Source: Pseudomonadota bacterium (GTDB lineage Bacteria > Pseudomonadota > Gammaproteobacteria > Burkholderiales > Sulfuriferulaceae). From it: a DNA stretch of 64,000 nucleotides. The position numbers and the translations under genes are program-made. This document shows, piece by piece, positions 1 through 64,000 of this stretch. The stretch is from positions 1 to 64,000 of the forward strand of contig JAJZUW010000006.1 of NCBI GenBank assembly GCA_021845925.1, given 5' to 3'. The notes beneath the pieces were generated by a model. It saw nothing but the letters and a program-made list of their open reading frames with translations. It searched no databases and had not been told where the DNA came from. Positions within the stretch are counted from its first letter, which is position 1; every line of letters begins with the position of its first letter.

Positions 1-112
1 TCTGATACGCTCAAAAGATGCGGGTCTTTGCTACCTTGTTTTTTAACAAGTGCCCATGCCATCCTCTCAGACAGCACAGGCTCGCAAATGCCCACTCTTA
101 TCAGTCATCGGT

Positions 113-125
113 TTGTTAAAGATCA
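113..125 (-). promoter_or_regulatory. boxA-like antitermination site in a probable rrn leader
   Basis: The minus strand reads TGATCTTTAACAA, differing at one or two positions from the E. coli boxA (TGCTCTTTAACAA), where NusB-NusE bind. About 20 nt downstream is GATAAGAGTGGGCA, which resembles the conserved text after boxA in proteobacterial rRNA leaders and spacers. The site lies about 60 nt downstream of the strong promoter. No 16S rRNA sequence is visible before base 1. Confidence 0.6.
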
Positions 126-185
126 GTACTGCACCCCGCCCGCTGCTTCTGCTTTTGCAGCTGCCCGCGATTGGGGAAGCCGTGA

Positions 186-213
186 ATTATACAGAACCAG
201 ACAGGCATGTCAA
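186..213 (-). promoter_or_regulatory. Strong sigma-70 promoter, probably of an rRNA operon
   Basis: Read on the minus strand there is a perfect -35 TTGACA (213-208), a 16-bp spacer and a perfect -10 TATAAT (191-186), followed by a GC-rich discriminator. An A/T-rich stretch lies upstream of the -35 (about 220-250) and could act as an UP element. The leader that follows contains a boxA-like sequence. Such a consensus promoter with boxA is typical of rrn operons. The rRNA itself would lie beyond the left edge, so the identity of the operon is inferred. Confidence 0.75.
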
Positions 214-252
214 GCGCAAAAGGACATTTCTGGAAAAACACAATCAAAATGA

Positions 253-1428
253 TCAGCCCGCCGGCAAGGATTTTCTGGCCACAACCGCCAGTACGGCAAC
301 GCCCATCAACATCAGCACACCAAACGCGGGAATCACGTGCCCTACCGGCATGTGGCTGACCAATCCCCAGCCGCTGACCAGCAACAGCATGGCGGCATTT
401 TCAAACAGATTCTGGATCGACAATGCCTGCCCGGCACCAATACCTGCCTGACCCCGTTCCTGCAACCAGGCGTTCAGCGGCACGACAAACGCACCACCTG
501 CCATCCCCAGAATGAACATCAGGCCGTAGGTGGCCGGCAGGGAGTGCTGCGCCGCAAGCAGCATGATGCAGGGGCCGATCACCAGACCTGCCGCAAATGC
601 CCGCTCGATCCGGTCAAGATGAATGTATCGCCACGCCAGCGCGGAACCAGCCACAATCCCGACGGACAGCGCCCCCATCAGGTTCGCCGGGGTTTGATTA
701 TCCATCCGGTGCAACGCCAGAGGCACCCAGACAAACAGCATCAGGCGCAACGTCGCGCCACACCCCCAGAACAGGCTGGTGCCCAGCATGCTGACGCGCG
801 CTGCGGGATCGCGCCACAACCGATGCAGATAGGTGCCGAATCTCGCCAGCACACGCCATTCGTGCCAGCGCAGGGCATCCTGAACACTCGGCTGCAAGCG
901 CGGGATCAAGAAATTGATCAACATCGCAAAACCGTATGCTGCAGCTGTTACCTGCATGGCCAGCAACGGAGACTGATCGGCCAGCCAGCCGCCTGCCACC
1001 ACGCCCAGCAGAATGGCCACAATGGTTGAACCTTCCAGCAATGCGTTGGCGCGCACCAGCCTGTCTACCGGAAAAAATTGCGACAGGATGCCGTATTTTG
1101 CCGGCGAATACAGAGTGGCTCCCATCCCGGCCACCAGATAGGCCAGCACCGGACTCATGCCCGACATCATCATCAGAACCCCTGCCAGCTTGATCCCGTT
1201 GCCCAGCAGCAGAACCTTGCCTTTTGGCAGGGCGTCGGCCAGGGTTCCTGCCCAGGGCGCCAGCAGAACGTATGGCAACAGGAATCCGGACTGCACCCAG
1301 CTGATCTGGCCGGTCTGCCCGACAAGTTTCACCAGGGCGATGGCGGCAATGAGCAATATGTTGTCTGCCAGGGCGGACAAAAACTGTGCCGCCAGCAAAG
1401 CCTGCATTGGCAGAGCCATCATGCGCAT
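253..1428 (-). CDS. lplT: Lysophospholipid transporter LplT (MFS)
   Basis: An inner-membrane major-facilitator protein of about 391 residues with roughly 11-12 hydrophobic helices. The start AAQFLSALADNILLIAAIAL closely recalls E. coli LplT ([20 protein letters not shown]). LplT flips lysophosphatidylethanolamine and lysophosphatidylglycerol inward for re-acylation by Aas. The reading frame stays open upstream to 1512, but that part overlaps aas. The ATG at 1428 lies just after the aas TGA (TGAAATG) and gives the family N-terminus, so I chose it. The gene is translationally coupled to aas, matching the aas-lplT pairing of enterobacteria. Confidence 0.88.
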   Translation of the reverse strand: MRMMALPMQALLAAQFLSALADNILLIAAIALVKLVGQTGQISWVQSGFLLPYVLLAPWAGTLADALPKGKVLLLGNGIKLAGVLMMMSGMSPVLAYLVAGMGATLYSPAKYGILSQFFPVDRLVRANALLEGSTIVAILLGVVAGGWLADQSPLLAMQVTAAAYGFAMLINFLIPRLQPSVQDALRWHEWRVLARFGTYLHRLWRDPAARVSMLGTSLFWGCGATLRLMLFVWVPLALHRMDNQTPANLMGALSVGIVAGSALAWRYIHLDRIERAFAAGLVIGPCIMLLAAQHSLPATYGLMFILGMAGGAFVVPLNAWLQERGQAGIGAGQALSIQNLFENAAMLLLVSGWGLVSHMPVGHVIPAFGVLMLMGVAVLAVVARKSLPAG

Positions 1429-1429
1429 T

Positions 1430-3541
1430 TCAGGATGATGCTTCAAGATCTTTCCCCTGCTGTTCAAGTAGGACATAGTTGATTTTTCCGTTGCCAAGCA
1501 ACGGGATGGCATCTACTGGCACAATCCGGCGCGGCACGGCCAGATCGACAATGCCGGCCATTCTGGCTGCCCTGACCAGTTTTTCCCGGTCCAGATCATG
1601 GCTGGTTGTATACAGAATGATGGTTTCTCCCCGCCGGTCAGACTGGCTGAACACTGCGGCATGATCCGCGTTCGGAGCCGCCAGACTGGCAATCTGCTCG
1701 CTCAGATCAAGCGACACCATTTCTCCGGCCACTTTGGCGAATCTGCGCAGGCGCCCCAATATGGTCAGCTGGCTGTTCTCATCCAGACGAACCAGGTCGC
1801 CAGTACAATACCACTCATCCTGCTGCGGAATGGCAGTCAAAGGCTGCCCGGGCACCAGATAGCCACGCATCAGATTGGCGCCCGCAATCCACAGCATACC
1901 GCCATCCTGCACTCCATCCACCGGCTCGGTGCGGCCACGGATGCCCGGCAACAGGCGGCCGACACCGCCGGACTGACAATACAACACAGAATTCACCGAG
2001 ACCACCGGCGCGGCTTCAGTCATGCCGTATCCTTCGAGAATCCGGATGCCAAACCTGTCCAGCCACAGCTGCCGGATTGCGTCGCTGAGCCGTTCCGCAC
2101 CGGCAACCACAATCCGCAAGGTCTGGAACTGGGCGGGCTCTGCCAGCCTTGCATACTGTCCCAGAAAGGTGGCCGTACCGATCAGGACGGTGGCACGGTG
2201 TTGCCAGACCTGTTGCGGGATGGCGTGATAATGCAGGGGACTGGGATACAGCATCACCGGCATGCCGGTCAGCAGCGGCAGCAAACCACCGGCAGTCAAG
2301 CCAAAGCTGTGAAACATGGGCAGCACCGTCAGCATGCGATCGGTTGGCCGGATATCGATCACGCTGCGAATCTGGGCCACGTTCACCAGCATTGAACGTT
2401 GTGTCAGCAGAACGCCTTTGGGAACCCCCTCCGATCCTGAGGTAAACATCAGCACGGCGGGTTCTTCGCGGCAATCGCCGCGAAAGAAAGCCGCCGGCCA
2501 CCACCCTGCCAGCAGCGCGAACACCCGGTCTTGCCAACCCAGATGACCGGCGAGATCTTCCAGATACAACAACCGGCAGTCTGGCCATTGCGCCACTTCG
2601 TCAGTCAGACCGGTACGCTGCAGGAATAATCGCGATGTGATGACCAGACGAATGCGTGCCGCCGCCAGCGCCTGACGCATGGCAAGGCTGCCGGCTGTAT
2701 GGTTGATCATGGCGCAGACGCGCCGCTGGGCGGATACGCCCACCACAGCAGCCAGAACCGGCGACACATTCGGCAGCAGAATGCCAACCACATCACCCTG
2801 ACTCACCTGCCCCGCCACAATCCGCCCCATACCGGCCGCCATGCGAAAAAATCCTGTCCAGCCAAGCGGTTTTTGCCGGATATCATTCAGCACAAAACCG
2901 GACCGAGGATCGCGCCGCTTGGTCGCAACACAGGCGGCCCACAACGAACGATCCAGCCGGCTTGCGGCCGCAAAAGAATTGATTCTGGTTTCCAGCCAAG
3001 CGCGCGCCTGCTGTGGGCAACAGGATGCCTCTTCCGGCAGGCAGGGTTGTTCCGGACAGCCAATGTGAATAGCCACCGGCGGCTTGCGCCAGGGCAGCCA
3101 CCCCACGACATCAGGCGAACGAAACAGCGACACCGGCCATACCGGCAACTGACGTTGACCAGCCAGCAACAGCACTTCAGGATACATCAATCCCGGGCTG
3201 TCCATGCCGGTCGGCTCGCCTTCGGGAAACACAAGCAGCGGTTTTCCTGCCCGCAGATGTCTGAGGACCATCCACTGCCAGTGCCGCGAGCCAACCACGA
3301 CCACCCTGACCCCTAGCACAGCCAGCAACCTGTGCAACCAGCCCGGCAACACATCCTGCTCGAACCGGACCCACAACAGTCCCGGCGGCGTACAGACCCC
3401 GACCAGCAAGGCATCCAGACAGGAACGGTGGTTGGCCAACAGCACCCCGGCTCCAGCAGGCACAGCGTCTGTCACCACGCTGAGGCGCAACCAGTACCGT
3501 ACCAGTTTCCGCAAAACTGCTGCCAGCATCGACAATGCCAT
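1430..3541 (-). CDS. aas: Bifunctional acyltransferase / acyl-ACP synthetase (Aas)
   Basis: A two-domain protein of about 703 residues (E. coli Aas has 719). The N-terminal PlsC-type acyltransferase has the HxxxxD motif (NHRSCLD, His38/Asp43) and FPEG at 105-108. The C-terminal AMP-binding ligase has the phosphate loop MFTSGSEGVPKG, then EGYGMTEAAP and a YCTGD block. Aas activates fatty acids on bound ACP and re-acylates 2-acyl-lysophospholipids at the inner membrane. The chosen ATG at 3541 has GGGAGA a few bases upstream; the open frame continues to 3631 but would run through the folA promoter region. lplT follows directly. Confidence 0.88.
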   Translation of the reverse strand: MALSMLAAVLRKLVRYWLRLSVVTDAVPAGAGVLLANHRSCLDALLVGVCTPPGLLWVRFEQDVLPGWLHRLLAVLGVRVVVVGSRHWQWMVLRHLRAGKPLLVFPEGEPTGMDSPGLMYPEVLLLAGQRQLPVWPVSLFRSPDVVGWLPWRKPPVAIHIGCPEQPCLPEEASCCPQQARAWLETRINSFAAASRLDRSLWAACVATKRRDPRSGFVLNDIRQKPLGWTGFFRMAAGMGRIVAGQVSQGDVVGILLPNVSPVLAAVVGVSAQRRVCAMINHTAGSLAMRQALAAARIRLVITSRLFLQRTGLTDEVAQWPDCRLLYLEDLAGHLGWQDRVFALLAGWWPAAFFRGDCREEPAVLMFTSGSEGVPKGVLLTQRSMLVNVAQIRSVIDIRPTDRMLTVLPMFHSFGLTAGGLLPLLTGMPVMLYPSPLHYHAIPQQVWQHRATVLIGTATFLGQYARLAEPAQFQTLRIVVAGAERLSDAIRQLWLDRFGIRILEGYGMTEAAPVVSVNSVLYCQSGGVGRLLPGIRGRTEPVDGVQDGGMLWIAGANLMRGYLVPGQPLTAIPQQDEWYCTGDLVRLDENSQLTILGRLRRFAKVAGEMVSLDLSEQIASLAAPNADHAAVFSQSDRRGETIILYTTSHDLDREKLVRAARMAGIVDLAVPRRIVPVDAIPLLGNGKINYVLLEQQGKDLEASS

Positions 3542-3588
3542 TTTTCTCCCCGTCACCGGTTTCTGATCGCCGGCAGACCAACCATCGT

Positions 3589-3594
3589 TATAAT
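3589..3594 (+). promoter_or_regulatory. -10 element of the folA promoter
   Basis: A perfect TATAAT lies 31 bp before the folA ATG, in the 83-bp gap between divergent aas and folA. No good -35 is visible at 16-18 bp spacing, so the assignment rests on the -10 and its position. Confidence 0.5.
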
Positions 3595-3624
3595 ACAGAC
3601 CAGTCACATCTGTCCGGAGTCCCG

Positions 3625-4116
3625 ATGTCACCCATCATTTCACTGATTGCCGCTGTCGCGCGCCAGCAGGCCATTGGCGCACACAACACATTGCCATGGC
3701 GCCTGCCGGAAGACCTGCGCCATTTTCGCGCCACAACCACCGGACATCCGGTCATCATGGGACGAAAAACCTTTGATTCGCTCGGCCGCCCGCTGCCAGA
3801 CCGGACCAATATCGTCATCACACGCAACAGCGAACTCGAACTGCCCGGCTGCCTGATCGCCACTTCGCTTGCGCAGGCCATTCGCATCGCAGGCGAAACC
3901 CAGGAAATTTTCGTTATCGGCGGCGCGCAGATCTACGCCCAGGCCATGCCAATGGCCAACCGATTATATCTGACTGAAATCGATCTGGATGTCCCGAATG
4001 CAGACGCCTGGTTTCCGGCCGTCGATCCAGCAGAATGGCATGAGACCGACCGCGCAGCGCATTTCAGCGACCAGATCGGCTGCCAGTATTCGTTTGTCCG
4101 CTACGAGCGAAAATAA
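3625..4116 (+). CDS. folA: Dihydrofolate reductase
   Basis: NADPH-dependent reduction of dihydrofolate to tetrahydrofolate, cytosolic. The 163-residue protein starts ISLIAAVARQQAIGAHNTLP, with the substrate-site WRLPEDLRHFRATT, the cofactor motif VIMGRKTFDSLGRPLP and the second nucleotide-binding block EIFVIGGAQIYAQ, all in the usual order and length. The open frame begins at 3535, but the ATG at 3625 follows GGAG and gives the family N-terminus. It stands alone, divergent from aas and upstream of the CRISPR island. Confidence 0.95.
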   Translation: MSPIISLIAAVARQQAIGAHNTLPWRLPEDLRHFRATTTGHPVIMGRKTFDSLGRPLPDRTNIVITRNSELELPGCLIATSLAQAIRIAGETQEIFVIGGAQIYAQAMPMANRLYLTEIDLDVPNADAWFPAVDPAEWHETDRAAHFSDQIGCQYSFVRYERK

Positions 4117-4424
4117 AAAAAGGCTATTTGCATTCTGAGGTTGAAAGCCGGATTGCCCGACCTACCGGGCAATCATCTGTTTAGCGCGAAACATGGTTGG
4201 ATTCCGACTCAGGGGAACGCCTCGTTGTGTGCAAAACCAGGTAGACTGCGAATGTGACCAACTTAGTTGGAGCCGCCGTTCGGTCATTCTGGAAAGCAGC
4301 CATCTGAACGACCGCTGCACTTTCGGAACCTGCCGGAAGGGCAATGCACACTATTCGGCCATAGCTGCCGGGGCGCGAGCGACTGCAATCAGGCAACTTC
4401 ATTCATGGCTAGTTGAACGCCATC
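4117..4424. other. Non-coding gap between folA and the tracrRNA
   Basis: About 308 bp without a credible gene. A 9-bp inverted repeat (4151-4159 with 4166-4174, GATTGCCCG / CGGGCAATC) lies just after folA and could be a weak folA terminator, though no clear T-run follows. The remainder has short, poorly supported open frames on both strands. Its text recalls degraded intergenic repeat sequence, but I cannot name an element. Confidence 0.5.
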
Positions 4425-4457
4425 AAAAATAAAAAGAGCCGCATATAGCGGCTCTTT
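4425..4457 (-). terminator. Intrinsic terminator of the tracrRNA
   Basis: A 7-bp GC-rich stem (4436-4442 GAGCCGC with 4448-4454 GCGGCTC), extended by three A:T pairs and closed by a 5-nt loop, is followed on the minus strand by TTTTTATTTTT (4435-4425). On the plus strand only TTTCATTT follows, so the main direction is leftward. Confidence 0.85.
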
Positions 4458-4516
4458 CATTTGGTGCATCTTTCAGCTTGTTAGCGTCCAGAGCGCAAAT
4501 CCCAATCTACTGATGC
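4425..4516 (-). ncRNA. tracrRNA of the type II-C CRISPR system
   Basis: Read leftward from about 4515, the RNA begins with an anti-repeat. Positions 4488-4508 (21 bp) are identical to positions 8-28 of the CRISPR repeat in crRNA sense, so the minus-strand RNA is perfectly complementary to crRNA over that stretch. A short CCGG / ACGCU internal loop and a 3-bp GUU:AAC lower stem complete the duplex. Then comes CTGAAAGATGCACC, close to the first stem-loop of the N. meningitidis tracrRNA as I recall it (CUGAAAAGAUGUGCC). The RNA ends in a GC-rich hairpin with a T-run. Expected length is about 90 nt. Confidence 0.85.
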
Positions 4517-4521
4517 GGCGT

Positions 4522-4550
4522 ATCCTAAAGCGGAAATATTATGCAGTCAA
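4522..4550 (-). promoter_or_regulatory. tracrRNA promoter
   Basis: On the minus strand: -35 TTGACT (4550-4545), a 17-bp spacer and -10 TAGGAT (4527-4522), placing the start near 4515, immediately before the anti-repeat. It sits inside the cas9 upstream region, facing away from cas9. Confidence 0.7.
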
Positions 4551-4561
4551 GGAAATCGTAC

Positions 4562-4567
4562 TAGAAT
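4562..4567 (+). promoter_or_regulatory. Candidate -10 of the cas9 promoter
   Basis: TAGAAT lies 26 bp before the cas9 ATG. The -35 at 17-bp spacing (TTATGC, 4539-4544) is poor and overlaps the spacer of the divergent tracrRNA promoter. The assignment is tentative. Confidence 0.35.
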
Positions 4568-4593
4568 CACCCACACACATCAGGGAGAACAAC

Positions 4594-7500
4594 ATGCTGC
4601 ATAAAATGCACTATCGCTTGGCACTCGATTTGGGATCAACCTCACTCGGCTGGGCGATGATCCGCCTTAATGCAAACAACGAGCCTTGTGCGGTAATTAA
4701 GGCAGGAGTGCGCATCTTCTCGAATGGGCGCAACCCCAAAGATGGCTCATCGCTGGCAGTGACCCGCCGCGAAGCTCGCGCCATGCGCCGCCGCCGTGAC
4801 CGCCTGCTGAAACGCAAAGCGCGCATGATGCGCACGCTCATCGAATATGGATTCTTCCCCGCCGAAGAAGCAGAACGCAAGGCGCTGGAAACAATGAATC
4901 CCTATGCCTTGCGTGCCAAGGGGCTGATTGAAGCGCTCACCCCTGTCGAATTTGGCCGCGCGCTGTTCCACATCAACCAGCGGCGCGGGTTCAAGAGCAA
5001 TCGCAAGACGGACAAGAAAGACAACGACAGCGGCGCGCTAAAATCTGCCATCAACAAGTTGCGTGAAACCCTCAAGACTGAAAATTGCCGCACGATAGGT
5101 GAATGGCTAAACAAGCGTGATGTAGCGGGTCAAACCGTCCGCGCCCGTTACCATCAGGACAAAATTATCAAGGACGACGGCAAGACAAAAATAGACAAGT
5201 ATTACGACCTCTACATTGACCGTGCCATGATCGAGCATGAGTTCGACGAACTGTGGAAAAAACAAACCGAACTGAACCCAATGCTGTTCAACGAAAAAGC
5301 ACGCGACGATCTGAAAGATGTGTTGTTGTATCAACGTAAGCTCAAGCCCGTTAAACCGGGGCGTTGCACTTTCATACCCGACGATGAGCGCGCGCCGCTA
5401 GCCTTGCCCAGCACGCAACGCTTCCGCATGTATCAGGAGGTGAACAACCTGCGCATCCTGCGGGAAGGCTTGAAGGAAGAGCCGCTGACTTTGAAACAGC
5501 GCGATGATCTTATCGCGGCACTGGAAGCCAACAGCAAGCGCACCTTCACGCAAATCAAGAAACTGCTTGGCATAGGCGGCGCGGTTCAATTCAATTTTGA
5601 AGACCCAAAACGCGAAGAACTCAAAGGCAATACCACCAGTGCCATCCTGAGCAAAAATGAACACTTCGGTTCTGCATGGTTCATGTTCGACGAAGCAAAA
5701 CAAGATGCCATCGTGATGCAACTGGTCAAAGAAGAAAACGAAGCCAGGCTCGTGCGTTGGCTGCAAGACGAAACCGGCATTGATGAAAAGCGCGCCGAAA
5801 CCATTGCCAATGCCGGGCTGCCGGAAGGCTATGGCAGCCTGTGCGCCAAAGCGCTGGCCCGCATCCTGCCGGAACTGCGCCGCGACGTGGTGACCTATGA
5901 CAAAGCGGTACAGGCCGCAGGTTTCGAGCATCACAACAGGCTCAATCAAAACGCCGAAATTCCCGGTATCACCTTCAAAGCCGAAAGCGTTGACCAGGAT
6001 ACTGGCGAGATAAAAACCTTTCACATTTTCAATGAACTGCCTTACTACGGCGAATATCTGCAACGCCACGTCGGTTTTGGTAGCGGCAATCCAGAAGACC
6101 CCGCCGAAAAACGTTACGGCAAAATCGCCAATCCCACCGTGCATATCGGGCTGAACCAGGTACGTCTCGTGGTGAACGCACTTATCAAACGCTATGGACA
6201 TCCATGCGAAGTGATTGTCGAATTAGCGCGTGACTTAAAGCAAAGCAAAGAGCAACGCGATGAGGAAAACAAACAGCAAGCCAAGAATCAAGAACGCAAC
6301 AAGCGACTGCGCACTGCCATTGCTGGCGCCTTACAGATCAGTGAGGAACGGGTTCGCCGCGACGACATCGAGAAGATGATCATGTGGGAAGAGCTCAGCT
6401 CTGATCCGGCAGACCGCCACTGCCCTTACTCCGGCGCGCAAATCAGCGCAGCCATGCTATTGAGCGATGCAGTGGAAGTCGAACATATTCTACCTTTCTC
6501 GCAAACGCTGGACGACAGTCTCAACAACAAAACAGTGGCGCTCCGCCAAGCCAACCGCATCAAGGGCAACCGCACACCTTGGGAGGCTCAACACGATTTC
6601 GCTGCCCAGGGCTGGGACTACCAAGACATCCTGTCCCGTGCAGAACATATGCCAAAGGCAAAATGTTATCGCTTTGCCGAGGACGGCTACAAACGCTGGC
6701 TGAAAGACGATGCGGGGTTCTTGCCGCGCGCTCTGAACGACACGCGCCATCTAAGCCGTGTGGCGCGCGAATACCTGAATCTGATTTGCCCGAATACCCG
6801 TGTCATCCCCGGTCGCATGACCGCCATGCTGCGCGGCAAATTCGGCCTCAACGATGTGCTCGGCTTGAATGGCGACAAGAACCGCAATGACCATCGCCAT
6901 CATGCGGTGGACGCTTGCGTGATTGGCGTGACGGATCAAGGCCTGCTGCAGCGCTTCGCTAAAGCCAGCGCCAGTGCAAGAGAGCAGCAACTCAATCGCC
7001 TCGTGGACAATATGCCGTTGCCGTGGGAGAGCTACCGTGAGCATGTGCAGCGCGCTATCGGCGCAATCTGGGTAAGCCACAAACCGGATCATAGCCATGA
7101 AGGTGCAATGCACAACGACACGGCTTACGGCTTGCGCGGCGAAGGTAAAGTCAGCCTCCACAAAATGGTAGACGGGAAACGTGAGCGTATTGAGGACAAT
7201 CTCAAGGTTATTGAAATTTCCAATGCCAAAACCGCAGAACGGCATGGACTGCTACCCACTGGCGAACCCAAACCATACAAGGGTTACAAAGGCGACAGCA
7301 ACTACTGCATTGAAATCGCACGTAATGAAAAGGGGATGTGGGAAGGCGAAGTTATTTCCACGTTTGATGCCTACCAGTTGGTGCGCGAACATGGTTTTGC
7401 GCGGTTGCGCCATCCGACTTTGAGTATTAGCGGAAAGCCATTGGTAATGCGTCTAATCAGCAATGATTACGTTCGACTAAATCATGAAGGTGCGATAAGA

Positions 7501-7698
7501 ACATTGCGCGTCTGCAAAATAAGGAAAGATGGGCAAATTGCATTCGCTGATGTAACCGAGGCTAATGTTGATGCTAGAACACGCGCCAAGGAAATTGCTT
7601 ACGTATTAAAAACGGGAGGCTCTATGCAAAAGTCCGAAGCACGCCGCATCAGCATCTCGCCCACTGGAGAACTACGCGACCACGGTTTCAAGGAATAG
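4594..7698 (+). CDS. cas9: Cas9 endonuclease, type II-C
   Basis: RNA-guided DNA endonuclease of about 1034 residues, in the compact size class of II-C Cas9s. RuvC-I is LALDLGSTSLGW (Asp12). An arginine-rich bridge helix follows (RREARAMRRRRDRLLKRKAR). RuvC-II is VIVELARDLK (Glu543). The HNH domain has VEVEHILPFS (His631) and RQANRIKGN (Asn654), and RuvC-III is NDHRHHAVDA (His769/770, Asp773). All catalytic positions are present, so it should be active. I chose the ATG at 4594 because AGGGAGA precedes it and RuvC-I then begins at the usual place; the in-frame ATG at 4513 would run through the tracrRNA gene. cas1 follows 5 bp downstream. Codon use is more A/T-rich than in the neighbouring housekeeping genes. 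Confidence 0.97.
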   Translation: MLHKMHYRLALDLGSTSLGWAMIRLNANNEPCAVIKAGVRIFSNGRNPKDGSSLAVTRREARAMRRRRDRLLKRKARMMRTLIEYGFFPAEEAERKALETMNPYALRAKGLIEALTPVEFGRALFHINQRRGFKSNRKTDKKDNDSGALKSAINKLRETLKTENCRTIGEWLNKRDVAGQTVRARYHQDKIIKDDGKTKIDKYYDLYIDRAMIEHEFDELWKKQTELNPMLFNEKARDDLKDVLLYQRKLKPVKPGRCTFIPDDERAPLALPSTQRFRMYQEVNNLRILREGLKEEPLTLKQRDDLIAALEANSKRTFTQIKKLLGIGGAVQFNFEDPKREELKGNTTSAILSKNEHFGSAWFMFDEAKQDAIVMQLVKEENEARLVRWLQDETGIDEKRAETIANAGLPEGYGSLCAKALARILPELRRDVVTYDKAVQAAGFEHHNRLNQNAEIPGITFKAESVDQDTGEIKTFHIFNELPYYGEYLQRHVGFGSGNPEDPAEKRYGKIANPTVHIGLNQVRLVVNALIKRYGHPCEVIVELARDLKQSKEQRDEENKQQAKNQERNKRLRTAIAGALQISEERVRRDDIEKMIMWEELSSDPADRHCPYSGAQISAAMLLSDAVEVEHILPFSQTLDDSLNNKTVALRQANRIKGNRTPWEAQHDFAAQGWDYQDILSRAEHMPKAKCYRFAEDGYKRWLKDDAGFLPRALNDTRHLSRVAREYLNLICPNTRVIPGRMTAMLRGKFGLNDVLGLNGDKNRNDHRHHAVDACVIGVTDQGLLQRFAKASASAREQQLNRLVDNMPLPWESYREHVQRAIGAIWVSHKPDHSHEGAMHNDTAYGLRGEGKVSLHKMVDGKRERIEDNLKVIEISNAKTAERHGLLPTGEPKPYKGYKGDSNYCIEIARNEKGMWEGEVISTFDAYQLVREHGFARLRHPTLSISGKPLVMRLISNDYVRLNHEGAIRTLRVCKIRKDGQIAFADVTEANVDARTRAKEIAYVLKTGGSMQKSEARRISISPTGELRDHGFKE

Positions 7699-7703
7699 GT
7701 CAG

Positions 7704-8633
7704 ATGATAGGCCGTATCGTCGAAGTTGCAGATGACAGGCGACACTTGTTCCTCTCTCGCGGTTTTCTGGTGGTGCAAGATACGGAAGGTGAACGCAAAG
7801 AGCTGGGGCAGATTCCGCTGGACGATGTCGCCGCCGTGATCGCCAATGCCCACGGCCTGAGCTATACCAACAACCTGCTGGTGGCACTAGCGGAACGTTG
7901 CGCACCTTTTGTGCTGTGCGCCGCCAACCACAATGCCGTGGGCATGGTTCTGACGATAGATGGCAACTACCAGCAGGCCAAGCGTTTCGATGCGCAGCTC
8001 GCCGCCAGTCAGCCGTTGATAAAGCGCCTGTGGGCGGAAATCGTCAAATCGAAACTTCAGCAACAGGCGGTTGCGCTCGAAGCAACGGGCGCACCTTTTG
8101 TGCCACTGCAAGCCTTGGTGCGCAAAGTTCGCTCAGGCGACCCGGATAATTTTGAAGCCCAAGGAGCGCGGCGTTATTGGGGGCTGTTGTTCGGCGACGA
8201 TTTCCGCCGCGATCAACAGGGGGGCGGACTCAACGCAATGCTCAACTATGGCTATACCGTGCTGCGCGCAGCTACCGCGCGCGCAGTCGTTTCGGCAGGA
8301 CTGCATCCGACCATCGGCTTACACCATAGCAACGGAGGGAATGCCATGCGGCTGGTGGACGATTTGATGGAGCCATTCCGCCCCATGATAGACCTGAAAG
8401 TCTGGCAACTGCATAAGCAAGGTGAAGGCATGGTTACGCCAGATAGCAAACGCGCATTGGTAAAAACCCTGTATGACGACATGCAGACCGGCGCTGGCTT
8501 GACACCCGTGATGGTTTGCGCACAAAAACTCGCCACCTCCTTAGCGCAAGTCTTCATGGGCGCAAAAGACAAACTCGACTTGCCATTGCCAGGTTTGCCG
8601 CTCGCCCTTGCAGTATCGTTTCAAGACGAATAA
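7704..8633 (+). CDS. cas1: Cas1 spacer-integration nuclease
   Basis: A 309-residue Cas1 of the type II lineage. Cas1 with Cas2 inserts new spacers at the array. The conserved metal-binding positions are visible: Glu151 (FEAQGARRYWG), His207/208 (GLHHSNGGNAMRLVDD) and Glu223 (LMEPFRP), followed by MIDLKVW. The start is the ATG 5 bp after the cas9 stop. cas2 begins 6 bp after this gene. No cas4 or csn2 is present, which together with Cas9 size makes the locus II-C. Confidence 0.96.
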   Translation: MIGRIVEVADDRRHLFLSRGFLVVQDTEGERKELGQIPLDDVAAVIANAHGLSYTNNLLVALAERCAPFVLCAANHNAVGMVLTIDGNYQQAKRFDAQLAASQPLIKRLWAEIVKSKLQQQAVALEATGAPFVPLQALVRKVRSGDPDNFEAQGARRYWGLLFGDDFRRDQQGGGLNAMLNYGYTVLRAATARAVVSAGLHPTIGLHHSNGGNAMRLVDDLMEPFRPMIDLKVWQLHKQGEGMVTPDSKRALVKTLYDDMQTGAGLTPVMVCAQKLATSLAQVFMGAKDKLDLPLPGLPLALAVSFQDE

Positions 8634-8639
8634 CGTGAC

Positions 8640-8966
8640 ATGCTTTCCGGGTATCGCCTTATGTGGGTAGTGGTGATGTTCGACTTACCCGTCGTCGAAA
8701 AGGTGGAGCGCAAGGCCGCTACGGATTTTCGCAATGCCTTGCTCGACATGGGATTTGAGATGTCACAGTTTTCCGTTTACATGCGTTTTTGCAGCAGCCA
8801 AAGCCAAGTTGACACCTACTGCGCACAGGTAGAAAAAAGTTTGCCTGTTGGCGGCAAAGTGAATATCCTTCAGTTCACCGATAAACAGTATGAACGCATC
8901 ATCACTTTTCGCGGAAAAGCCAAACAACCAAGCAAAAAATCACCTGACCAGTACGATCTTTTTTGA
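8640..8966 (+). CDS. cas2: Cas2
   Basis: A 108-residue Cas2, partner of Cas1 in spacer acquisition. The first strand MWVVVMFDLPV carries the conserved Asp15, followed by a ferredoxin-like fold pattern (RNALLDMGFEMSQFSVYMR). The tail ends in DQYDLF. It is the last cas gene, 70 bp before the first CRISPR repeat, with a palindromic hairpin between them. Confidence 0.95.
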   Translation: MLSGYRLMWVVVMFDLPVVEKVERKAATDFRNALLDMGFEMSQFSVYMRFCSSQSQVDTYCAQVEKSLPVGGKVNILQFTDKQYERIITFRGKAKQPSKKSPDQYDLF

Positions 8967-8985
8967 TGAAACCAACATTTCTTAC

Positions 8986-9030
8986 CGCCCAAAAACGCAA
9001 CAATCACTTGAATAATCAAGTGATTGTTGC
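8986..9030 (-). terminator. Palindromic hairpin between cas2 and the array, likely crRNA terminator
   Basis: A perfect 15-bp inverted repeat (8997-9011 GCAACAATCACTTGA with 9016-9030) surrounds a 4-nt loop. On the minus strand it is followed by GTTTTTGGG, so it could stop transcripts leaving the array leftward before they run antisense into cas2. On the plus strand no T-run follows. It ends 6 bp from the first repeat and might also mark the array boundary. Confidence 0.55.
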
Positions 9031-9036
9031 AATTCT

Positions 9037-9800
9037 AGTATAGCAGATTGGGATTTGCGCTCTGGCCGGAACGGAATCCATTGCCTCGCCAAAAGTTCGG
9101 ATAGTATAGCAGATTGGGATTTGCGCTCTGGCCGGAACCGTACCGAGATCGAACGCCTGACCGCTGAGAGTATAGCAGATTGGGATTTGCGCTCTGGCCG
9201 GAACTATGCTGTTGCGTCAACAACTGCCAACTGAAGTATAGCAGATTGGGATTTGCGCTCTGGCCGGAACTTACGGAATGAACGTCAGCACAGACAAACC
9301 AGTATAGCAGATTGGGATTTGCGCTCTGGCCGGAACGAGACTTGGGATAGTGTGTCTTGAGCTTGGAGTATAGCAGATTGGGATTTGCGCTCTGGCCGGA
9401 ACTATTGATTGGGCTGCAAGATTGACGGATTCAAGTATAGCAGATTGGGATTTGCGCTCTGGCCGGAACATAATCGGCATCATTCCGCCAAGAAGATTGC
9501 AGTATAGCAGATTGGGATTTGCGCTCTGGCCGGAACTCTTCGTCAGCATTTCAGCTGGCAATCTTGAGTATAGCAGATTGGGATTTGCGCTCTGGCCGGA
9601 ACACGAAGACAAGGTTTGTACCATACACATGCAGTATAGCAGATTGGGATTTGCGCTCTGGCCGGAACTGAATATGATCGCTCGGAATGGTGGGAATAAG
9701 TATAGCAGATTGGGATTTGCGCTCTGGCCGGAACAAGATCGTCGGAAATCGCCGCCAGGCGATCAGTATAGCAGATTGGGATTTGCGCTCTGGCCGGAAC
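9037..9800 (-). CRISPR. CRISPR array, 12 repeats of 36 bp and 11 spacers
   Basis: Repeats start at 9037, 9103, 9169, 9235, 9301, 9367, 9434, 9501, 9567, 9633, 9699 and 9765 and appear identical. Spacers are 30 bp, except the sixth and seventh (9403-9433, 9470-9500), which are 31 bp. In crRNA sense (minus strand) the repeat starts GTTCCGGCCAGAGCG and ends CAATCTGCTATACT. That orientation is fixed by the tracrRNA anti-repeat and the promoter-like repeat end. I saw no spacer matching elsewhere in this window by eye. Confidence 0.98.
9765..9773 (-). promoter_or_regulatory. Repeat-borne extended -10 promoter (first of 12)
   Basis: The minus strand reads TGCTATACT at the 3' end of the repeat, a TGn extended -10 plus TATACT. 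The same nonamer is in all 12 repeats. Transcription should begin about 6-8 nt into each spacer, giving crRNAs with roughly 22-24 nt of guide. This is the arrangement described for N. meningitidis (repeat ending TGCTACAAT). No -35 consensus is visible, as expected for extended -10 promoters. Confidence 0.65.
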
Positions 9801-10016
9801 AGATCGAGCGCCTGATGCCCCCTCTGTCAGTCAGCGGTTCCTTGAAATGTCTGCTGCACTTTTTGTTTACCTGCCGCTCTGCCTCGGATGACGCGGGCTG
9901 TGGCTCTAAGTCGGCAGGAGCCATGCAGATTGCACCCCAACCCGTCATTGACCAATGATGCGGTTTACACCCTCGACGTATATTGGTGTTTTGGCTCAAT
10001 GGTTCATTTCCAACCT
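9801..10016. other. Array flank, non-coding
   Basis: No credible gene. The first 20 bp or so resemble spacer 2 of the array (15 of 16 matching positions from AGATCGA), which suggests a spacer whose outer repeat was lost, or chance. The rest has only short open frames without family resemblance and leads into the helicase terminator. Confidence 0.45.
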
Positions 10017-10050
10017 CAAAAAAAAACGGAGCATGATGCTCCGTTTTTTG
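10017..10050 (-). terminator. Intrinsic terminator of the DEAD-box helicase gene
   Basis: AAAACGGAGCAT / ATGCTCCGTTTT forms a long stem with a minimal loop. On the minus strand a run of ten T residues follows it. It lies about 30 bp beyond the helicase stop codon. A T-run also follows on the plus strand, so it may work in both directions and insulate the CRISPR island. Confidence 0.85.
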
Positions 10051-10078
10051 ATGGGGTACGGTACACGGCCGTCAGCGA

Positions 10079-11812
10079 TCAGCTCCAGGAACGGTTGCCG
10101 CCCTTGAAGCCGGCTGATCGGGTTGTACCATTGCCATCGCGCCGTTGCGTCGTGGCAGGACGTCCCTCGCGACGCGGTGCGTGTTCGGCCGTGCCTCGAT
10201 TCCAGTGACCGCCCTCGGCCATACGGCCTTCTGCGGTGCGCGGACGATCTGCAAAACGATCATGTCGGGCGGCGTCATGTCCGCGTGGCGGAAAACGGTT
10301 GCCATCCACGTGACGGGGTTCACGGTTGCCATCCGCAAAGCGCGGTTCACGGTTGCCATCCGCAAAGCGCGGTTCACGATTGCCATCCACGTGACGAGGC
10401 TCGCGGTTGCCATCTGCGAAACGCGGTTCACGGTTGAACCGGTGTTCGCCCTGGACAGGCTGCCGGTCGCCACGACGGAAATCAGGCTGGCCGTGACGCG
10501 ATTCGCCATGGAAGGAACGGCCTTCGCCCTGGAAGCCACGCGACTCACCGCGACCAGCGCCGGCATAACCACGAGAATCATCCGAACCATGCCGTCCTTC
10601 ACCAAACGGACGACGCGGTCCGCCTTCGTTACGGTTGCGGAAACCGCCTCGCGGTGCCTGGCTGCGCGGTTTGAATTTCGGTTCCAGACCTTCGATGACC
10701 TGAACCGGAATCTGCTGACCGGTAAAGCGTTCGATCCGCTTCAGCTGCATGGCATCACGCGGACTGGCCAGCGATACGGCAATGCCATTGGCACCCGCAC
10801 GACCGGTGCGGCCAATGCGGTGGACATAGTCTTCCGGATTTTTGGGCAGGTCATAGTTGATGACATGGGAAATACCGGGCACATCCAGACCACGCGCGGC
10901 GACGTCTGTTGCCACCAGCAGACGGATATTGCCATGACGCATCTGGGTGATGGTGCGGTTGCGCGCACCCTGGTGCATATCGCCATGCAGGGCTGCGACG
11001 CGATGGCCTGCCGCCGACAGGTCATCAGCCAGCGAATCCGCATCCCGCTTGGTAGCGGTAAAAATGATGGCCTGGTTGATGCCGGCATCATTGACCAGAT
11101 GTGTCAGCAGCCGGTTCTTGTGCGCCAGATCATCCACATAATGCATATGCTGGGCGATGTTTTCGTGGCGAGCCTGCTGGTGCGCAATCTCGATGCGTTC
11201 CGGATTGTTCAGCAGTTCGGTTGCCAGACGGGCAATCGTGCCTTCGAAAGTTGCCGAAAACATGACGGTTTGCCGGGTGGCCGGTGTTGCCGAAGCAATG
11301 CGCTCAACGTCTTCGAAAAAGCCCATGTCCAGCATGCGGTCGGCTTCGTCCAGCACCAGCAGTTCCAGGCGGGAAAAATCGATCCGGCCGCGTTCGATAT
11401 GGTCAATCAGCCGGCCCGGCGTCGCCACAAGGACTTCGTACGGCTGCGACAACAGACGGTTCTGTACCGGATAAGGCATGCCCCCCAGCACGCTGACCAC
11501 TTTCACCCGACGCAGCTGGCGGCTGTATTTTTCGGCCGCCTGGGTGACCTGGATTGCCAGCTCACGGGTTGGTGTCAGCACCAGGACGCGCGGGCCACGC
11601 ACGTTGGATTCGGAGGGGGTGCTCAGCTTTTCCAGCGCGGGCAGCATGAATGCAGCCGTCTTGCCGGTACCGGTCTGTGCGGATGCCAGCAGGTCACGGC
11701 CTTGCAGAATAAGAGGGATCGCAGCCTGCTGGATAGGCGTTGCCTGGGTGTATTCCAGATCAGCCAGGGTACGAAGAATGGACGGATTCAATCCAAGCGT
11801 TTCAAAAGACAC
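10079..11812 (-). CDS. rhlE: DEAD-box RNA helicase, RhlE type, with arginine/glycine-rich tail
   Basis: ATP-dependent RNA helicase of 577 residues, cytosolic, with likely roles in ribosome assembly and RNA turnover. Motifs in order: Q motif (YTQATPIQQAAIP), Walker A (AQTGTGKT), PTREL, DEAD (VLDEADRM), SAT, then in the second RecA-like domain ATDVAARGLDVP and HRIGRTGRAG. The core ends near residue 380. The rest is a basic low-complexity tail with five tandem copies of a nine-residue unit (NREPRFADG-like). The start codon is GTG, with AAGGAAA about 7 nt upstream. The RhlE assignment over other DEAD-box families rests on the N-terminus and the tail. Confidence 0.9.
   Translation of the reverse strand: MSFETLGLNPSILRTLADLEYTQATPIQQAAIPLILQGRDLLASAQTGTGKTAAFMLPALEKLSTPSESNVRGPRVLVLTPTRELAIQVTQAAEKYSRQLRRVKVVSVLGGMPYPVQNRLLSQPYEVLVATPGRLIDHIERGRIDFSRLELLVLDEADRMLDMGFFEDVERIASATPATRQTVMFSATFEGTIARLATELLNNPERIEIAHQQARHENIAQHMHYVDDLAHKNRLLTHLVNDAGINQAIIFTATKRDADSLADDLSAAGHRVAALHGDMHQGARNRTITQMRHGNIRLLVATDVAARGLDVPGISHVINYDLPKNPEDYVHRIGRTGRAGANGIAVSLASPRDAMQLKRIERFTGQQIPVQVIEGLEPKFKPRSQAPRGGFRNRNEGGPRRPFGEGRHGSDDSRGYAGAGRGESRGFQGEGRSFHGESRHGQPDFRRGDRQPVQGEHRFNREPRFADGNREPRHVDGNREPRFADGNREPRFADGNREPRHVDGNRFPPRGHDAARHDRFADRPRTAEGRMAEGGHWNRGTAEHAPRREGRPATTQRRDGNGTTRSAGFKGGNRSWS
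10297..10431 (-). repeat. In-frame 27-bp tandem repeat, five copies, in the helicase tail
   Basis: Units start at 10297, 10324, 10351, 10378 and 10405. Copies two and three are identical (GGTTGCCATCCGCAAAGCGC...); the others differ at a few positions. Each encodes nine residues of the type NREPR[FH][AV]DG. The repeat length is a multiple of three, so copy-number change would keep the frame. Confidence 0.9.
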
Positions 11813-12215
11813 GATTTATTTCCTTGAGTAATATACGCACGGCAAAGCCGAACGCTACAGGCGGAAAACACCCGAGGCCGGCGCGAATTCATCGTCGCTA
11901 ACCGGATACAGGTGCGTTTGACGTGTTGCTTGAAACGCGGAAGGTCAGGGATCGATGCTGTCAGAGGAACCGGCAGAAACACCGGTTCATCAGGCAAACT
12001 GTCCGTGCAGAACAGTTGCCGCTGTGGGAGGTCTGGCTGGCTGGTCGTGACGAACCAGATGAACATCCCATAACAATGTGACGGGCATTTTACAGAATCC
12101 ACAGAAAGAAGCAAGCATTTTCACATGTTCTGCACCAGAGTCGTGTTACAATCCGGCGTTTTGTGAATTCATGGCCGGCAGTCCTGCCGGCGTGCCATTA
12201 CCCGGAATCGTCATC
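11813..12215. other. Divergent control region between rhlE and typA
   Basis: About 400 bp with no convincing gene; the open frame 12114-11788 on the minus strand overlaps the helicase start and shows no family features. On the plus strand TGTTACAAT (12144-12152) is an extended -10 suitable for typA, with a weak -35. The helicase seems to have a long untranslated leader, but its promoter was not found. Confidence 0.45.
12144..12152 (+). promoter_or_regulatory. Extended -10 of the typA promoter
   Basis: TGTTACAAT contains TGn plus TACAAT, 64 bp before the typA ATG. No clear -35 is visible, which extended -10 promoters can tolerate. Confidence 0.4.
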
Positions 12216-14021
12216 ATGTCCCGCCTGCTCCGTAACATCGCCATTATCGCCCACGTCGACCACGGCAAAACCACTCTGGTTGACAAACTGCTGCAACAGT
12301 CCGGCACCTTCGCCGCTCACCAGAGCGTTGGCGAACGGGTCATGGACAGCAACGACCTGGAAAAGGAACGTGGCATTACCATCACTGCCAAAAACACAGC
12401 ACTCAAATACCGCGACCACCACATCAACGTGGTTGACACACCGGGCCACGCCGACTTCGGCGGCGAAGTCGAACGGGTGCTGTCCATGGTGGATGGTGTC
12501 GTGCTGCTGGTGGATGCCGTGGAAGGCCCGATGCCGCAGACACGCTTTGTCACCCGCAAGGCGCTGGCACAGGGCCTGAAGCCGATTGTGGTGATCAACA
12601 AGATCGATCGCCCCGGCGCCCGGCCAGACTGGGTGATCAACGCGACTTTCGACCTGTTCGACAAACTGGGTGCGACCGACGAACAGCTGGATTTTCCTGT
12701 CGTCTATGCGTCGGCGCTCAACGGTTTTGCCAAGCTGGACATGAATGACAGCAACGACAACATGGATCCGCTGTTTGAAACCATCCTGAAACACGTGCCG
12801 CCTCCCCCCGGCAGCGCAGACGCTCCCCTGCAACTGCAGATTTCGGCACTGGACTATTCCAGCTTCGTAGGTCGCATCGGTATTGGCCGCATCCTGAACG
12901 GACGCATCAAGCCAGGCCAGGCTGTCGCTGTGATGGCTGGTCCGGAATCCGCGCCCAAGAGTGGAAGAATCAATCAGGTTCTTGGTTTTCACGGCCTCAA
13001 TCGCGTGCTGGTCGATGAAGCCGAGGCCGGCGACATCGTGCTGATCAACGGCATCGAGGAAATCGGCATTGGCGTGACCATCTGTGACAAGGACAATCCA
13101 CTGGCCCTGCCCTTGCTGAAAGTCGATGAGCCGACACTGACCATGAATTTCCAGGTCAACGATTCGCCACTGGCTGGCACGGAAGGCAAGTTTGTTACCA
13201 GCCGCCAGGTGCGCGACCGCCTGAATCGCGAACTGCTGACCAACGTGGCCCTGCGCGTCGAAGACACCTCCGACGCGGATACCTTTCTGGTTTCCGGTCG
13301 TGGCGAACTGCACCTGACCATCCTGCTGGAAAACATGCGCCGCGAAGGCTACGAAATTGCCGTTTCCAAACCACGTGTCGTGTTCAAGGAAATTGACGGA
13401 GAACGTCACGAACCGTATGAAGCACTGACCGTGGACGTGGAAGAAACCAACCAGGGTTCAGTCATGGAAGAACTGGGCCGTCGTCGTGGCGACCTGCAGG
13501 ACATGCAGCCCGATGGCCATGGCCGGGTTCGCCTGGAATACCGGATTCCGGCACGCGGCCTGATCGGCTTTCAGTCCGAATTCATGACCCTGACACGTGG
13601 CACCGGCATCATGGCCCACGTGTTTGACGAATACGGGCCGATGAAGGCCGACATGCCGAGCCGGCGCAATGGCGTGCTGATTTCGCAGGAAAACGGGGAA
13701 GCCGTTGCGTATGCCCTGTGGAAACTGGAAGACCGCGGCCGCATGTTTGTCAGCCCCGGCGACAAGCTGTACGAAGGCATGATCATCGGCATTCACAGCC
13801 GGGACAACGACCTGGTTGTCAATCCGATCAAGGGCAAGCAGTTGACCAACATTCGCGCATCCGGCACCGATGAAGCCGTTCGTCTGACACCACCAGTGAA
13901 ACTCACGCTGGAATCAGCGGTCGAATTCATCGAAGATGACGAACTGGTCGAAATCACGCCACAGTCCATTCGTCTGCGCAAGCGCTTCCTGACCGAAAAC
14001 GAACGCAAACGGAACCGTTAA
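12216..14021 (+). CDS. typA: Ribosome-associated GTPase TypA/BipA
   Basis: A 601-residue translational GTPase that binds the 70S ribosome and helps 50S assembly and stress adaptation. The P-loop is AHVDHGKTT, then switch text [19 protein letters not shown] and [13 protein letters not shown]-like domains III and V and the BipA-specific C-terminus follow ([20 protein letters not shown]). The open frame extends upstream to 12078, but the ATG at 12216 begins [17 protein letters not shown], the family start, and is preceded by GGAA. Confidence 0.95.
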
Positions 14022-14101
14022 ACGCCTGACAGTAGCAATTTTGTGTAATGACGAATTCATGATAACTTGCTTTCATTCAATCAACTTAACCGGAGTCACT
14101 C

Positions 14102-14527
14102 ATGGCTGTTGAACGCACCCTTTCCATCATCAAACCCGATGCCGTTGCCAAAAATGTCATCGGCAAGATCTACCAGCGTTTTGAAGATGCCGGACTGAAG
14201 ATCATCGCCGCACGCATGATCCATCTTTCCCGCTCTGACGCCGAAGGCTTCTACGCGGTTCACCGCGAGCGTCCGTTCTTCAAGGATCTGGTCGACTTCA
14301 TGGTATCCGGTCCGGTGATGGTACAGGTTCTCGAAGGCGAAAACGCCGTGTTGACGAACCGCGACCTGATGGGCGCAACCGATCCGAAGAAGGCTGCACC
14401 TGGCACCATTCGCGCTGACTTTGCCGAAAGCATCGATGCCAATGCCGTGCACGGTTCCGATTCGCTGGAAAATGCAGCGATCGAAATTGCCTATTTCTTC
14501 CCGGCGCTCAACGTTTATTCGCGTTAA
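14102..14527 (+). CDS. ndk: Nucleoside diphosphate kinase
   Basis: Transfers the terminal phosphate between nucleoside di- and triphosphates through a phospho-histidine. The 141-residue protein has the canonical start [18 protein letters not shown] and the active-site motif NAVHGSDS with the catalytic His near residue 118. GGAG stands 7-8 nt before the ATG. It opens the long plus-strand run that continues with rlmN and pilW, an order common in betaproteobacteria. Confidence 0.97.
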
Positions 14528-14553
14528 GTGACGAACGCCAGACGAGCCGCGCC

Positions 14554-15705
14554 ATGCAAAACCTGCTGGATTTCGATCTTGCTGGCCTGACCGGCTACTT
14601 CGCCTCGCTGGGCGAAAAGCCGTTTCGCGCGCGACAGGTTGCCCGCTGGATCCACCAGTCGGGCGCAGCCGATTTTGCATGCATGACCGACCTCGCCAAA
14701 ACCCTGCGCGAAAAACTCCTGCAGCAGGCAGCCATCGTGCCTCCGCGCATGATGGCAGAACAGACTGCATCGGACGGCACGCGCAAGTGGCTGCTGGATG
14801 TCGGTGGCAAGAATGGCGTCGAAACCGTCTACATTCCCGAAACAAACCGCGGCACCCTGTGCATCTCGACCCAGGTGGGCTGCGCGCTGGATTGCAGCTT
14901 CTGCTCCACCGGCAAACAGGGGTTCAACCGCAACCTGTCGGTTGCCGAAATCATCGGTCAGTTGTGGTGGGTGAACCATGTGCTGCGTGAATCCGGCGAA
15001 GGCATCCGGACCCGGCAGACCGATGCCGGTTGTCTGGTCGATACCGATTCCGACCACGACGACCCGGCACCGCCCGACCGTATCGTCACCAATGTCGTGA
15101 TGATGGGCATGGGCGAGCCCCTGGCCAATTATGACAACACCATCACGGCATTGCGCCTGATGCTGGACGACAATGCCTACGGTCTGTCGAGACGGCGTGT
15201 CACGGTCAGCACTTCGGGACTGGTTCCTGCGATGGACCGGCTTGCCGAAGACTGCCCGGTAGCGCTGGCAGTTTCCCTGCACGCTCCCAATGACCAGCTG
15301 CGCGACCAGCTGGTGCCAATCAACCGGAAATACCCGCTGGCCGATCTGATGGCGGCCTGCCAGCGTTACCTCGATCACGCTCCGCGCGATTTCATCACAT
15401 TCGAATACATCCTGATCGACGGGGTGAATGACCGTGTCGAACATGCACGCGAACTGGTCCGGCTGACCAGAGACGTGCCCTGCAAGTTCAACCTGATTCC
15501 GTTCAACCCGTTTCCGGGCTCGGATTACCGGCGTTCGAGTCCGGAATCGCAGCGCGCATTCCGCGAAACCCTGGCGGAAGCCGGTCTGGTTGCCACCACG
15601 CGCAAGACCCGTGGCGATGACATCGACGCCGCATGCGGCCAACTGGCAGGCCGCGTGCAGGACAAAACCCGCAGAACCCTGCATCGAATCGAGGTAAACC
15701 GATGA
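14554..15705 (+). CDS. rlmN: Dual-specificity 23S rRNA/tRNA adenine C2-methyltransferase RlmN
   Basis: Radical-SAM enzyme that methylates C2 of A2503 in 23S rRNA and A37 in some tRNAs. The 383-residue protein has the CxxxCxxC cluster motif (CALDCSFC) followed by [10 protein letters not shown], the [14 protein letters not shown] motif, and the C-terminal resolving-cysteine region [13 protein letters not shown] short acidic insert (about residues 155-175, rich in Asp) is somewhat unusual. No clear ribosome binding site precedes the ATG. The stop overlaps the next start as ATGA. Confidence 0.95.
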
Positions 15706-16490
15706 AACACCTGCTTTCCGTTTCCTTGTCGTTGTTCCTGTTATGCTCGTTTTCGCCGGTCTCGCAGGCGGATCCCTTCAATGACAACGGATCACAAACG
15801 CCGGTCGGTTCCAGCAACATCCAGCAGGAACGCGCCCGTATCCACACCGAGCTTGGCGCGGGTTTTTTCCAGCGCGGCCAGTACGCCATTGCCCTGAATG
15901 AACTGCACACTGCCCTGTCGGCCAACAGCAGCTATGCACCAGCCTACGATGTGCTGGGCCTGGTTCACATGGCGCTGGGCGAAAACGACAAGGCTGACAA
16001 AAATTTCCGCCGCGCCATCGACCTGGCACCGGGCAATCCGGATTTTCACAACAACTATGGCTGGTTTCTGTACAGCGTCAATCGCCTGGACGAAGCCCAG
16101 CAACAGTATGCCCTGGCCATCGCCGACCCGCTGTACAGCACGCCTCAGCTGGCTTTGTACAATGCTGGACTTTGTGCCATCAAACAGGGAAATCAGGACA
16201 AGGCCATCGAGTTCTTCGAGAGATCCCTGCAGCGCGACGACAATCAGCCTCAGGCCATCTATCAGCTGGCCAACCTGTACTATCAGAAGCAGCGTTACCA
16301 GGACGCCCGCAACCTGATCGATCACATCGGCTCTCCAGCCACTGCCAGTGCGCCAGTGTTGTGGCTCAGTCTGCGCATTGCCCGCCGGATGAACGATCAC
16401 GAGACAGAAACCAGCGATGCACTCCAGTTGAACAAACGGTTTCCGGCATCCGGCGAAACCCGGCTGCTGCAACAGGGGAAATTTGACTGA
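15702..16490 (+). CDS. pilW: Type IV pilus biogenesis TPR protein PilW/PilF
   Basis: A 262-residue exported protein. The N-terminus [24 protein letters not shown] is a signal peptide without a clear lipobox Cys at the expected place, whereas Pseudomonas PilF is a lipoprotein. At least four TPR units follow (for example [61 protein letters not shown]). PilF/PilW is the pilotin that places the PilQ secretin in the outer membrane. The ATG overlaps the rlmN stop and has GAGGT upstream. The location between rlmN and rodZ is typical for pilF/pilW. Confidence 0.88.
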
Positions 16491-17401
16491 TGGACGTGGC
16501 CGACCAATCCAGCGCAGCGAATCAGCCAGGCAGTCTGCTTGCTGCTGCCCGTGTGGCGGCTGGCTTGTCGCCAGATGACGTGGCCATGCGTCTGAAGCTG
16601 CACGTGCGCCAGATTGCGGATATCGAAGCCAACAGGTTCGACAGTCTGGGCCTGGCGTTCAGCCGTGGATTTGTACGCAGCTACGCGAAGCTTCTGGGTA
16701 TGGATGCAGATGCAATCGTGCGCTTGCTGCCCAGCGCCACCGAACGGCAAATCAATGTTGCCAGCCAGCGCATCCCGCTCAACCGCAAGACACCAAAGCT
16801 CTGGCCATGGCTGGCTGGCATTCTGCTGGTTGTGCTTCTGGCGGCCCCCTGGTTTGTCTATCAATGGATGTCATCGGACGACCACGCCCACAACAACCCG
16901 CAGCCTGTTGTTCCACCAGCCCATTCGTCAATGGACAACACGCCGGTCAGCCCTGCACCAACCAGCCAGCCAGGCCCTGCTGCCGCCGTGCCAGCACAAC
17001 CTGGCGCTTCGCTTCCGGCAACGCCGGCACCACAGCCAGATGCCAACCCAACGCATACGGATACGCCATCGGCTGGTACCACCCCGGTCAGCACGGCGCG
17101 TCCGCTGCCTGCCGCGGCCACCCCGGCATTGCCAGCCACACAGGTAGCGCCCGCGAACGCGGCAACCAACCATCTCCAGCTTGATTTCACCGGCGATGCC
17201 TGGGTCAGCATCCATGATGACCAGAACCATGTGCTGACCGCTCGTCTGTACCATGCCGGCGAAACCGCGCGGCTGGATTTCACTGGCAAGGCAAGACTTG
17301 TGATCGGCAATTCCGCCCAGGTCAGTGCCAGCCTGAATGGACAGCCGGTCAACCTTGCCGCGTGGACCAACGTCAAAGTCGCTCGTCTCAGCCTGCCGTA
17401 A
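16490..17401 (+). CDS. rodZ: Cell-shape protein RodZ-like (HTH plus DUF4115)
   Basis: A 303-residue bitopic inner-membrane protein. Residues about 13-80 form a Cro/C1-type HTH of the RodZ class ([20 protein letters not shown]). One membrane helix follows ([18 protein letters not shown]), then a long Pro/Ala/Thr-rich periplasmic linker and a C-terminal DUF4115 beta domain ([19 protein letters not shown]). RodZ links MreB to the elongasome. The ATG shares its A with the pilW TGA stop, so the two are coupled. Confidence 0.9.
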
Positions 17402-17415
17402 TCACTGATCAAACC

Positions 17416-18678
17416 ATGTTCAACACCTGCATTCCCAGACGCCAAACCCGCAAGGTCATGATCGGACACGTCGCCGTTGGTGGCGACGCGCCGGTCGTTG
17501 TCCAGTCGATGACCAACACCGATACTGCCGATGTGGCCGCTTCGATCGCCCAGGTGCATGCCTTGTGGCAGGCCGGTTCGGAGCTGGTTCGCCTCACCGT
17601 AAACACCCTGGAAGCTGCCGAAGCCATTCCGCGTATCCGCGATGCACTCGACCGCATGGGTTGCAATGTGCCCTTGATCGGCGATTTTCATTTCAACGGA
17701 CACAAACTGCTGACCGCCGTTCCCGCCTGCGCGGAAGCACTGGCCAAATACCGCATCAACCCGGGCAATGTCGGCCGCGGCAGCAAGCGCGACGAACAAT
17801 TCGCCACCCTGATCGAAATGGCTTGCCGCTATGACAAGCCGATCCGGGTTGGCGTCAACTGGGGCAGCCTGGATCAGGCACACCTGGCGCGCATGATGGA
17901 TGAAAACGCATCTTCTGCCGAACCACGTCCGACCGAATGGGTCATGCGCGAAGCACTCATCACTTCTGCGCTGGATTCGGCGCGCAAAGCCGAGGAACTC
18001 GGCCTGCCTGCCAACCGCATCATCCTGTCCTGCAAGCTGTCCGGCGTTCAGGATCTCATCAGCACCTACCAGGAACTGGCCCTCCGGTCCGACTACCCGC
18101 TGCATCTCGGGTTGACCGAAGCCGGCATGGGCTCCAAGGGCATTGTCGCATCGACCGCTGCACTGGCTGTGCTGCTGCAACAGGGCATTGGCGATACGAT
18201 CCGCATCTCGCTGACTCCCGAACCCGGAGGCGACCGGACGCGCGAAGTCATTGTCGGTCAGGAGATCCTGCAAACCATGGGATTGCGCTCGTTCACGCCC
18301 ATGGTCGTGGCATGTCCGGGCTGCGGGCGCACCACCAGCACAGTGTTCCAGCAACTTGCCCAGGACATCCAGCGCTACCTGCGACAACAGATGCCCGTCT
18401 GGCGCAGCCGCTATCCCGGTGTCGAAACCATGCAGGTTGCTGTGATGGGTTGCGTGGTCAATGGTCCGGGCGAATCGCGTCATGCCAATATCGGCATCAG
18501 CCTGCCGGGTACCGGCGAGGTTCCGGTCGCACCGGTTTATGTGGACGGCGAAAAAACCGTCACGCTCAAGGGCGACAACATTGCGGCCGAGTTCCAGGCC
18601 ATTGTCGAACAATACGTGCACGAACACTACAATCATGGCCAACGGCCTACAATCATTCCTTTGCATCCGGTCAGCTGA
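17416..18678 (+). CDS. ispG: 4-hydroxy-3-methylbut-2-enyl diphosphate synthase (flavodoxin), IspG
   Basis: MEP-pathway iron-sulfur enzyme that converts MEcPP to HMBPP. The protein of about 420 residues begins near [20 protein letters not shown] and continues [11 protein letters not shown], typical of IspG. Cluster ligands are the cysteines of [10 protein letters not shown] and [11 protein letters not shown]. It has the longer proteobacterial form. The open frame starts at 17362 inside rodZ; the ATG at 17416, after the rodZ stop, fits homologues better. hisS follows 5 bp downstream. Confidence 0.95.
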
Positions 18679-18683
18679 ACAAC

Positions 18684-19955
18684 ATGAGCACCACAATCCA
18701 GGCCATTCGCGGGATGAACGACATCCTGCCCGAGACCATCCATCGCTGGCAGCAGCTTGAAGCCAACCTGCAGGACTGGCTGGCAGCATGGGGATACCGG
18801 GAGATCCGCACGCCAATCGTCGAACAGGTCAGTCTGTTCAAACGCGCCATCGGCGAAGTCACCGACATCGTCGAAAAGGAAATGTACGCCTTCCAGGACA
18901 GTCTGAATGGCGAATTTCTCGCCCTGCGACCGGAAGGCACGGCGGCCTGCGTCAGGGCTGTGATCCAGCACAATCTGTTGTACAACGGCCCGCAACGCCT
19001 GTGGTACGCAGGCCCCATGTTCCGCCATGAACGGCCGCAAAAAGGACGTTACCGGCAATTTCACCAGTTTGGCGTTGAATCGCTGGGTTATGCCGATCCG
19101 GACATGGATGCCGAACACATTGTCATGACCGCCGACCTCTGGCAACGGCTGCAATTGCCCGGCATCCAGCTCGAAATCAACAGTCTTGGCGACAGCGCGG
19201 CACGCAACCGTTACCGCAGCCGGCTGATTGGCTGGTTTGAGCAGCACGCGGAACTGCTTGACGAAGACGCGAGACGCAGGCTGCACAGCAATCCGCTGCG
19301 GATTCTGGACAGCAAGAACCCGGCCATGCAAGCCATGATCGAAGCCGCACCCAAGCTGGCCGACGATCTGGATGAACAGGCACTGGCGCATTTTGAAACG
19401 GTGCAAAAGATCACCGCAAGCCAAGGCGTTCAGTTTCGCATCAATCCGCGACTGGTGCGCGGACTGGATTACTACAATTACACCGTGTTCGAATGGATCA
19501 GCGACCAGCTTGGCGCCCAGAGCACCGTATGCGCCGGAGGGCGTTATGATGCGCTCATCGAACAGATCGGCGGCAAGCCGGCGCCCGCCTGCGGCTTTGC
19601 CATTGGCATCGAACGCCTGCTCGATATCCTGGAGGCCAGTCAGCAGACCTGCACGCCCGCCAGTCCGGATGTCTACCTGGTGCATGCCGGAGAAACCGCA
19701 TCCGCCATGGCGTGGGATATTGCCAGACAACTGCGTGCGGCCGGCCTGCAGGTGATCCGTCACTGCGGCGGCGGCAGTTTCAAAAGCCAGATGAAAAAGG
19801 CGGATTCCAGTCAGGCACGCTACGCCTGTATCATGGGCGATGATGAAGTTGCCGCCAGTACCCTGACGCTCAAGCCATTGCGCTCGGGCGAAGCCCAAAT
19901 CACCCTGCCCCTGGGCGATGCCATCGCCAGACTGACCCAAGAGGAAACCAGATGA
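18684..19955 (+). CDS. hisS: Histidyl-tRNA synthetase
   Basis: Class II synthetase of 423 residues that charges tRNA-His. Typical start IQAIRGMNDILPE, motif 2 FRHERPQKGRYRQFHQFGVE, the histidine-specific loop LVRGLDYYNYTVFEW and motif 3 GFAIGIERLLD, followed by a C-terminal anticodon-binding domain. An in-frame open stretch reaches back to 17937 inside ispG but is clearly not coding. The stop overlaps the next start (ATGA). Confidence 0.96.
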   Translation: MSTTIQAIRGMNDILPETIHRWQQLEANLQDWLAAWGYREIRTPIVEQVSLFKRAIGEVTDIVEKEMYAFQDSLNGEFLALRPEGTAACVRAVIQHNLLYNGPQRLWYAGPMFRHERPQKGRYRQFHQFGVESLGYADPDMDAEHIVMTADLWQRLQLPGIQLEINSLGDSAARNRYRSRLIGWFEQHAELLDEDARRRLHSNPLRILDSKNPAMQAMIEAAPKLADDLDEQALAHFETVQKITASQGVQFRINPRLVRGLDYYNYTVFEWISDQLGAQSTVCAGGRYDALIEQIGGKPAPACGFAIGIERLLDILEASQQTCTPASPDVYLVHAGETASAMAWDIARQLRAAGLQVIRHCGGGSFKSQMKKADSSQARYACIMGDDEVAASTLTLKPLRSGEAQITLPLGDAIARLTQEETR

Positions 19956-20599
19956 GTGCGGACCTGACTCTGGACGAAATTGAGAAAATTGAAAACCTGA
20001 AGGGATTCTGGAAAGACCATCGCGCCAGGATTCTGGGCGGACTCGCACTGATTGTCGTCAGCGCGACAGCTTTTGCCTGGTGGAAACAGCACCAGTACCG
20101 CCAGAATGTCGAGGCTGCCAGCCTGTATGCCAGCATCCAGGGCATGCAGCAGATCGGCCAGCCCGCCGCCATTGCCACATTGACCGATACGTTGCTCAAA
20201 CGCTACCCTGCCACAGCCTACGCCGCTCGCGGTGCTCTGATTGGCGCCAGCGCAGCAAGCCAGACACACAATACCGGCCTTGCACAGACCGATCTGCAAT
20301 GGATTCTGGATCACAGCAAGGAATCCGGACTGCAGACGGTCGCCCGTCTGCGCCTTGCCGGACTTCTGCTGGACACCGGCAAGCTTCACGAAGCCCTTGC
20401 CCTGCTCGATGCGCCGCACGACGAAAACAGCGCCAACGTCTACAACGACCTGAAAGGGGATGTTCTGGTACGGCTGGGCCAGCTGGATGCCGCCCGGGCC
20501 GCCTGGCGCATCGCACTGGAAAAGCTGCCCCCCGACAGCCCTTACCGTCAGGTGATCGAAATCAAGCTCAATGCCATTGCCGGAGTCGCCGCCAAATGA
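19952..20599 (+). CDS. yfgM: YfgM-family membrane-anchored TPR protein
   Basis: A 215-residue protein with a cytoplasmic N-terminal helix (LDEIEKIENLKGFWKDHRARI), one membrane helix (LGGLALIVVSATAFAWW) and a periplasmic TPR-like domain. In E. coli YfgM associates with PpiD and the SecYEG translocon. The gene lies between hisS and bamB as in many proteobacteria and overlaps both by ATGA. The function is taken from the family. Confidence 0.88.
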   Translation: MSADLTLDEIEKIENLKGFWKDHRARILGGLALIVVSATAFAWWKQHQYRQNVEAASLYASIQGMQQIGQPAAIATLTDTLLKRYPATAYAARGALIGASAASQTHNTGLAQTDLQWILDHSKESGLQTVARLRLAGLLLDTGKLHEALALLDAPHDENSANVYNDLKGDVLVRLGQLDAARAAWRIALEKLPPDSPYRQVIEIKLNAIAGVAAK

Positions 20600-21762
20600 A
20601 ATTACGCACCACCCTCACCCTGATCCTCATGGCAGGCAGTCTTGCTGGCTGCAGCGACATGCTGCACAAAATGAATCCGGTCAACTGGTTTTCCGGCAAC
20701 GACAAAGTTGAAAAACCGGCTCCGCTCAAACCATTTAAAGCCAGCGTGGCGCTACAGGAAGTCTGGCACCATGACATGTCATGCAAGCACGCTTCCAGCT
20801 TCACGCCGGCTGTGGTGGATCAGGCCGTCTATGCTACCTGCGACAAGGGAACCCTGGCCCGCTTTGACCTGAAAACAGGCAACAAGGTCTGGGAAACCGA
20901 GACAAAATTGCCCGTCAGCGCCGGCGTCGGCGCCTCGGCCAGCGCCGAATACATCGGCACGGCCAAGGGCGAGCTGCTGGCATTTGATCCGCAGGGCAAA
21001 CCCCTGTGGCATGTACAACTGTCCAGCGAAGTGACCGGCATCCCCGAAGAAGACAACCACATTGTGGTCGTGCGCACCGGCAATGGCGACATCTATGGTC
21101 TGGATGCTGCTTCCGGCAAGCAGCTGTGGCGGTATCAGCACAACCTGCCCGACCTGATGCTGCGTGACCAGGCCGGAGTGGCCCTGCGCAGTGGCGGCGT
21201 GTTTGCCGGATACCCGGGCGGCAAGATGGTTGCGCTGTCCATTGAATCCGGCGTTGTCGGCTGGGACGTCGATGTGTCTGTTCCCCACGGCGCCACAGAC
21301 ATGGAACGGGTCAATGATGTGGTCGGCACGCCGGTCATCAGCGAAAGCCAGATCTGCGCCGTCACCTACCAGGGACGTGTAGCCTGTTTCAACATCCAGA
21401 ATGGCAATCAGACCTGGGCGCGCGATGTATCCAGCACCACCGGCATGACCATGGATGAGAACAATGCGTACGTGACCGACAGCGATGGCTATGTCCATGC
21501 ATGGGACAAGGATCATGGCGCCGACCGCTGGGTGATGAAGGATTTCAAACGGCGCAGCCCGACCGCTCCGGTCGTCGTCGACAGCCAGGTGATTGTTGGC
21601 GACTATCAGGGTTATCTGCAGGCGCTGTCATCGGGCGACGGCCACCAGACCGGACGTGCCAGTACAGATGGTTCGCCGATTCTGGCGCAACCGGTCGCGC
21701 TGGATGGCGTGGTGATTGCCCAGACCGCCAAAGGCGGTATCTACGTCTTTACCGTGAAATGA
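20596..21762 (+). CDS. bamB: Outer-membrane assembly lipoprotein BamB
   Basis: A beta-propeller lipoprotein of the Bam complex, 388 residues, periplasmic face of the outer membrane. The signal peptide [13 protein letters not shown] ends in a lipobox whose Cys is near residue 19. PQQ-like repeats follow ([56 protein letters not shown]). The open frame extends upstream to 20080 within yfgM, but the ATG at 20596 overlaps the yfgM stop and gives the lipoprotein start. It precedes der, a classic pairing. Confidence 0.93.
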
Positions 21763-21772
21763 CCAGCCAGCC

Positions 21773-23203
21773 ATGAAACCAAGCATCGTCCTGGTGGGAC
21801 GTCCCAACGTCGGCAAATCGACACTGTTCAACAAGCTGACGCGCAGCCGCGATGCCCTGGTGGCCGACCTGCCCGGCCTGACCCGTGACCGTCATTACGG
21901 TCAGGGCCGTGTCGGCGACAAACCCTATCTGGTTGTCGATACCGGTGGTCTTGAACCGGTGGTCAAGGAAGGCATTCTGTATGAAATGGCCCGACAGACC
22001 CTGCAGGCGATTGACGAAGCCGATGTAGTGCTGTTCATGGTCGATGCGCGCACCGGTTGCACCGCACAGGACAAAATCATTGCAGACCGGTTGCGCCGGG
22101 CCAGCTGCCCGGTACATGTGGTGGTGAACAAGGCCGAAGGCATGAGCCGCGATATTGTGACGGCTGAATTCCACGAACTTGCCCTGGGCGAACCTCTGGC
22201 CATTTCTGCCAGTCACAGCGAAGGTCTGACCGAGCTGATCGACATCGCCCTTGCGCATGTTCCGCTGGTCGAAGAAGCCGACCAGCCCGACCACCCCAAA
22301 ATTGCGCTGATTGGCCGGCCAAATGTCGGTAAATCGACCTTGGTCAATACCCTGGTGGGTGAGGAACGGGTCATTGCCTTCGACCAACCGGGCACGACCC
22401 GTGACAGCATCTACATTGATTTCGAACGCAACGGGCATCCCTACACCCTGATCGACACGGCCGGCGTGCGCCGGCGTGGCAAGGTGACCGAAGCCATCGA
22501 AAAATTTTCCGTCATCAAGACCCTGCAGGCAGTCGCTGACGCCAATGTCGTGGTCCTGGTGCTGGACGCGCACACCGACATAGCCGAACAGGATGCCCAT
22601 CTGGCCAGTTTTGTGCTGGAATCCGGCCGTGCCCTGGTGGTTGCCATCAACAAATGGGACAGCCTGACTGATTATCAGCGCGACCAGGTCAAGCGGGACA
22701 TTGCGCGAAAACTGCAATTTCTTGATTTTGCACGCTTTCATTACATTTCCGCCCTGCATGCCACCGGACTCGGCGGTCTGCTCAAATCCATCGATGAAGC
22801 CTACAAGGCGGCCATGGTGAAGCTGTCCACGCCTCAGCTGACACGGGTGCTCATTGATGCGGTCGCGGCCCATCAGCCGCCCAAGACCGGACCTTTCCGT
22901 CCCAAGCTGCGTTATGCGCACCAGGGAGGCATGAACCCGCCACTGATCGTGATTCACGGCAACGCGCTGGATACGATCAGCGATTCGTACCGGCGTTATC
23001 TGGAAGGGGTATTCATCAAGACATTCCAGCTGCACGGCACACCGCTTCGCGTGCAGTTCAATGTCGGCAGCAATCCGTTTGCCGAGAAGAAAAAAGCTGC
23101 GCCGACGGTATCGGAAGCCCGTTCGCTCGCTCGCAAGCAAAAGAAACCGCTCAGTACCAGTGGCCGTGCCGGTGCCCGGTCGCGCCAGAAGCCGCGCGGC
23201 TGA
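21773..23203 (+). CDS. der: Ribosome-assembly GTPase Der (EngA)
   Basis: A double GTPase of 476 residues needed for 50S subunit maturation. Two P-loops are present ([15 protein letters not shown] near residue 8 and [15 protein letters not shown] near residue 180), each with its DTGG/DTAG switch and NKxE/NKWD specificity motif, followed by a KH-like C-terminal domain and a basic tail. It ends the plus-strand run and is convergent with ppk, with a gap of only 15 bp and no visible terminator. hfq, often next after der, is absent here. Confidence 0.96.
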
Positions 23204-23218
23204 CCGGCACCAGCCCCG

Positions 23219-25279
23219 TCATGCCTTGGCGTGAACGGCCAGCAGGAACTCCTGCGCCACAAACCGCTGGGAACGTCCCGGCGTGCGACGGACATACTGG
23301 CCGGTGGCTGCCATGCGCCAGGCCTGGACGTTGTCCTTGAGATAAGGTCGAATGCCTTCATTGATCACCCGTTTTTTCAAACGGGCATCCAGAACCGGAA
23401 AGGCGACTTCAATCCGGCGGAAAAAGTTGCGGTCCATCCAGTCTGCGCTGGAAAGATAGACGTCTTCCGCACCATCGTTGAGAAAATAAAAGATCCGCGT
23501 GTGTTCGAGAAAACGACCGATAACCGAACGGACCTGGATATTTTCCGACAACCCGGGCACTTCGGGTTTCAGTGAACAGGCGCCCCGCACGATCAGCTGG
23601 ATTTTCACGCCAGCCTGCGAAGCGGCATACAATGCCTCGATGACCCGTGGCTCCAGCAGGGCATTCATCTTGGCAATGATCTGCGCCTTGCGGCCGGCCT
23701 TCGCATGCGCGATTTCCTGCTCGATGCCTTCCATGACCCTGGCATGCAAACTGAACGGAGACTGCCACAAGCAGCGCAGATGGGATGCGCTGCCCAGCCC
23801 GGTCAGCTGGGTAAACACGTCGCTGACATCCGCGCACATGTCTTCCCGGCAGGTCAGCAGCCCGAAATCGGTGTACAGACGGCTGGTGCGGGCATGGTAA
23901 TTGCCAGTGCCCAGGTGCACATAACGACGCAGACCATTGCCCTCCCGCCGGACGACCAAGGCCATCTTGGCATGGGTCTTGTAACCCACCACACCGTAAA
24001 CAACATGGGCGCCAGCCTGCTCCAGCTTGTCCGACCAGTTGATGTTGGCCTCTTCGTCAAAACGTGCTTTCAGCTCGACAACCACCGTCACTTCCTTGCC
24101 GGATTGTGCGGCTGAAATCAAGGCTTCCATCAGCATCGAATCGGTACCTGTCCGGTAGACAGTCTGCCGGATTGCCAGCACCTGCGGATCGGAGGCGGCG
24201 TTGCGGATAAAATCGATCACCGGCTGGAAACTCTGGTAAGGGTGGTGCAACAGGATGTCACCCTTGCGAATGGCCGCAAAAATGTCGCCACCGCTACGGA
24301 CCAGAGCCGAAGGCAGACTGGGCACAAACTCGGCAAACTTGAGGTCTGGCCGGTCAATCTGGTCCGGAATCGGCATCAGACGCACCAGATTGACCAGCCC
24401 GTTTACCTGATAAAGATCACTGGGCTGCAAACCGAACTGCTGAAGCAGGAAAGTAATGGTGGCTTCCGAACAGTTGTCCGCCACCTCCAGGCGAACGGCA
24501 TCGCCAAAATTGCGCTGGCTCAGTTCGCCCTGCAGGGCTTCGCGCAGGTTCTTGACTTCTTCTTCATCGACAAACAGTTCGGAATTGCGCGTGACGCGAA
24601 ACTGGTAACAGCCATCCACATTCATGCCGGCAAACAGCTCGTTGACATGGGCATGCAAAATGGACGACAGGAACACAAATCCGTACTCGCAACCAGCCAG
24701 GCTGGATGGCATGCGGATGACCCTGGGCAGGGAACGCGGTGCCTGCACTACCGCCATACGCGAACTGCGGCCAAACGCGTCGCAGCCGGACAATTCAACC
24801 GCGAAGTTGAGACTCTTGTTGAGGACGCGCGGAAACGGATGCGCCGGATCGAGACCGATCGGTGTCAGAACCGGCATCAGTTCACGAAAAAAATATGCCC
24901 GTACCCAGGCTGCCTGTTCCTCGTTCCAGTGATTGCGCCGCAACACGCGGACGCCTTGCGCCATCAGTTGTGGCAACACCTGGTGGTTGAGGGTTTCATA
25001 CTGCCGGTCCACCAGCGCGCGAATACGCGGTTCCATGGCTTGCAAGGTTTGCCGGGCAGTGAGCCCATCCGGCGACACTGCATAGGGTGTGAGGGCAGCC
25101 CGTTCGCGCAAACCGGAAATGCGCACCTCAAAAAATTCATCCATGTTGCTGCTGACGATACAGATGAATTTCAGCCTTTCCAGCAAAGGTACAGACTCGT
25201 CCTGTGCCTGGGCCAGAACCCGCTCATTGAATGCGAGCAGGCTCATTTCACGATTGATGAACTGTTCTTCGGTGGACAT
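23219..25279 (-). CDS. ppk: Polyphosphate kinase 1
   Basis: Makes long-chain polyphosphate from ATP, reversibly, at the membrane. About 686 residues with the PPK1 start FINREMSLLAFNERVLAQA, the middle block FDEEANINWSDKLEQAGAHVVYG, and the catalytic histidine region RRYVHLGTGNYHARTSRLYTDFG, then the second active-site part YLSSADWMDRNFFRRIEVAFP. The ATG at 25279 gives the family N-terminus; the frame is open to 25396 but with no homology. No good ribosome binding site is seen. Confidence 0.95.
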   Translation of the reverse strand: MSTEEQFINREMSLLAFNERVLAQAQDESVPLLERLKFICIVSSNMDEFFEVRISGLRERAALTPYAVSPDGLTARQTLQAMEPRIRALVDRQYETLNHQVLPQLMAQGVRVLRRNHWNEEQAAWVRAYFFRELMPVLTPIGLDPAHPFPRVLNKSLNFAVELSGCDAFGRSSRMAVVQAPRSLPRVIRMPSSLAGCEYGFVFLSSILHAHVNELFAGMNVDGCYQFRVTRNSELFVDEEEVKNLREALQGELSQRNFGDAVRLEVADNCSEATITFLLQQFGLQPSDLYQVNGLVNLVRLMPIPDQIDRPDLKFAEFVPSLPSALVRSGGDIFAAIRKGDILLHHPYQSFQPVIDFIRNAASDPQVLAIRQTVYRTGTDSMLMEALISAAQSGKEVTVVVELKARFDEEANINWSDKLEQAGAHVVYGVVGYKTHAKMALVVRREGNGLRRYVHLGTGNYHARTSRLYTDFGLLTCREDMCADVSDVFTQLTGLGSASHLRCLWQSPFSLHARVMEGIEQEIAHAKAGRKAQIIAKMNALLEPRVIEALYAASQAGVKIQLIVRGACSLKPEVPGLSENIQVRSVIGRFLEHTRIFYFLNDGAEDVYLSSADWMDRNFFRRIEVAFPVLDARLKKRVINEGIRPYLKDNVQAWRMAATGQYVRRTPGRSQRFVAQEFLLAVHAKA

Positions 25280-25592
25280 GGTTTGTTGTAATGATTGTGG
25301 TGGATACGCAGCCTGACGGACAACCCGACCGTCGGTCAGCAGGATTACCAGTTGATTGTACCTGCATCCCCAATAAAATGCAGCACACCTGCCCACCTGA
25401 CATCTTCAGACACTGAACTCATCGCGTTGCGCGGTATAATGGCAGCCGGATGTTGCGGAATGTTGCCGCCGCCATTCAGGCAAATGGTGAACTGCCGGCG
25501 AATGCTTCTGTTGACAGGCCGTTGAAGAACATTGTGCGCAATGGCAAGTCCATTCTTGCACAGCCTGCTAACCTGATCCGGGATTTTGCATC
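25280..25592. other. Divergent control region between ppk and sixA
   Basis: About 313 bp with no gene. A perfect TATAAT at 25435-25440 faces sixA. On the minus strand TACAAT (25360-25355) with a poor -35 could serve ppk, 76 bp before its start codon. No Pho box was recognised. Confidence 0.45.
25435..25440 (+). promoter_or_regulatory. -10 element, probable promoter of sixA-nudB
   Basis: Perfect TATAAT, 152 bp before the sixA ATG. The -35 position is not convincing. It would leave a rather long leader in which I see no structure. Confidence 0.45.
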
Positions 25593-26045
25593 ATGGAATT
25601 GATTCTTTGGCGTCATGCAGACGCCGCCGACGGAGAGCCCGATCTCCAGCGCGAACTGACCGTCAAGGGCCACCGTCAGGCGCAATCGGTGGCCAACTGG
25701 CTTAACCACCGACTGCCGGAAGATGCCATCATTCTTTCGAGTCCGGCCAGGCGTACCCAGCAGACGGCCGATGCACTTGGTCGCCGTTATGAAACCTTGC
25801 CGGGGCTGGCGCCAGGCGCCGATGCCATGTCGGTCCTGCTGGCAGCCGGATGGCCGGAAGCCAGCGGTACCGTGGTGGTGGTTGGCCACCAGCCGACCCT
25901 GGGCCGCGCGCTCATGTTGCTGCTGGCTGGCCAGGAATCGGAATTCTCGCTGAAAAAAGGCGGACTGGCATGGCTCAGCAACCGGGTGCGCCAGGAAGTG
26001 TCGCAAAACATCCTGCGCGCCGTCATTTCACCCGAACTGTTGTAA
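25593..26045 (+). CDS. sixA: Phosphohistidine phosphatase SixA
   Basis: Histidine-phosphatase-superfamily enzyme of 150 residues. The catalytic RHG-type motif is LILWRHADAADGEPD at the very N-terminus (His8), with the second conserved His in VVVVGHQPTLGRAL. SixA removes phosphate from HPt domains or from PTS-Ntr phosphocarriers. nudB begins 6 bp downstream. Its position next to ppk is common in proteobacteria. Confidence 0.9.
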   Translation: MELILWRHADAADGEPDLQRELTVKGHRQAQSVANWLNHRLPEDAIILSSPARRTQQTADALGRRYETLPGLAPGADAMSVLLAAGWPEASGTVVVVGHQPTLGRALMLLLAGQESEFSLKKGGLAWLSNRVRQEVSQNILRAVISPELL

Positions 26046-26051
26046 CTGGCC

Positions 26052-26486
26052 ATGCCCTGGAAACGCCCCGAGTCGGTTCTGGTCGTCCTGCACACACTGG
26101 ACGGCGAAGCCCTGCTGCTGGAACGCGCGGATCATCCCGGCTGGTGGCAATCCGTCACAGGCAGTCTGGAACAGATGGAATCTCCGCTGCAGGCGGCGTT
26201 GCGTGAAGTGGCCGAAGAAACCGGTCTTGAGGCCCGTGCGGACCAGCTGTGCGACTGGCATGAACACAACACCTGGGAAATCTACCCATGTTTCCGGCAC
26301 CGCTATCCACCCGGGACCACCATGAATACGGAACACATCTTCAGCCTTCTGTTACCCCGGCGCATTCCGGTGACGCTCGCACCGGCCGAACATCTGCGTT
26401 ATAGTTGGCAACCTCTGGCCGAAGCGGCCGGACAGTGTTTTTCACCTACCAACCAGGCCGCCATCCAGCGGCTTGCGGAGAACTGA
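26052..26486 (+). CDS. nudB: Dihydroneopterin triphosphate diphosphatase NudB (Nudix)
   Basis: A Nudix hydrolase of 144 residues. The Nudix box is complete: GSLEQMESPLQAALREVAEE (Gx5Ex7REUxEE), followed by TGL. The start WKRPESVLVVLHTLDGEALLLERADHPGWWQSVTG is that of the NudB/FolQ group, which removes pyrophosphate from dihydroneopterin triphosphate in folate synthesis. The other folate gene here, folA, is far away. The following small gene starts 4 bp downstream. Confidence 0.88.
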   Translation: MPWKRPESVLVVLHTLDGEALLLERADHPGWWQSVTGSLEQMESPLQAALREVAEETGLEARADQLCDWHEHNTWEIYPCFRHRYPPGTTMNTEHIFSLLLPRRIPVTLAPAEHLRYSWQPLAEAAGQCFSPTNQAAIQRLAEN

Positions 26487-26490
26487 ACCC

Positions 26491-26847
26491 ATGATCAGCA
26501 TCCAGAACGATCAGCAAACCATACGCGTGACTGTCGGCGGCGAAGTAAGCCTGGCCGACTACCGTGAATTTGAAGACGCCCTGCTTCACGCCCTGAAATT
26601 CGAAGGCACGTTGAACCTTGTCATTGACCTGCGCGACATGCTTGGTTATTCGGTGGATGTTGCCTGGGAAGATCTCAAGTTTTCCCATCAGCACCGCTAC
26701 GAGTTCAACCGCATCGCCATCATTACCGACAGCCAGTGGCTGAGCTGGAGCGCGCTGTTCTACCGGCTGTTTGTCGATGCGGACATCCGGACCTTCGAAG
26801 ACGCCGACATGGCCGAAAGCTGGCTTGCAGAAGCGCAGGATCAGTAA
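26491..26847 (+). CDS. SpoIIAA-like (STAS/Sec14-type) small protein
   Basis: A 118-residue soluble protein with an alternating strand-helix pattern (TIRVTVGGEVSLADYREFEDAL, LNLVIDLRDMLGYSVDVAWEDLKF, RIAIITDSQWLSW) and an aromatic C-terminal helix. It matches the SpoIIAA-like family, small STAS-fold proteins of unknown function common in proteobacteria. The ATG at 26491 follows nudB by 4 bp; the frame extends only six codons further. It is the last gene of the sixA operon and converges on glgP. Confidence 0.75.
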   Translation: MISIQNDQQTIRVTVGGEVSLADYREFEDALLHALKFEGTLNLVIDLRDMLGYSVDVAWEDLKFSHQHRYEFNRIAIITDSQWLSWSALFYRLFVDADIRTFEDADMAESWLAEAQDQ

Positions 26848-26889
26848 TGCCGGGAGCAGGCTGCCGGCCGCTCCCGAAAATACAGCCGG

Positions 26890-29385
26890 TCAGTCCAGCG
26901 GCAGCGGGTTGAGCTTCCAGATGTCGCGGTTGTATTCCTCGATGGTACGGTCACTGGAAAAAAATCCGCTGCATGCTGTATTGAGGATGCTCATCCGCGT
27001 CCAGCGCTCAGTGTCCATCCAGGCTTTCGCCACCTCGTGCTGGGCATCCACGTAACTGCGGAAGTCGGCCAGCACCATCCAGGGGTCGCCGGGACTCAGG
27101 ATTGAATCCACCACCGGATTGAACAGCCCCGGTTCGCTCAAACTGAAATGACCGCCGCGCAACAGGTCGATCACCGCACGCAGATCGGCATCGCGGTCGA
27201 CGAACTCCCATGGCCGGTACTCGTGACGCAGGCCGTCGACCTGATCCGCACGCAATCCGAACAGGAAAAAATTCTCTGCACCGACCGCCTCCAGAATCTC
27301 GATGTTTGCCCCATCATAGGTCCCGATGGTCACGGCACCATTCATCATGAATTTCATGTTGCCGGTACCGGATGCCTCCTTGCCAGCCGTGGAAATCTGC
27401 TCCGACAAATCGCTCGCCGGCGCAATCACTTCCATGCTGGACACCCGGTAATTGGGCAGAAACGCCACTTTCAGGCGGCCATCCACGTCCGGATCGTTGT
27501 TGACCACATCCGCCACGTTGTTGATCAGCTTGACGATCAGTTTGGCCATGCGGTAGCCGGGAGCTGCCTTGCCACCGATCAGCACGCACCGGTTGACCAC
27601 GCCATCCAGATGCCCGTGCTTGATGCGCAGGTACAGATAGACGATGTGCAGCACATTGAGCAACTGGCGCTTGTATTCGTGGATCCGTTTGACCTGCACA
27701 TCAAACAGGGATGTCGGGTCGAATGTCACCCCGCATTCGGCTTCGACCAGCGCGGCCAGTTTCTGTTTGTTGGCCAGTTTCACGTCGCGCCAGCGCTGGT
27801 GAAACACATCATTTCCCGGTTCCGCAAACGGCTTCAGATCTGCAATCTTTTCCAGCCTGGCTACCCATTCTGCACCGATCGTCTCGGATATCAGCGCCGT
27901 CATGCCAGGGTTGGCATGTGCCACCCAGCGCCGGGGCGTGACGCCATTGGTCTTGTTGTTGAACTTTTCCGGCCACATCTGATAAAAATCATGGAACAGG
28001 CCATCGCGCAGCAGCTGTGAGTGTAATGCCGCCACACCGTTGACCGAACAACTGCCGACAATGGCCAGCCAGGCCATGCGGACAAAGCGGACCGGACCTT
28101 CCTCGATGATCGACATGCGGCGCAACCGCTCGGAATCACCTGGCCATTTCATCGATACCTGACGCAGAAAATGGGCATTGATTTCATAGATGATTTCCAG
28201 CAAACGTGGCAATAACCGTTCAAACAGACTGACTGGCCATTTTTCCAGCGCTTCCGGCAACAGGGTGTGATTGGTGTAGGCCATGCAGGCAGTCGTTGCC
28301 TGCCATGCCCGATCCCAGACCACATCCTGCTCATCGACCAGAATGCGCATCAGTTCTGCCACGGCAATCGTCGGATGGGTATCGTTCATCTGAAACAGGT
28401 TTTCATCCTGAAACCGGTCAATGCTGAAATCGCTGTGGCGCATCGATACCCGGATGGCGTCTTTCAGGCTGGCAGAGGCAAGAAAATACTGCTGGCGCAG
28501 GCGCAGTTCCTTGCCATTTTCACTGCTGTCGTTCGGGTACAGCACCATCGAAATATCTTCCGCCTGGTTTTTTGCCTGCACCGCCTCGCTATAACTGCCG
28601 GCATTGAATTCGGCCAGGTTGAATTCATCCGTGGCCGCCGCTTTCCAGAGTCGCAATGTATTGACATTCTTGTTGCGATAGCCGCTGACCGGCATGTCAA
28701 ACGGAATGGCCACCATGTCGTTGTTGCTGATCCAGCGCACCCGGTTCTGGCCATGTTCATCGACATATCGCTCGGTGTAGCCGCCAAACTTGACCACCTG
28801 GCTGTATTCGATACGTTCGACCTCCCACGGATTGCCATTCTGCAACCAGAGATCGGCAGCCTCTTTCTGGAATCCATTCTCGATATATTGCCGGAACATG
28901 CCATACTGGTAACGGATACCATAGCCCATGACCGGCAAGCCGAGGCTGGCGCAACTGTCCATGAAACAGGCGGCCAGGCGACCAAGGCCGCCATTGCCCA
29001 AGCCCGCATCCGGCTCGTCTTCCGCCACTTCTTCCAGCTTTTCGCTGAAATCGAACATGGCCTGCTTTGCCGCGTCCTGCAGATCCAGATTGAGCAGATG
29101 GTTGCCCAGGGAACGGCCAATCAGGAATTCCATCGACATGTAATAGACTCGACGTACGCCCGGTTCCCACTGCTTGTTCCAGGTATAGCGCCAGTCCGCC
29201 ATCAGCCGGTCGCGCACCGTATAGGCCAGCGCCTCGTACAGATAGATGGATGCACAACCATGAAAACGTCCCAGACGGTACCACAGGAAGTGGCGGAAAT
29301 CGCGGCCCAGGGCAGCTGCATCGCAAGGCAAAGGCTCCAGTTTGATCGGTCTGTATGCGTGCGGTACGTATTTTCCGGTTCTCAT
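26890..29385 (-). CDS. glgP: Glycogen phosphorylase
   Basis: PLP-dependent enzyme releasing glucose-1-phosphate from glycogen or maltodextrin, 831 residues. Key blocks are YYMSMEFLIGRSL, the glycine-rich ARLGNGGLGRLAACF-like segment (seen as DAGLGNGGLGRLAACFMDS), and the PLP-lysine motif KEASGTGNMKFMMNGA followed by TIGTYDGANIEI. The ATG at 29385 has AGGA at good spacing; an upstream in-frame ATG at 29412 overlaps glgA. It is the last gene of the glycogen operon. Confidence 0.95.
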   Translation of the reverse strand: MRTGKYVPHAYRPIKLEPLPCDAAALGRDFRHFLWYRLGRFHGCASIYLYEALAYTVRDRLMADWRYTWNKQWEPGVRRVYYMSMEFLIGRSLGNHLLNLDLQDAAKQAMFDFSEKLEEVAEDEPDAGLGNGGLGRLAACFMDSCASLGLPVMGYGIRYQYGMFRQYIENGFQKEAADLWLQNGNPWEVERIEYSQVVKFGGYTERYVDEHGQNRVRWISNNDMVAIPFDMPVSGYRNKNVNTLRLWKAAATDEFNLAEFNAGSYSEAVQAKNQAEDISMVLYPNDSSENGKELRLRQQYFLASASLKDAIRVSMRHSDFSIDRFQDENLFQMNDTHPTIAVAELMRILVDEQDVVWDRAWQATTACMAYTNHTLLPEALEKWPVSLFERLLPRLLEIIYEINAHFLRQVSMKWPGDSERLRRMSIIEEGPVRFVRMAWLAIVGSCSVNGVAALHSQLLRDGLFHDFYQMWPEKFNNKTNGVTPRRWVAHANPGMTALISETIGAEWVARLEKIADLKPFAEPGNDVFHQRWRDVKLANKQKLAALVEAECGVTFDPTSLFDVQVKRIHEYKRQLLNVLHIVYLYLRIKHGHLDGVVNRCVLIGGKAAPGYRMAKLIVKLINNVADVVNNDPDVDGRLKVAFLPNYRVSSMEVIAPASDLSEQISTAGKEASGTGNMKFMMNGAVTIGTYDGANIEILEAVGAENFFLFGLRADQVDGLRHEYRPWEFVDRDADLRAVIDLLRGGHFSLSEPGLFNPVVDSILSPGDPWMVLADFRSYVDAQHEVAKAWMDTERWTRMSILNTACSGFFSSDRTIEEYNRDIWKLNPLPLD

Positions 29386-29408
29386 GTTGGTCCTTTCAAT
29401 AGCCCTGT

Positions 29409-30902
29409 TCATTCATGTGCCTGCGGCAGCGCAGCACCCTGATACAGGGAAAGATAGATCATTGCACTATGTTCCCAACCGAACGACTGATGCATGCCGG
29501 TACGCTGCAGGGTTTGCCAGCGTCTGGTCTGGCCAAACAGATGGATGGCGCGGCTAACCGCATCGATCAGTCCATCCACGCTCAGTTCGTCAAACACAAA
29601 GCCATTTGCCACTTTTCTGTCCACATGCACATCATCCGCATCAAACACCGTATCTGCCAGTCCACCGGTGCGGTAAACGATTGGCGGCGTGCCATACCGC
29701 AGACTGTACATCTGATTCAGCCCGCAGGGTTCAAAACGTGACGGCATGAGAAACATGTCCGCACCCGCCTCTACCAGATGCGCCAGTTTTTCGTCATAGC
29801 CGACATACACACCGATCCGCCGCGGGTACTGGTCGGCAAATGCCCGCAAACGCTGTTCATATTCGCTCTGACCACTGCCAACAAACACAAAACAGGCCTC
29901 GGTCTGCACAAGCAGACGCGGCAACGCATCCAGAATCAGGTCGACGCCCTTTTGTTGCACCAGACGACCAACCATGCCGAACAATGGCACATGGTCACTC
30001 TTTTCGTCGCAGCTCAGGCCAAAATGCTGCAACAGAGCCCGCTTGTTGATCGATTTGCCGGGTTGCCGGCGCTGAGCGGAATAATGCGCGGGCAACAGGC
30101 TGTCGGTTTCCGGATTCCAGACGCCTTCATCGATGCCGTTCAGGATGCCATGCAACTTGTGCCGGTTGACCTGAAGAACGCCCTGCAGACCACAACCGAA
30201 ATCGGCCGTGCAGATTTCCCTTGCGTAAGTCGGACTGACCGTTGTCACTTCATCAGCAAAAACGATGCCTGCCTTCAGCATGGAAAATCCACCATAAAAT
30301 TCCATGCCGTCCACATCCCACCACCGCCAGGGCAAGTGCAACCGATGGAATTCATCGGGGCCATAATGACCACCGTAAGACAGATTGTGAATGGTAAATA
30401 CCGTTTTGGGCCGCTGGCGCTGCTGGGACAGAAAGGCCGGCACCAGGCCGGTCTGCCAGTCATTGCAGTGCACAACGTCCGGCAGCCAGCCGGTTTCCAG
30501 CCGGTCGGCCGCCAGCTGGGCAATCACACGGGAAAACACGGTAAACCGTTCCGCATTGTCATGCCAGTCGCCGCCATCGGCGCGCAGATACGGATTACCC
30601 GGCCGATCAAACAGGCTGGCGCAATCGACCAGCCACAAAGGGACGCTGATTTCGGCAGCGGATGCCTCCAGAATACGCACCTCAAGCTGACGTTCGGCCC
30701 CCTGTATGGTCAGCCAGCCAATGGCCTTCATTGAAGCAGTTTGTTCCAGAACTGCCCGATAGGCAGGCATCACCAGCCGGACGTCAGCACCGACGCGATC
30801 CAGCGCATGCGGCAGACTATGACCGACGTCGGCCAGACCGCCCGTCTTGATCAGCGGATAAACCTCGCTGACCGCAAACAAAACCCTTATCTTTCCGTGC
30901 AT
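29409..30902 (-). CDS. glgA: Glycogen synthase (ADP-glucose), GlgA
   Basis: GT5 glycosyltransferase of 497 residues that extends alpha-1,4-glucan from ADP-glucose. The N-terminal KTGGLADVGHSLP motif is the ADP-glucose-binding signature. The C-terminal domain has GMVGRLVQQKGVDLI and the catalytic glutamate block MPSRFEPCGLNQMYSLRYGTPP. It lies 7 bp after glgB and 23 bp before glgP. Confidence 0.96.
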   Translation of the reverse strand: MHGKIRVLFAVSEVYPLIKTGGLADVGHSLPHALDRVGADVRLVMPAYRAVLEQTASMKAIGWLTIQGAERQLEVRILEASAAEISVPLWLVDCASLFDRPGNPYLRADGGDWHDNAERFTVFSRVIAQLAADRLETGWLPDVVHCNDWQTGLVPAFLSQQRQRPKTVFTIHNLSYGGHYGPDEFHRLHLPWRWWDVDGMEFYGGFSMLKAGIVFADEVTTVSPTYAREICTADFGCGLQGVLQVNRHKLHGILNGIDEGVWNPETDSLLPAHYSAQRRQPGKSINKRALLQHFGLSCDEKSDHVPLFGMVGRLVQQKGVDLILDALPRLLVQTEACFVFVGSGQSEYEQRLRAFADQYPRRIGVYVGYDEKLAHLVEAGADMFLMPSRFEPCGLNQMYSLRYGTPPIVYRTGGLADTVFDADDVHVDRKVANGFVFDELSVDGLIDAVSRAIHLFGQTRRWQTLQRTGMHQSFGWEHSAMIYLSLYQGAALPQAHE

Positions 30903-30909
30903 CTGGGTC

Positions 30910-33069
30910 TTATTCCATAGCCAGTTTCAGAAAAATGGCACCCAGGGGAGGCAATGCCAGAGAGATCGAATGGGAAAATCCCATCCATGCCACCTGTTCG
31001 CTAACCACCTGTCCGCCATTGCCGATGTTGGAACCGCCATACCAGGCCGAATCGGTATTCAGAATCTCGCGATAACCGCCAGCAGCCGGTACGCCAATCC
31101 GGTAGGCCATACGCGGTACAGGCGTGAAGTTGAGCACCACCACCAGTACCTGTCCATCGCCGGTGCGCATCAGACTCAGGACCGACTGATCGCTGTCATG
31201 GCAATCTATCCAGCCAAATCCTGACGATTCGAAATCATGTCTATATAACGCTGGTTCATGTGCATACAAATGATTCAGGTCGGCAATCAGGCGCGAAATG
31301 CCTTCATGGGCTGGAAAATCCTTCAGGCTCCAGTCCAGCTCGCCGGTTGCCTTCCATTCGTTCCACTGGCCAAACTCGCCCCCCATGAACAGCAGTTTTT
31401 TGCCCGGATGGGCATATTGCCACGCATAAAACAGACGAAGATTGGCAAATCGCTGCCAGTAATCACCCGGCATCTTGTCGAGCAGGCTGCCTTTCATGTG
31501 CACGACTTCGTCATGCGACAATGGCAGGACAAAGTTTTCGGTATAGGTATACAACTGGCTAAACGTGAGCTGGTTGTGATGATACTTGCGGTGGACCGGA
31601 TCCTGGGCAATGTAGGACAGATTGTCATTCATCCAGCCCATGTTCCACTTCATGGAAAATCCCAGCCCGCCCAGTTCGGTCGGCCGTGACACCATGGGCC
31701 ATGCGGTGGATTCTTCCGCAATGGTCAGCACGCCGGGGAAACGGCCATGCACAACGATGTTGAGTTCCCGCATGAAGGCAATGGCTTCCAGGTTTTCCCG
31801 GCCACCATACTGGTTGGGAGCCCATTCGCCGTCACGGCGCGAATAATCCAGATAGATCATTGATGCCACGGCATCAACCCGCAGTCCGTCAAAATGAAAT
31901 TCTTCCAGCCAGTACAACGCGTTGGCGATCAGAAAATTGCGGACTTCGTGACGGCCATAATCAAAAATCAGCGTTCCCCAGTCGCGGTGTTCGCCTCGTT
32001 TCGGATCGGCGTGCTCGTAGACAGGCTCGCCGGTAAACCGGGCCAGTGCAAAATCATCCCGCGGAAAATGTGCCGGTACCCAGTCCAGCAGCACACCGAT
32101 GCCAGCTTCGTGGCAGGCATCGATGAACCGGCGCAGTTCATCCGGAGAGCCATGCCGGGCGGTCGGTGCAAAATACCCTGTCACCTGATATCCCCAGGAT
32201 TCGTCGAGTGGATGTTCGGCAACTGGCAGCAGTTCGATATGGGTGTAACCCAATGACTTGACGTAGGGAATCAGGCGGGCTGCCAGCTCTGTCCAGTACG
32301 GAAATCCGCCATCGCGGGACCGTTGCCACGATCCTGCGTGCAGTTCATAGATACTGATCGGTTCATGTTGCCAGTCAAAGCCGGCCCGCCGTGTCAGCCA
32401 GTGGTCATCGCGCCAGATGTGGGCTGATGGCGCCGGAATGCAGGATGCTGTTTCCGGCCGCAGAAAGGTTTGTCGGGCAAACGGATCGGACTTGATGACC
32501 AGCTGCCCCTGGGGACCAATGATCTCATATTTGTACGCCTGGCCAGCAGCCAGCCCGGGCACAAACAGTTCCCACACGCCACTGCTGCCACGCACCCGCA
32601 TGGGGTGGGTCAGCCCGTTCCAGTGGTTGAAATCACCCACCACGCTGACACGTCGCGCACCGGGAGCCCAGACAGCAAATTGCACCCCGTCGATACTATC
32701 GACAGTCTGAATCTGCGCCCCCAGAATGCGCCAAAGATGGTGATGCCGCCCCTGTCCAAACAGATAGATATCCAGATCGCCAATCAGGGGCGAAAATGTA
32801 TATGGCGTCACTGTCGTGACCCAGTCACCGCTGTGCCGGCTGCGGATGCGCAGCTCCGGATGCTGTGGCTCCCGACTCGAACGTGCGATCTCGAACAGGT
32901 CCGAATCGGCGTGCCGCTGTAACGGCGTGCCATCCGGCCACGTGGCTTCTTCTGCATTTGGCAGCCATGCGCGGAAAAGCCAGTGCCCGCCCACTGTCCC
33001 ATGCCAGCCCAACAGGGCAAACGGGTCATGGTGACGACCCTGCTTCAGTCTTTCAAGTGCATCAGGCAT
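30910..33069 (-). CDS. glgB: 1,4-alpha-glucan branching enzyme GlgB
   Basis: GH13 branching enzyme of 719 residues. An N-terminal domain and a CBM48 ([24 protein letters not shown]) precede the catalytic barrel. The nucleophile Asp is in [18 protein letters not shown], the acid/base Glu in [15 protein letters not shown] and the transition-state Asp in [13 protein letters not shown]. It introduces alpha-1,6 branches in glycogen. The start overlaps the end of malQ by 8 bp. Confidence 0.96.
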
Positions 33070-34417
33070 TGGGTATTCTTCCAGTTTCGGTCAACAATTG
33101 GTGCATGCATCCGGCCAGACCGGGATGGATCTGCTCCCAGGCAAAACGCCACAGCCAGTTTCCAACGGTGGTGCCGGGCGTGTTCATGCGCGCTTCACTG
33201 CCCAGCCCCAGCAGATCCTGCATCGGCACCACCGCCAGTTGCGCCTGGCTGTCCATGACCATGTGCAGCATCGCATGCCGCACATCTTCCGCGGAACCGG
33301 CGCCGATGCGCTCGATGACATGCTGACGCGTCACCTCGTCCAGACTGGCGAACCAGCCATTGATGGTGTCGTTGTCATGCGTGCCTGTGTAATATACCCG
33401 GTCTTCCGTGACATTTTCCGGCTTGTGCGGATTGTCGGCAAATTCATCGAAAGCAAACTGGAGCACGCTCATGCCCGGCAAGGAAAACCGGGTGCGCAAA
33501 GCGTTCACATCCGGCGTGATCACGCCGAGATCTTCGGCTACCAGCGGCAAATCCCCCATGGTGTCGTGAATACGTTGCATCAGGTGCGCGCCGGGAACTT
33601 CCTGCCAGTAACCGTCGACAGCCGTTTCACAGCTCGCCGGGATCATCCAGCTGGCTGCCAGGCCACGAAAATGGTCTATGCGCACCATGTCAAAACACTC
33701 CAGATGATAGCGCACGCGGTCACGCCACCAGACAAAGTCATTCGCTTCCATTACATCCCAGTTGTACTGCGGATTGCCCCAGCGTTGACCAGTTGCCGAA
33801 AAATAATCCGGCGGCACGCCAGCAACCAGGGTCGGGCTGCCACACACATCCAGCAAAAAGCATTCACGATGCGCCCAGACATCGGCGCTGTCATGGGCCA
33901 CAAAAATCGGCATGTCGCCAAACAGGGCAATGCCAAGTTCATGTGCCTTTTCACGCAGGGATTGCCAGTGAACGAACATCTGATACTGCTGACGCACAAT
34001 CCGGCGCAATTCTTCCATGGCGGACCGACGAATGGCGTCCAGTGCAGCCGGAACACGATCCCGCAATTCGCGTGGCCAGTCGACCCACGAAGTACCGCCC
34101 TGCAGGCGCTTGATCACCATGAACAGTGCATAATCATCCAGCCACGATTGCTGGCGATCATACCAGCCCTGATACGCCTTTCCGGTACAACGCACATCCG
34201 GAAGTCCGCGTGGAAACAAGCCTGGATTGAGCGCGAATGCAGAAGCGCACTGATATGGTGAAACGCCTTCCAGCGGCACCCCGAGCGGCAACATCTGCCA
34301 TACCGACACGCCGCAGCCAGCCAGCCAGTCCAGCCAGCGCCATGCGTCTGCGTCCAGGCATCCGGAAGGTAGTGAAGATGGGTGCAGCAATACACCAGCC
34401 CGACGGGCCGGCTTCAT
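33062..34417 (-). CDS. malQ: 4-alpha-glucanotransferase (amylomaltase) MalQ
   Basis: GH77 enzyme of 451 residues, somewhat shorter than the usual 490-700. Start [15 protein letters not shown], then WQMLPLGVP and [13 protein letters not shown]. Catalytic residues are in [10 protein letters not shown] (Asp nucleophile), [13 protein letters not shown] (Glu) and [14 protein letters not shown] (Asp). It transfers glucan segments between maltodextrins. It overlaps the GH57 gene by ATGA at its start and glgB at its end, so the three are likely co-translated. Confidence 0.93.
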
Positions 34418-36138
34418 TCGACATTCCTCCGCATGGTGCCGGAATTTTCGGCATAACCTCCACCATGCGAAAGCGGTACGTCCAGGTGCGTCGGGGCCGG
34501 CCGGTCCAGCAGGCGGTAGAGGCGGCGCAACTGTTCACGATACAGTCTTTCAAAATCGCTGACGCTGCTGGCTGGATTGTAATCACCGAACCACCAGAAC
34601 CAGTCGGAGGCTTCACAGATGGCCAGCTGCTGGACCGCAGCCTGCATGGCATCCGGCGACAGCTGCCCGGCAGCGACAGCTTCATCATAGGTCTGCTTGG
34701 CTGCAACGAGATAATCCCAGCCCCGGTTCTTGTCTGCCGAACCGATCCAGGTAGAAAAGGAACCATAGACCCAGCTGCCGGCACAGATTTTCGGCATCTG
34801 TTCTGCCGGAAGTTCGCGCGCGGCATCTGCAAAGGTGGTCAACCGGATTCGAGGGGAAGATGACATGGTCCGGTAGAGTTGATCCAGAAAAACTGCTGCA
34901 TTGTCCGGATAGTATTCCCACGCATTTTCACCATCCAGAATGATCGAAACAACCTGATCGTCGGCGTTGTCACCCAGAAACGCGGCAATATTGCTGAGAT
35001 GCTGCATGAAGTCAGCCACGGCATCTTCGGCCTGCCAGTTGTTGTACCGGAATCCGATCAGGTCGGACAGGCCATCATCCCGGAAAAACAGACGCAGGGA
35101 TCCGGCCGGGTGATGCCACGGCGCAAACAGTTTGCGCCGGGTTTGCACGACATCCTCGGGCAGTCCTGACAAACGGCAGCTGTTGCGCCAGACGCCTTCT
35201 CCGGATGCAGTCCACCGGATGCCAAACTCATCCAGCAAATGGATGGCATCCTCACTCAAGCCACCCTCGGCAAGCCAGACACCATCCGGATTCCGGCCAA
35301 AATAGTGCCGGAAGACTTGCAGTCCGTGTGCAACATGCCAGCGGCTGCGTTCCGGTCCGCCCGGATAACCGGCTGCCTGTGGATGCGGCGCTTCGGGCAT
35401 GGCACAGGTCATGGCATCGAAACTGTTCATGATCGGGATGATCGGGTGTCCATAAGGCGTCATGGACAATTCGATCTGCCCGCGTTCCGCCAGCTTGCGG
35501 TAGCGTCCGATCAATCCCGCCAGACAGTCATGCATCACCTGCAGCAACTGCTGGCAGTCATCGGGGGTAAAGTCCGTGCCTTTGTCGAACAGCGACTGCA
35601 CTGCCGGCAGATCGCGCAGACTCTGGCCGGTCCAGGCCAGGTGATACCAGACCAGGATATCCACGAAATACTGTTTCGACAGGTAATGGATCAGGGGTTC
35701 TGCATGTCCCGAACCCACATTGGTATCGTCTGTCAGACCGGTCATCTGTAACAGGGAATTAAACACCGGGTACGGATGGATCATGCGGGGTGCATGCGCG
35801 CGCATGCAGTTGCGCAGCAATTGCATGCGCCCTTCCGCATCGTCCGGAATCGGTTCCACGCCAGCCAGCAGATTGATCATGCGGTCCTGCGTTGGCTGAC
35901 CGGTCCTCAGCAGATGGGCAGTTTGACGGGCATAGTCATCGATCTGCTCCAGCAGTACCGGCGCAAAATTGACCACAGCGCGCATGCCGGGATAATGCTC
36001 CAGATGCGCGGCCATGTCGCTGTAGTCCTTGATCCCATGCAGGTAGACCCAGGGCAGGTGATATTCACCCTCAGCGCCGTCGCGATAATAAGGCTGGTGC
36101 ATGTGCCAGCACAACACCACATTCAGACGATTGCTCAT
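34414..36138 (-). CDS. Glycoside hydrolase family 57 alpha-glucan enzyme
   Basis: A 574-residue cytosolic GH57 protein. Conserved regions in order: LCWHMHQPYY (region 1), the GHPI segment (TPYGHPIIPIMNS), the nucleophile Glu in GVWLAEGGLSEDAIHLL, the acid/base Asp in LFFRDDGLSDLIGF, and a C-terminal helical domain with DGENAWEYY. GH57 covers alpha-amylase, amylopullulanase, 4-alpha-glucanotransferase and branching activities; motifs alone do not decide which. Position between glgC and malQ points to glycogen or maltodextrin turnover, possibly filling the debranching role, since no glgX is in the operon. Confidence 0.85.
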   Translation of the reverse strand: MSNRLNVVLCWHMHQPYYRDGAEGEYHLPWVYLHGIKDYSDMAAHLEHYPGMRAVVNFAPVLLEQIDDYARQTAHLLRTGQPTQDRMINLLAGVEPIPDDAEGRMQLLRNCMRAHAPRMIHPYPVFNSLLQMTGLTDDTNVGSGHAEPLIHYLSKQYFVDILVWYHLAWTGQSLRDLPAVQSLFDKGTDFTPDDCQQLLQVMHDCLAGLIGRYRKLAERGQIELSMTPYGHPIIPIMNSFDAMTCAMPEAPHPQAAGYPGGPERSRWHVAHGLQVFRHYFGRNPDGVWLAEGGLSEDAIHLLDEFGIRWTASGEGVWRNSCRLSGLPEDVVQTRRKLFAPWHHPAGSLRLFFRDDGLSDLIGFRYNNWQAEDAVADFMQHLSNIAAFLGDNADDQVVSIILDGENAWEYYPDNAAVFLDQLYRTMSSSPRIRLTTFADAARELPAEQMPKICAGSWVYGSFSTWIGSADKNRGWDYLVAAKQTYDEAVAAGQLSPDAMQAAVQQLAICEASDWFWWFGDYNPASSVSDFERLYREQLRRLYRLLDRPAPTHLDVPLSHGGGYAENSGTMRRNVE

Positions 36139-36150
36139 GCTCGATATCCC

Positions 36151-37455
36151 TCACCGGAAAAGGTTTTGTCCCATCATTTCCGGCGTAACCAGCACGATCC
36201 CCTCCTTGGTGACATGGAACCGTCTGGCATCTTCTTCCGGATTCTCGCCGATCACCGTGTTGTCGGGAATCACGGTGGCCTTGTCGATGATCGCCCGTGA
36301 AATCCGGCAATTGCGACCAATACTGACCTTGGGCAGGATCACGCTGTCCTTGACCAGGCTGAAATTTTCGATCACGCAGCCAAAAAACACCATGGAGCGT
36401 TTGAGCCTGGCTCCGGAAATGATGCATCCCGCAGAAACCAGCGAGTCGATGGCCATCCCGCGCCGCCCCTCATCATCAAAAATAAACTTGGCTGGCGCAG
36501 ACTGCGGTTGGTAAGTCCAGATCGGCCAGTCCCGATCATACAGGTTCAGCTCCGGATCGACTGCGCACAATTCCATGTTGGCCTTCCAGTACGAATAGAC
36601 AGTGCCGACATCCCGCCAGTATCCCGGCAGGCCATCCTCGTTGCGGAAGGGATAAGCCACTGCGAGCGCAGAGTGGATGTTACCCGGAATGATGTCCTTG
36701 CCGAAATCGTGCGATGAATGGTGTTCTCCCGCATCTGCAATCAGTATCTTGAACAGGAACTCGGTATTGAAAACATAGATCCCCATCGAAGCAAGAGCAA
36801 TGCCAGGCTTGTCCGGCATCGGTTCCGGATGTTCGGGCTTTTCGGTGAACCGGGTAATGCGCATGTTTTCATCCACCGACATGACACCAAAATCGCTGGC
36901 TTCTTCCACCGGAACTTCGATGCAACCCACCGTAAAGTCCGCCCCGCTTTCCACGTGGGCCAGCAACATGTGTGAGTAGTCCATGGTGTAGATGTGATCG
37001 CCACCCAGGACAATCACATATTCGGGACTGTGCCGACGCACGATGTCCAGATTCTGGTACAGGGCATCTGCTGTCCCCTTGTACCACTCCTTTTTTTCGG
37101 TGCGCTGCTGTGCCGGCAGAATTTCGACAAACTCGCCGATTTCCGCGCGCATGAAACTCCAGGCGCGCTGCAGGTGACGGATCAGCGAGTGTGATTTGTA
37201 TTGCGTCAGCACGCCGATTCGCCGCAACCCGGAATTCACACAGTTCGACAAGGCGAAATCAATGATCCGGTATTTCCCGCCAAACGGTACAGCCGGTTTT
37301 GCCCGCCACGCCGTGAGGTTCTTCAGCCGCGAGCCTTCGCCACCCGCCAGTACAAGAACCAGCGATCGTCGTGTCAGTTCGGTCACCATCTTCGGCTCAA
37401 CATAGTACCTGTAGAGTTTTTCCTGTTTCGCCTTCTGTTCCTGCGTAAGCGTCAT
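36151..37455 (-). CDS. glgC: Glucose-1-phosphate adenylyltransferase GlgC
   Basis: Makes ADP-glucose, the committed step of glycogen synthesis, 434 residues. The nucleotide-binding motif is VLVLAGGEGSRLKNLTAWRAKPAVPFGGKYRIID (visible in pieces LAGGEGSRLK and KPAVPFGG), then GGDHIYTMDY and WYKGTADALYQN. A C-terminal left-handed beta-helix domain follows (SAGCIISGARLKRSMVFFG). The ATG at 37455 has GGAG 8 nt upstream; the frame runs open to 37584 in the glk end, without homology. It lies 46 bp after glk. Confidence 0.95.
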   Translation of the reverse strand: MTLTQEQKAKQEKLYRYYVEPKMVTELTRRSLVLVLAGGEGSRLKNLTAWRAKPAVPFGGKYRIIDFALSNCVNSGLRRIGVLTQYKSHSLIRHLQRAWSFMRAEIGEFVEILPAQQRTEKKEWYKGTADALYQNLDIVRRHSPEYVIVLGGDHIYTMDYSHMLLAHVESGADFTVGCIEVPVEEASDFGVMSVDENMRITRFTEKPEHPEPMPDKPGIALASMGIYVFNTEFLFKILIADAGEHHSSHDFGKDIIPGNIHSALAVAYPFRNEDGLPGYWRDVGTVYSYWKANMELCAVDPELNLYDRDWPIWTYQPQSAPAKFIFDDEGRRGMAIDSLVSAGCIISGARLKRSMVFFGCVIENFSLVKDSVILPKVSIGRNCRISRAIIDKATVIPDNTVIGENPEEDARRFHVTKEGIVLVTPEMMGQNLFR

Positions 37456-37501
37456 GTGATGGTCTCCGAAATTTGAAAATAATATGTTTGTCTTATTGAT
37501 A

Positions 37502-38557
37502 TCAACCTGAATTGTGACCTGACAATATGGCTCCCTGCAAGCCCAGACGAGGATTGGTGACCAGATAGACGGGTGTCGCGCCAACCAGTGGCGACATACG
37601 TCCTTTGGAGACCATGATTGCGCGAAAACGCGACGTCATGATCCAGTCCTGCAAATGAATACCCATGCCTCCGGCCAGAAACAATCCGCCCTGCGGCTGG
37701 AAAGTGACAGCCAGATTCCCCGTCCATGCGGCATAGATATCACAGAACATTTCGATGGCAGCTGTGGCAACCGGTTCCCCGGCCAGCGCAGCGGCATGAA
37801 TTTTCTCGGCCGGCAACATGGCATCACCGGCGAGCTGGCCGGCAAGCCAGGCATGAATAGTGGACAACCCGTTGCCGGACAGCAGGCGTTCCCAGGACAC
37901 GTGTTCCGGATAGCGTTGGACAAGCCAGGCCAGCAGCTTTGCCTGCCGTTCGTCTGCCGGCGCAAAATCCACATGCCCGCCTTCGCTGGCGTAGACTTTC
38001 CATTCGCCAGAACCGAGTGACTGCATCCAGGCCACCCCCAGTCCGGTTCCGGCGCCAGTGATCACACGGGTGGCACCGAGACGGGGCAATCCCGGATTGA
38101 TCACTCTCCAGTCGGTTTTGCGCAGGGTTTCCACGCCGGCAGCCGCAGCCTGGAAGTCATTGATCAGACGTACGTCGGGGATCGCCAGCTGACTGGACAA
38201 ATCAGCGGCATCGACCTGCCAGTCAAGATTGGTCAGCGTTACCCGACCATCCTCCACCGGCCCCGGCATGGCCAGACACATGCGGTCGGGCAAACCGCGT
38301 CCGGTATCCTGGATGAACTGCCGCAGCAAAGAGACCGCGTCCGGAAAATCCTGACTTGCATACCGTTGTTCGAAAACGGTGCGTGCCGGTTGCTGCCAGG
38401 CCAGTTCAACCCAGGCCAGCCAGCTTTTGGTGCCTCCCACATCTCCGGCAAGCAACTGGATTGTGGTGGTACCCAGTTCATTGCGCGAATCCTGCCAGCG
38501 TGCTGTCGTCAATCCTTTTGCCATGATTCTTGTCAGTCTTTGTCTGGTCTTTGGCAT
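37502..38557 (-). CDS. glk: Glucokinase
   Basis: ATP-dependent glucokinase of the bacterial Glk group, up to 351 residues. The phosphate-1 motif is LLAGDVGGTKSWLAW, the sugar-binding part LINDFQAAAAGVETL, and the adenosine region VITGAGTGLGVAW with EGGHVDFAPAD. It is about 30 residues longer than E. coli Glk at the N-terminus. The ATG at 38524 is an alternative start, and neither has a good ribosome binding site. As first gene of the operon it feeds glucose-6-phosphate toward glucose-1-phosphate and GlgC, though no phosphoglucomutase is present here. Confidence 0.88.
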   Translation of the reverse strand: MPKTRQRLTRIMAKGLTTARWQDSRNELGTTTIQLLAGDVGGTKSWLAWVELAWQQPARTVFEQRYASQDFPDAVSLLRQFIQDTGRGLPDRMCLAMPGPVEDGRVTLTNLDWQVDAADLSSQLAIPDVRLINDFQAAAAGVETLRKTDWRVINPGLPRLGATRVITGAGTGLGVAWMQSLGSGEWKVYASEGGHVDFAPADERQAKLLAWLVQRYPEHVSWERLLSGNGLSTIHAWLAGQLAGDAMLPAEKIHAAALAGEPVATAAIEMFCDIYAAWTGNLAVTFQPQGGLFLAGGMGIHLQDWIMTSRFRAIMVSKGRMSPLVGATPVYLVTNPRLGLQGAILSGHNSG

Positions 38558-38837
38558 CGCTGGTCCAACCCCGCCATCATCGGTGGCAGACAGCGTTGAA
38601 ACCTTCTCAGCTCAACGCTATCAGGCCACCCTGCGGAAATCAAGGTTATAGCAACCGGATATGACAATTTTTGCTTTCGCGACCATGAGCCATTACCTTT
38701 TGCGGGAAACAGGCGTATGCTGGTCATTTCTGCTTTGTCACGCTGACCCGGCATGTCAGCCAGGTTCGGACAACCATCCGGTTTGCTTGCTGAATGGCGT
38801 TGTTTATGTTATAAACAAGAATACTTCTCATTTACCC
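38558..38837. other. Divergent control region between glk and feoA
   Basis: About 280 bp with no gene. It should hold the promoter of the glycogen operon (a TATAAC on the minus strand near 38645 lacks a good -35) and that of feoAB, which overlaps an inverted repeat at 38800-38818. Confidence 0.45.
38800..38818. promoter_or_regulatory. Palindromic candidate operator before feoA
   Basis: TTGTTTAT-GTT-ATAAACAA is a perfect 8-bp inverted repeat with a 3-bp centre, 19 bp before the feoA start. A possible promoter (TTGCTG 38787-38792, 16 bp, TTATAA 38809-38814) overlaps it. The sequence is not a textbook Fur or FNR box (the FNR consensus is TTGAT-N4-ATCAA), so the binding protein is unknown. Confidence 0.4.
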
Positions 38838-39080
38838 ATGATGGCGCGGACACTGGATCAACTCGAACCCAACCAGGATGGCATCATTTCCCTGGTCAAA
38901 GCCGGACCGGAACTGGTACGTCGCATGTCCGCGCTTGGCATACGGCCGGGCCGGCGGGTGCAGGTCATCCGGCGTGCCCCACTGGGCGGCCCGCTGCAGG
39001 TCCGGATTGGTCACACCGATCTCATGATCCGGCGCGAAGATGCCGCGCGCATCAGCATCGATAACGGACTCCTGTCGTGA
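38838..39080 (+). CDS. feoA: Ferrous iron transport protein A
   Basis: An 80-residue SH3-like protein (LDQLEPNQDGIISLVKAGPELVRRMSALGIRPGRRVQVIRRAPLGGP in pieces such as LVRRMSALGIRPGRRVQVI) typical of FeoA, which assists FeoB at the inner membrane. The open frame starts at 38661, but homology begins at MMARTLDQ. The next in-frame ATG (38841) is equally possible. The stop overlaps the GTG start of feoB. Confidence 0.9.
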   Translation: MMARTLDQLEPNQDGIISLVKAGPELVRRMSALGIRPGRRVQVIRRAPLGGPLQVRIGHTDLMIRREDAARISIDNGLLS

Positions 39081-40861
39081 AGCGTCTAGCCCTGCTCGGC
39101 ATGCCCAATACGGGCAAATCCACATTTTTCAACCGGTTGACCGGTGCTGGCGCGCGCGTTGGCAACTGGCCTGGCATGACCGTCGATCTGCTGTCGGCCA
39201 AAATCCTGCTGGCTGGCGACATGGTCGAAATCGTTGACCTGCCAGGCATCTACAACCTGCATGGCTTTTCGGACGACGAACAGGTTGTGCGCCATTTTTT
39301 TGCCAGTCAGCCGGTCAATGGCCTGGTGGTGATTCTGGATGCAACCCAGCTGGATCGCCAGCTGGCTCTCTTGCTGCAGCTCAAGACATTGGGCCTGCCG
39401 CTCACGGTCATGTTCAACATGGCCGACGAAGCCCGCCAGCTCGGCATCCGCATCGACCACGAGAAGCTGGCCGCCGAGCTTGCGGTTCCGGTCAGCCTGA
39501 TCAGCGCCAAGTATGGCCAGGGCTTCGGCCATGTCCGCGCAACCCTGGAAAAACTGTTGCGCGAACACCCGCATCCGGGGCAAGCCGACAGCCAGGCGTT
39601 GAATCAGGACCAGGACATCGAATCCGAACTTGATCGCATCATCAGCGACAGCGTGACCACACCTGTCACATTGCCGCCGAACCTGAGCCAACGCATCGAC
39701 CGGTTGTTTCTGCATCCCTGGTTCGGCCTGCCCCTGTTCTTTCTGTGCATGTTCGGCCTGTTCCAGCTGGTTTACGGAATTGGCACCCCCCTGCAGGATG
39801 GCACTGGCTGGCTGCTGGACCAGCTCAAATCAGCCGTTCTCGAGCCGGCGCTGCAAAATGCTCCGAACGCCTTGCGCAGTTTCCTGATCGATGGTTTGTA
39901 CAATGGCGTCGGCACCGTACTGAGTTTTCTGCCCATCATTGTGGTGTTTTTCATTGTCATGGCCGTGGTAGAAGACAGCGGCTACCTGGCGCGCGCCGCC
40001 TGGCTGATGGATGCTGTCATGGCCCGCATGGGGCTGGATGGCCGTTCGTTTGTCATGCAGCTGATGGGTTTCGGCTGCAATGTGCCCGCACTGATGGGTA
40101 CCCGCATCATGCGTTCACGAGGACTGCGCCTGCTCACCATGATGGTGATCCCGTTTTCGCTCTGCTCTGCCCGACTGCAGGTGTTCCTGTTTTTTTCCGG
40201 CGCTGTATTCAAGCCTTTTGCAGCTGCCAGCGTGATGTTTGCCCTTTATCTGACCAGCTTTCTGATGGCTTTCCTGACCGCTCTGGTCTGGCGTGGCAAG
40301 TACCGCAGCCATGAACCATTGCTGCTGGAAATGCCTCCGTGGCGTTTCCCGACGATGCGTCAGTTGCTGGCGCAAGCCTGGCAACAATCCGGGCATTTTC
40401 TGCGTGGCGCATCCGGTTTTATCGTGGCCGGTGTTGTCATGGTGTGGGCACTGACCCATTATCCGTTCGGTATTCCGCCGGCCAGCCCGGCCACCCTTGC
40501 CGGACGGCTGGCTGACTGGATGAGCCCGATATTCGCGCCATTGGGCATCGACCGGCTGCTGTCCATTACTCTGCTGTTCGGTTTTGTCGCCAAGGAAATC
40601 GTCATTGGCTCGCTCGCGGTAATCTATGGCGCGGGCGAAAGCCGGCTGGCCGGCCTGATTGCACAACGGCTGGATTGGGTGCAGGCGATGAGCTTCATGC
40701 TGTTCACCCTGATCTACACCCCATGCCTGTCCACCGTCGCCGTACTCAAGCAGGAATCCAAAAGCTGGGGCTTCACCATTCTCGCCGTGGCCTGGCCACT
40801 CGGACTGGCCTGGCTGGTCAGTTTCCTGTTTTACCAGGGAGCCAGAGCACTTGGCTGGTAA
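39077..40861 (+). CDS. feoB: Ferrous iron transporter FeoB, short form
   Basis: Inner-membrane Fe(II) transporter with a cytosolic G domain, 594 residues against about 770 in E. coli. The G domain has GMPNTGKST (G1), VEIVDLPGIYNL (G3) and MFNMADEA (NxxD, G4). The two Gate regions follow, with MGFGCNVPALMGTR as signature. Start codon GTG, overlapping the feoA stop. No feoC follows. The shorter length lies in the GDI and linker parts, as in other short FeoBs. Confidence 0.94.
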   Translation: MKRLALLGMPNTGKSTFFNRLTGAGARVGNWPGMTVDLLSAKILLAGDMVEIVDLPGIYNLHGFSDDEQVVRHFFASQPVNGLVVILDATQLDRQLALLLQLKTLGLPLTVMFNMADEARQLGIRIDHEKLAAELAVPVSLISAKYGQGFGHVRATLEKLLREHPHPGQADSQALNQDQDIESELDRIISDSVTTPVTLPPNLSQRIDRLFLHPWFGLPLFFLCMFGLFQLVYGIGTPLQDGTGWLLDQLKSAVLEPALQNAPNALRSFLIDGLYNGVGTVLSFLPIIVVFFIVMAVVEDSGYLARAAWLMDAVMARMGLDGRSFVMQLMGFGCNVPALMGTRIMRSRGLRLLTMMVIPFSLCSARLQVFLFFSGAVFKPFAAASVMFALYLTSFLMAFLTALVWRGKYRSHEPLLLEMPPWRFPTMRQLLAQAWQQSGHFLRGASGFIVAGVVMVWALTHYPFGIPPASPATLAGRLADWMSPIFAPLGIDRLLSITLLFGFVAKEIVIGSLAVIYGAGESRLAGLIAQRLDWVQAMSFMLFTLIYTPCLSTVAVLKQESKSWGFTILAVAWPLGLAWLVSFLFYQGARALGW

Positions 40862-40887
40862 AACCGACCCCTCATATTCAGCACCGC

Positions 40888-43800
40888 TCAATCATCATCG
40901 CCACCGGCATCGCTCCCCACGCCATACACCGAATGCACTGCAGGATAGGCGGAACTGCCTTTCAACCCACGCCACAGCAACTGGTTGAACCGTTGCGGCG
41001 GCACCTGATCCGCACGGGAAAAATCAAACCCGTTCGTCACGCTGGCCCAGTAGGCTGCCTTGTGCCGGGGCAGCACGTTCCGGCCAGCGGCCAGTCTGGT
41101 TCCACTCAGGTCGAGCATGGTGGTTTTCAGTACCGTTGAAGCCACTGCCTGATATGTCCAGTGCGGTGATGCCGTCACATCAAACACTGCCGTCATCGGT
41201 GGCTGATGCGCGGTATTCAGGTTGAGATGACGGGTTCCCAGAATGTCCTCGATCGTACGTAACACATTCACCTGGCCGTAATGCGCGTGGATAACGGCGT
41301 TCTGTCTGACATACGCGCCAACCACATAGGCCGTGCTGCGATGGGAATCCACATGATCCGGACCATCCTGGGGATCATCTTCGGTCACAATGATCAGCGT
41401 GCTATCGGCATACGGACTGCTGGCAACTGCCTCGACCAGTTTGCCGACCGCCAGATCATCGTCTGCCTGCTGGGTTTCCGGTGTATTCACCCCGGCCAGG
41501 GCGGTTGCAAAATTGCCCATGTGGTCATGACTCAACCGAATCAGCTCCAGACTGGGCAGATCACCCTTTGCCACATACTGGTCAAATTCGCGCTTCCATT
41601 CCTGATATCGCCACAAATCCGGATAATTCTGGTCGAACTCGCGAAAATACACGTCGGTCAGCCCCACCAGCCTCGGATTGATGGCCGCCACCTGAACCAC
41701 GCCGGCCGCATAAGGCGCACTGATTTCATGCCCTGGGCAAGGCGGCGCCCCGCTGCTGCAGATGGCTCCGATATTGTTCTCCAGGATTCCGTAATTGCGT
41801 ACGGTCAGTCCGGCATGCAGCACGGCATCAAAAATGTATCCGCGCTGTGGACCCACGGCAGAATCCGTCGCGGTATGATCGGCCGGACCGGCCAGCAGAT
41901 TGCTGGCGCCTCCCGGCAGACTGGCATTGGCCATCTGGCTGTAGCGGCCGTTGGTCGCTGCATCGCGTCCGGCCACATCCAGCCCGACCGGCACATTGCG
42001 GTTATTGCCTTCCGACTCGTAGGAGAGTCCCCGGTTGACAAAGCCGTAATTGATCTGCTGGGTAATGCCCTCGGTGCTGGTAATGCGACCACGCGTGGCC
42101 CACGACCAGCCATCCATGCTGCCATCGCCCGGGTCCATGAAATTGTCCAGATCGACAAACTGTTCCGCCAGTCGATGGAAATTGGGCGTGATCGCCCGTC
42201 CGAAAATGGCCAGCCGCGGGTCGCCATCCCCCTTGCCCAGATCACCCAGCACCTGGTCATAGGTACGGTTTTCCTTGATGATGTACAGGATGTGCCGGAT
42301 ATGCTGGTGCAGGAAAGCCATGACCTCGGCATCATGCGGATCCTGTGGCTGGTCATAGAAATCGTTACTGGCCACCTGACGGGTCAGCATGACCAGTTCG
42401 CCAGCATCCGGCACCGGAGCCGCAACCAGTGAGGATTTTTCCAGCTGCATGCCATATTGGTTCTGTGCTCTTGCTGCTTCGGCCGCTTTCTGGTTGTCGC
42501 CATGGCACGGCGCATCACATGCCATCACGGCCGGTGGCGTTGCCTGGATCGCGGCAACCGGATTGCCTGCGCCATCCAGGATGCGACCTTCCGGATACTG
42601 GCTGCTGCCAAGTCTGGCCGTTTGTCCACTGAGCCGCCCGATATTCGGTCCGGTCATGCTTTTGCCATTGATGAGATACATCCAGCCGCCATCTGCGCTG
42701 AAAGCGATATCCCTGGGCGCATAGGCAGTCGGAATCAGGCCGGTCACCGTATTTGCCAGACGGCCCTGCAAGGGAATGACAGCGACCGAGTTGGCGCCCT
42801 CGTTCACCGCATACAGTGTTTTGCCATCCGGACTGACGGTCACTGCGATCGGGGAGGCGCCAGTATCATGCCTGTCGCCCAGCATGCCATCTGGCGCGCG
42901 CGTATCGATCCGGGCAACCACCCGGTTCTGGTCCATGCGAATCACCGCCACCTGGTCGGCATTGTCCTCCGCCACATACAGTCTGCGATGTTCGTGGTCC
43001 TGGGTCATGCCAAGGGGATTGCCATCCAGCGCGATGCGGGTCACCAGATGTCCCGGCGCCGAGCTGATATCCACCACATCCACTTCGCGATCGCGGTTCG
43101 CCGACACATAGGCAATCAGCCGTTTGTGGCCGGTTCTGGCATCCCGCAACGTCAACAGGCTGACCGCAAACGGATAGGTTCCGCCCGGCTTTCCATTCAC
43201 CCCTTCGTTGTAGTCAAGCCACGGACGCAGGTCGTGTTCGAACCTGACCTGCCGGGTTCTGGTATCGATCACGCTGATCGAATCATTGTAGTTGTTGGCC
43301 ACCACCAGTGTCCGGCCATCCGGCGAAATGGCCAGCCCGCCGGCATTTGGCATCACCCGGTCGCCCAGTCCGGCAAAGCCGGGTTTGCCGGACTTGCCCG
43401 GAACCAGTATCGGATGTCCGAGGTCGATCCGGCCTTGCGCATCACCGGACGCGCTATACACATACACCGCATCATCCGCGCCGCCACTGGCGTACAACGT
43501 CCTGCCATCCGGCGACCAGACCAGACCAGCAAACGCATTGGGCTGTGCGATCACCCTGACCAGCCGTGGATGCGCACGCTTCGTTCCGGCCACATCATAC
43601 AGAAACACGTACTGGGTGGAATGCACCTTGTCCGGCGAGCCATCTGCCCTGGCCAGACTGTTCTGCCCCGCGCACAAAATGGCCAGTCGGTTTCCTGCCG
43701 GATTCATGCGGGCCAGAATGGCTCCGCCAGCGACAAATTGCGGGTATTCCTTCAAGCCTGGATTGAGGTATTCCTGCACGGCGCCCTGCGACGCCAATGG

Positions 43801-43923
43801 CGTGATCAGAACTCCGGTCGGCAGGCGCACCGGCGCACTGACCGGCGTTTCCGCCAGAGCAATCCGTGTGGTTGCCAGCAGCACACACAGACACAGGGAA
43901 AGAGGGAACGACCTGCGCACCAT
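40888..43923 (-). CDS. Exported beta-propeller / phosphoesterase fusion protein
   Basis: A 1011-residue protein with a signal peptide (SFPLSLCLCVLLATTRIALAE). The N-terminal half is a YncE-like propeller with repeated SPDGRTLY-type blades (LVWSPDGRTLYASGGADD, LAISPDGRTLVVANNYND, VTVSPDGKTLYAVNEGAN). The C-terminal half is a phosphoesterase of the phospholipase-C/acid-phosphatase type: LYIIKENRTYDQVLGD, LDNFMDPGDGSMDGWSW and TEDDPQDGPDHVDSHRS supply metal-binding residues. The substrate is unknown. I chose the ATG at 43923 (GGAG 8 nt upstream) because it starts the signal peptide; the frame is open to 44028. It is monocistronic and converges on feoB, 26 bp away. Confidence 0.82.
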   Translation of the reverse strand: MVRRSFPLSLCLCVLLATTRIALAETPVSAPVRLPTGVLITPLASQGAVQEYLNPGLKEYPQFVAGGAILARMNPAGNRLAILCAGQNSLARADGSPDKVHSTQYVFLYDVAGTKRAHPRLVRVIAQPNAFAGLVWSPDGRTLYASGGADDAVYVYSASGDAQGRIDLGHPILVPGKSGKPGFAGLGDRVMPNAGGLAISPDGRTLVVANNYNDSISVIDTRTRQVRFEHDLRPWLDYNEGVNGKPGGTYPFAVSLLTLRDARTGHKRLIAYVSANRDREVDVVDISSAPGHLVTRIALDGNPLGMTQDHEHRRLYVAEDNADQVAVIRMDQNRVVARIDTRAPDGMLGDRHDTGASPIAVTVSPDGKTLYAVNEGANSVAVIPLQGRLANTVTGLIPTAYAPRDIAFSADGGWMYLINGKSMTGPNIGRLSGQTARLGSSQYPEGRILDGAGNPVAAIQATPPAVMACDAPCHGDNQKAAEAARAQNQYGMQLEKSSLVAAPVPDAGELVMLTRQVASNDFYDQPQDPHDAEVMAFLHQHIRHILYIIKENRTYDQVLGDLGKGDGDPRLAIFGRAITPNFHRLAEQFVDLDNFMDPGDGSMDGWSWATRGRITSTEGITQQINYGFVNRGLSYESEGNNRNVPVGLDVAGRDAATNGRYSQMANASLPGGASNLLAGPADHTATDSAVGPQRGYIFDAVLHAGLTVRNYGILENNIGAICSSGAPPCPGHEISAPYAAGVVQVAAINPRLVGLTDVYFREFDQNYPDLWRYQEWKREFDQYVAKGDLPSLELIRLSHDHMGNFATALAGVNTPETQQADDDLAVGKLVEAVASSPYADSTLIIVTEDDPQDGPDHVDSHRSTAYVVGAYVRQNAVIHAHYGQVNVLRTIEDILGTRHLNLNTAHQPPMTAVFDVTASPHWTYQAVASTVLKTTMLDLSGTRLAAGRNVLPRHKAAYWASVTNGFDFSRADQVPPQRFNQLLWRGLKGSSAYPAVHSVYGVGSDAGGDDD

Positions 43924-44094
43924 GAACAATCTCCGCAAATGGGTGGGATATCGCTGGCTATCTGGCCAGCAGTCAGTTGTCCACCTTAGCGGAAATCGAT
44001 GACGAACACGTGAATGGCATGCTCGCACCGGCGCAGCATTGTCGTCATCACGATGATGCGACCCGGCAGACGGACTCGGTGATACCGGTCCGGG

Positions 44095-44616
44095 TCAATC
44101 GTCTTCTGACGCGACAACGACCCGTCTGACCACATCCGGCGGAAACCCGCGTGACAGCAGAAAACGGTACTGCCGGGCGCGTTCGCCGGCATCGGCGGCA
44201 AGACGGCCAAATTTTTTCTGCCAGAGCGTGCGGGCACGGGCAAATTCATCGTCCCGCAATGGCGCAAGGGCCTGCTGGATGATGTCGTCGGCCACGCCGA
44301 GTTCGCGCAGCTCATTGGCGATACGCCGGGTTCCGGTGCGTGCCTGACGGGCCTGGGTACGACTTTCGGCAAACCGCAGGTCCGACAGCCAGCCCCTGTC
44401 GCAAAAATCATCCAGCAACGCGGCCACAGCATCAGCATCGCCCCCGGCCTGCATCAGGCGGCGCTGCAACTCCAGCCGGCTGTAGTCGCGCCGGGCCAGC
44501 CAGCCCAGCGCCCGCTGGCGCAGTTCCTCGCGGGTAAGTGCCGGCGCTGCCTGTGCATCGTCAGACGCGAACCCGTCATCGTTGTGGTCGCGGTTCACCG
44601 GGTGCCCGGCCATCAT
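44095..44616 (-). CDS. recX: RecA regulatory protein RecX
   Basis: A small helical protein of 173 residues with three-helix repeats (RQRALGWLARRDYSRLELQRRLMQ, DFCDRGWLSDLRFAESRTQARQARTGTRRIANELRELGV, RFLLSRGFPPDVVRRVV). RecX binds RecA filaments and limits their activity. It starts 10 bp after recA, the standard arrangement. Confidence 0.92.
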   Translation of the reverse strand: MMAGHPVNRDHNDDGFASDDAQAAPALTREELRQRALGWLARRDYSRLELQRRLMQAGGDADAVAALLDDFCDRGWLSDLRFAESRTQARQARTGTRRIANELRELGVADDIIQQALAPLRDDEFARARTLWQKKFGRLAADAGERARQYRFLLSRGFPPDVVRRVVVASEDD

Positions 44617-44626
44617 TCGGATACTG

Positions 44627-45658
44627 TCAGAGAATCACGCCATCCGGGTCCACGGTCATCGCCATCGGGCTGACGCCCAGGGATTCGCGGACACGATTTT
44701 CAATTTCGCGGGCAATATCGGCATGCTCGCGCAGATATTCACGCGCATTGTCTTTGCCCTGACCGATTTTTTCGCCATTCCACGAATACCAAGCACCCGA
44801 TTTTTCAATCTGGCGAGTCGCCACGCCCAGATCGATGATTTCACCTTCACGCGAGATGCCCTCGCCGTACAGGATATCGAATTCGGCCTGGCGAAACGGT
44901 GGCGCGACCTTATTCTTGACCACTTTTACCCTGGTTTCGGAACCAATCACTTCCTCGCCCTTCTTGATCGAGCCGGTGCGCCGGATGTCGATGCGAACGG
45001 AAGCATAAAACTTGAGCGCATTACCACCAGTGGTGGTTTCCGGATTGCCGAACATCACGCCGATCTTCATGCGAATCTGGTTGATGAAGATCACCAGAGT
45101 GTTGGTGCGCTTGATGTTACCCGTCAGCTTGCGCAGGGCCTGACTCATCAGCCGTGCCTGCAGACCCATGTGTGAATCACCCATTTCACCTTCGATTTCG
45201 GCCTTGGGGGTCAACGCAGCCACCGAATCAATGACCACGATGTCCACCGAACCCGACCGGACCAGCATGTCAGCGATTTCAAGTGCCTGTTCGCCGGTAT
45301 CTGGCTGTGAAATCAGCAGGTTGGCCGTATCCACGCCCAGTTTCTGGGCATAGACCGGATCCAGCGCATGTTCAGCATCGATGAACGCCGCCGTGCCGCC
45401 CAGCTTCTGCATTTCAGCAATGACCTGCAGTGTCAGCGTGGTCTTGCCGGATGATTCCGGTCCGTAGATTTCAACGATACGTCCGCGCGGCAAACCGCCC
45501 ACGCCCAGCGCGATGTCCAGTCCGAGCGAACCGGTAGACACCACCTGCAGGTCGCGATCAACCTCGCTATCGCCAAGGCGCATGATCGAGCCCTTGCCGA
45601 AGGTTTTTTCAATCTGTGCCAGCGCTGCCGCCAGCGCCTTGCTGCGATTCTCGTCCAT
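44627..45658 (-). CDS. recA: Recombinase RecA
   Basis: A 343-residue RecA, ATP-dependent strand-exchange protein and SOS co-protease. Walker A is GPESSGKTT; other blocks are [33 protein letters not shown], the L2 loop region [32 protein letters not shown] and a C-terminal domain. Between cinA and recA there are 38 bp containing a possible promoter and an imperfect LexA-like site. Confidence 0.98.
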
Positions 45659-45668
45659 ACGTTCCCCG

Positions 45669-45674
45669 ATTGTA
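45669..45674 (-). promoter_or_regulatory. Candidate -10 of recA
   Basis: The minus strand reads TACAAT 10 bp before the recA ATG, within ACTGTTGATTATTTACAAT. The latter resembles half of a LexA site (CTG then CA after 11 bp), but it is not the CTG-N10-CAG of E. coli. The closeness to the start codon is a problem, so confidence is low. Confidence 0.25.
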
Positions 45675-45696
45675 AATAATCAACAGTCTGCCATGT

Positions 45697-46185
45697 TCAG
45701 TTCAGCAACTCAATCACCCCACGCAGCGCAGCCGCCACCGAGCGCTTGCGTACTTCGCGTCGGTCACCGGCAAAGCGGCAGGTGGTTGCCAGCGCCACGC
45801 CATCGCGACTGGCCCAGGCCAGGCAAACCGTACCGACCGGTTTTTCCGCCGACCCTCCACCCGGACCTGCCACGCCGGAAATCGCCAGCGCAATGTCAGC
45901 CCTGCTGCGCTGGAGCGCGCCGCTGGCCATTTCTGTCACCACTGCTTCCGAGACAGCACCATGCGTAGCCAGTGTTGCCCCCTGCACGCCCAGCCAGTCC
46001 TGCTTGGCTTCATTGGCATATGTGATGAATCCGCCAAAGTACCAGGCCGAACTGCCGGGCAGAGCCGTTACCACCTGCCCCACCCAGCCGCCCGTGCAGG
46101 ATTCCGCGCTGACCAGTTTGAGTCCTTTGTGGCTCATGAGGTGAGCCACTTGCTGCGCCAGCTGCTCAAGTTCCTGTTCATCCAT
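45697..46185 (-). CDS. pncC: Nicotinamide-nucleotide amidase (CinA C-terminal family, PncC)
   Basis: A 162-residue stand-alone CinA C-terminal domain that deamidates NMN to NaMN. Start LAQQVAHLMSHKGLKLVSAESCTGGWVGQ includes the conserved SxxSCTGG active-site text, then GFITYANEAKQDWLGV and ALAISGVAGPGGGSAEKPVG. It lies between pgpA and recA, as is common. Its start overlaps pgpA by 8 bp. Confidence 0.92.
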   Translation of the reverse strand: MDEQELEQLAQQVAHLMSHKGLKLVSAESCTGGWVGQVVTALPGSSAWYFGGFITYANEAKQDWLGVQGATLATHGAVSEAVVTEMASGALQRSRADIALAISGVAGPGGGSAEKPVGTVCLAWASRDGVALATTCRFAGDRREVRKRSVAAALRGVIELLN

Positions 46186-46690
46186 GCAATATCCTTCCCG
46201 CCAAGGGCCACCAGCGTGTCAACGCATCCATGACCAGCCACACATAACCGGCTGCAAGCGCATCATCGAGCATCACGCCGAACGGATTTTCAAGCCGGCG
46301 ATCCAGCCAGTCAATCGGCCATGGTTTGACAATATCAAACAGACGGAACAGTCCGAACACGGCAGCCACGCTGATCAGTCCGTGCGGTTCCACCGCCAGC
46401 AGCATCCACATTGCCACGATCTCGTCCCACACGATGTTGCCGTGGTCCACTTTACCCAGCGCCCGGCCGGCAATGCCGCACACCGGAATGCCAAACAGAA
46501 AGGCTGCCACGATCAGCACCAGCTGCCAGGCCAGAGGCCATGGCGCCAACAACCAGAAATACAGTGGAATCGCTGCCAGGCTGCCAAACGTTCCCGGCGC
46601 ACGAGGCGCCAGACCACTACCCAGGCCAAGGGCCAGGATATGCGCGGGGTGGCGCAGCAAAAAAGCCACGTCAGGCGTTGAAGTGCGCAT
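46178..46690 (-). CDS. pgpA: Phosphatidylglycerophosphatase A
   Basis: Inner-membrane PgpA of 170 residues that dephosphorylates phosphatidylglycerophosphate. Typical parts are LALGLGSGLAPRAPGTFGSLAAIPLYFWL, DHGNIVWDEIVAMW (metal-binding Asp/Glu) and FDIVKPWPIDWLDRRLENPFGVMLDD. Three to four membrane helices. It overlaps thiL by 20 bp and pncC by 8 bp. Confidence 0.94.
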   Translation of the reverse strand: MRTSTPDVAFLLRHPAHILALGLGSGLAPRAPGTFGSLAAIPLYFWLLAPWPLAWQLVLIVAAFLFGIPVCGIAGRALGKVDHGNIVWDEIVAMWMLLAVEPHGLISVAAVFGLFRLFDIVKPWPIDWLDRRLENPFGVMLDDALAAGYVWLVMDALTRWWPLAGRILHG

Positions 46691-47633
46691 ATCCGCTCTG
46701 CGAGCGTGTCATTTCGCGTCCGGTTTCATCCAGCAGGTGCAATCCGGGCAAGGCCGTGATTTCGCCGATCCGTGTCAATCGCACGCCCAGCCTGCCGGCC
46801 AGTTTGTCCAGATCGGAACGCCGTGCCACGTCTGCGGTGAAGCACAGTTCGTAATCGTCGCCACCGGCAAGAACACGGGTCGCGAAATCGCCCATCTGGC
46901 TGAAATGCCGCGCAGCCGCACTGAGCGGAATGTCAGGCCAGCGCAGCACCGCACCGGTAGCGGAGGCTGTCAGAATATGGCCCAGATCCGCCAGCAGACC
47001 GTCGGAGACATCGATGCAGGCCGACGCAAGGCCCATGGTCAGGGCGATGCCCAGGGCATTGCGTGGTTGCGGCAGGGTCAGGCGGGACAGCAGAACCGCC
47101 TGATCGGCAAGATCGGCCAGGATTTCTCCGCGCAACGCGGCCAGACCAAGGGCTGCATCGCCCAGTTCGCCAGATACCCAGATGTCCTGTCCAGGTCTGG
47201 CGGCATTGCGTCGCAGGGCGCGTCCGGGGCCGATTTCGCCCATGGCCGTCACCGTGATCGACAAAGGCCCCTGCGTGGTGTCTCCACCGACCAGTTCGGC
47301 ACCGGCTGCTGCAGCACAGTCATAAAACCCGCGCGCAAATTCGGCCAGCCAGTTGTCATCGGCCTGCGGCAAGGTCAGGGCAAGTGTCAGCCAGCGCGGT
47401 CTGGCGCCCATGGCGGCCAGATCGGACAGATTGACAGCGGCAGCCTTCCAGCCCAGCGCGGCAGGCTGGACATCGGTCAAAAAATGCACACCAGCCACCA
47501 GTGTATCGGTCGTTACCGCCAGCTGGTTTCCGGGTGACAGATCCAGCAGCGCTGCATCATCCCCGACACCGAGCGTCGCGCCCGGCGCCGGGCGGGAAAA
47601 GTGACGGCGGATCAGGTCGAATTCAGCTGACAT
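46671..47633 (-). CDS. thiL: Thiamine-monophosphate kinase
   Basis: Phosphorylates thiamine monophosphate to thiamine diphosphate, 320 residues. Start EFDLIRRHFSRP, then GVGDDAALL, LAVTTDTLVAGVHF, VNLSDLAAMGARP and ELVGGDTTQGPLSITVTAMG, all ThiL/PurM-type motifs. Its place between nusB and pgpA is the standard proteobacterial order. Confidence 0.95.
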   Translation of the reverse strand: MSAEFDLIRRHFSRPAPGATLGVGDDAALLDLSPGNQLAVTTDTLVAGVHFLTDVQPAALGWKAAAVNLSDLAAMGARPRWLTLALTLPQADDNWLAEFARGFYDCAAAAGAELVGGDTTQGPLSITVTAMGEIGPGRALRRNAARPGQDIWVSGELGDAALGLAALRGEILADLADQAVLLSRLTLPQPRNALGIALTMGLASACIDVSDGLLADLGHILTASATGAVLRWPDIPLSAAARHFSQMGDFATRVLAGGDDYELCFTADVARRSDLDKLAGRLGVRLTRIGEITALPGLHLLDETGREMTRSQSGYAHFNA

Positions 47634-47636
47634 GAG

Positions 47637-48104
47637 TCATTTTTCGCTGGCAGGCTGCCGCTTTGCCGCCAGCTCGCCGGGTCGAATGCTCGCCAGCTCG
47701 CCGGGCCGGATACTAGCCGCGAGCTTGTCCATCACGCCATTGACGAACTTGTGACCATCAGTGCCACCGAATGTCTTGGCCAGCTCGACCGCCTCGTTGA
47801 TCACCACCCGGTAGGGCACGTCAGGATGCCGGTACAGTTCTTCCGCGCCCAGCAGCAATACCGCGTGTTCCACCGGACTCAGCGAAGTCACTGGCCGGTC
47901 AACAAAACGGGCGATTTCGATATCCAGATCGGCCGCATGGGCAGTCACGCCATCCAGCAGCTGACGACAGCGTTCCACATCGAAGCCGGCTGGCTCGTTG
48001 TCCAGTGCCTGCCGGATCAGGGTATCGACCGGCTGCGGATTGAGCAGCCACTGGTACAGTGCCTGAACTGCCAGCTCACGGGCATGGTGACGACCGTTGC
48101 TCAT
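47637..48104 (-). CDS. nusB: Transcription antitermination factor NusB
   Basis: A 155-residue all-helical protein that with NusE binds boxA of rRNA leaders. Start [18 protein letters not shown], then [55 protein letters not shown], typical NusB. The C-terminus carries a duplicated eight-residue block (SIRPGELA twice). The start overlaps the ribH stop by ATGA. Confidence 0.95.
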
Positions 48105-48565
48105 AGGTTTCTCATCAGATTGGCCATTTCAATGGCACATTCGGCCGCTTCGGCACCCTTGACAGCAGTACGTGCATGGGCCTGCTCATCGGTATCCGTG
48201 GTCAGCACGGCATTGGCAACCGGCACTCCCGTATCCAGCTGAACGCGGGTGATGCCGCTGGCCATTTCGTTGGACACCACCTCGAAATGATAGGTATCGC
48301 CACGCACCACGGCGCCAAGGGCTACCAGAGCGTCAAAACGGCCGCTTTGTGCCAGTTTGCGCAAAGCCAGCGGAATTTCGAGTGCGCCTGGCACCGTCAC
48401 CAGCAGGACATTGGTAGCCGGCACGCCATGCGACAGCAAGGCATGGGTACAGGAAGCCAGCAGGGCATCACAGATGTCCCGGTTGAAGCGGCTCATGACC
48501 ACGCCGATGCGCAACTGGCTGCCATCGAGATTCTGGCCGATTTCTTCCATGCCATCGTATTTCAT
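48101..48565 (-). CDS. ribH: 6,7-dimethyl-8-ribityllumazine synthase
   Basis: Penultimate enzyme of riboflavin synthesis, 154 residues. Motifs: [52 protein letters not shown] with the catalytic His, and [26 protein letters not shown]. It lies 35 bp after ribBX and precedes nusB, a classic rib-nusB arrangement. Confidence 0.95.
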
Positions 48566-48600
48566 CTTGTCATCCTTTCCTGTGGAACTGTCCGGTTGCC

Positions 48601-49686
48601 TTATTCGGCAAATCCGGCCACTTCCAGATCAAAGCCGGTCAGCGAGGGAATCCTGCGCGGACTGGCCAGCAAGGTCATTTTGCCCACCCCCAGGTCACGC
48701 AGGATCTGTGCCCCGGCACCAAAGGTACGGGCATCCCATTTCTGTCCCGGTCGCAAATCCTGTTGTGGCAGCGCCTGAGCAAGCAGATCCTCGGCAGATT
48801 CAGGCCGGTGCAGCAGCACCAGCACACCATTACCGGCAGCGGCGATACGTTCGAGGGCCTGTCCGACACTGAACGAATGTCGCTGGCTGTCCAGTTCAAG
48901 GACATCCAGCAGGGACACCGGTTCATGCACCCGCACCAGGGTCGTCACCTCCCGCTGGATCTCGCCACGCACCAGGGCAAGGTGGGTCGCGCCACTCAGC
49001 ACTTCCCGATAAACCTTCAGTTCGAATTCGCCGAACGGCGTGATAATCGGCCTGCCTCCTGCCCGCTCGACCAGACATTCGTTGCGGTTGCGGTAATGGA
49101 TCAGGTCGGAAATGGCGCCGATTTTCAGGCCATGGGTTGCCGCATAGTCGATCAGATCGGGCAAGCGCGCCATACTGCCGTCTTCTTTCATGATCTCGCA
49201 GATCACCGCCGCCGGCTCCAGACCGGCCAGCCGGGCCAGATCGCATCCCGCCTCGGTATGGCCGGCGCGAATCAGCACGCCTCCCGGCTGGGCACGCAGC
49301 GGAAAAATGTGGCCGGGCTGTATGATGTCTGCCGGCTCGGCATTGCGCGCCACTGCCACCTGAATGGTGCGTGCGCGATCAGCCGCAGAAATGCCGGTCG
49401 TCACGCCTTCTGCCGCTTCAATCGAGACGGTAAACGCGGTGCCATGTGGCGTCTGGTTGTCGTTGACCATCTGGCGCAAGCCCAGTTGCCGGCAGCGCTC
49501 GTCGGTCAGGGTCAGACAGACCAGCCCCCGCGCATGGGTGACCATGAAATTGATGGCTTCCGGTGTGACGAACTCGGCAGCCATGACCAGATCACCTTCG
49601 TTTTCCCGGTCTTCTTCATCAACCAGGACAACCATCCGGCCAGCGCGAATATCCGCAATGATATCTTCGATCGGACTCAGACTCAT
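48601..49686 (-). CDS. ribBX: 3,4-dihydroxy-2-butanone-4-phosphate synthase with degenerate GTP cyclohydrolase II domain (RibBX type)
   Basis: A 361-residue fusion. The N-terminal RibB domain is complete ([61 protein letters not shown]). The C-terminal domain is RibA-like ([25 protein letters not shown]) but lacks the zinc-binding Cys cluster and its GD..G.RCDC text; the corresponding segment reads [14 protein letters not shown]. Such RibBX proteins are reported to make DHBP but not to have GTP cyclohydrolase activity. The ATG at 49686 overlaps the ribE stop by ATGA; the longer open frame to 50142 is a ribE shadow. Confidence 0.88.
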
Positions 49687-50282
49687 GCCATCTCCCGGGC
49701 GTAGGTGAGGATGCGCTCGGCATAGCGGGCCATCATGTCGATTTCGAGATTGACCGCGCTGCCAGCCGACAGGCCATGCAACCCGGTGTTTTCGAGGGTA
49801 TGGGGAATCAGGTTGATGCTGAAACCGGCATCTGCCACACGATTGACTGTCAGACTGACGCCATCGATGGCAACCGACCCCTTGGCGACCACATAACGCG
49901 CCAGCGCTTCCGGCGCCCGGATCACCAGTTCCATGCATTCGCCTGCCGGCTGAAAAGACACCACGCTGGCCACGCCATCCACATGACCGGACACCAGATG
50001 GCCGCCCAGACGGTCCTGCACCCGCATGGCCTTTTCCAGATTGACAGTCTGGCCAGTCTGAAAACCACGCGTGCAGCGCAGGGTTTCCGCAGACACATCC
50101 ACATCGAAACCAGTCATGTCTGCTGCGATGACGGTCAGGCAAACACCGTTGCAGGCAATAGAGTCGCCCAGCGCCACATCGGTCAGGTCCAGCCTGCCGC
50201 TGTCGATGCGGACACGGGCATCCTGGCCTCGCGGCTCAACGGTGGCCACGCGGCCAACTGCCTGAATGATTCCGGTAAACAT
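49683..50282 (-). CDS. ribE: Riboflavin synthase alpha chain
   Basis: A 199-residue lumazine-domain duplication protein that makes riboflavin. Start [19 protein letters not shown] is canonical. Each half has a [13 protein letters not shown]-type or [13 protein letters not shown]-type block, and [11 protein letters not shown] is present. It is followed by ribBX and ribH; ribD and a separate ribA are not in the window. Only 9 bp separate it from yebC, so no FMN riboswitch can be placed here. Confidence 0.95.
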
Positions 50283-50291
50283 GAATTCCCC

Positions 50292-51023
50292 TTATTCCGG
50301 CAGGACGAGAACTGCCGAGGTATAAACATCCTGCACATCATCGAGTGATTCAAGGGCATCGAGAATCTTCTGCATCCTGACCGCGTCGTCGCCGGTCAGC
50401 TCCACTTCGTTTTGCGGTTTCATGGTCACTTCGGCAAATTCTGGCTTGAATCCGGCTTTTTCGAGCGATTCGCGCACCGCTGTCATTTCATAGGGCGGCG
50501 TGATCACTTCGATACTGCCATCATCGTTGACGACAACGTCATCTGCGCCGGCTTCCAGTGCTGCTTCCATCAGCGCGTCTTCATCGATGCCGGGTGCAAA
50601 CAGCATCTGGCCGCAATGGGTAAACTGGAATGCCACACAACCATCCGTGCCAACATTCCCGCCATATTTGGTAAATGCATGGCGGACATCCGCCACCGTG
50701 CGAACCCGGTTGTCGGTCAGACAATCGACCATGATGGCGGCACCGCCAATGCCGTAGCCTTCATAACGGATTTCTTCGTAATTGACTGCATCAAGTTCAC
50801 CGGAACCGCGTTTGATCGCGCGTTCGACAGTGTCCTTCGGCATGTTGTTGTCAAACGCCTTGTCCACCGCCAGACGCAGACGGGCATTGCTGCCCAGGTC
50901 GCCACCACCCAGCTTGGCGGCAACCGTGATTTCCTTGATCAACCGGGTAAAGATCTTGCCGCGTTTGGCGTCTGCGGCTGCCTTCTTGTGCTTGATATTT
51001 GCCCACTTGCTGTGACCCGCCAT
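50292..51023 (-). CDS. yebC: YebC/PmpR family transcriptional regulator or ribosome rescue factor
   Basis: A 243-residue member of the TACO1/YebC family, start [28 protein letters not shown], then [40 protein letters not shown] and C-terminal [28 protein letters not shown]. Members have been described as DNA-binding regulators and, more recently, as factors relieving ribosome stalling. Which applies here is unknown. Confidence 0.95.
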
Positions 51024-51069
51024 GCTGTCCTCATCTAGCCTGATACAAGAGCAGGATTATACCACCACC

Positions 51070-53301
51070 TCAACCACACAAAGAAACCTGCACCACATCA
51101 GGCATTGTGCGCAGGCGGGTCAGCGCCTTGTCCAGTCCGGCCGTCCGATGGACATGAAAGTGCATTTCCGCCACATCGCCTCGCGATTCGGTATTCACTC
51201 GCACCACAGACATCTTTTCACGGGTCAGCATGGCGGACACATCGCGCAACAAGCCTTGCCGGTCGAAGGCTTCCACACAGATTTCGACGATATCGGGCAC
51301 GGTTTCCTGTTTCCAGCTGGCCGCCAGCAGCCGCTCCTGGCGGGATGCCGGCATGCGCGCGATATTCGGACAGTTGTGCCGGTGCACCGTCACGCCACGC
51401 CCTTGTGTGGCATAACCCACAATGCTGCCGGGCGGTGCCGGATGGCAACAGCGCGCCAGCGTTACCGGCAGACCGGATACGCCTTCGATCAGCACTTCGC
51501 CAGTCGAAGCCTGACGGTTACTGACCGGACGCGCAGCCACATCTGCAACCACTGGAGTACGCGGCTGCAAGGCAAGCATGGCTTCGGCCAGCGCATGCAC
51601 GCTCAGATCGGATCGCCCCAGCGCGGCCAGCATGTCTTCCATTTTTGGAAATCCGAGTCGGTCGGCCACCCGTTCCAGACTGACGTCCGGCAAGCGCAGC
51701 CGCTTCTGTTCGCGTTGCAGGGTTTCACGCCCCTGGGCCACATGTTCGGCATAATGTTCGACCCGGAACCAGTGCCGCACCTTGGCGCGAGCACGCGCGG
51801 TTGCCAGATATCCCAAGGATGGATTCAGCCAGTCACGGCTTGGCCCTCCCTCACGCACCGTCAGGATTTCAACGCGCTGTCCATTGGCCAGTGGCGTGGT
51901 CAGCGGCACGATCACCCCATCAACCTTGGCTCCGCGGCAACGATGGCCGAGATCGGTGTGCAGCTGATAGGCGAAATCCAGCGGGGTCGCTCCCGCCTGC
52001 ATGTCGAGCACACGCCCCTGAGGCGTCAGCACGTAGATGCGATCCTGAAACAGCTCGTTGCGAAACAGCTCGGCCAGTTCGCGGTTATCGGCAATTTCAT
52101 CACGCCATTGCAGAATCTTGCGCAACCAGGCAATCCGGTCGATCATGTCGTCCGGCTTGCCGCCGCCTTCCTTGTAGCGCCAGTGAGCGGCGACGCCCAG
52201 CTCGGCGTGCTGATGCATGGCGTGGGTACGGATCTGCACCTCGAGCGGCTTGTGTTCCGGACCGTAGACGCCCGTATGCAATGAACGGTAGTCGTTGCTT
52301 TTCGGGTGCGAGATATAATCGTCAAATTCACCGGCAACCGGTTGCCACAACTGGTGGACCAATCCCAGAGCGGTGTAACAATCCCGCACTTCCGGCACCA
52401 GAATCCGCACGGCACGGATGTCGTACAGCTGGTCAAAATCCAGATGCTTGCGCCTCATCTTGTTCAGGATGCTGACGATATGCTTGGGTCGGCCAGTCAC
52501 GCTGGCCGTGATGCCTGCGACGGCCAGCTCGCGCTGCAATGTCTGTACCACCTGGGCAATGTAGTGTTCCCGGTCCAGCCGCTTTTCGTCGAGCAGACGG
52601 GCAACACGGGCATAATCGGCCGGTTCGAGCAGACGGCAGGACAGGTCTTCCATCTCCCACTTGATCTGCCAGACACCAAGCCTGTTTGCCAGTGGCGCGA
52701 ACAGGTCACGCACTTCGCGTGCCACCTGGCGACCGGCCTGTTCGTCGTCGCCACGCGTGACCTGGCGCAACATGTGCAGGCGCTCGCACAACTTGATCAG
52801 CACCACCCGGATATCGGACACCATGGCCAGCAGCATCTGGCGAAGGTTTTCCATCTGCACTGCGCCATCCTGCCCGGCATCACCAACCAGCAACTGGCCG
52901 ATATCGCGCAGACGGTACACCCCCTCAACCAGATTCACCACGCCATCGGGCAATGCCGGCAGCGTTGTCTGCTTTGCGTCTGTTCCGGCTGGCTGGACAG
53001 ATTCGTCCTCGTTCTGGCCCGCTTTGTTGCGTCTGGATTTAACCGGTTGATCGACCGCCAGCAGGGCATCCCGGCAATCCAGCAGCAGGGATGCCGCCAG
53101 GCTTTGCGCATCCAGCCTGAGCTCGCTCACCAGCCAGGCCAGTTCCGGAATGTCCGTGGCGGCACACAACTGTTCGCGCCAGCACCAGGCCGTTTCGAGC
53201 AACTGCCGTTCGGACTCGTCGAATCCTTCCATCAGCCGGACCAGCCCGGTTGCCGGAGCGGAATCCAGCTGGCCGGAAATCTGCCTGTGTCTGCTAACCA
53301 T
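51070..53301 (-). CDS. relA: (p)ppGpp synthetase RelA
   Basis: Ribosome-associated alarmone synthetase, 743 residues. The N-terminal HD hydrolase domain is degenerate (LLAMVSDIRVVLIKLCERLHMLR, without the HD pair). The synthetase domain has EFDDYISHPKSNDYRSLHTGV with the EFDD motif typical of monofunctional RelA rather than the RxKD of SpoT. TGS (YVLTPQGRVLDMQAGATPLDFAY) and ACT domains follow. The ATG at 53301 starts MVSRHRQISGQL; upstream open frame to 53376 overlaps comEC. Confidence 0.94.
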   Translation of the reverse strand: MVSRHRQISGQLDSAPATGLVRLMEGFDESERQLLETAWCWREQLCAATDIPELAWLVSELRLDAQSLAASLLLDCRDALLAVDQPVKSRRNKAGQNEDESVQPAGTDAKQTTLPALPDGVVNLVEGVYRLRDIGQLLVGDAGQDGAVQMENLRQMLLAMVSDIRVVLIKLCERLHMLRQVTRGDDEQAGRQVAREVRDLFAPLANRLGVWQIKWEMEDLSCRLLEPADYARVARLLDEKRLDREHYIAQVVQTLQRELAVAGITASVTGRPKHIVSILNKMRRKHLDFDQLYDIRAVRILVPEVRDCYTALGLVHQLWQPVAGEFDDYISHPKSNDYRSLHTGVYGPEHKPLEVQIRTHAMHQHAELGVAAHWRYKEGGGKPDDMIDRIAWLRKILQWRDEIADNRELAELFRNELFQDRIYVLTPQGRVLDMQAGATPLDFAYQLHTDLGHRCRGAKVDGVIVPLTTPLANGQRVEILTVREGGPSRDWLNPSLGYLATARARAKVRHWFRVEHYAEHVAQGRETLQREQKRLRLPDVSLERVADRLGFPKMEDMLAALGRSDLSVHALAEAMLALQPRTPVVADVAARPVSNRQASTGEVLIEGVSGLPVTLARCCHPAPPGSIVGYATQGRGVTVHRHNCPNIARMPASRQERLLAASWKQETVPDIVEICVEAFDRQGLLRDVSAMLTREKMSVVRVNTESRGDVAEMHFHVHRTAGLDKALTRLRTMPDVVQVSLCG

Positions 53302-55633
53302 GATCGTCCACGTTATCCCACCAGTAATGCGCACCCACCTGACGCCAGGACAGTGGTCCGACAAGCCGGCCGCCAATCCAGCGCAGACGGATCATCCCAT
53401 CACGATCGCTGCGCAGGCCGGCAATGCCCGCTACGCGGTAACGCGCAACCACTTCCGGAGCAGGATGCCCGAACGGATTGTGTGCGCCTACGCTGAATAT
53501 TACCCAAACCGGAGCGACTGCGGCAATGAATTCCGGTGTCGAAGACGTCCGGCTGCCGTGATGGGGTGCCAGTAAAACCTGCGCGGCAAGACAGTGTCTG
53601 CATTGTGACAGCAGGCTTGACTCATCGGCAGCTTCGATATCCCCTGTCAGCAGCAGACTGCCCGCAACGCTCGTCACCTTGACCACACAGCTGCGGTGAT
53701 TGTCACGCACATGCGCCAGCTGGTATCCAGAAGCCTGCGGATACAGCACCTGGAATGTCACGCCATCGGCCTGCCAGCGTTCGCCTGCCTGACAGCGGTG
53801 CCAGAGATGACCATTGCCAGTCTGGAACAGCGCGTGCGAACGCGGCAGCGAAGTCAGCACCCAACCCACCGGTTCGCTGGCCAGTATGGCCTGTGCCCCA
53901 CCGGTATGATCGATATCATCATGCGACAGGATCAGCCCATCCAGCCGGTGGATACCTTCGCCAGCCAGCCACGGCAGAACAATGTGGGCACCACTGTCGC
54001 CATTCACGCCGTGTCGCGGGCCGGTGTCATACAACCAGACATGATGCGCAGTACGCAAAACGACTGACAAGCCTTGCCCGACGTCGAGCACATCCGCTTC
54101 CAGCTCGCCAGACTGCAATGGTTGCCCTGTTGAACCGGCAAGCACCGGCAACAGCAGCAACAGCCCCAGATAGCGTGATGGGAAGCCGCGCGGCAGCAAC
54201 AGCCACAACGCTCCCATCAACGCCAGCCCTCCTGCCAGCAGGGTTGGTGGCGCCTGCTGCCAGAGTGGCAACCAGTCAAGCCTGGCCAGATACCAGAGCA
54301 AGGCTCGCAACAGCCAGTCTGCCGGCCACAGCAGGAACCCGAGACCCGGCACAGCGCCGGCCAGTGCCAGCGGCGTGACCAGTATCTCGATCACCGGGAT
54401 GGCGACTGCATTGGCCAGCGGAGCACTGACTGAAAACTGGCCGAACAGCATCAGCATGACCGGCATCAGGCCCAGCGTGACCACCCATTGCGCCCGCCAC
54501 CAGACCAGCAGTTGTCCCTGTCTGGCAAACCGGGTGGCCGACAGCATCAGCAACAGGGCAACCGCGCCGAATGACAGCCAGAATCCTGGCGCCAGCACCG
54601 ACCATGGGTCAACCAGCACCACCACCAGCAGAGCCATGCTCAGCACGACCGAAGACGGCAATGGTCGCCCGCGCCATTGCGCCAGCGCAACCACCCACAG
54701 CATCAGCAAAGTCCGTTGCGCTGGAATGCCGGAGCCGGCCAGCATGACATAAAAGGTAGCCAGCAGCGCCGATGCCAGCGCAGCAGCGCGTCGGGCAGGC
54801 ACCCTTCCGGCCAGCCAGTCATGCCGCCGCCACACCCAGTAAACCAGTGCAAACAGCATCCCGGCCAGCAATGTGACGTGCGAACCGGATACCGATACCA
54901 GGTGAACAATACCGGTCTGCTGGAACAGTTGCCATTGCGCCTGGGTTATCGCCGACTGGTCGCCCACGACCAGCGCGCGGAGGATGCCGGCGGAGGGTGA
55001 ACCAGGCAACTGTGCATCGATGCGCTCATCGATACGCTGACGCAACTGGTCGATGCGCTGCCAGACCGAAGCAGCGCGAGCGGACATCAACTGCATGGGC
55101 TGGCGGTTATCCACCATCCCCAGCGCAGCGATACCCTCACTGAACCAGATGGCTTCCAGATCGGTGACATGCGGATTCTGACTGGCGTGCGGACGTTGCA
55201 GACGCACCGTCAGCTGCCATTCCTGGCCGGGTGCGAACTGACGGTCATGTCCCGCGACATACACCCGGATCAGCGAAGGGACTCTGGCTGCCGGTGTGCA
55301 GACCTGGCTGACCCGCAGATCGAGTCGCTCCCCGCGCGGGCCGGACTGCGGAATGCCGGTAACGACTCCATCCAGCCGGATATCGACATTCTGCCAGGCA
55401 TATGGCAACCGGTCAGCCAATGCGAGATCGGCCCGCCAGTCTGCGAACAACAGTCCGCATAGCAACACCGTCAGCCAGAGCAGCAACCTGCGCCAGACGG
55501 CATGGCGGCGAGGTAGAAACAGTAGGATCGACGCCAGTAATGGCAATCCCCAGATCCAGCGCAAATCGGGCAGGTGCGCCAGTTGCTGCAGCCAGCACAC
55601 GCCAGCCACGAAACACAGGCTCAATGCCCGCAT
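53294..55633 (-). CDS. comEC: DNA internalisation channel ComEC/Rec2
   Basis: A 779-residue inner-membrane protein for natural DNA uptake. An N-terminal OB-like DUF4131 region follows the first helices. The Competence domain with many helices has LVSVSGSHVTLLAGMLFALVYWV and AGSGIPAQRTLLMLWVVALA. The C-terminal metallo-beta-lactamase domain has DVGQGLSVVLRT, DTGPRHGVNGDSG and LILSHDDIDHTGGA. Together with the pilus pilotin gene it suggests a transformable organism. It overlaps relA by 8 bp. Confidence 0.93.
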   Translation of the reverse strand: MRALSLCFVAGVCWLQQLAHLPDLRWIWGLPLLASILLFLPRRHAVWRRLLLWLTVLLCGLLFADWRADLALADRLPYAWQNVDIRLDGVVTGIPQSGPRGERLDLRVSQVCTPAARVPSLIRVYVAGHDRQFAPGQEWQLTVRLQRPHASQNPHVTDLEAIWFSEGIAALGMVDNRQPMQLMSARAASVWQRIDQLRQRIDERIDAQLPGSPSAGILRALVVGDQSAITQAQWQLFQQTGIVHLVSVSGSHVTLLAGMLFALVYWVWRRHDWLAGRVPARRAAALASALLATFYVMLAGSGIPAQRTLLMLWVVALAQWRGRPLPSSVVLSMALLVVVLVDPWSVLAPGFWLSFGAVALLLMLSATRFARQGQLLVWWRAQWVVTLGLMPVMLMLFGQFSVSAPLANAVAIPVIEILVTPLALAGAVPGLGFLLWPADWLLRALLWYLARLDWLPLWQQAPPTLLAGGLALMGALWLLLPRGFPSRYLGLLLLLPVLAGSTGQPLQSGELEADVLDVGQGLSVVLRTAHHVWLYDTGPRHGVNGDSGAHIVLPWLAGEGIHRLDGLILSHDDIDHTGGAQAILASEPVGWVLTSLPRSHALFQTGNGHLWHRCQAGERWQADGVTFQVLYPQASGYQLAHVRDNHRSCVVKVTSVAGSLLLTGDIEAADESSLLSQCRHCLAAQVLLAPHHGSRTSSTPEFIAAVAPVWVIFSVGAHNPFGHPAPEVVARYRVAGIAGLRSDRDGMIRLRWIGGRLVGPLSWRQVGAHYWWDNVDDHG

Positions 55634-55642
55634 GGCATCCGG

Positions 55643-57670
55643 TCAGTCGGGCGTCTCCACGCCGAACAACCGCTTGCGCAAGCGGTGCAATTCATCGCGC
55701 AATTGCGCCGCACGTTCGAACTCGAGGTCACGGGCAGCGGCCAGCATGTCCTTTTCCACCCGCTTGAGTTCACGGGCAAGCGATTTGTCATCCATGGCAT
55801 CATAACTGGCCTGTTGCTGGGCAACCTTGCGTGATGCAGCCGCCTGATCGGCGTCGTAAGCCGGCTCGATGATGTCGCGGATCTGCTTCACCACGCCACG
55901 CGGCACAATGCCGTGTTCCTCGTTGAACTGCATCTGCTTGTGTCGCCGCCGTTCGTTCTCGTCCATCGCACGCCGCATTGAGGCGGTGATGGTATCGGCA
56001 TACAGGATCGCCTTGCCGTGCAGATGGCGCGCCGCCCGGCCGATGGTCTGGATCAGCGAGCGTTCGGAACGCAGGAACCCTTCCTTGTCGGCATCCAGAA
56101 TCGCCACCAGCGAGACTTCCGGAATATCCAGCCCTTCGCGCAACAGGTTGATGCCGATCAGGACATCAAACACCCCCAAGCGCAAATCGCGAATGATCTC
56201 TACCCGTTCGACAGTATCGACATCCGAGTGCAGATAACGCACACGGACGCCATGTTCGGCCAGGTAGCCGGTCAGGGTTTCCGCCATCCGTTTGGTCAGC
56301 GTGGTGATCAGCACCCGTTCGCCTGCCGCTGCACGCAACCGGATTTCCGACAGCACGTCATCCACCTGGCTCGCCACCGGCCGCACTTCGATTTCCGGAT
56401 CGACCAGTCCGGTCGGCCGCACCACCTGTTCAACCACCTGCGCCTGATGTACGCGCTCGTATTCTGCCGGCGTCGCCGACACGAAAATGCACTGACGCAT
56501 GACGCGTTCGAATTCGTCAAACCGCAATGGCCGGTTGTCCAGTGCCGACGGCAGGCGGAAGCCGTAATGCACCAGATTTTCCTTGCGCGCGCGATCACCA
56601 CGGTACATTCCACCAATCTGGGGAATTGTGACATGAGATTCATCAATAATCATCAGCGCATCATGCGGCAGGTAATCAATCAGCGTAGGTGGCGGTTCGC
56701 CCGGATTGCGACCGGACAGATGGCGGGAATAGTTTTCGATTCCCTTGCAGAATCCAAGCTCGTTCATCATTTCCAGGTCGAAGCGAGTGCGCTGTTCAAG
56801 TCGCTGCGCCTCGACCAGCCGGCCATCGCGGTACAGCTCTTCCAGACGCAGGCGCAATTCTTCCTTGATGGCTTCGATCGCGCGCAAGGTGGTGCTGCGC
56901 GGAGTGACATAATGACTGGATGGATAAACGGTAAACCGCGCCACTTTCTGCAGCGTGCGTCCGGTCAGGGGATCGAACAGGGCAATGGATTCGATTTCAT
57001 CGTCAAACAGCGACAGACGCACGGCAAAATCGGCATTTTCTGCCGGAAAAATGTCCAGAACATCGCCACGCGCCCGGAACACGCCCCGGCGGAAATCCAT
57101 GTCATTGCGACTGTACTGCATGCCCACCAGACGCGATATGGCATCGCGTTGCGACAACCGTTCGCCCTGGCGCAGATGCAGGATCATCTGGTGATAATCC
57201 ACCGGGTCACCGATACCGTAAATCGAGGATACCGTGGCGACAATCACACTGTCGCGCCGTTCCAGCAAGGCCTTGGTTGCCGACAGACGCATCTGTTCGA
57301 TGTGTTCGTTGACGCTGGAATCCTTTTCGATGAACAGATCGCGTGCCGGCACGTAGGCTTCGGGCTGGTAATAATCGTAGTACGAAACAAAGTACTCGAC
57401 TGAATTTTCCGGAAAGAATTCACGCATTTCAGCGTATAGCTGAGCTGCCAGCGTCTTGTTGGGCGCCATGATCATGGCCGGCCGGCCCAGACGAGCGATC
57501 ACATTGGCCATGGTGAACGTCTTGCCGGAACCGGTCACGCCGAGCAGGGTCTGGAAGGCCAGACCATCCTGCACGCCATCAACAAGCTGACGAATCGCTT
57601 GCGGCTGATCACCAGCCGGCGAAAATGGTTCGTGCAAACGGAAAGGACTATTGGGAAAAGTGACAATCAC
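55643..57670 (-). CDS. uvrB: Excinuclease ABC subunit B
   Basis: DNA-damage-handling helicase-like subunit of UvrABC, about 675 residues. Walker A is [14 protein letters not shown]; the beta-hairpin text is [12 protein letters not shown]; later motifs are [52 protein letters not shown] and a C-terminal UVR domain. I chose the GTG at 57670 because [16 protein letters not shown] aligns with the Neisseria start (MEVIQYPNSPFKLHQPF, from memory); ATGs at 57700 and 57727 lie upstream. It ends 9 bp before comEC. Confidence 0.94.
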
Positions 57671-57750
57671 GGGTAAAATCTGCCATCTTGCTCCCGTCAT
57701 GGTAACACGGGCGTCATGCATGCGCATGACACATTCTGAGGATGAAGACA

Positions 57751-58947
57751 GTGCAGCTCTCGCAACGCGTACAGGCCATCAAACCATCACCCACCCTGGC
57801 CGTCTCGGCCCGTGCCGCCCAGATGAAAGCCGCTGGTCGCCCCATCATCAGCCTCAGTGTGGGAGAGCCCGATTTCGATACACCGCAGCACATCAAGGAC
57901 GCCGCCACCGAGGCCATCCGGTCGGGATTCACCAAATACACGGCCGTCGGCGGCACCCCTTCGCTGCGCCAGGCGGTCGTCGACAAATTCCGCCGCGAAA
58001 ACGGGCTGGAATACACCCGGTCGCAGGTTCTGGTATCCTGCGGCGGCAAACAGAGCTTTTACAACCTGGTCCAGGCCACCATCAACCCTGGCGATGAAGT
58101 CATCATCCCGGCTCCCTACTGGGTATCGTATCCGGATATCGTGCTGCTTGCCGGCGGCGTACCGGTCATCGTGGAAACCGGCATTGCGCAACACTTCCGC
58201 ATCACGCCGGCCCAGCTGGCTGCCGCCATCACCCCGCGCACGCGCATGGTGGTGCTCAACAGTCCCGGCAATCCGAGTGGCGCGGTCTACACCAGCGACG
58301 AACTGGCCTCGCTTGGCGAGGTATTGCGCCAGCATCCCGATATCATCATTGCCACGGATGACATGTATGAACACATACTGCTGCAGGAACATCCGTTCAG
58401 TAATATCCTGAATGCCTGCCCGGACCTCTACCCGCGCACAGTGGTGCTGAACGGGGTCTCCAAGGCTTACGCCATGACCGGCTGGCGCATCGGCTATTGC
58501 GCCGGCCCGGCCGACCTGATCACCGCCATGGAGAATGTCCAGTCGCAATCGACGTCAAACCCGACCTCGATCTCCCAGGTTGCCGCAGAAGCCGCGCTGA
58601 ATGGTGATCAGCAATGCATCGTTCCCATGGTTGCCGCTTTCCGCGAACGGCACGAATATGTGGTCAGCCAGCTGAACACCATTCATGGCGTGGATTGCCT
58701 GTTTGCCGGCGGCGCCTTCTACGCTTTTCCTGATGTCAGCTGCGTCATCCGTCGCCTGCACAGCGAAGGGCGCCTGAGCGCTGCAACAGACCTGGCGCTG
58801 AGCGAATATTTGCTGGAAAAGGCCGAAGTTGCCGTTGTTCCCGGCTCGGCGTTTGGGTCGGAAGGCTACATCCGCCTCTCGTTCGCCACATCGATGGCGG
58901 TGCTCGAACAGGCCATGGCCCGCCTGCAGACAGCACTCGGAGTCTGA
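57751..58947 (+). CDS. aat: Aspartate aminotransferase, class I
   Basis: PLP-dependent aminotransferase of the I-gamma/AspC-like group of betaproteobacteria and Bacillus, about 398 residues, interconverting aspartate and oxaloacetate. Signature parts: [53 protein letters not shown] and the PLP lysine in [16 protein letters not shown]. An ATG at 57742 is in frame, but GAGGA lies 8 nt before the GTG at 57751, which gives [18 protein letters not shown], the usual family N-terminus, so GTG is preferred. pyrD follows 21 bp downstream. Confidence 0.92.
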
Positions 58948-58968
58948 CGCCACGCAGAAAGCTGCCTC

Positions 58969-59991
58969 ATGTACGCACTGCTTCGTCCACTGCTGTTCAG
59001 CCTTCCGCCCGAAACCGCCCACCACCTGACACTGGCCGGACTGCGGCTGGCCGAACGCAGCGGGCTGACCCGGCTGCTGGCGCCATCGCCCAACGTGACC
59101 GAGCATCCGGTTCGCGTGATGGGACTTGACTTCCCGAACCGCGTCGGTCTGGCTGCCGGCCTCGACAAAAACGGCGAATGCATCGACGGCCTGGCCGCAC
59201 TGGGTTTCGGTTTCATTGAAATCGGCACCGTCACTCCCCGCCCGCAGCCCGGCAACCCGCAACCCCGTCTATTCCGCCTGCCGCGCGCGCGTGCCATCAT
59301 CAACCGGATGGGGTTCAACAACCATGGGGTGGCCAGACTGACCGAACTGGTCGGCCAGGCCCGCTTCAAGGGCATTCTCGGCATCAACATCGGCAAGAAC
59401 GCCGACACGCCGATCGAACGCGCCAGCGATGATTACCTGGCCTGTCTGGAACAGGTCTGGCCGCTGGCCAGTTATGTCACCGTCAACATTTCATCACCCA
59501 ACACCCGCAACCTGCGTGATCTCCAGCAAGGCGATGCGCTCGACCACCTGCTGCGTACGCTCAAGGCCGCCCAGCAATATCTTGCCGACCGGCATGGCCG
59601 GTATGTACCGCTGGCGGTCAAGATTGCGCCAGACCTGGACGACGAAGCGATCTGCGATGTTGCCGACCGCCTGCGCCGGCACCAGATGGATGGTGTCATC
59701 GCCACCAACACCACGCTGTCGCGGCGCGGCGTGGAACATCTCCGGCATGGCCATGAAACCGGCGGACTGTCAGGTGCGCCGGTGCGGGCCATGTCCACCT
59801 CGGTGATCAGCAAACTGTCCCGCGAACTGAAAGGTGAACTGCCCATCATCGGCGTTGGCGGAATCATGGACGGAGGCGACGCCACCGAAAAAATCGCTGC
59901 CGGCGCCAGTCTGGTCCAGCTGTATACCGGCCTTGTCTATCAGGGACCGGCACTGGTCAGCGCATGCCGAACCGCCTTGTCGCAGGTCTGA
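58969..59991 (+). CDS. pyrD: Dihydroorotate dehydrogenase (quinone), class 2
   Basis: Membrane-associated flavoenzyme of pyrimidine synthesis, 340 residues. The N-terminal helix [19 protein letters not shown] is the membrane-binding part of class 2 enzymes. Then [66 protein letters not shown] with the catalytic Ser, and [28 protein letters not shown]. The PBP-like gene starts inside its end with a 28-bp overlap. Confidence 0.96.
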
Positions 59992-61766
59992 TCGCCTGGC
60001 TGGCCATCGCCAGTCTGCCGGCACTGGCCGATGCTCCGGACTTCGTCCGTGTGCGCGCCACCCATCCATCCAGCTGGGCCATCATCACCGACCGGAACCA
60101 TGAGCCACTGCAAGCCATCCGTGTGATTCACGGCCCAGACCGTCTGGACTGGGTTCCGCTCGATGACATGCCACCCGCTCTGCTGCAGGCCGTGCTGTTG
60201 TCGGAAGATCACCGGTTCTACCATCACCATGGCGTGGACTGGCAGGCCGTCCTTGGCGCGGCCTGGGAAAACCTGGTCTACAGCACGCACCGGGGTGCCT
60301 CCACGCTGACCATGCAACTGGTCGGTCTGCTGGAACCCGATCTCACCCGTCATCGCGGAGGGCGAAGCGTTGACCAGAAATGGCGTCAGATCAATGCGGC
60401 CGGCGACCTGGAAAACAGCTGGAGCAAGGCACAGATTCTGGAGGCCTATCTCAACCTCGCTCCATTTCGCGGCCAGTTGCAAGGTGTGCATGCTGCAGCG
60501 GAAGGTCTGTTCCAGACCAACCCCGCCAAACTGGATCCAGCGGCATCCGCCCTGCTGGCCGCGCTGCTGCGCGGGCCGAACGCATCACCTGCCAGCGTCA
60601 GTTTCCGCGCATGCCTGCTGGCACGCAACATGACAAATCACCGGCCAGGCTGTGCCGCCATCCGGAACCTGGCCAACAGGCATCTGCACAATCCACCTGT
60701 GCTGTTCGGCAATCTGGACCAGGCGCCATTGCTTGCCGGACAGCTGCCCGCGAATGCCGGCGAACAGATCGCCAGCACACTGGATGGCAATCTGCAAACA
60801 CTGACCAGCAGTGCCTTGCAGACCACCCTGAAGCAGTCCGGTTTTCTGGCAGGCGGCATCCTGATCACGTCGACCAGCAACAACGAAGTCCTGGCCTGGA
60901 CAGCACGAGGCAGTTTTCCGGTGATGACGGCCGACAACGATTTGCCGGATGCCGACCGTGCCATTCTGCCTCTGGTCTGGCTCGACAGTCTGGCCGGCGG
61001 CCACATCACGCCGGCCAGCCGTTTTGACCGCCTGCCAGCGCCGCCCGTTACCGCCATCGATCCAACCATGGCGCCTTGGCTGGATGCCTTGCAACTGTCA
61101 CCGGCCAGACTGAGCGCGGCAGAAGCACTGGACCAGATGCTGCCAGTCACCGGCACCAGCCAGTTCCCGCCAGACAGTCTGAACGCACAACTGGCACACT
61201 TTGGCATCCAGAGCCGCATACCAGACGGCAAATGGCAGATCACACCATTTGCCCTGGCCGGCATCTGGCAAGCCCTGGCCAATCCGGCCCACGCCTGCCC
61301 GGCGACACTGCGCCAGGGCAGCAACCCACCTTGTCAGACGCTGGCATGGTCACCCATGTCCACTCAGGTCGAACAATGGCTGGCCGACCCGACCAGCCAC
61401 GCGCCCGGCAGCAGTATTCCCGGCATACCCGCAGCCTGGCTGGCCAACCAGAACGCCTGCCTGGCCTGGCAGGCGGGCAACACCGCCAGCCTGACCATAC
61501 TGGTCTGGCTGGAAGATCCGCACTGCCAGCAACATCGACTGAAACGCAACCCCGCCAGCCGCCTGTGGAACCTGCTTGCCAGACGCGCCGAAAACCATCC
61601 CGCCGGTAATCTGGCCCTGGATTCCATCCTCGTCAGCCCCGCCTCGCCACTCATCCAGCAAACGTTGCCGGACAGCCCTGGCATTTTATTTCCCACATGG
61701 CCGGACAACTGGCTGGACAGCCAGGACTGGCGCCAGATGACCGATACCAGCGGGATCATGCAATAG
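59964..61766 (+). CDS. PbpC-like peptidoglycan glycosyltransferase with degenerate transpeptidase domain
   Basis: A 600-residue exported protein (signal or anchor [19 protein letters not shown]). The GT51 domain looks intact: catalytic Glu in [25 protein letters not shown], and [36 protein letters not shown]. The part that should be the transpeptidase keeps the spacing of PBP1C but has lost the catalytic text. The SxxK region reads [17 protein letters not shown], the SxN region ALDQMLPV, and the KTG region [12 protein letters not shown]. It should therefore polymerise but not cross-link glycan. The start overlaps pyrD by 28 bp and has no clear ribosome binding site. Confidence 0.78.
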
Positions 61767-61786
61767 ATTCTGAATGGGTAAGTGTC

Positions 61787-61816
61787 GTCATTCCGCGCGT
61801 AGTCGCGGAATCCACA
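61787..61816. repeat. REP-like hairpin element, copy 1
   Basis: GTCATTCCGCGCGTAGTCGC and following bases form an 8-bp inverted repeat (61790-61797 with 61804-61811, ATTCCGCG / CGCGGAAT) around a 6-nt loop. A related but diverged inverted pair, ATTCTGCG ... CGCAGAAT, lies just downstream (about 61849-61880). The same 30-bp text recurs at 62116. Confidence 0.8.
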
Positions 61817-61875
61817 GATTCGGCAGGAAACCAGCATGTCAGGGCATGGATTCTGCGACTTCGCTTCGCTCCGCG

Positions 61876-62097
61876 CAGAATGACGAGGTGGAAAGCCGCG
61901 CCGGATGACGGGGTGGAAAGCCGCGCCGGATGACGAGGTGGAAAGCCGCGCCGGATGACGAGGTGGAAAGCCGCGCCGGATGATGGGGTGGAAAGCCGCT
62001 CCGGATGATGGGGTGGAAAGCCGCGCCGGATGACGGGGTGGAAAGCCGCGCCGGATGACGGGGTGGAAAGCCGCGCCGGATGATGGGGTGGCAGCAT
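61876..62097. repeat. 25-bp tandem repeat (VNTR-like), about nine copies
   Basis: Units of GGATGACGGGGTGGAAAGCC plus GCGCC follow each other with an exact 25-bp period; the gtgg core falls at 61889 and every 25 bp until 62089. Copies differ at a few sites (GACGAGG, GACGGGG, GATGGGG, and one GCTCC). The array grows out of the 3' end of the first REP-like element, whose GAATGACGAGG matches the unit. No gene is credible here, although minus-strand frames stay open through it. Confidence 0.92.
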
Positions 62098-62115
62098 GAC
62101 AACCACCATCTCAGC

Positions 62116-62145
62116 GTCATTCCGCGCGTAGTCGCGGAATCCACA
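62116..62145. repeat. REP-like hairpin element, copy 2
   Basis: Second copy of the hairpin element (ATTCCGCG 62119-62126 with CGCGGAAT 62133-62140), in the same orientation as copy 1 and about 330 bp away. The tandem array lies between the two copies. Confidence 0.8.
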
Positions 62146-62193
62146 ACACCGGCACACGCTACCCTCCCAAACGATCGCGCACTGTCAGCATGG

Positions 62194-62222
62194 TTGAAAA
62201 TACCGACAATGGGGCGGATAAT
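62194..62222 (+). promoter_or_regulatory. Promoter of the rsx operon
   Basis: -35 TTGAAA (62194-62199), a 17-bp spacer and -10 GATAAT (62217-62222), 29 bp before the rsxA ATG. Both hexamers match five of six consensus positions. Confidence 0.65.
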
Positions 62223-62251
62223 TTCACATCCGCATATCGGAACATTCTGAA

Positions 62252-62836
62252 ATGGACATCAAAGGCTATCTGCTGATTCTGGTCGGCACGGTGCTGGTCA
62301 ACAATATCGTCCTGGCCAAGATCCTGGGCATGTGCCCCTTTTTTGGCGTGTCGAAAAAACTGGAAACCGCTGTCGGCATGGGGGCTGCCACCACGTTTGT
62401 CCTGACGCTGGGCTCCGGCACGAGCTATCTGATCGACCATTATCTGCTGGGAACGCATCTGGCTTATCTGCGTACAATTTCATTCATCGTGGTGATTGCC
62501 GGCATTGTCAACTTCACCGAAATGTTCGTGCGCTGGGCCAGTCCGGTACTGTTTCGCGTGCTCGGCATCTATCTGCCACTGATCACCTCGAATTGCGCGG
62601 TACTGGGCATTCCGCTGCTCAACGTACAGGGGCAACATGATTTCATCCAGTCGCTGCTGTTCGGTTTTGGCGGTTCGGTGGGCTTTTCGCTGGCGCTGGT
62701 CCTGTTTGCCGGGCTGCGTGAACGCCTCGAAGGCGCGGACATGCCGGTCATTTTCCGTGGCACCAGCATTGCCATGATCACCGCTGGCATCATGAGCCTG
62801 GCTTTCATGGGGTTCGCGGGGATGGTCAAACCGTGA
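62252..62836 (+). CDS. rsxA: Electron transport complex subunit RsxA/RnfA
   Basis: Inner-membrane subunit of the Rsx/Rnf complex, 194 residues and about six helices. Typical text: [43 protein letters not shown] with the conserved Cys, and [23 protein letters not shown]. Rnf/Rsx moves electrons between NADH and low-potential acceptors; in E. coli it keeps SoxR reduced. It overlaps rsxB by 4 bp (GTGA). Confidence 0.96.
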
Positions 62837-63387
62837 TTGCGGCAATTCTGGTCATGGCATTGCTTGGCGTGCTGCTGGGCAGCATTCTGGGCTATTCGGC
62901 TGTCCGCTTCCATGTCGAGGATGACCCGATCGTGGAACAGATCGACGCCATCCTGCCCCAGACACAATGCGGCCAGTGTGGTTTTCCGGGCTGTCGTCCA
63001 TATGCCGAAGCCATTGCATCGGGAGCCGCCGACATCAACCGCTGCCCGCCCGGTGGCGAGGCCGGCATTCACAAGCTGGCAGAATTGCTGGGTGTCGAGT
63101 TCAAACCGTTTGGCGACGATGCGGCACCCGCCAAGCCGAAATCGGTTGCCCGGATTGACGAAAACACCTGCATCGGGTGTACGCTCTGCCTGCAGGCCTG
63201 CCCGGTCGATGCAATTCTGGGCGCGGCCAAGCAGATGCACACCGTCATCGATGCCGAATGTACCGGTTGCGAATTATGTATTGCGCCTTGCCCGGTTGAC
63301 TGCATCACCATGGTGCCGGTGGCAGAGACCGTGAGCAACTGGCGCTGGAAATACCCTGTGACCCCGCTGGTGCAAGTTCATCACTGA
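62833..63387 (+). CDS. rsxB: Electron transport complex subunit RsxB/RnfB
   Basis: Iron-sulfur subunit of 184 residues, start GTG. It has one N-terminal membrane helix ([20 protein letters not shown]), a Fe-S cluster domain with [16 protein letters not shown], and two 4Fe-4S ferredoxin motifs, [16 protein letters not shown] and [16 protein letters not shown]. It lies directly between rsxA and rsxC. Confidence 0.95.
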
Positions 63388-63394
63388 GCCCGAC

Positions 63395-64000
63395 ATGAAA
63401 CGACAACTGTCTCATTTTCACGGCGGCGTGCATCCGGCTGACCACAAGAGCGAGTCTTCCGGCCGTGCGATTGCCATCGCCCCCATCCCGCCCCAGTTGA
63501 TCGTGCCTGTCCGTCAGCACATGGGCGAGCCCGCCCGGCCGTGCGTACAACCCGGCGACCGGGTGCTGAAAGGCCAGATCATTGCCCATGCCGAAGGTTA
63601 TGTCTCGGTCGCGGTGCATGCTCCGACGTCCGGCACTGTGACCGCCATTGAAGACCGCCCGGTGGCACATCCATCCGGCCTTAACGATACCAGCATCGTG
63701 ATCGAACCTGACGGCCAGGACCTGTGGACCACACGCACGCCAACCGACTGGCGCAACATGCCGCCCAGTTCGCTGCGCAACATCCTGCGCGACATGGGTA
63801 TCGCCGGCCTGGGCGGTGCCGTGTTTCCAACCTGGATCAAGCTCAATCCCGGACGACGGGAAAAGATACCCTTGCTGCTCCTCAATGGCGGCGAATGCGA
63901 ACCCTGGATCACCTGCGATGACCTGCTCATGCGCGAGCGCGCTGACGGGATCCTGCAAGGCGCTGCCATCATGCAGTACCTGCTGGGTGCAGATGAAATC
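63395..64000 (+). CDS. rsxC: Electron transport complex subunit RsxC/RnfC, N-terminal part
   Basis: Open from the ATG at 63395 to the window edge, 202 codons. The start HFHGGVHPADHKSES, then GDRVLKGQIIAHAEGYVSVAVHAPTSGTV and GIAGLGGAVFPTWIKLNP with LLLNGGECEPWITCDDLLM is the NADH/FMN-binding N-terminal half of RnfC. The ferredoxin domains would follow beyond the edge. It starts 7 bp after rsxB. Confidence 0.94.
   Translation, partial: MKRQLSHFHGGVHPADHKSESSGRAIAIAPIPPQLIVPVRQHMGEPARPCVQPGDRVLKGQIIAHAEGYVSVAVHAPTSGTVTAIEDRPVAHPSGLNDTSIVIEPDGQDLWTTRTPTDWRNMPPSSLRNILRDMGIAGLGGAVFPTWIKLNPGRREKIPLLLLNGGECEPWITCDDLLMRERADGILQGAAIMQYLLGADEI

Follow-up and report, generated by a model that had tools for sequence, protein, structure and literature searches.

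The described systems closest to the locus analysed here are the type II-C CRISPR-Cas systems of Neisseria, Haemophilus, Campylobacter and the Bacteroidetes. A position of the tracrRNA gene near or upstream of cas9 is already known (PMC6282205), and members of a tracrRNA family of Bacteroidetes II-C systems typically lie no more than 100 bases before cas9 (PMC9067536). In C. jejuni, promoters have been shown to lie inside the repeats of the array (PMC3656092). In the type II-A system of S. pyogenes, with its two tracrRNA forms tracr-L and tracr-S, the long, self-repressing tracr-L is described as a natural single guide that matches the cas promoter over 11 nt (PMC8616872, PMC11417352).

Organization of the CRISPR-Cas Locus

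The window, meaning the whole stretch of 64,000 nucleotides that was analysed, carries a standard type II-C locus with the gene order cas9-cas1-cas2 and an array that is read towards the cas genes. Its main features are as follows.

4582 to 4587, plus strand: ribosome-binding site of cas9, AGGGAG, recognized by eye
4594 to 7698, plus strand: cas9, 1034 aa, ATG at 4594 (TIGR01865, E=3.3e-186; HNH_4, RuvC_III and Cas9_a)
7704 to 8633, plus strand: cas1, NMENI type (TIGR03639)
8640 to 8966, plus strand: cas2, identified by profile match
9037 to 9800, minus strand (crRNA strand): CRISPR array of 12 identical repeats and 11 spacers

The predicted Cas9 also matches Cas9 chains of solved structure (best E 6e-65). 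The intergenic gaps between cas9, cas1 and cas2 are 5 and 6 bp, and the array comes next. As these gaps leave no room for csn2 or cas4, both of which are absent at the locus, and as Cas1 is of the NMENI type, the locus was assigned to type II-C. The minus strand was taken as the crRNA strand of the array because the repeat read in this direction pairs with the tracrRNA described below. On that strand each repeat has TGCTATACT at its 3' end, a sequence of the extended -10 type which, by analogy with the in-repeat promoters of other II-C systems, is a candidate promoter. Between cas2 and the array there is a near-perfect inverted repeat (8998-9031) followed by a short T run on the minus strand, and this may represent the end of array transcription.

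The tracrRNA Gene

Upstream of cas9, the minus strand holds the following elements in succession between 4550 and 4432.

4522 to 4550, minus strand: tracrRNA promoter TTGACT-17-TAGGAT (-35 at 4550-4545, 17-nt spacer, -10 at 4527-4522)
4488 to 4515, minus strand: predicted tracrRNA 5' end (start expected near 4515) and anti-repeat (core 4508-4488)
4458 to 4487, minus strand: conserved tracrRNA tail ACGCTAACAAGCTGAAAGATGCACCAAATG, which includes the CTGAAAGATG segment
4432 to 4458, minus strand: intrinsic terminator of the tracrRNA, a hairpin with an 11-pair stem, a 5-nt loop and a T run

A preliminary description of this DNA had proposed a minus-strand tracrRNA gene with this promoter, an anti-repeat, a conserved segment and a terminator, and every one of these elements is present where it had placed them. 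It had also located the promoter inside the space before cas9, which is borne out by the -35 and the cas9 start codon listed above. At its fixed place before the anti-repeat the promoter scores better than shuffled sequence (p=0.02, 100 shuffles), while the number of free promoter matches in the region 3800-5000, 1 against 0.7 (sd 1.0) expected, is on its own at chance level. Terminator-like sites number five in the same region against 1.6 expected. The fold of the whole predicted tracrRNA has a z of -3.4, with 2 of 200 shuffles being equally good.

The anti-repeat core is identical to the array repeat at 21 of 21 bases. When the 2.34-Mb genome was searched with this core, allowing up to 3 mismatches, the 12 array copies and one inverted copy were recovered, and the reversed control gave none. 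With a single inverted copy in the genome, no second tracrRNA was found. In Rfam, no match at threshold and no tracrRNA family was obtained for the tracrRNA stretch, and a search with E up to 10 gave five sub-threshold matches, the best over the stretch being STnc430 (E=0.11).

Conservation of the tracrRNA Gene among Related Loci

A comparison set of 77 loci with related Cas9 proteins was scanned for minus-strand anti-repeats (at least 17/21 bases) in the 1200 bp preceding cas9. Using this approach, a divergent tracrRNA was identified in 72 of the 77 loci in addition to the window. One more, in locus L082, fell below the scan and was found by eye, its anti-repeat carrying a 2-nt deletion. Among the remaining misses, L071 is without upstream sequence and L061 has its tracrRNA on another contig; in L044 and L058 no tracrRNA was found with a genome-wide pattern which, being built from the repeat of L061, is a weak test for them. 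In all 10 of 10 further distinct loci, outside the counts of the main set, the tail motif lies on the strand opposite cas9.

In the 73 scored loci (72 relatives and the window), the anti-repeat and the cas9 match are a median of 73 bp apart (range 42-353 bp), with 65 loci at 110 bp or less and 8 with gaps of 155-353 bp. Tail motifs of the GCTAACAAG and GCACCAAAT types, which were picked after inspecting the tracrRNA sequences of the relatives, each occur in 73 of 73 scored loci. In 60 of 70 loci, 18-21 nt separate the anti-repeat from the beginning of the tracrRNA promoter -10. A script was used to count covariation in the 59 loci with an array of their own, which comprise 43 distinct repeat/anti-repeat pairs. 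These hold 116 matched changes versus 48 unmatched ones (27 + 21), and identity within own pairs is 19.88 of 21 bases versus 16.61 (sd 0.20) for shuffled partners.

At the level of sequence, these data confirm a complete divergent tracrRNA gene of the ordinary kind, placed before cas9 on the minus strand in a tight and conserved layout. The gene has a predicted promoter and terminator of its own, and its anti-repeat is expected to pair with the repeat, as indicated by the identical core and the covariation. This covariation and the 72 relatives also support the placement of the promoter of this divergent gene within the cas9 leader.

A number of other features were observed in the tracrRNA regions of the relatives. 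In the tail of the L016 tracrRNA, TGAACGCTAACAAGC is tandemly duplicated, and L034, L035, L040, L049, L054, L062 and L066 are among the loci whose tracrRNAs have a longer, hairpin-like insert replacing CTGAAAGATG. A solitary repeat lies beyond the tracrRNA of L022 (4317-4352). The 20 nt that come after it also occur at the far end of the array, and it is probably what remains of a former array end. A tracrRNA of the same family was also met at the edge of a contig from a viral collection (L174, 1-200).

The Candidate cas9 Promoter and Its Probable Overlap with the tracrRNA Promoter

Two further features lie between the tracrRNA gene and cas9.

4562 to 4567, plus strand: candidate cas9 -10, TAGAAT, 5/6 of the consensus and weak alone
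4546 to 4573, no strand assigned: conserved 28-bp block GTCAAGGAAATCGTACTAGAATCACCCA, which holds most of the tracrRNA -35 together with the cas9 -10

TAGAAT had been put forward in the preliminary description as the best cas9 -10, about 12 bp from the tracrRNA -35. The distance is correct, the first base of TAGAAT being 12 bp away. Its standing as a promoter element is divided: it falls within a block that is conserved near the window, whereas it is without a good -35 (this would be TTATGC) and its score (p=0.22) is not above chance.

Promoters were scored in 70 loci with distinct gaps, using an E. coli-like matrix of consensus frequencies and comparing each locus with 100 shuffles, and the tracrRNA promoter was sought 10-26 nt before the anti-repeat. 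A p below 0.05 was reached by the tracrRNA promoter in 66% of these loci (median p 0.03) and by the best plus-strand cas9 promoter in 13% (median p 0.31). Judged by such scores, the tracrRNA side appears firm and the cas9 side does not. With the plus-strand promoter at chance level over the 70 loci, cas9 may start elsewhere in many of the relatives.

TAGAAT is retained in 7 of 14 aligned rows and is identical in L020 and L080. In the five near relatives L016, L025, L072, L017 and L020, identity to the 28-bp block, whose limits were set after viewing the alignment, is 28, 27, 25, 20 and 18 of 28 bases, respectively. The corresponding values are 12, 13, 9, 6 and 4 for the next 20 bases and 28, 34, 22, 22 and 12 for the 40 bases before it. 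In these five relatives, no other part of the gap is as well kept as this block, which links the two promoters. If transcription is assumed to start at 4515 (minus) and 4574 (plus), with footprints from -55 to +20, two polymerases would by arithmetic share 52 bp. From this geometry and the conserved block it is likely that the two promoters overlap, and a cas9 promoter at 4562-4567 is a supported candidate rather than a demonstrated one.

The explanation which we favor, with moderate confidence as a whole, is that of a II-C locus with interlocked divergent promoters that balance their two products through mutual exclusion. The tracrRNA gene, directly upstream of cas9, would be transcribed away from it, and its promoter would occupy the cas9 leader. 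Because the cas9 -10 would sit just behind the tracrRNA -35, RNA polymerase could be accommodated only one at a time on the shared stretch; the step that we infer from this is that exclusion would keep tracrRNA and Cas9 in balance. Coupling of tracrRNA and Cas9 by polymerase interference is a plausible hypothesis for the window. What counts against an interlock is that TAGAAT, situated about 47-52 bases before the tracrRNA start as assumed here, could belong to an UP element, or that the conserved block could be a regulator site. In the eight loci with the long gaps noted above, the promoters need not overlap.

It is also conceivable, although improbable, that the two genes share one bidirectional promoter, cas9 being started from the back of the near-symmetric tracrRNA -10 so that the two starts lie 18 bp apart. 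The highest mean plus-strand -10 score was indeed found at an offset of -6 from the tracrRNA -10 (z 2.8 in 12 loci, z 3.4 in 40 loci), which by arithmetic gives the geometry of the bidirectional promoters described in PMC10268837, with divergent starts 18 bp apart. This peak is weak proof since -10 elements are symmetric in general. Moreover, the offset of TAGAAT is also among the top three in the group of the window (z 2.3, 42% of 12 loci), and a single bidirectional promoter would leave the conserved TAGAATCACCCA without explanation.

To a similarly low degree of probability, the two genes could be uncoupled neighbors, with TAGAAT being an UP element or regulator site and cas9 being read from elsewhere, partly through from folA. 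The latter gene is co-directional with cas9 and ends at 4116, and the weakness of the cas9 promoter agrees with such an arrangement. Conservation continues past TAGAAT into CACCCA, however, farther than an UP element usually extends. Among the 70 readable loci (three more being too short), the nearest upstream ORF (at least 120 aa, chosen mechanically) has the direction of cas9 in 37 and the opposite one in 33, and read-through from it therefore cannot serve cas9 in all loci. A regulator site would have a parallel in N. meningitidis, where the cas9 promoter has predicted Fur and MisR sites (PMC13431127).

Inheritance of the cas9 promoter from the repeat, through the plus strand of the anti-repeat, was rejected, as the window has TACTGATGC versus TGCTATACT in the repeat and the offset lies outside the six best, although it is the top-scoring one in a few loci (L033, L037, L074).

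Spacer Targets

The PAM-side sequences of the three self-targets described in the next section, read by eye, were AGGGATAT, GGAGATAG and GGGTGTAA, with NNNNRTA in common. This motif was dropped as a PAM: an array spacer of L066 (10518-10547) matches Bordetella phage BPP-1 over 28 nt, and the protospacer there has CGGCGACG, which does not fit. Nine arrays were searched against phages and eight gave no usable match. The spacers of the window and L061 had weak matches only (E 0.8 or more), those of L082, L059, L057 and L055 none, a spacer of L063 had one 86% match, in a transposase, and that of L076 a match running across spacer and repeat. One plasmid search met only another array.

Candidate Natural Single Guides in Related Loci

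Repeat relics between the anti-repeat and cas9 were sought in 75 loci, and strong matches were obtained in L061 (z 11.5) and L082 (z 10.1); L066 (z 2.1) was no better than several chance rows. That the cas9 start region might be a repeat relic in general was rejected, the best z beyond L061 and L082 being 3.1 among the top 18 of the 75 loci. In a search of 76 loci for repeats of at least 10 nt within the same stretch, hairpins excluded, pairs were found in L061, L063, L066 and L082 only. Of the three pairs in L061, two are GC-rich and lie far upstream, and the pair in L063 is AT-rich and inverted. In L061, L066 and L082, one pair consists of a seed right behind the repeat end of the relic and a copy before cas9, the lengths being 13, 10 and 11 nt, respectively. 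The array spacers of 62 loci, 1210 in all, served as a control: none had a seed match of at least 10 nt in its own cas9 upstream region, and nine had one of 9.

The clearest arrangement is that of L082 (Curvibacter; 4520-4760), where a degenerate repeat, a loop, the anti-repeat and the tracrRNA follow one another and the seed (4673-4683) recurs over 11 nt at 4731-4741, a target site directly next to a TATAAT on the same strand as the guide. Relic and anti-repeat are predicted to form one single-guide hairpin (-60 kcal/mol, z -6.5). L082 thus has the features of a natural single guide and is a candidate II-C counterpart of II-A tracr-L, with a putative role in repression.

A weaker candidate is found in L066 (Aquabacterium; 4784-4930), whose 10-nt seed recurs just before the -35 of a candidate cas9 promoter and whose relic and anti-repeat are joined by a 6-bp stem only (z -3.7). 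As it was recognized by its seed copy, it is no independent test. In L061 (266-315), a relic repeat is followed by a 13-nt seed that recurs at the cas9 ribosome-binding site. The tracrRNA of L061 lies on another contig of the same genome (L126/L127), behind an apparent insertion-sequence end, and both flanks share CACATATCCCAGTGTAAAA; an insertion sequence appears to have separated the relic from its tracrRNA, a tentative reading because a target duplication of 19 bp would be a long one.

When a 24-nt site is laid out from the seed by eye, it covers the TTGAC of the candidate cas9 -35 in L066 (TTGACG-18-TAGGAT, p=0.05), TTGCAT in L082 and the ribosome-binding site in L061. Between L082 and L066, 8 of 11 seed positions are identical (chance 0.0012). 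Positions 2-4 differ between the two loci, with guide and target the same within each locus, and the target of L066 is mismatched at position 11. By analogy with II-A, seeds of 10-13 nt would be too short for cutting.

Such guides appear to be rare. The pattern GTTCCGG, 60-90 nt and CGCTAACAAG was found in 1 of 399 genomes of the family, that of L082 itself, the reversed control giving 17, and in viral contigs it gave 45 stretches, two of which passed a filter, neither being a tracrRNA. No guide of this kind was found in L079/L110, a close relative of L066 that has the repeat of L066 and a Cas9 87% identical to that of L066. Among 18 later loci (5 of them duplicates of the first set), no relic was detected with a generic repeat as query (best z 1.6). 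Three of the 18 hold a direct 10-mer repeat, that of L102 in a gap without a relic; a 10-nt copy can therefore arise by chance, which weakens L066. In the window, there is no relic (at least 9/16) with a recurring 8-nt seed in 4301-4700, and the array has no seed match of at least 9 nt upstream of cas9.

With confidence evenly divided, we propose that the tracrRNA locus serves to regulate cas9 in the II-C systems of this clade. For the most part this would be achieved by interlocked promoters, as in the window, and, in a few systems where the gap has opened, by a II-C tracr-L acting as a natural single guide, which would direct Cas9 to the -35 or ribosome-binding site of cas9 through a seed of 10-13 nt.

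Comparison with Known Systems

In the passages of PMC6282205 and PMC9067536 that concern the II-C systems named at the outset, an overlap of the tracrRNA and cas9 promoters is not described. No report of self-repression in type II-C was found in the open-licence papers searched, the accounts of tracr-L there being for II-A only. An RNA of a II-C locus with a regulatory role is known in the scaRNA of N. meningitidis; it differs in that its target is the efeUOB mRNA, and in the assay described it formed no complex with cas9 DNA from the promoter to the 3' UTR (PMC13431127). The tracr-L candidates also resemble the CreR cas-regulating RNAs, in which a degenerate-repeat RNA has a partial match to its own cas promoter. 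CreR RNAs are named for types I-B, I-E and V-A (PMC13131331) and described for types I and V-A (PMC12737573), II-C not being named in the relevant passages of either article.

The window, which is without a long guide of this kind, supplies a clean type II-C guide scaffold with its Cas9 and a simple promoter pair. The tracr-L of II-A is best matched by L082, and we regard the rare II-C tracr-L candidates, L082 first, as a lead that matters more than the layout of the window. If they are what they appear to be, Cas9 feedback via a natural single guide would extend more widely than type II-A, and anti-CRISPRs would be predicted to raise Cas9 levels in these systems too.
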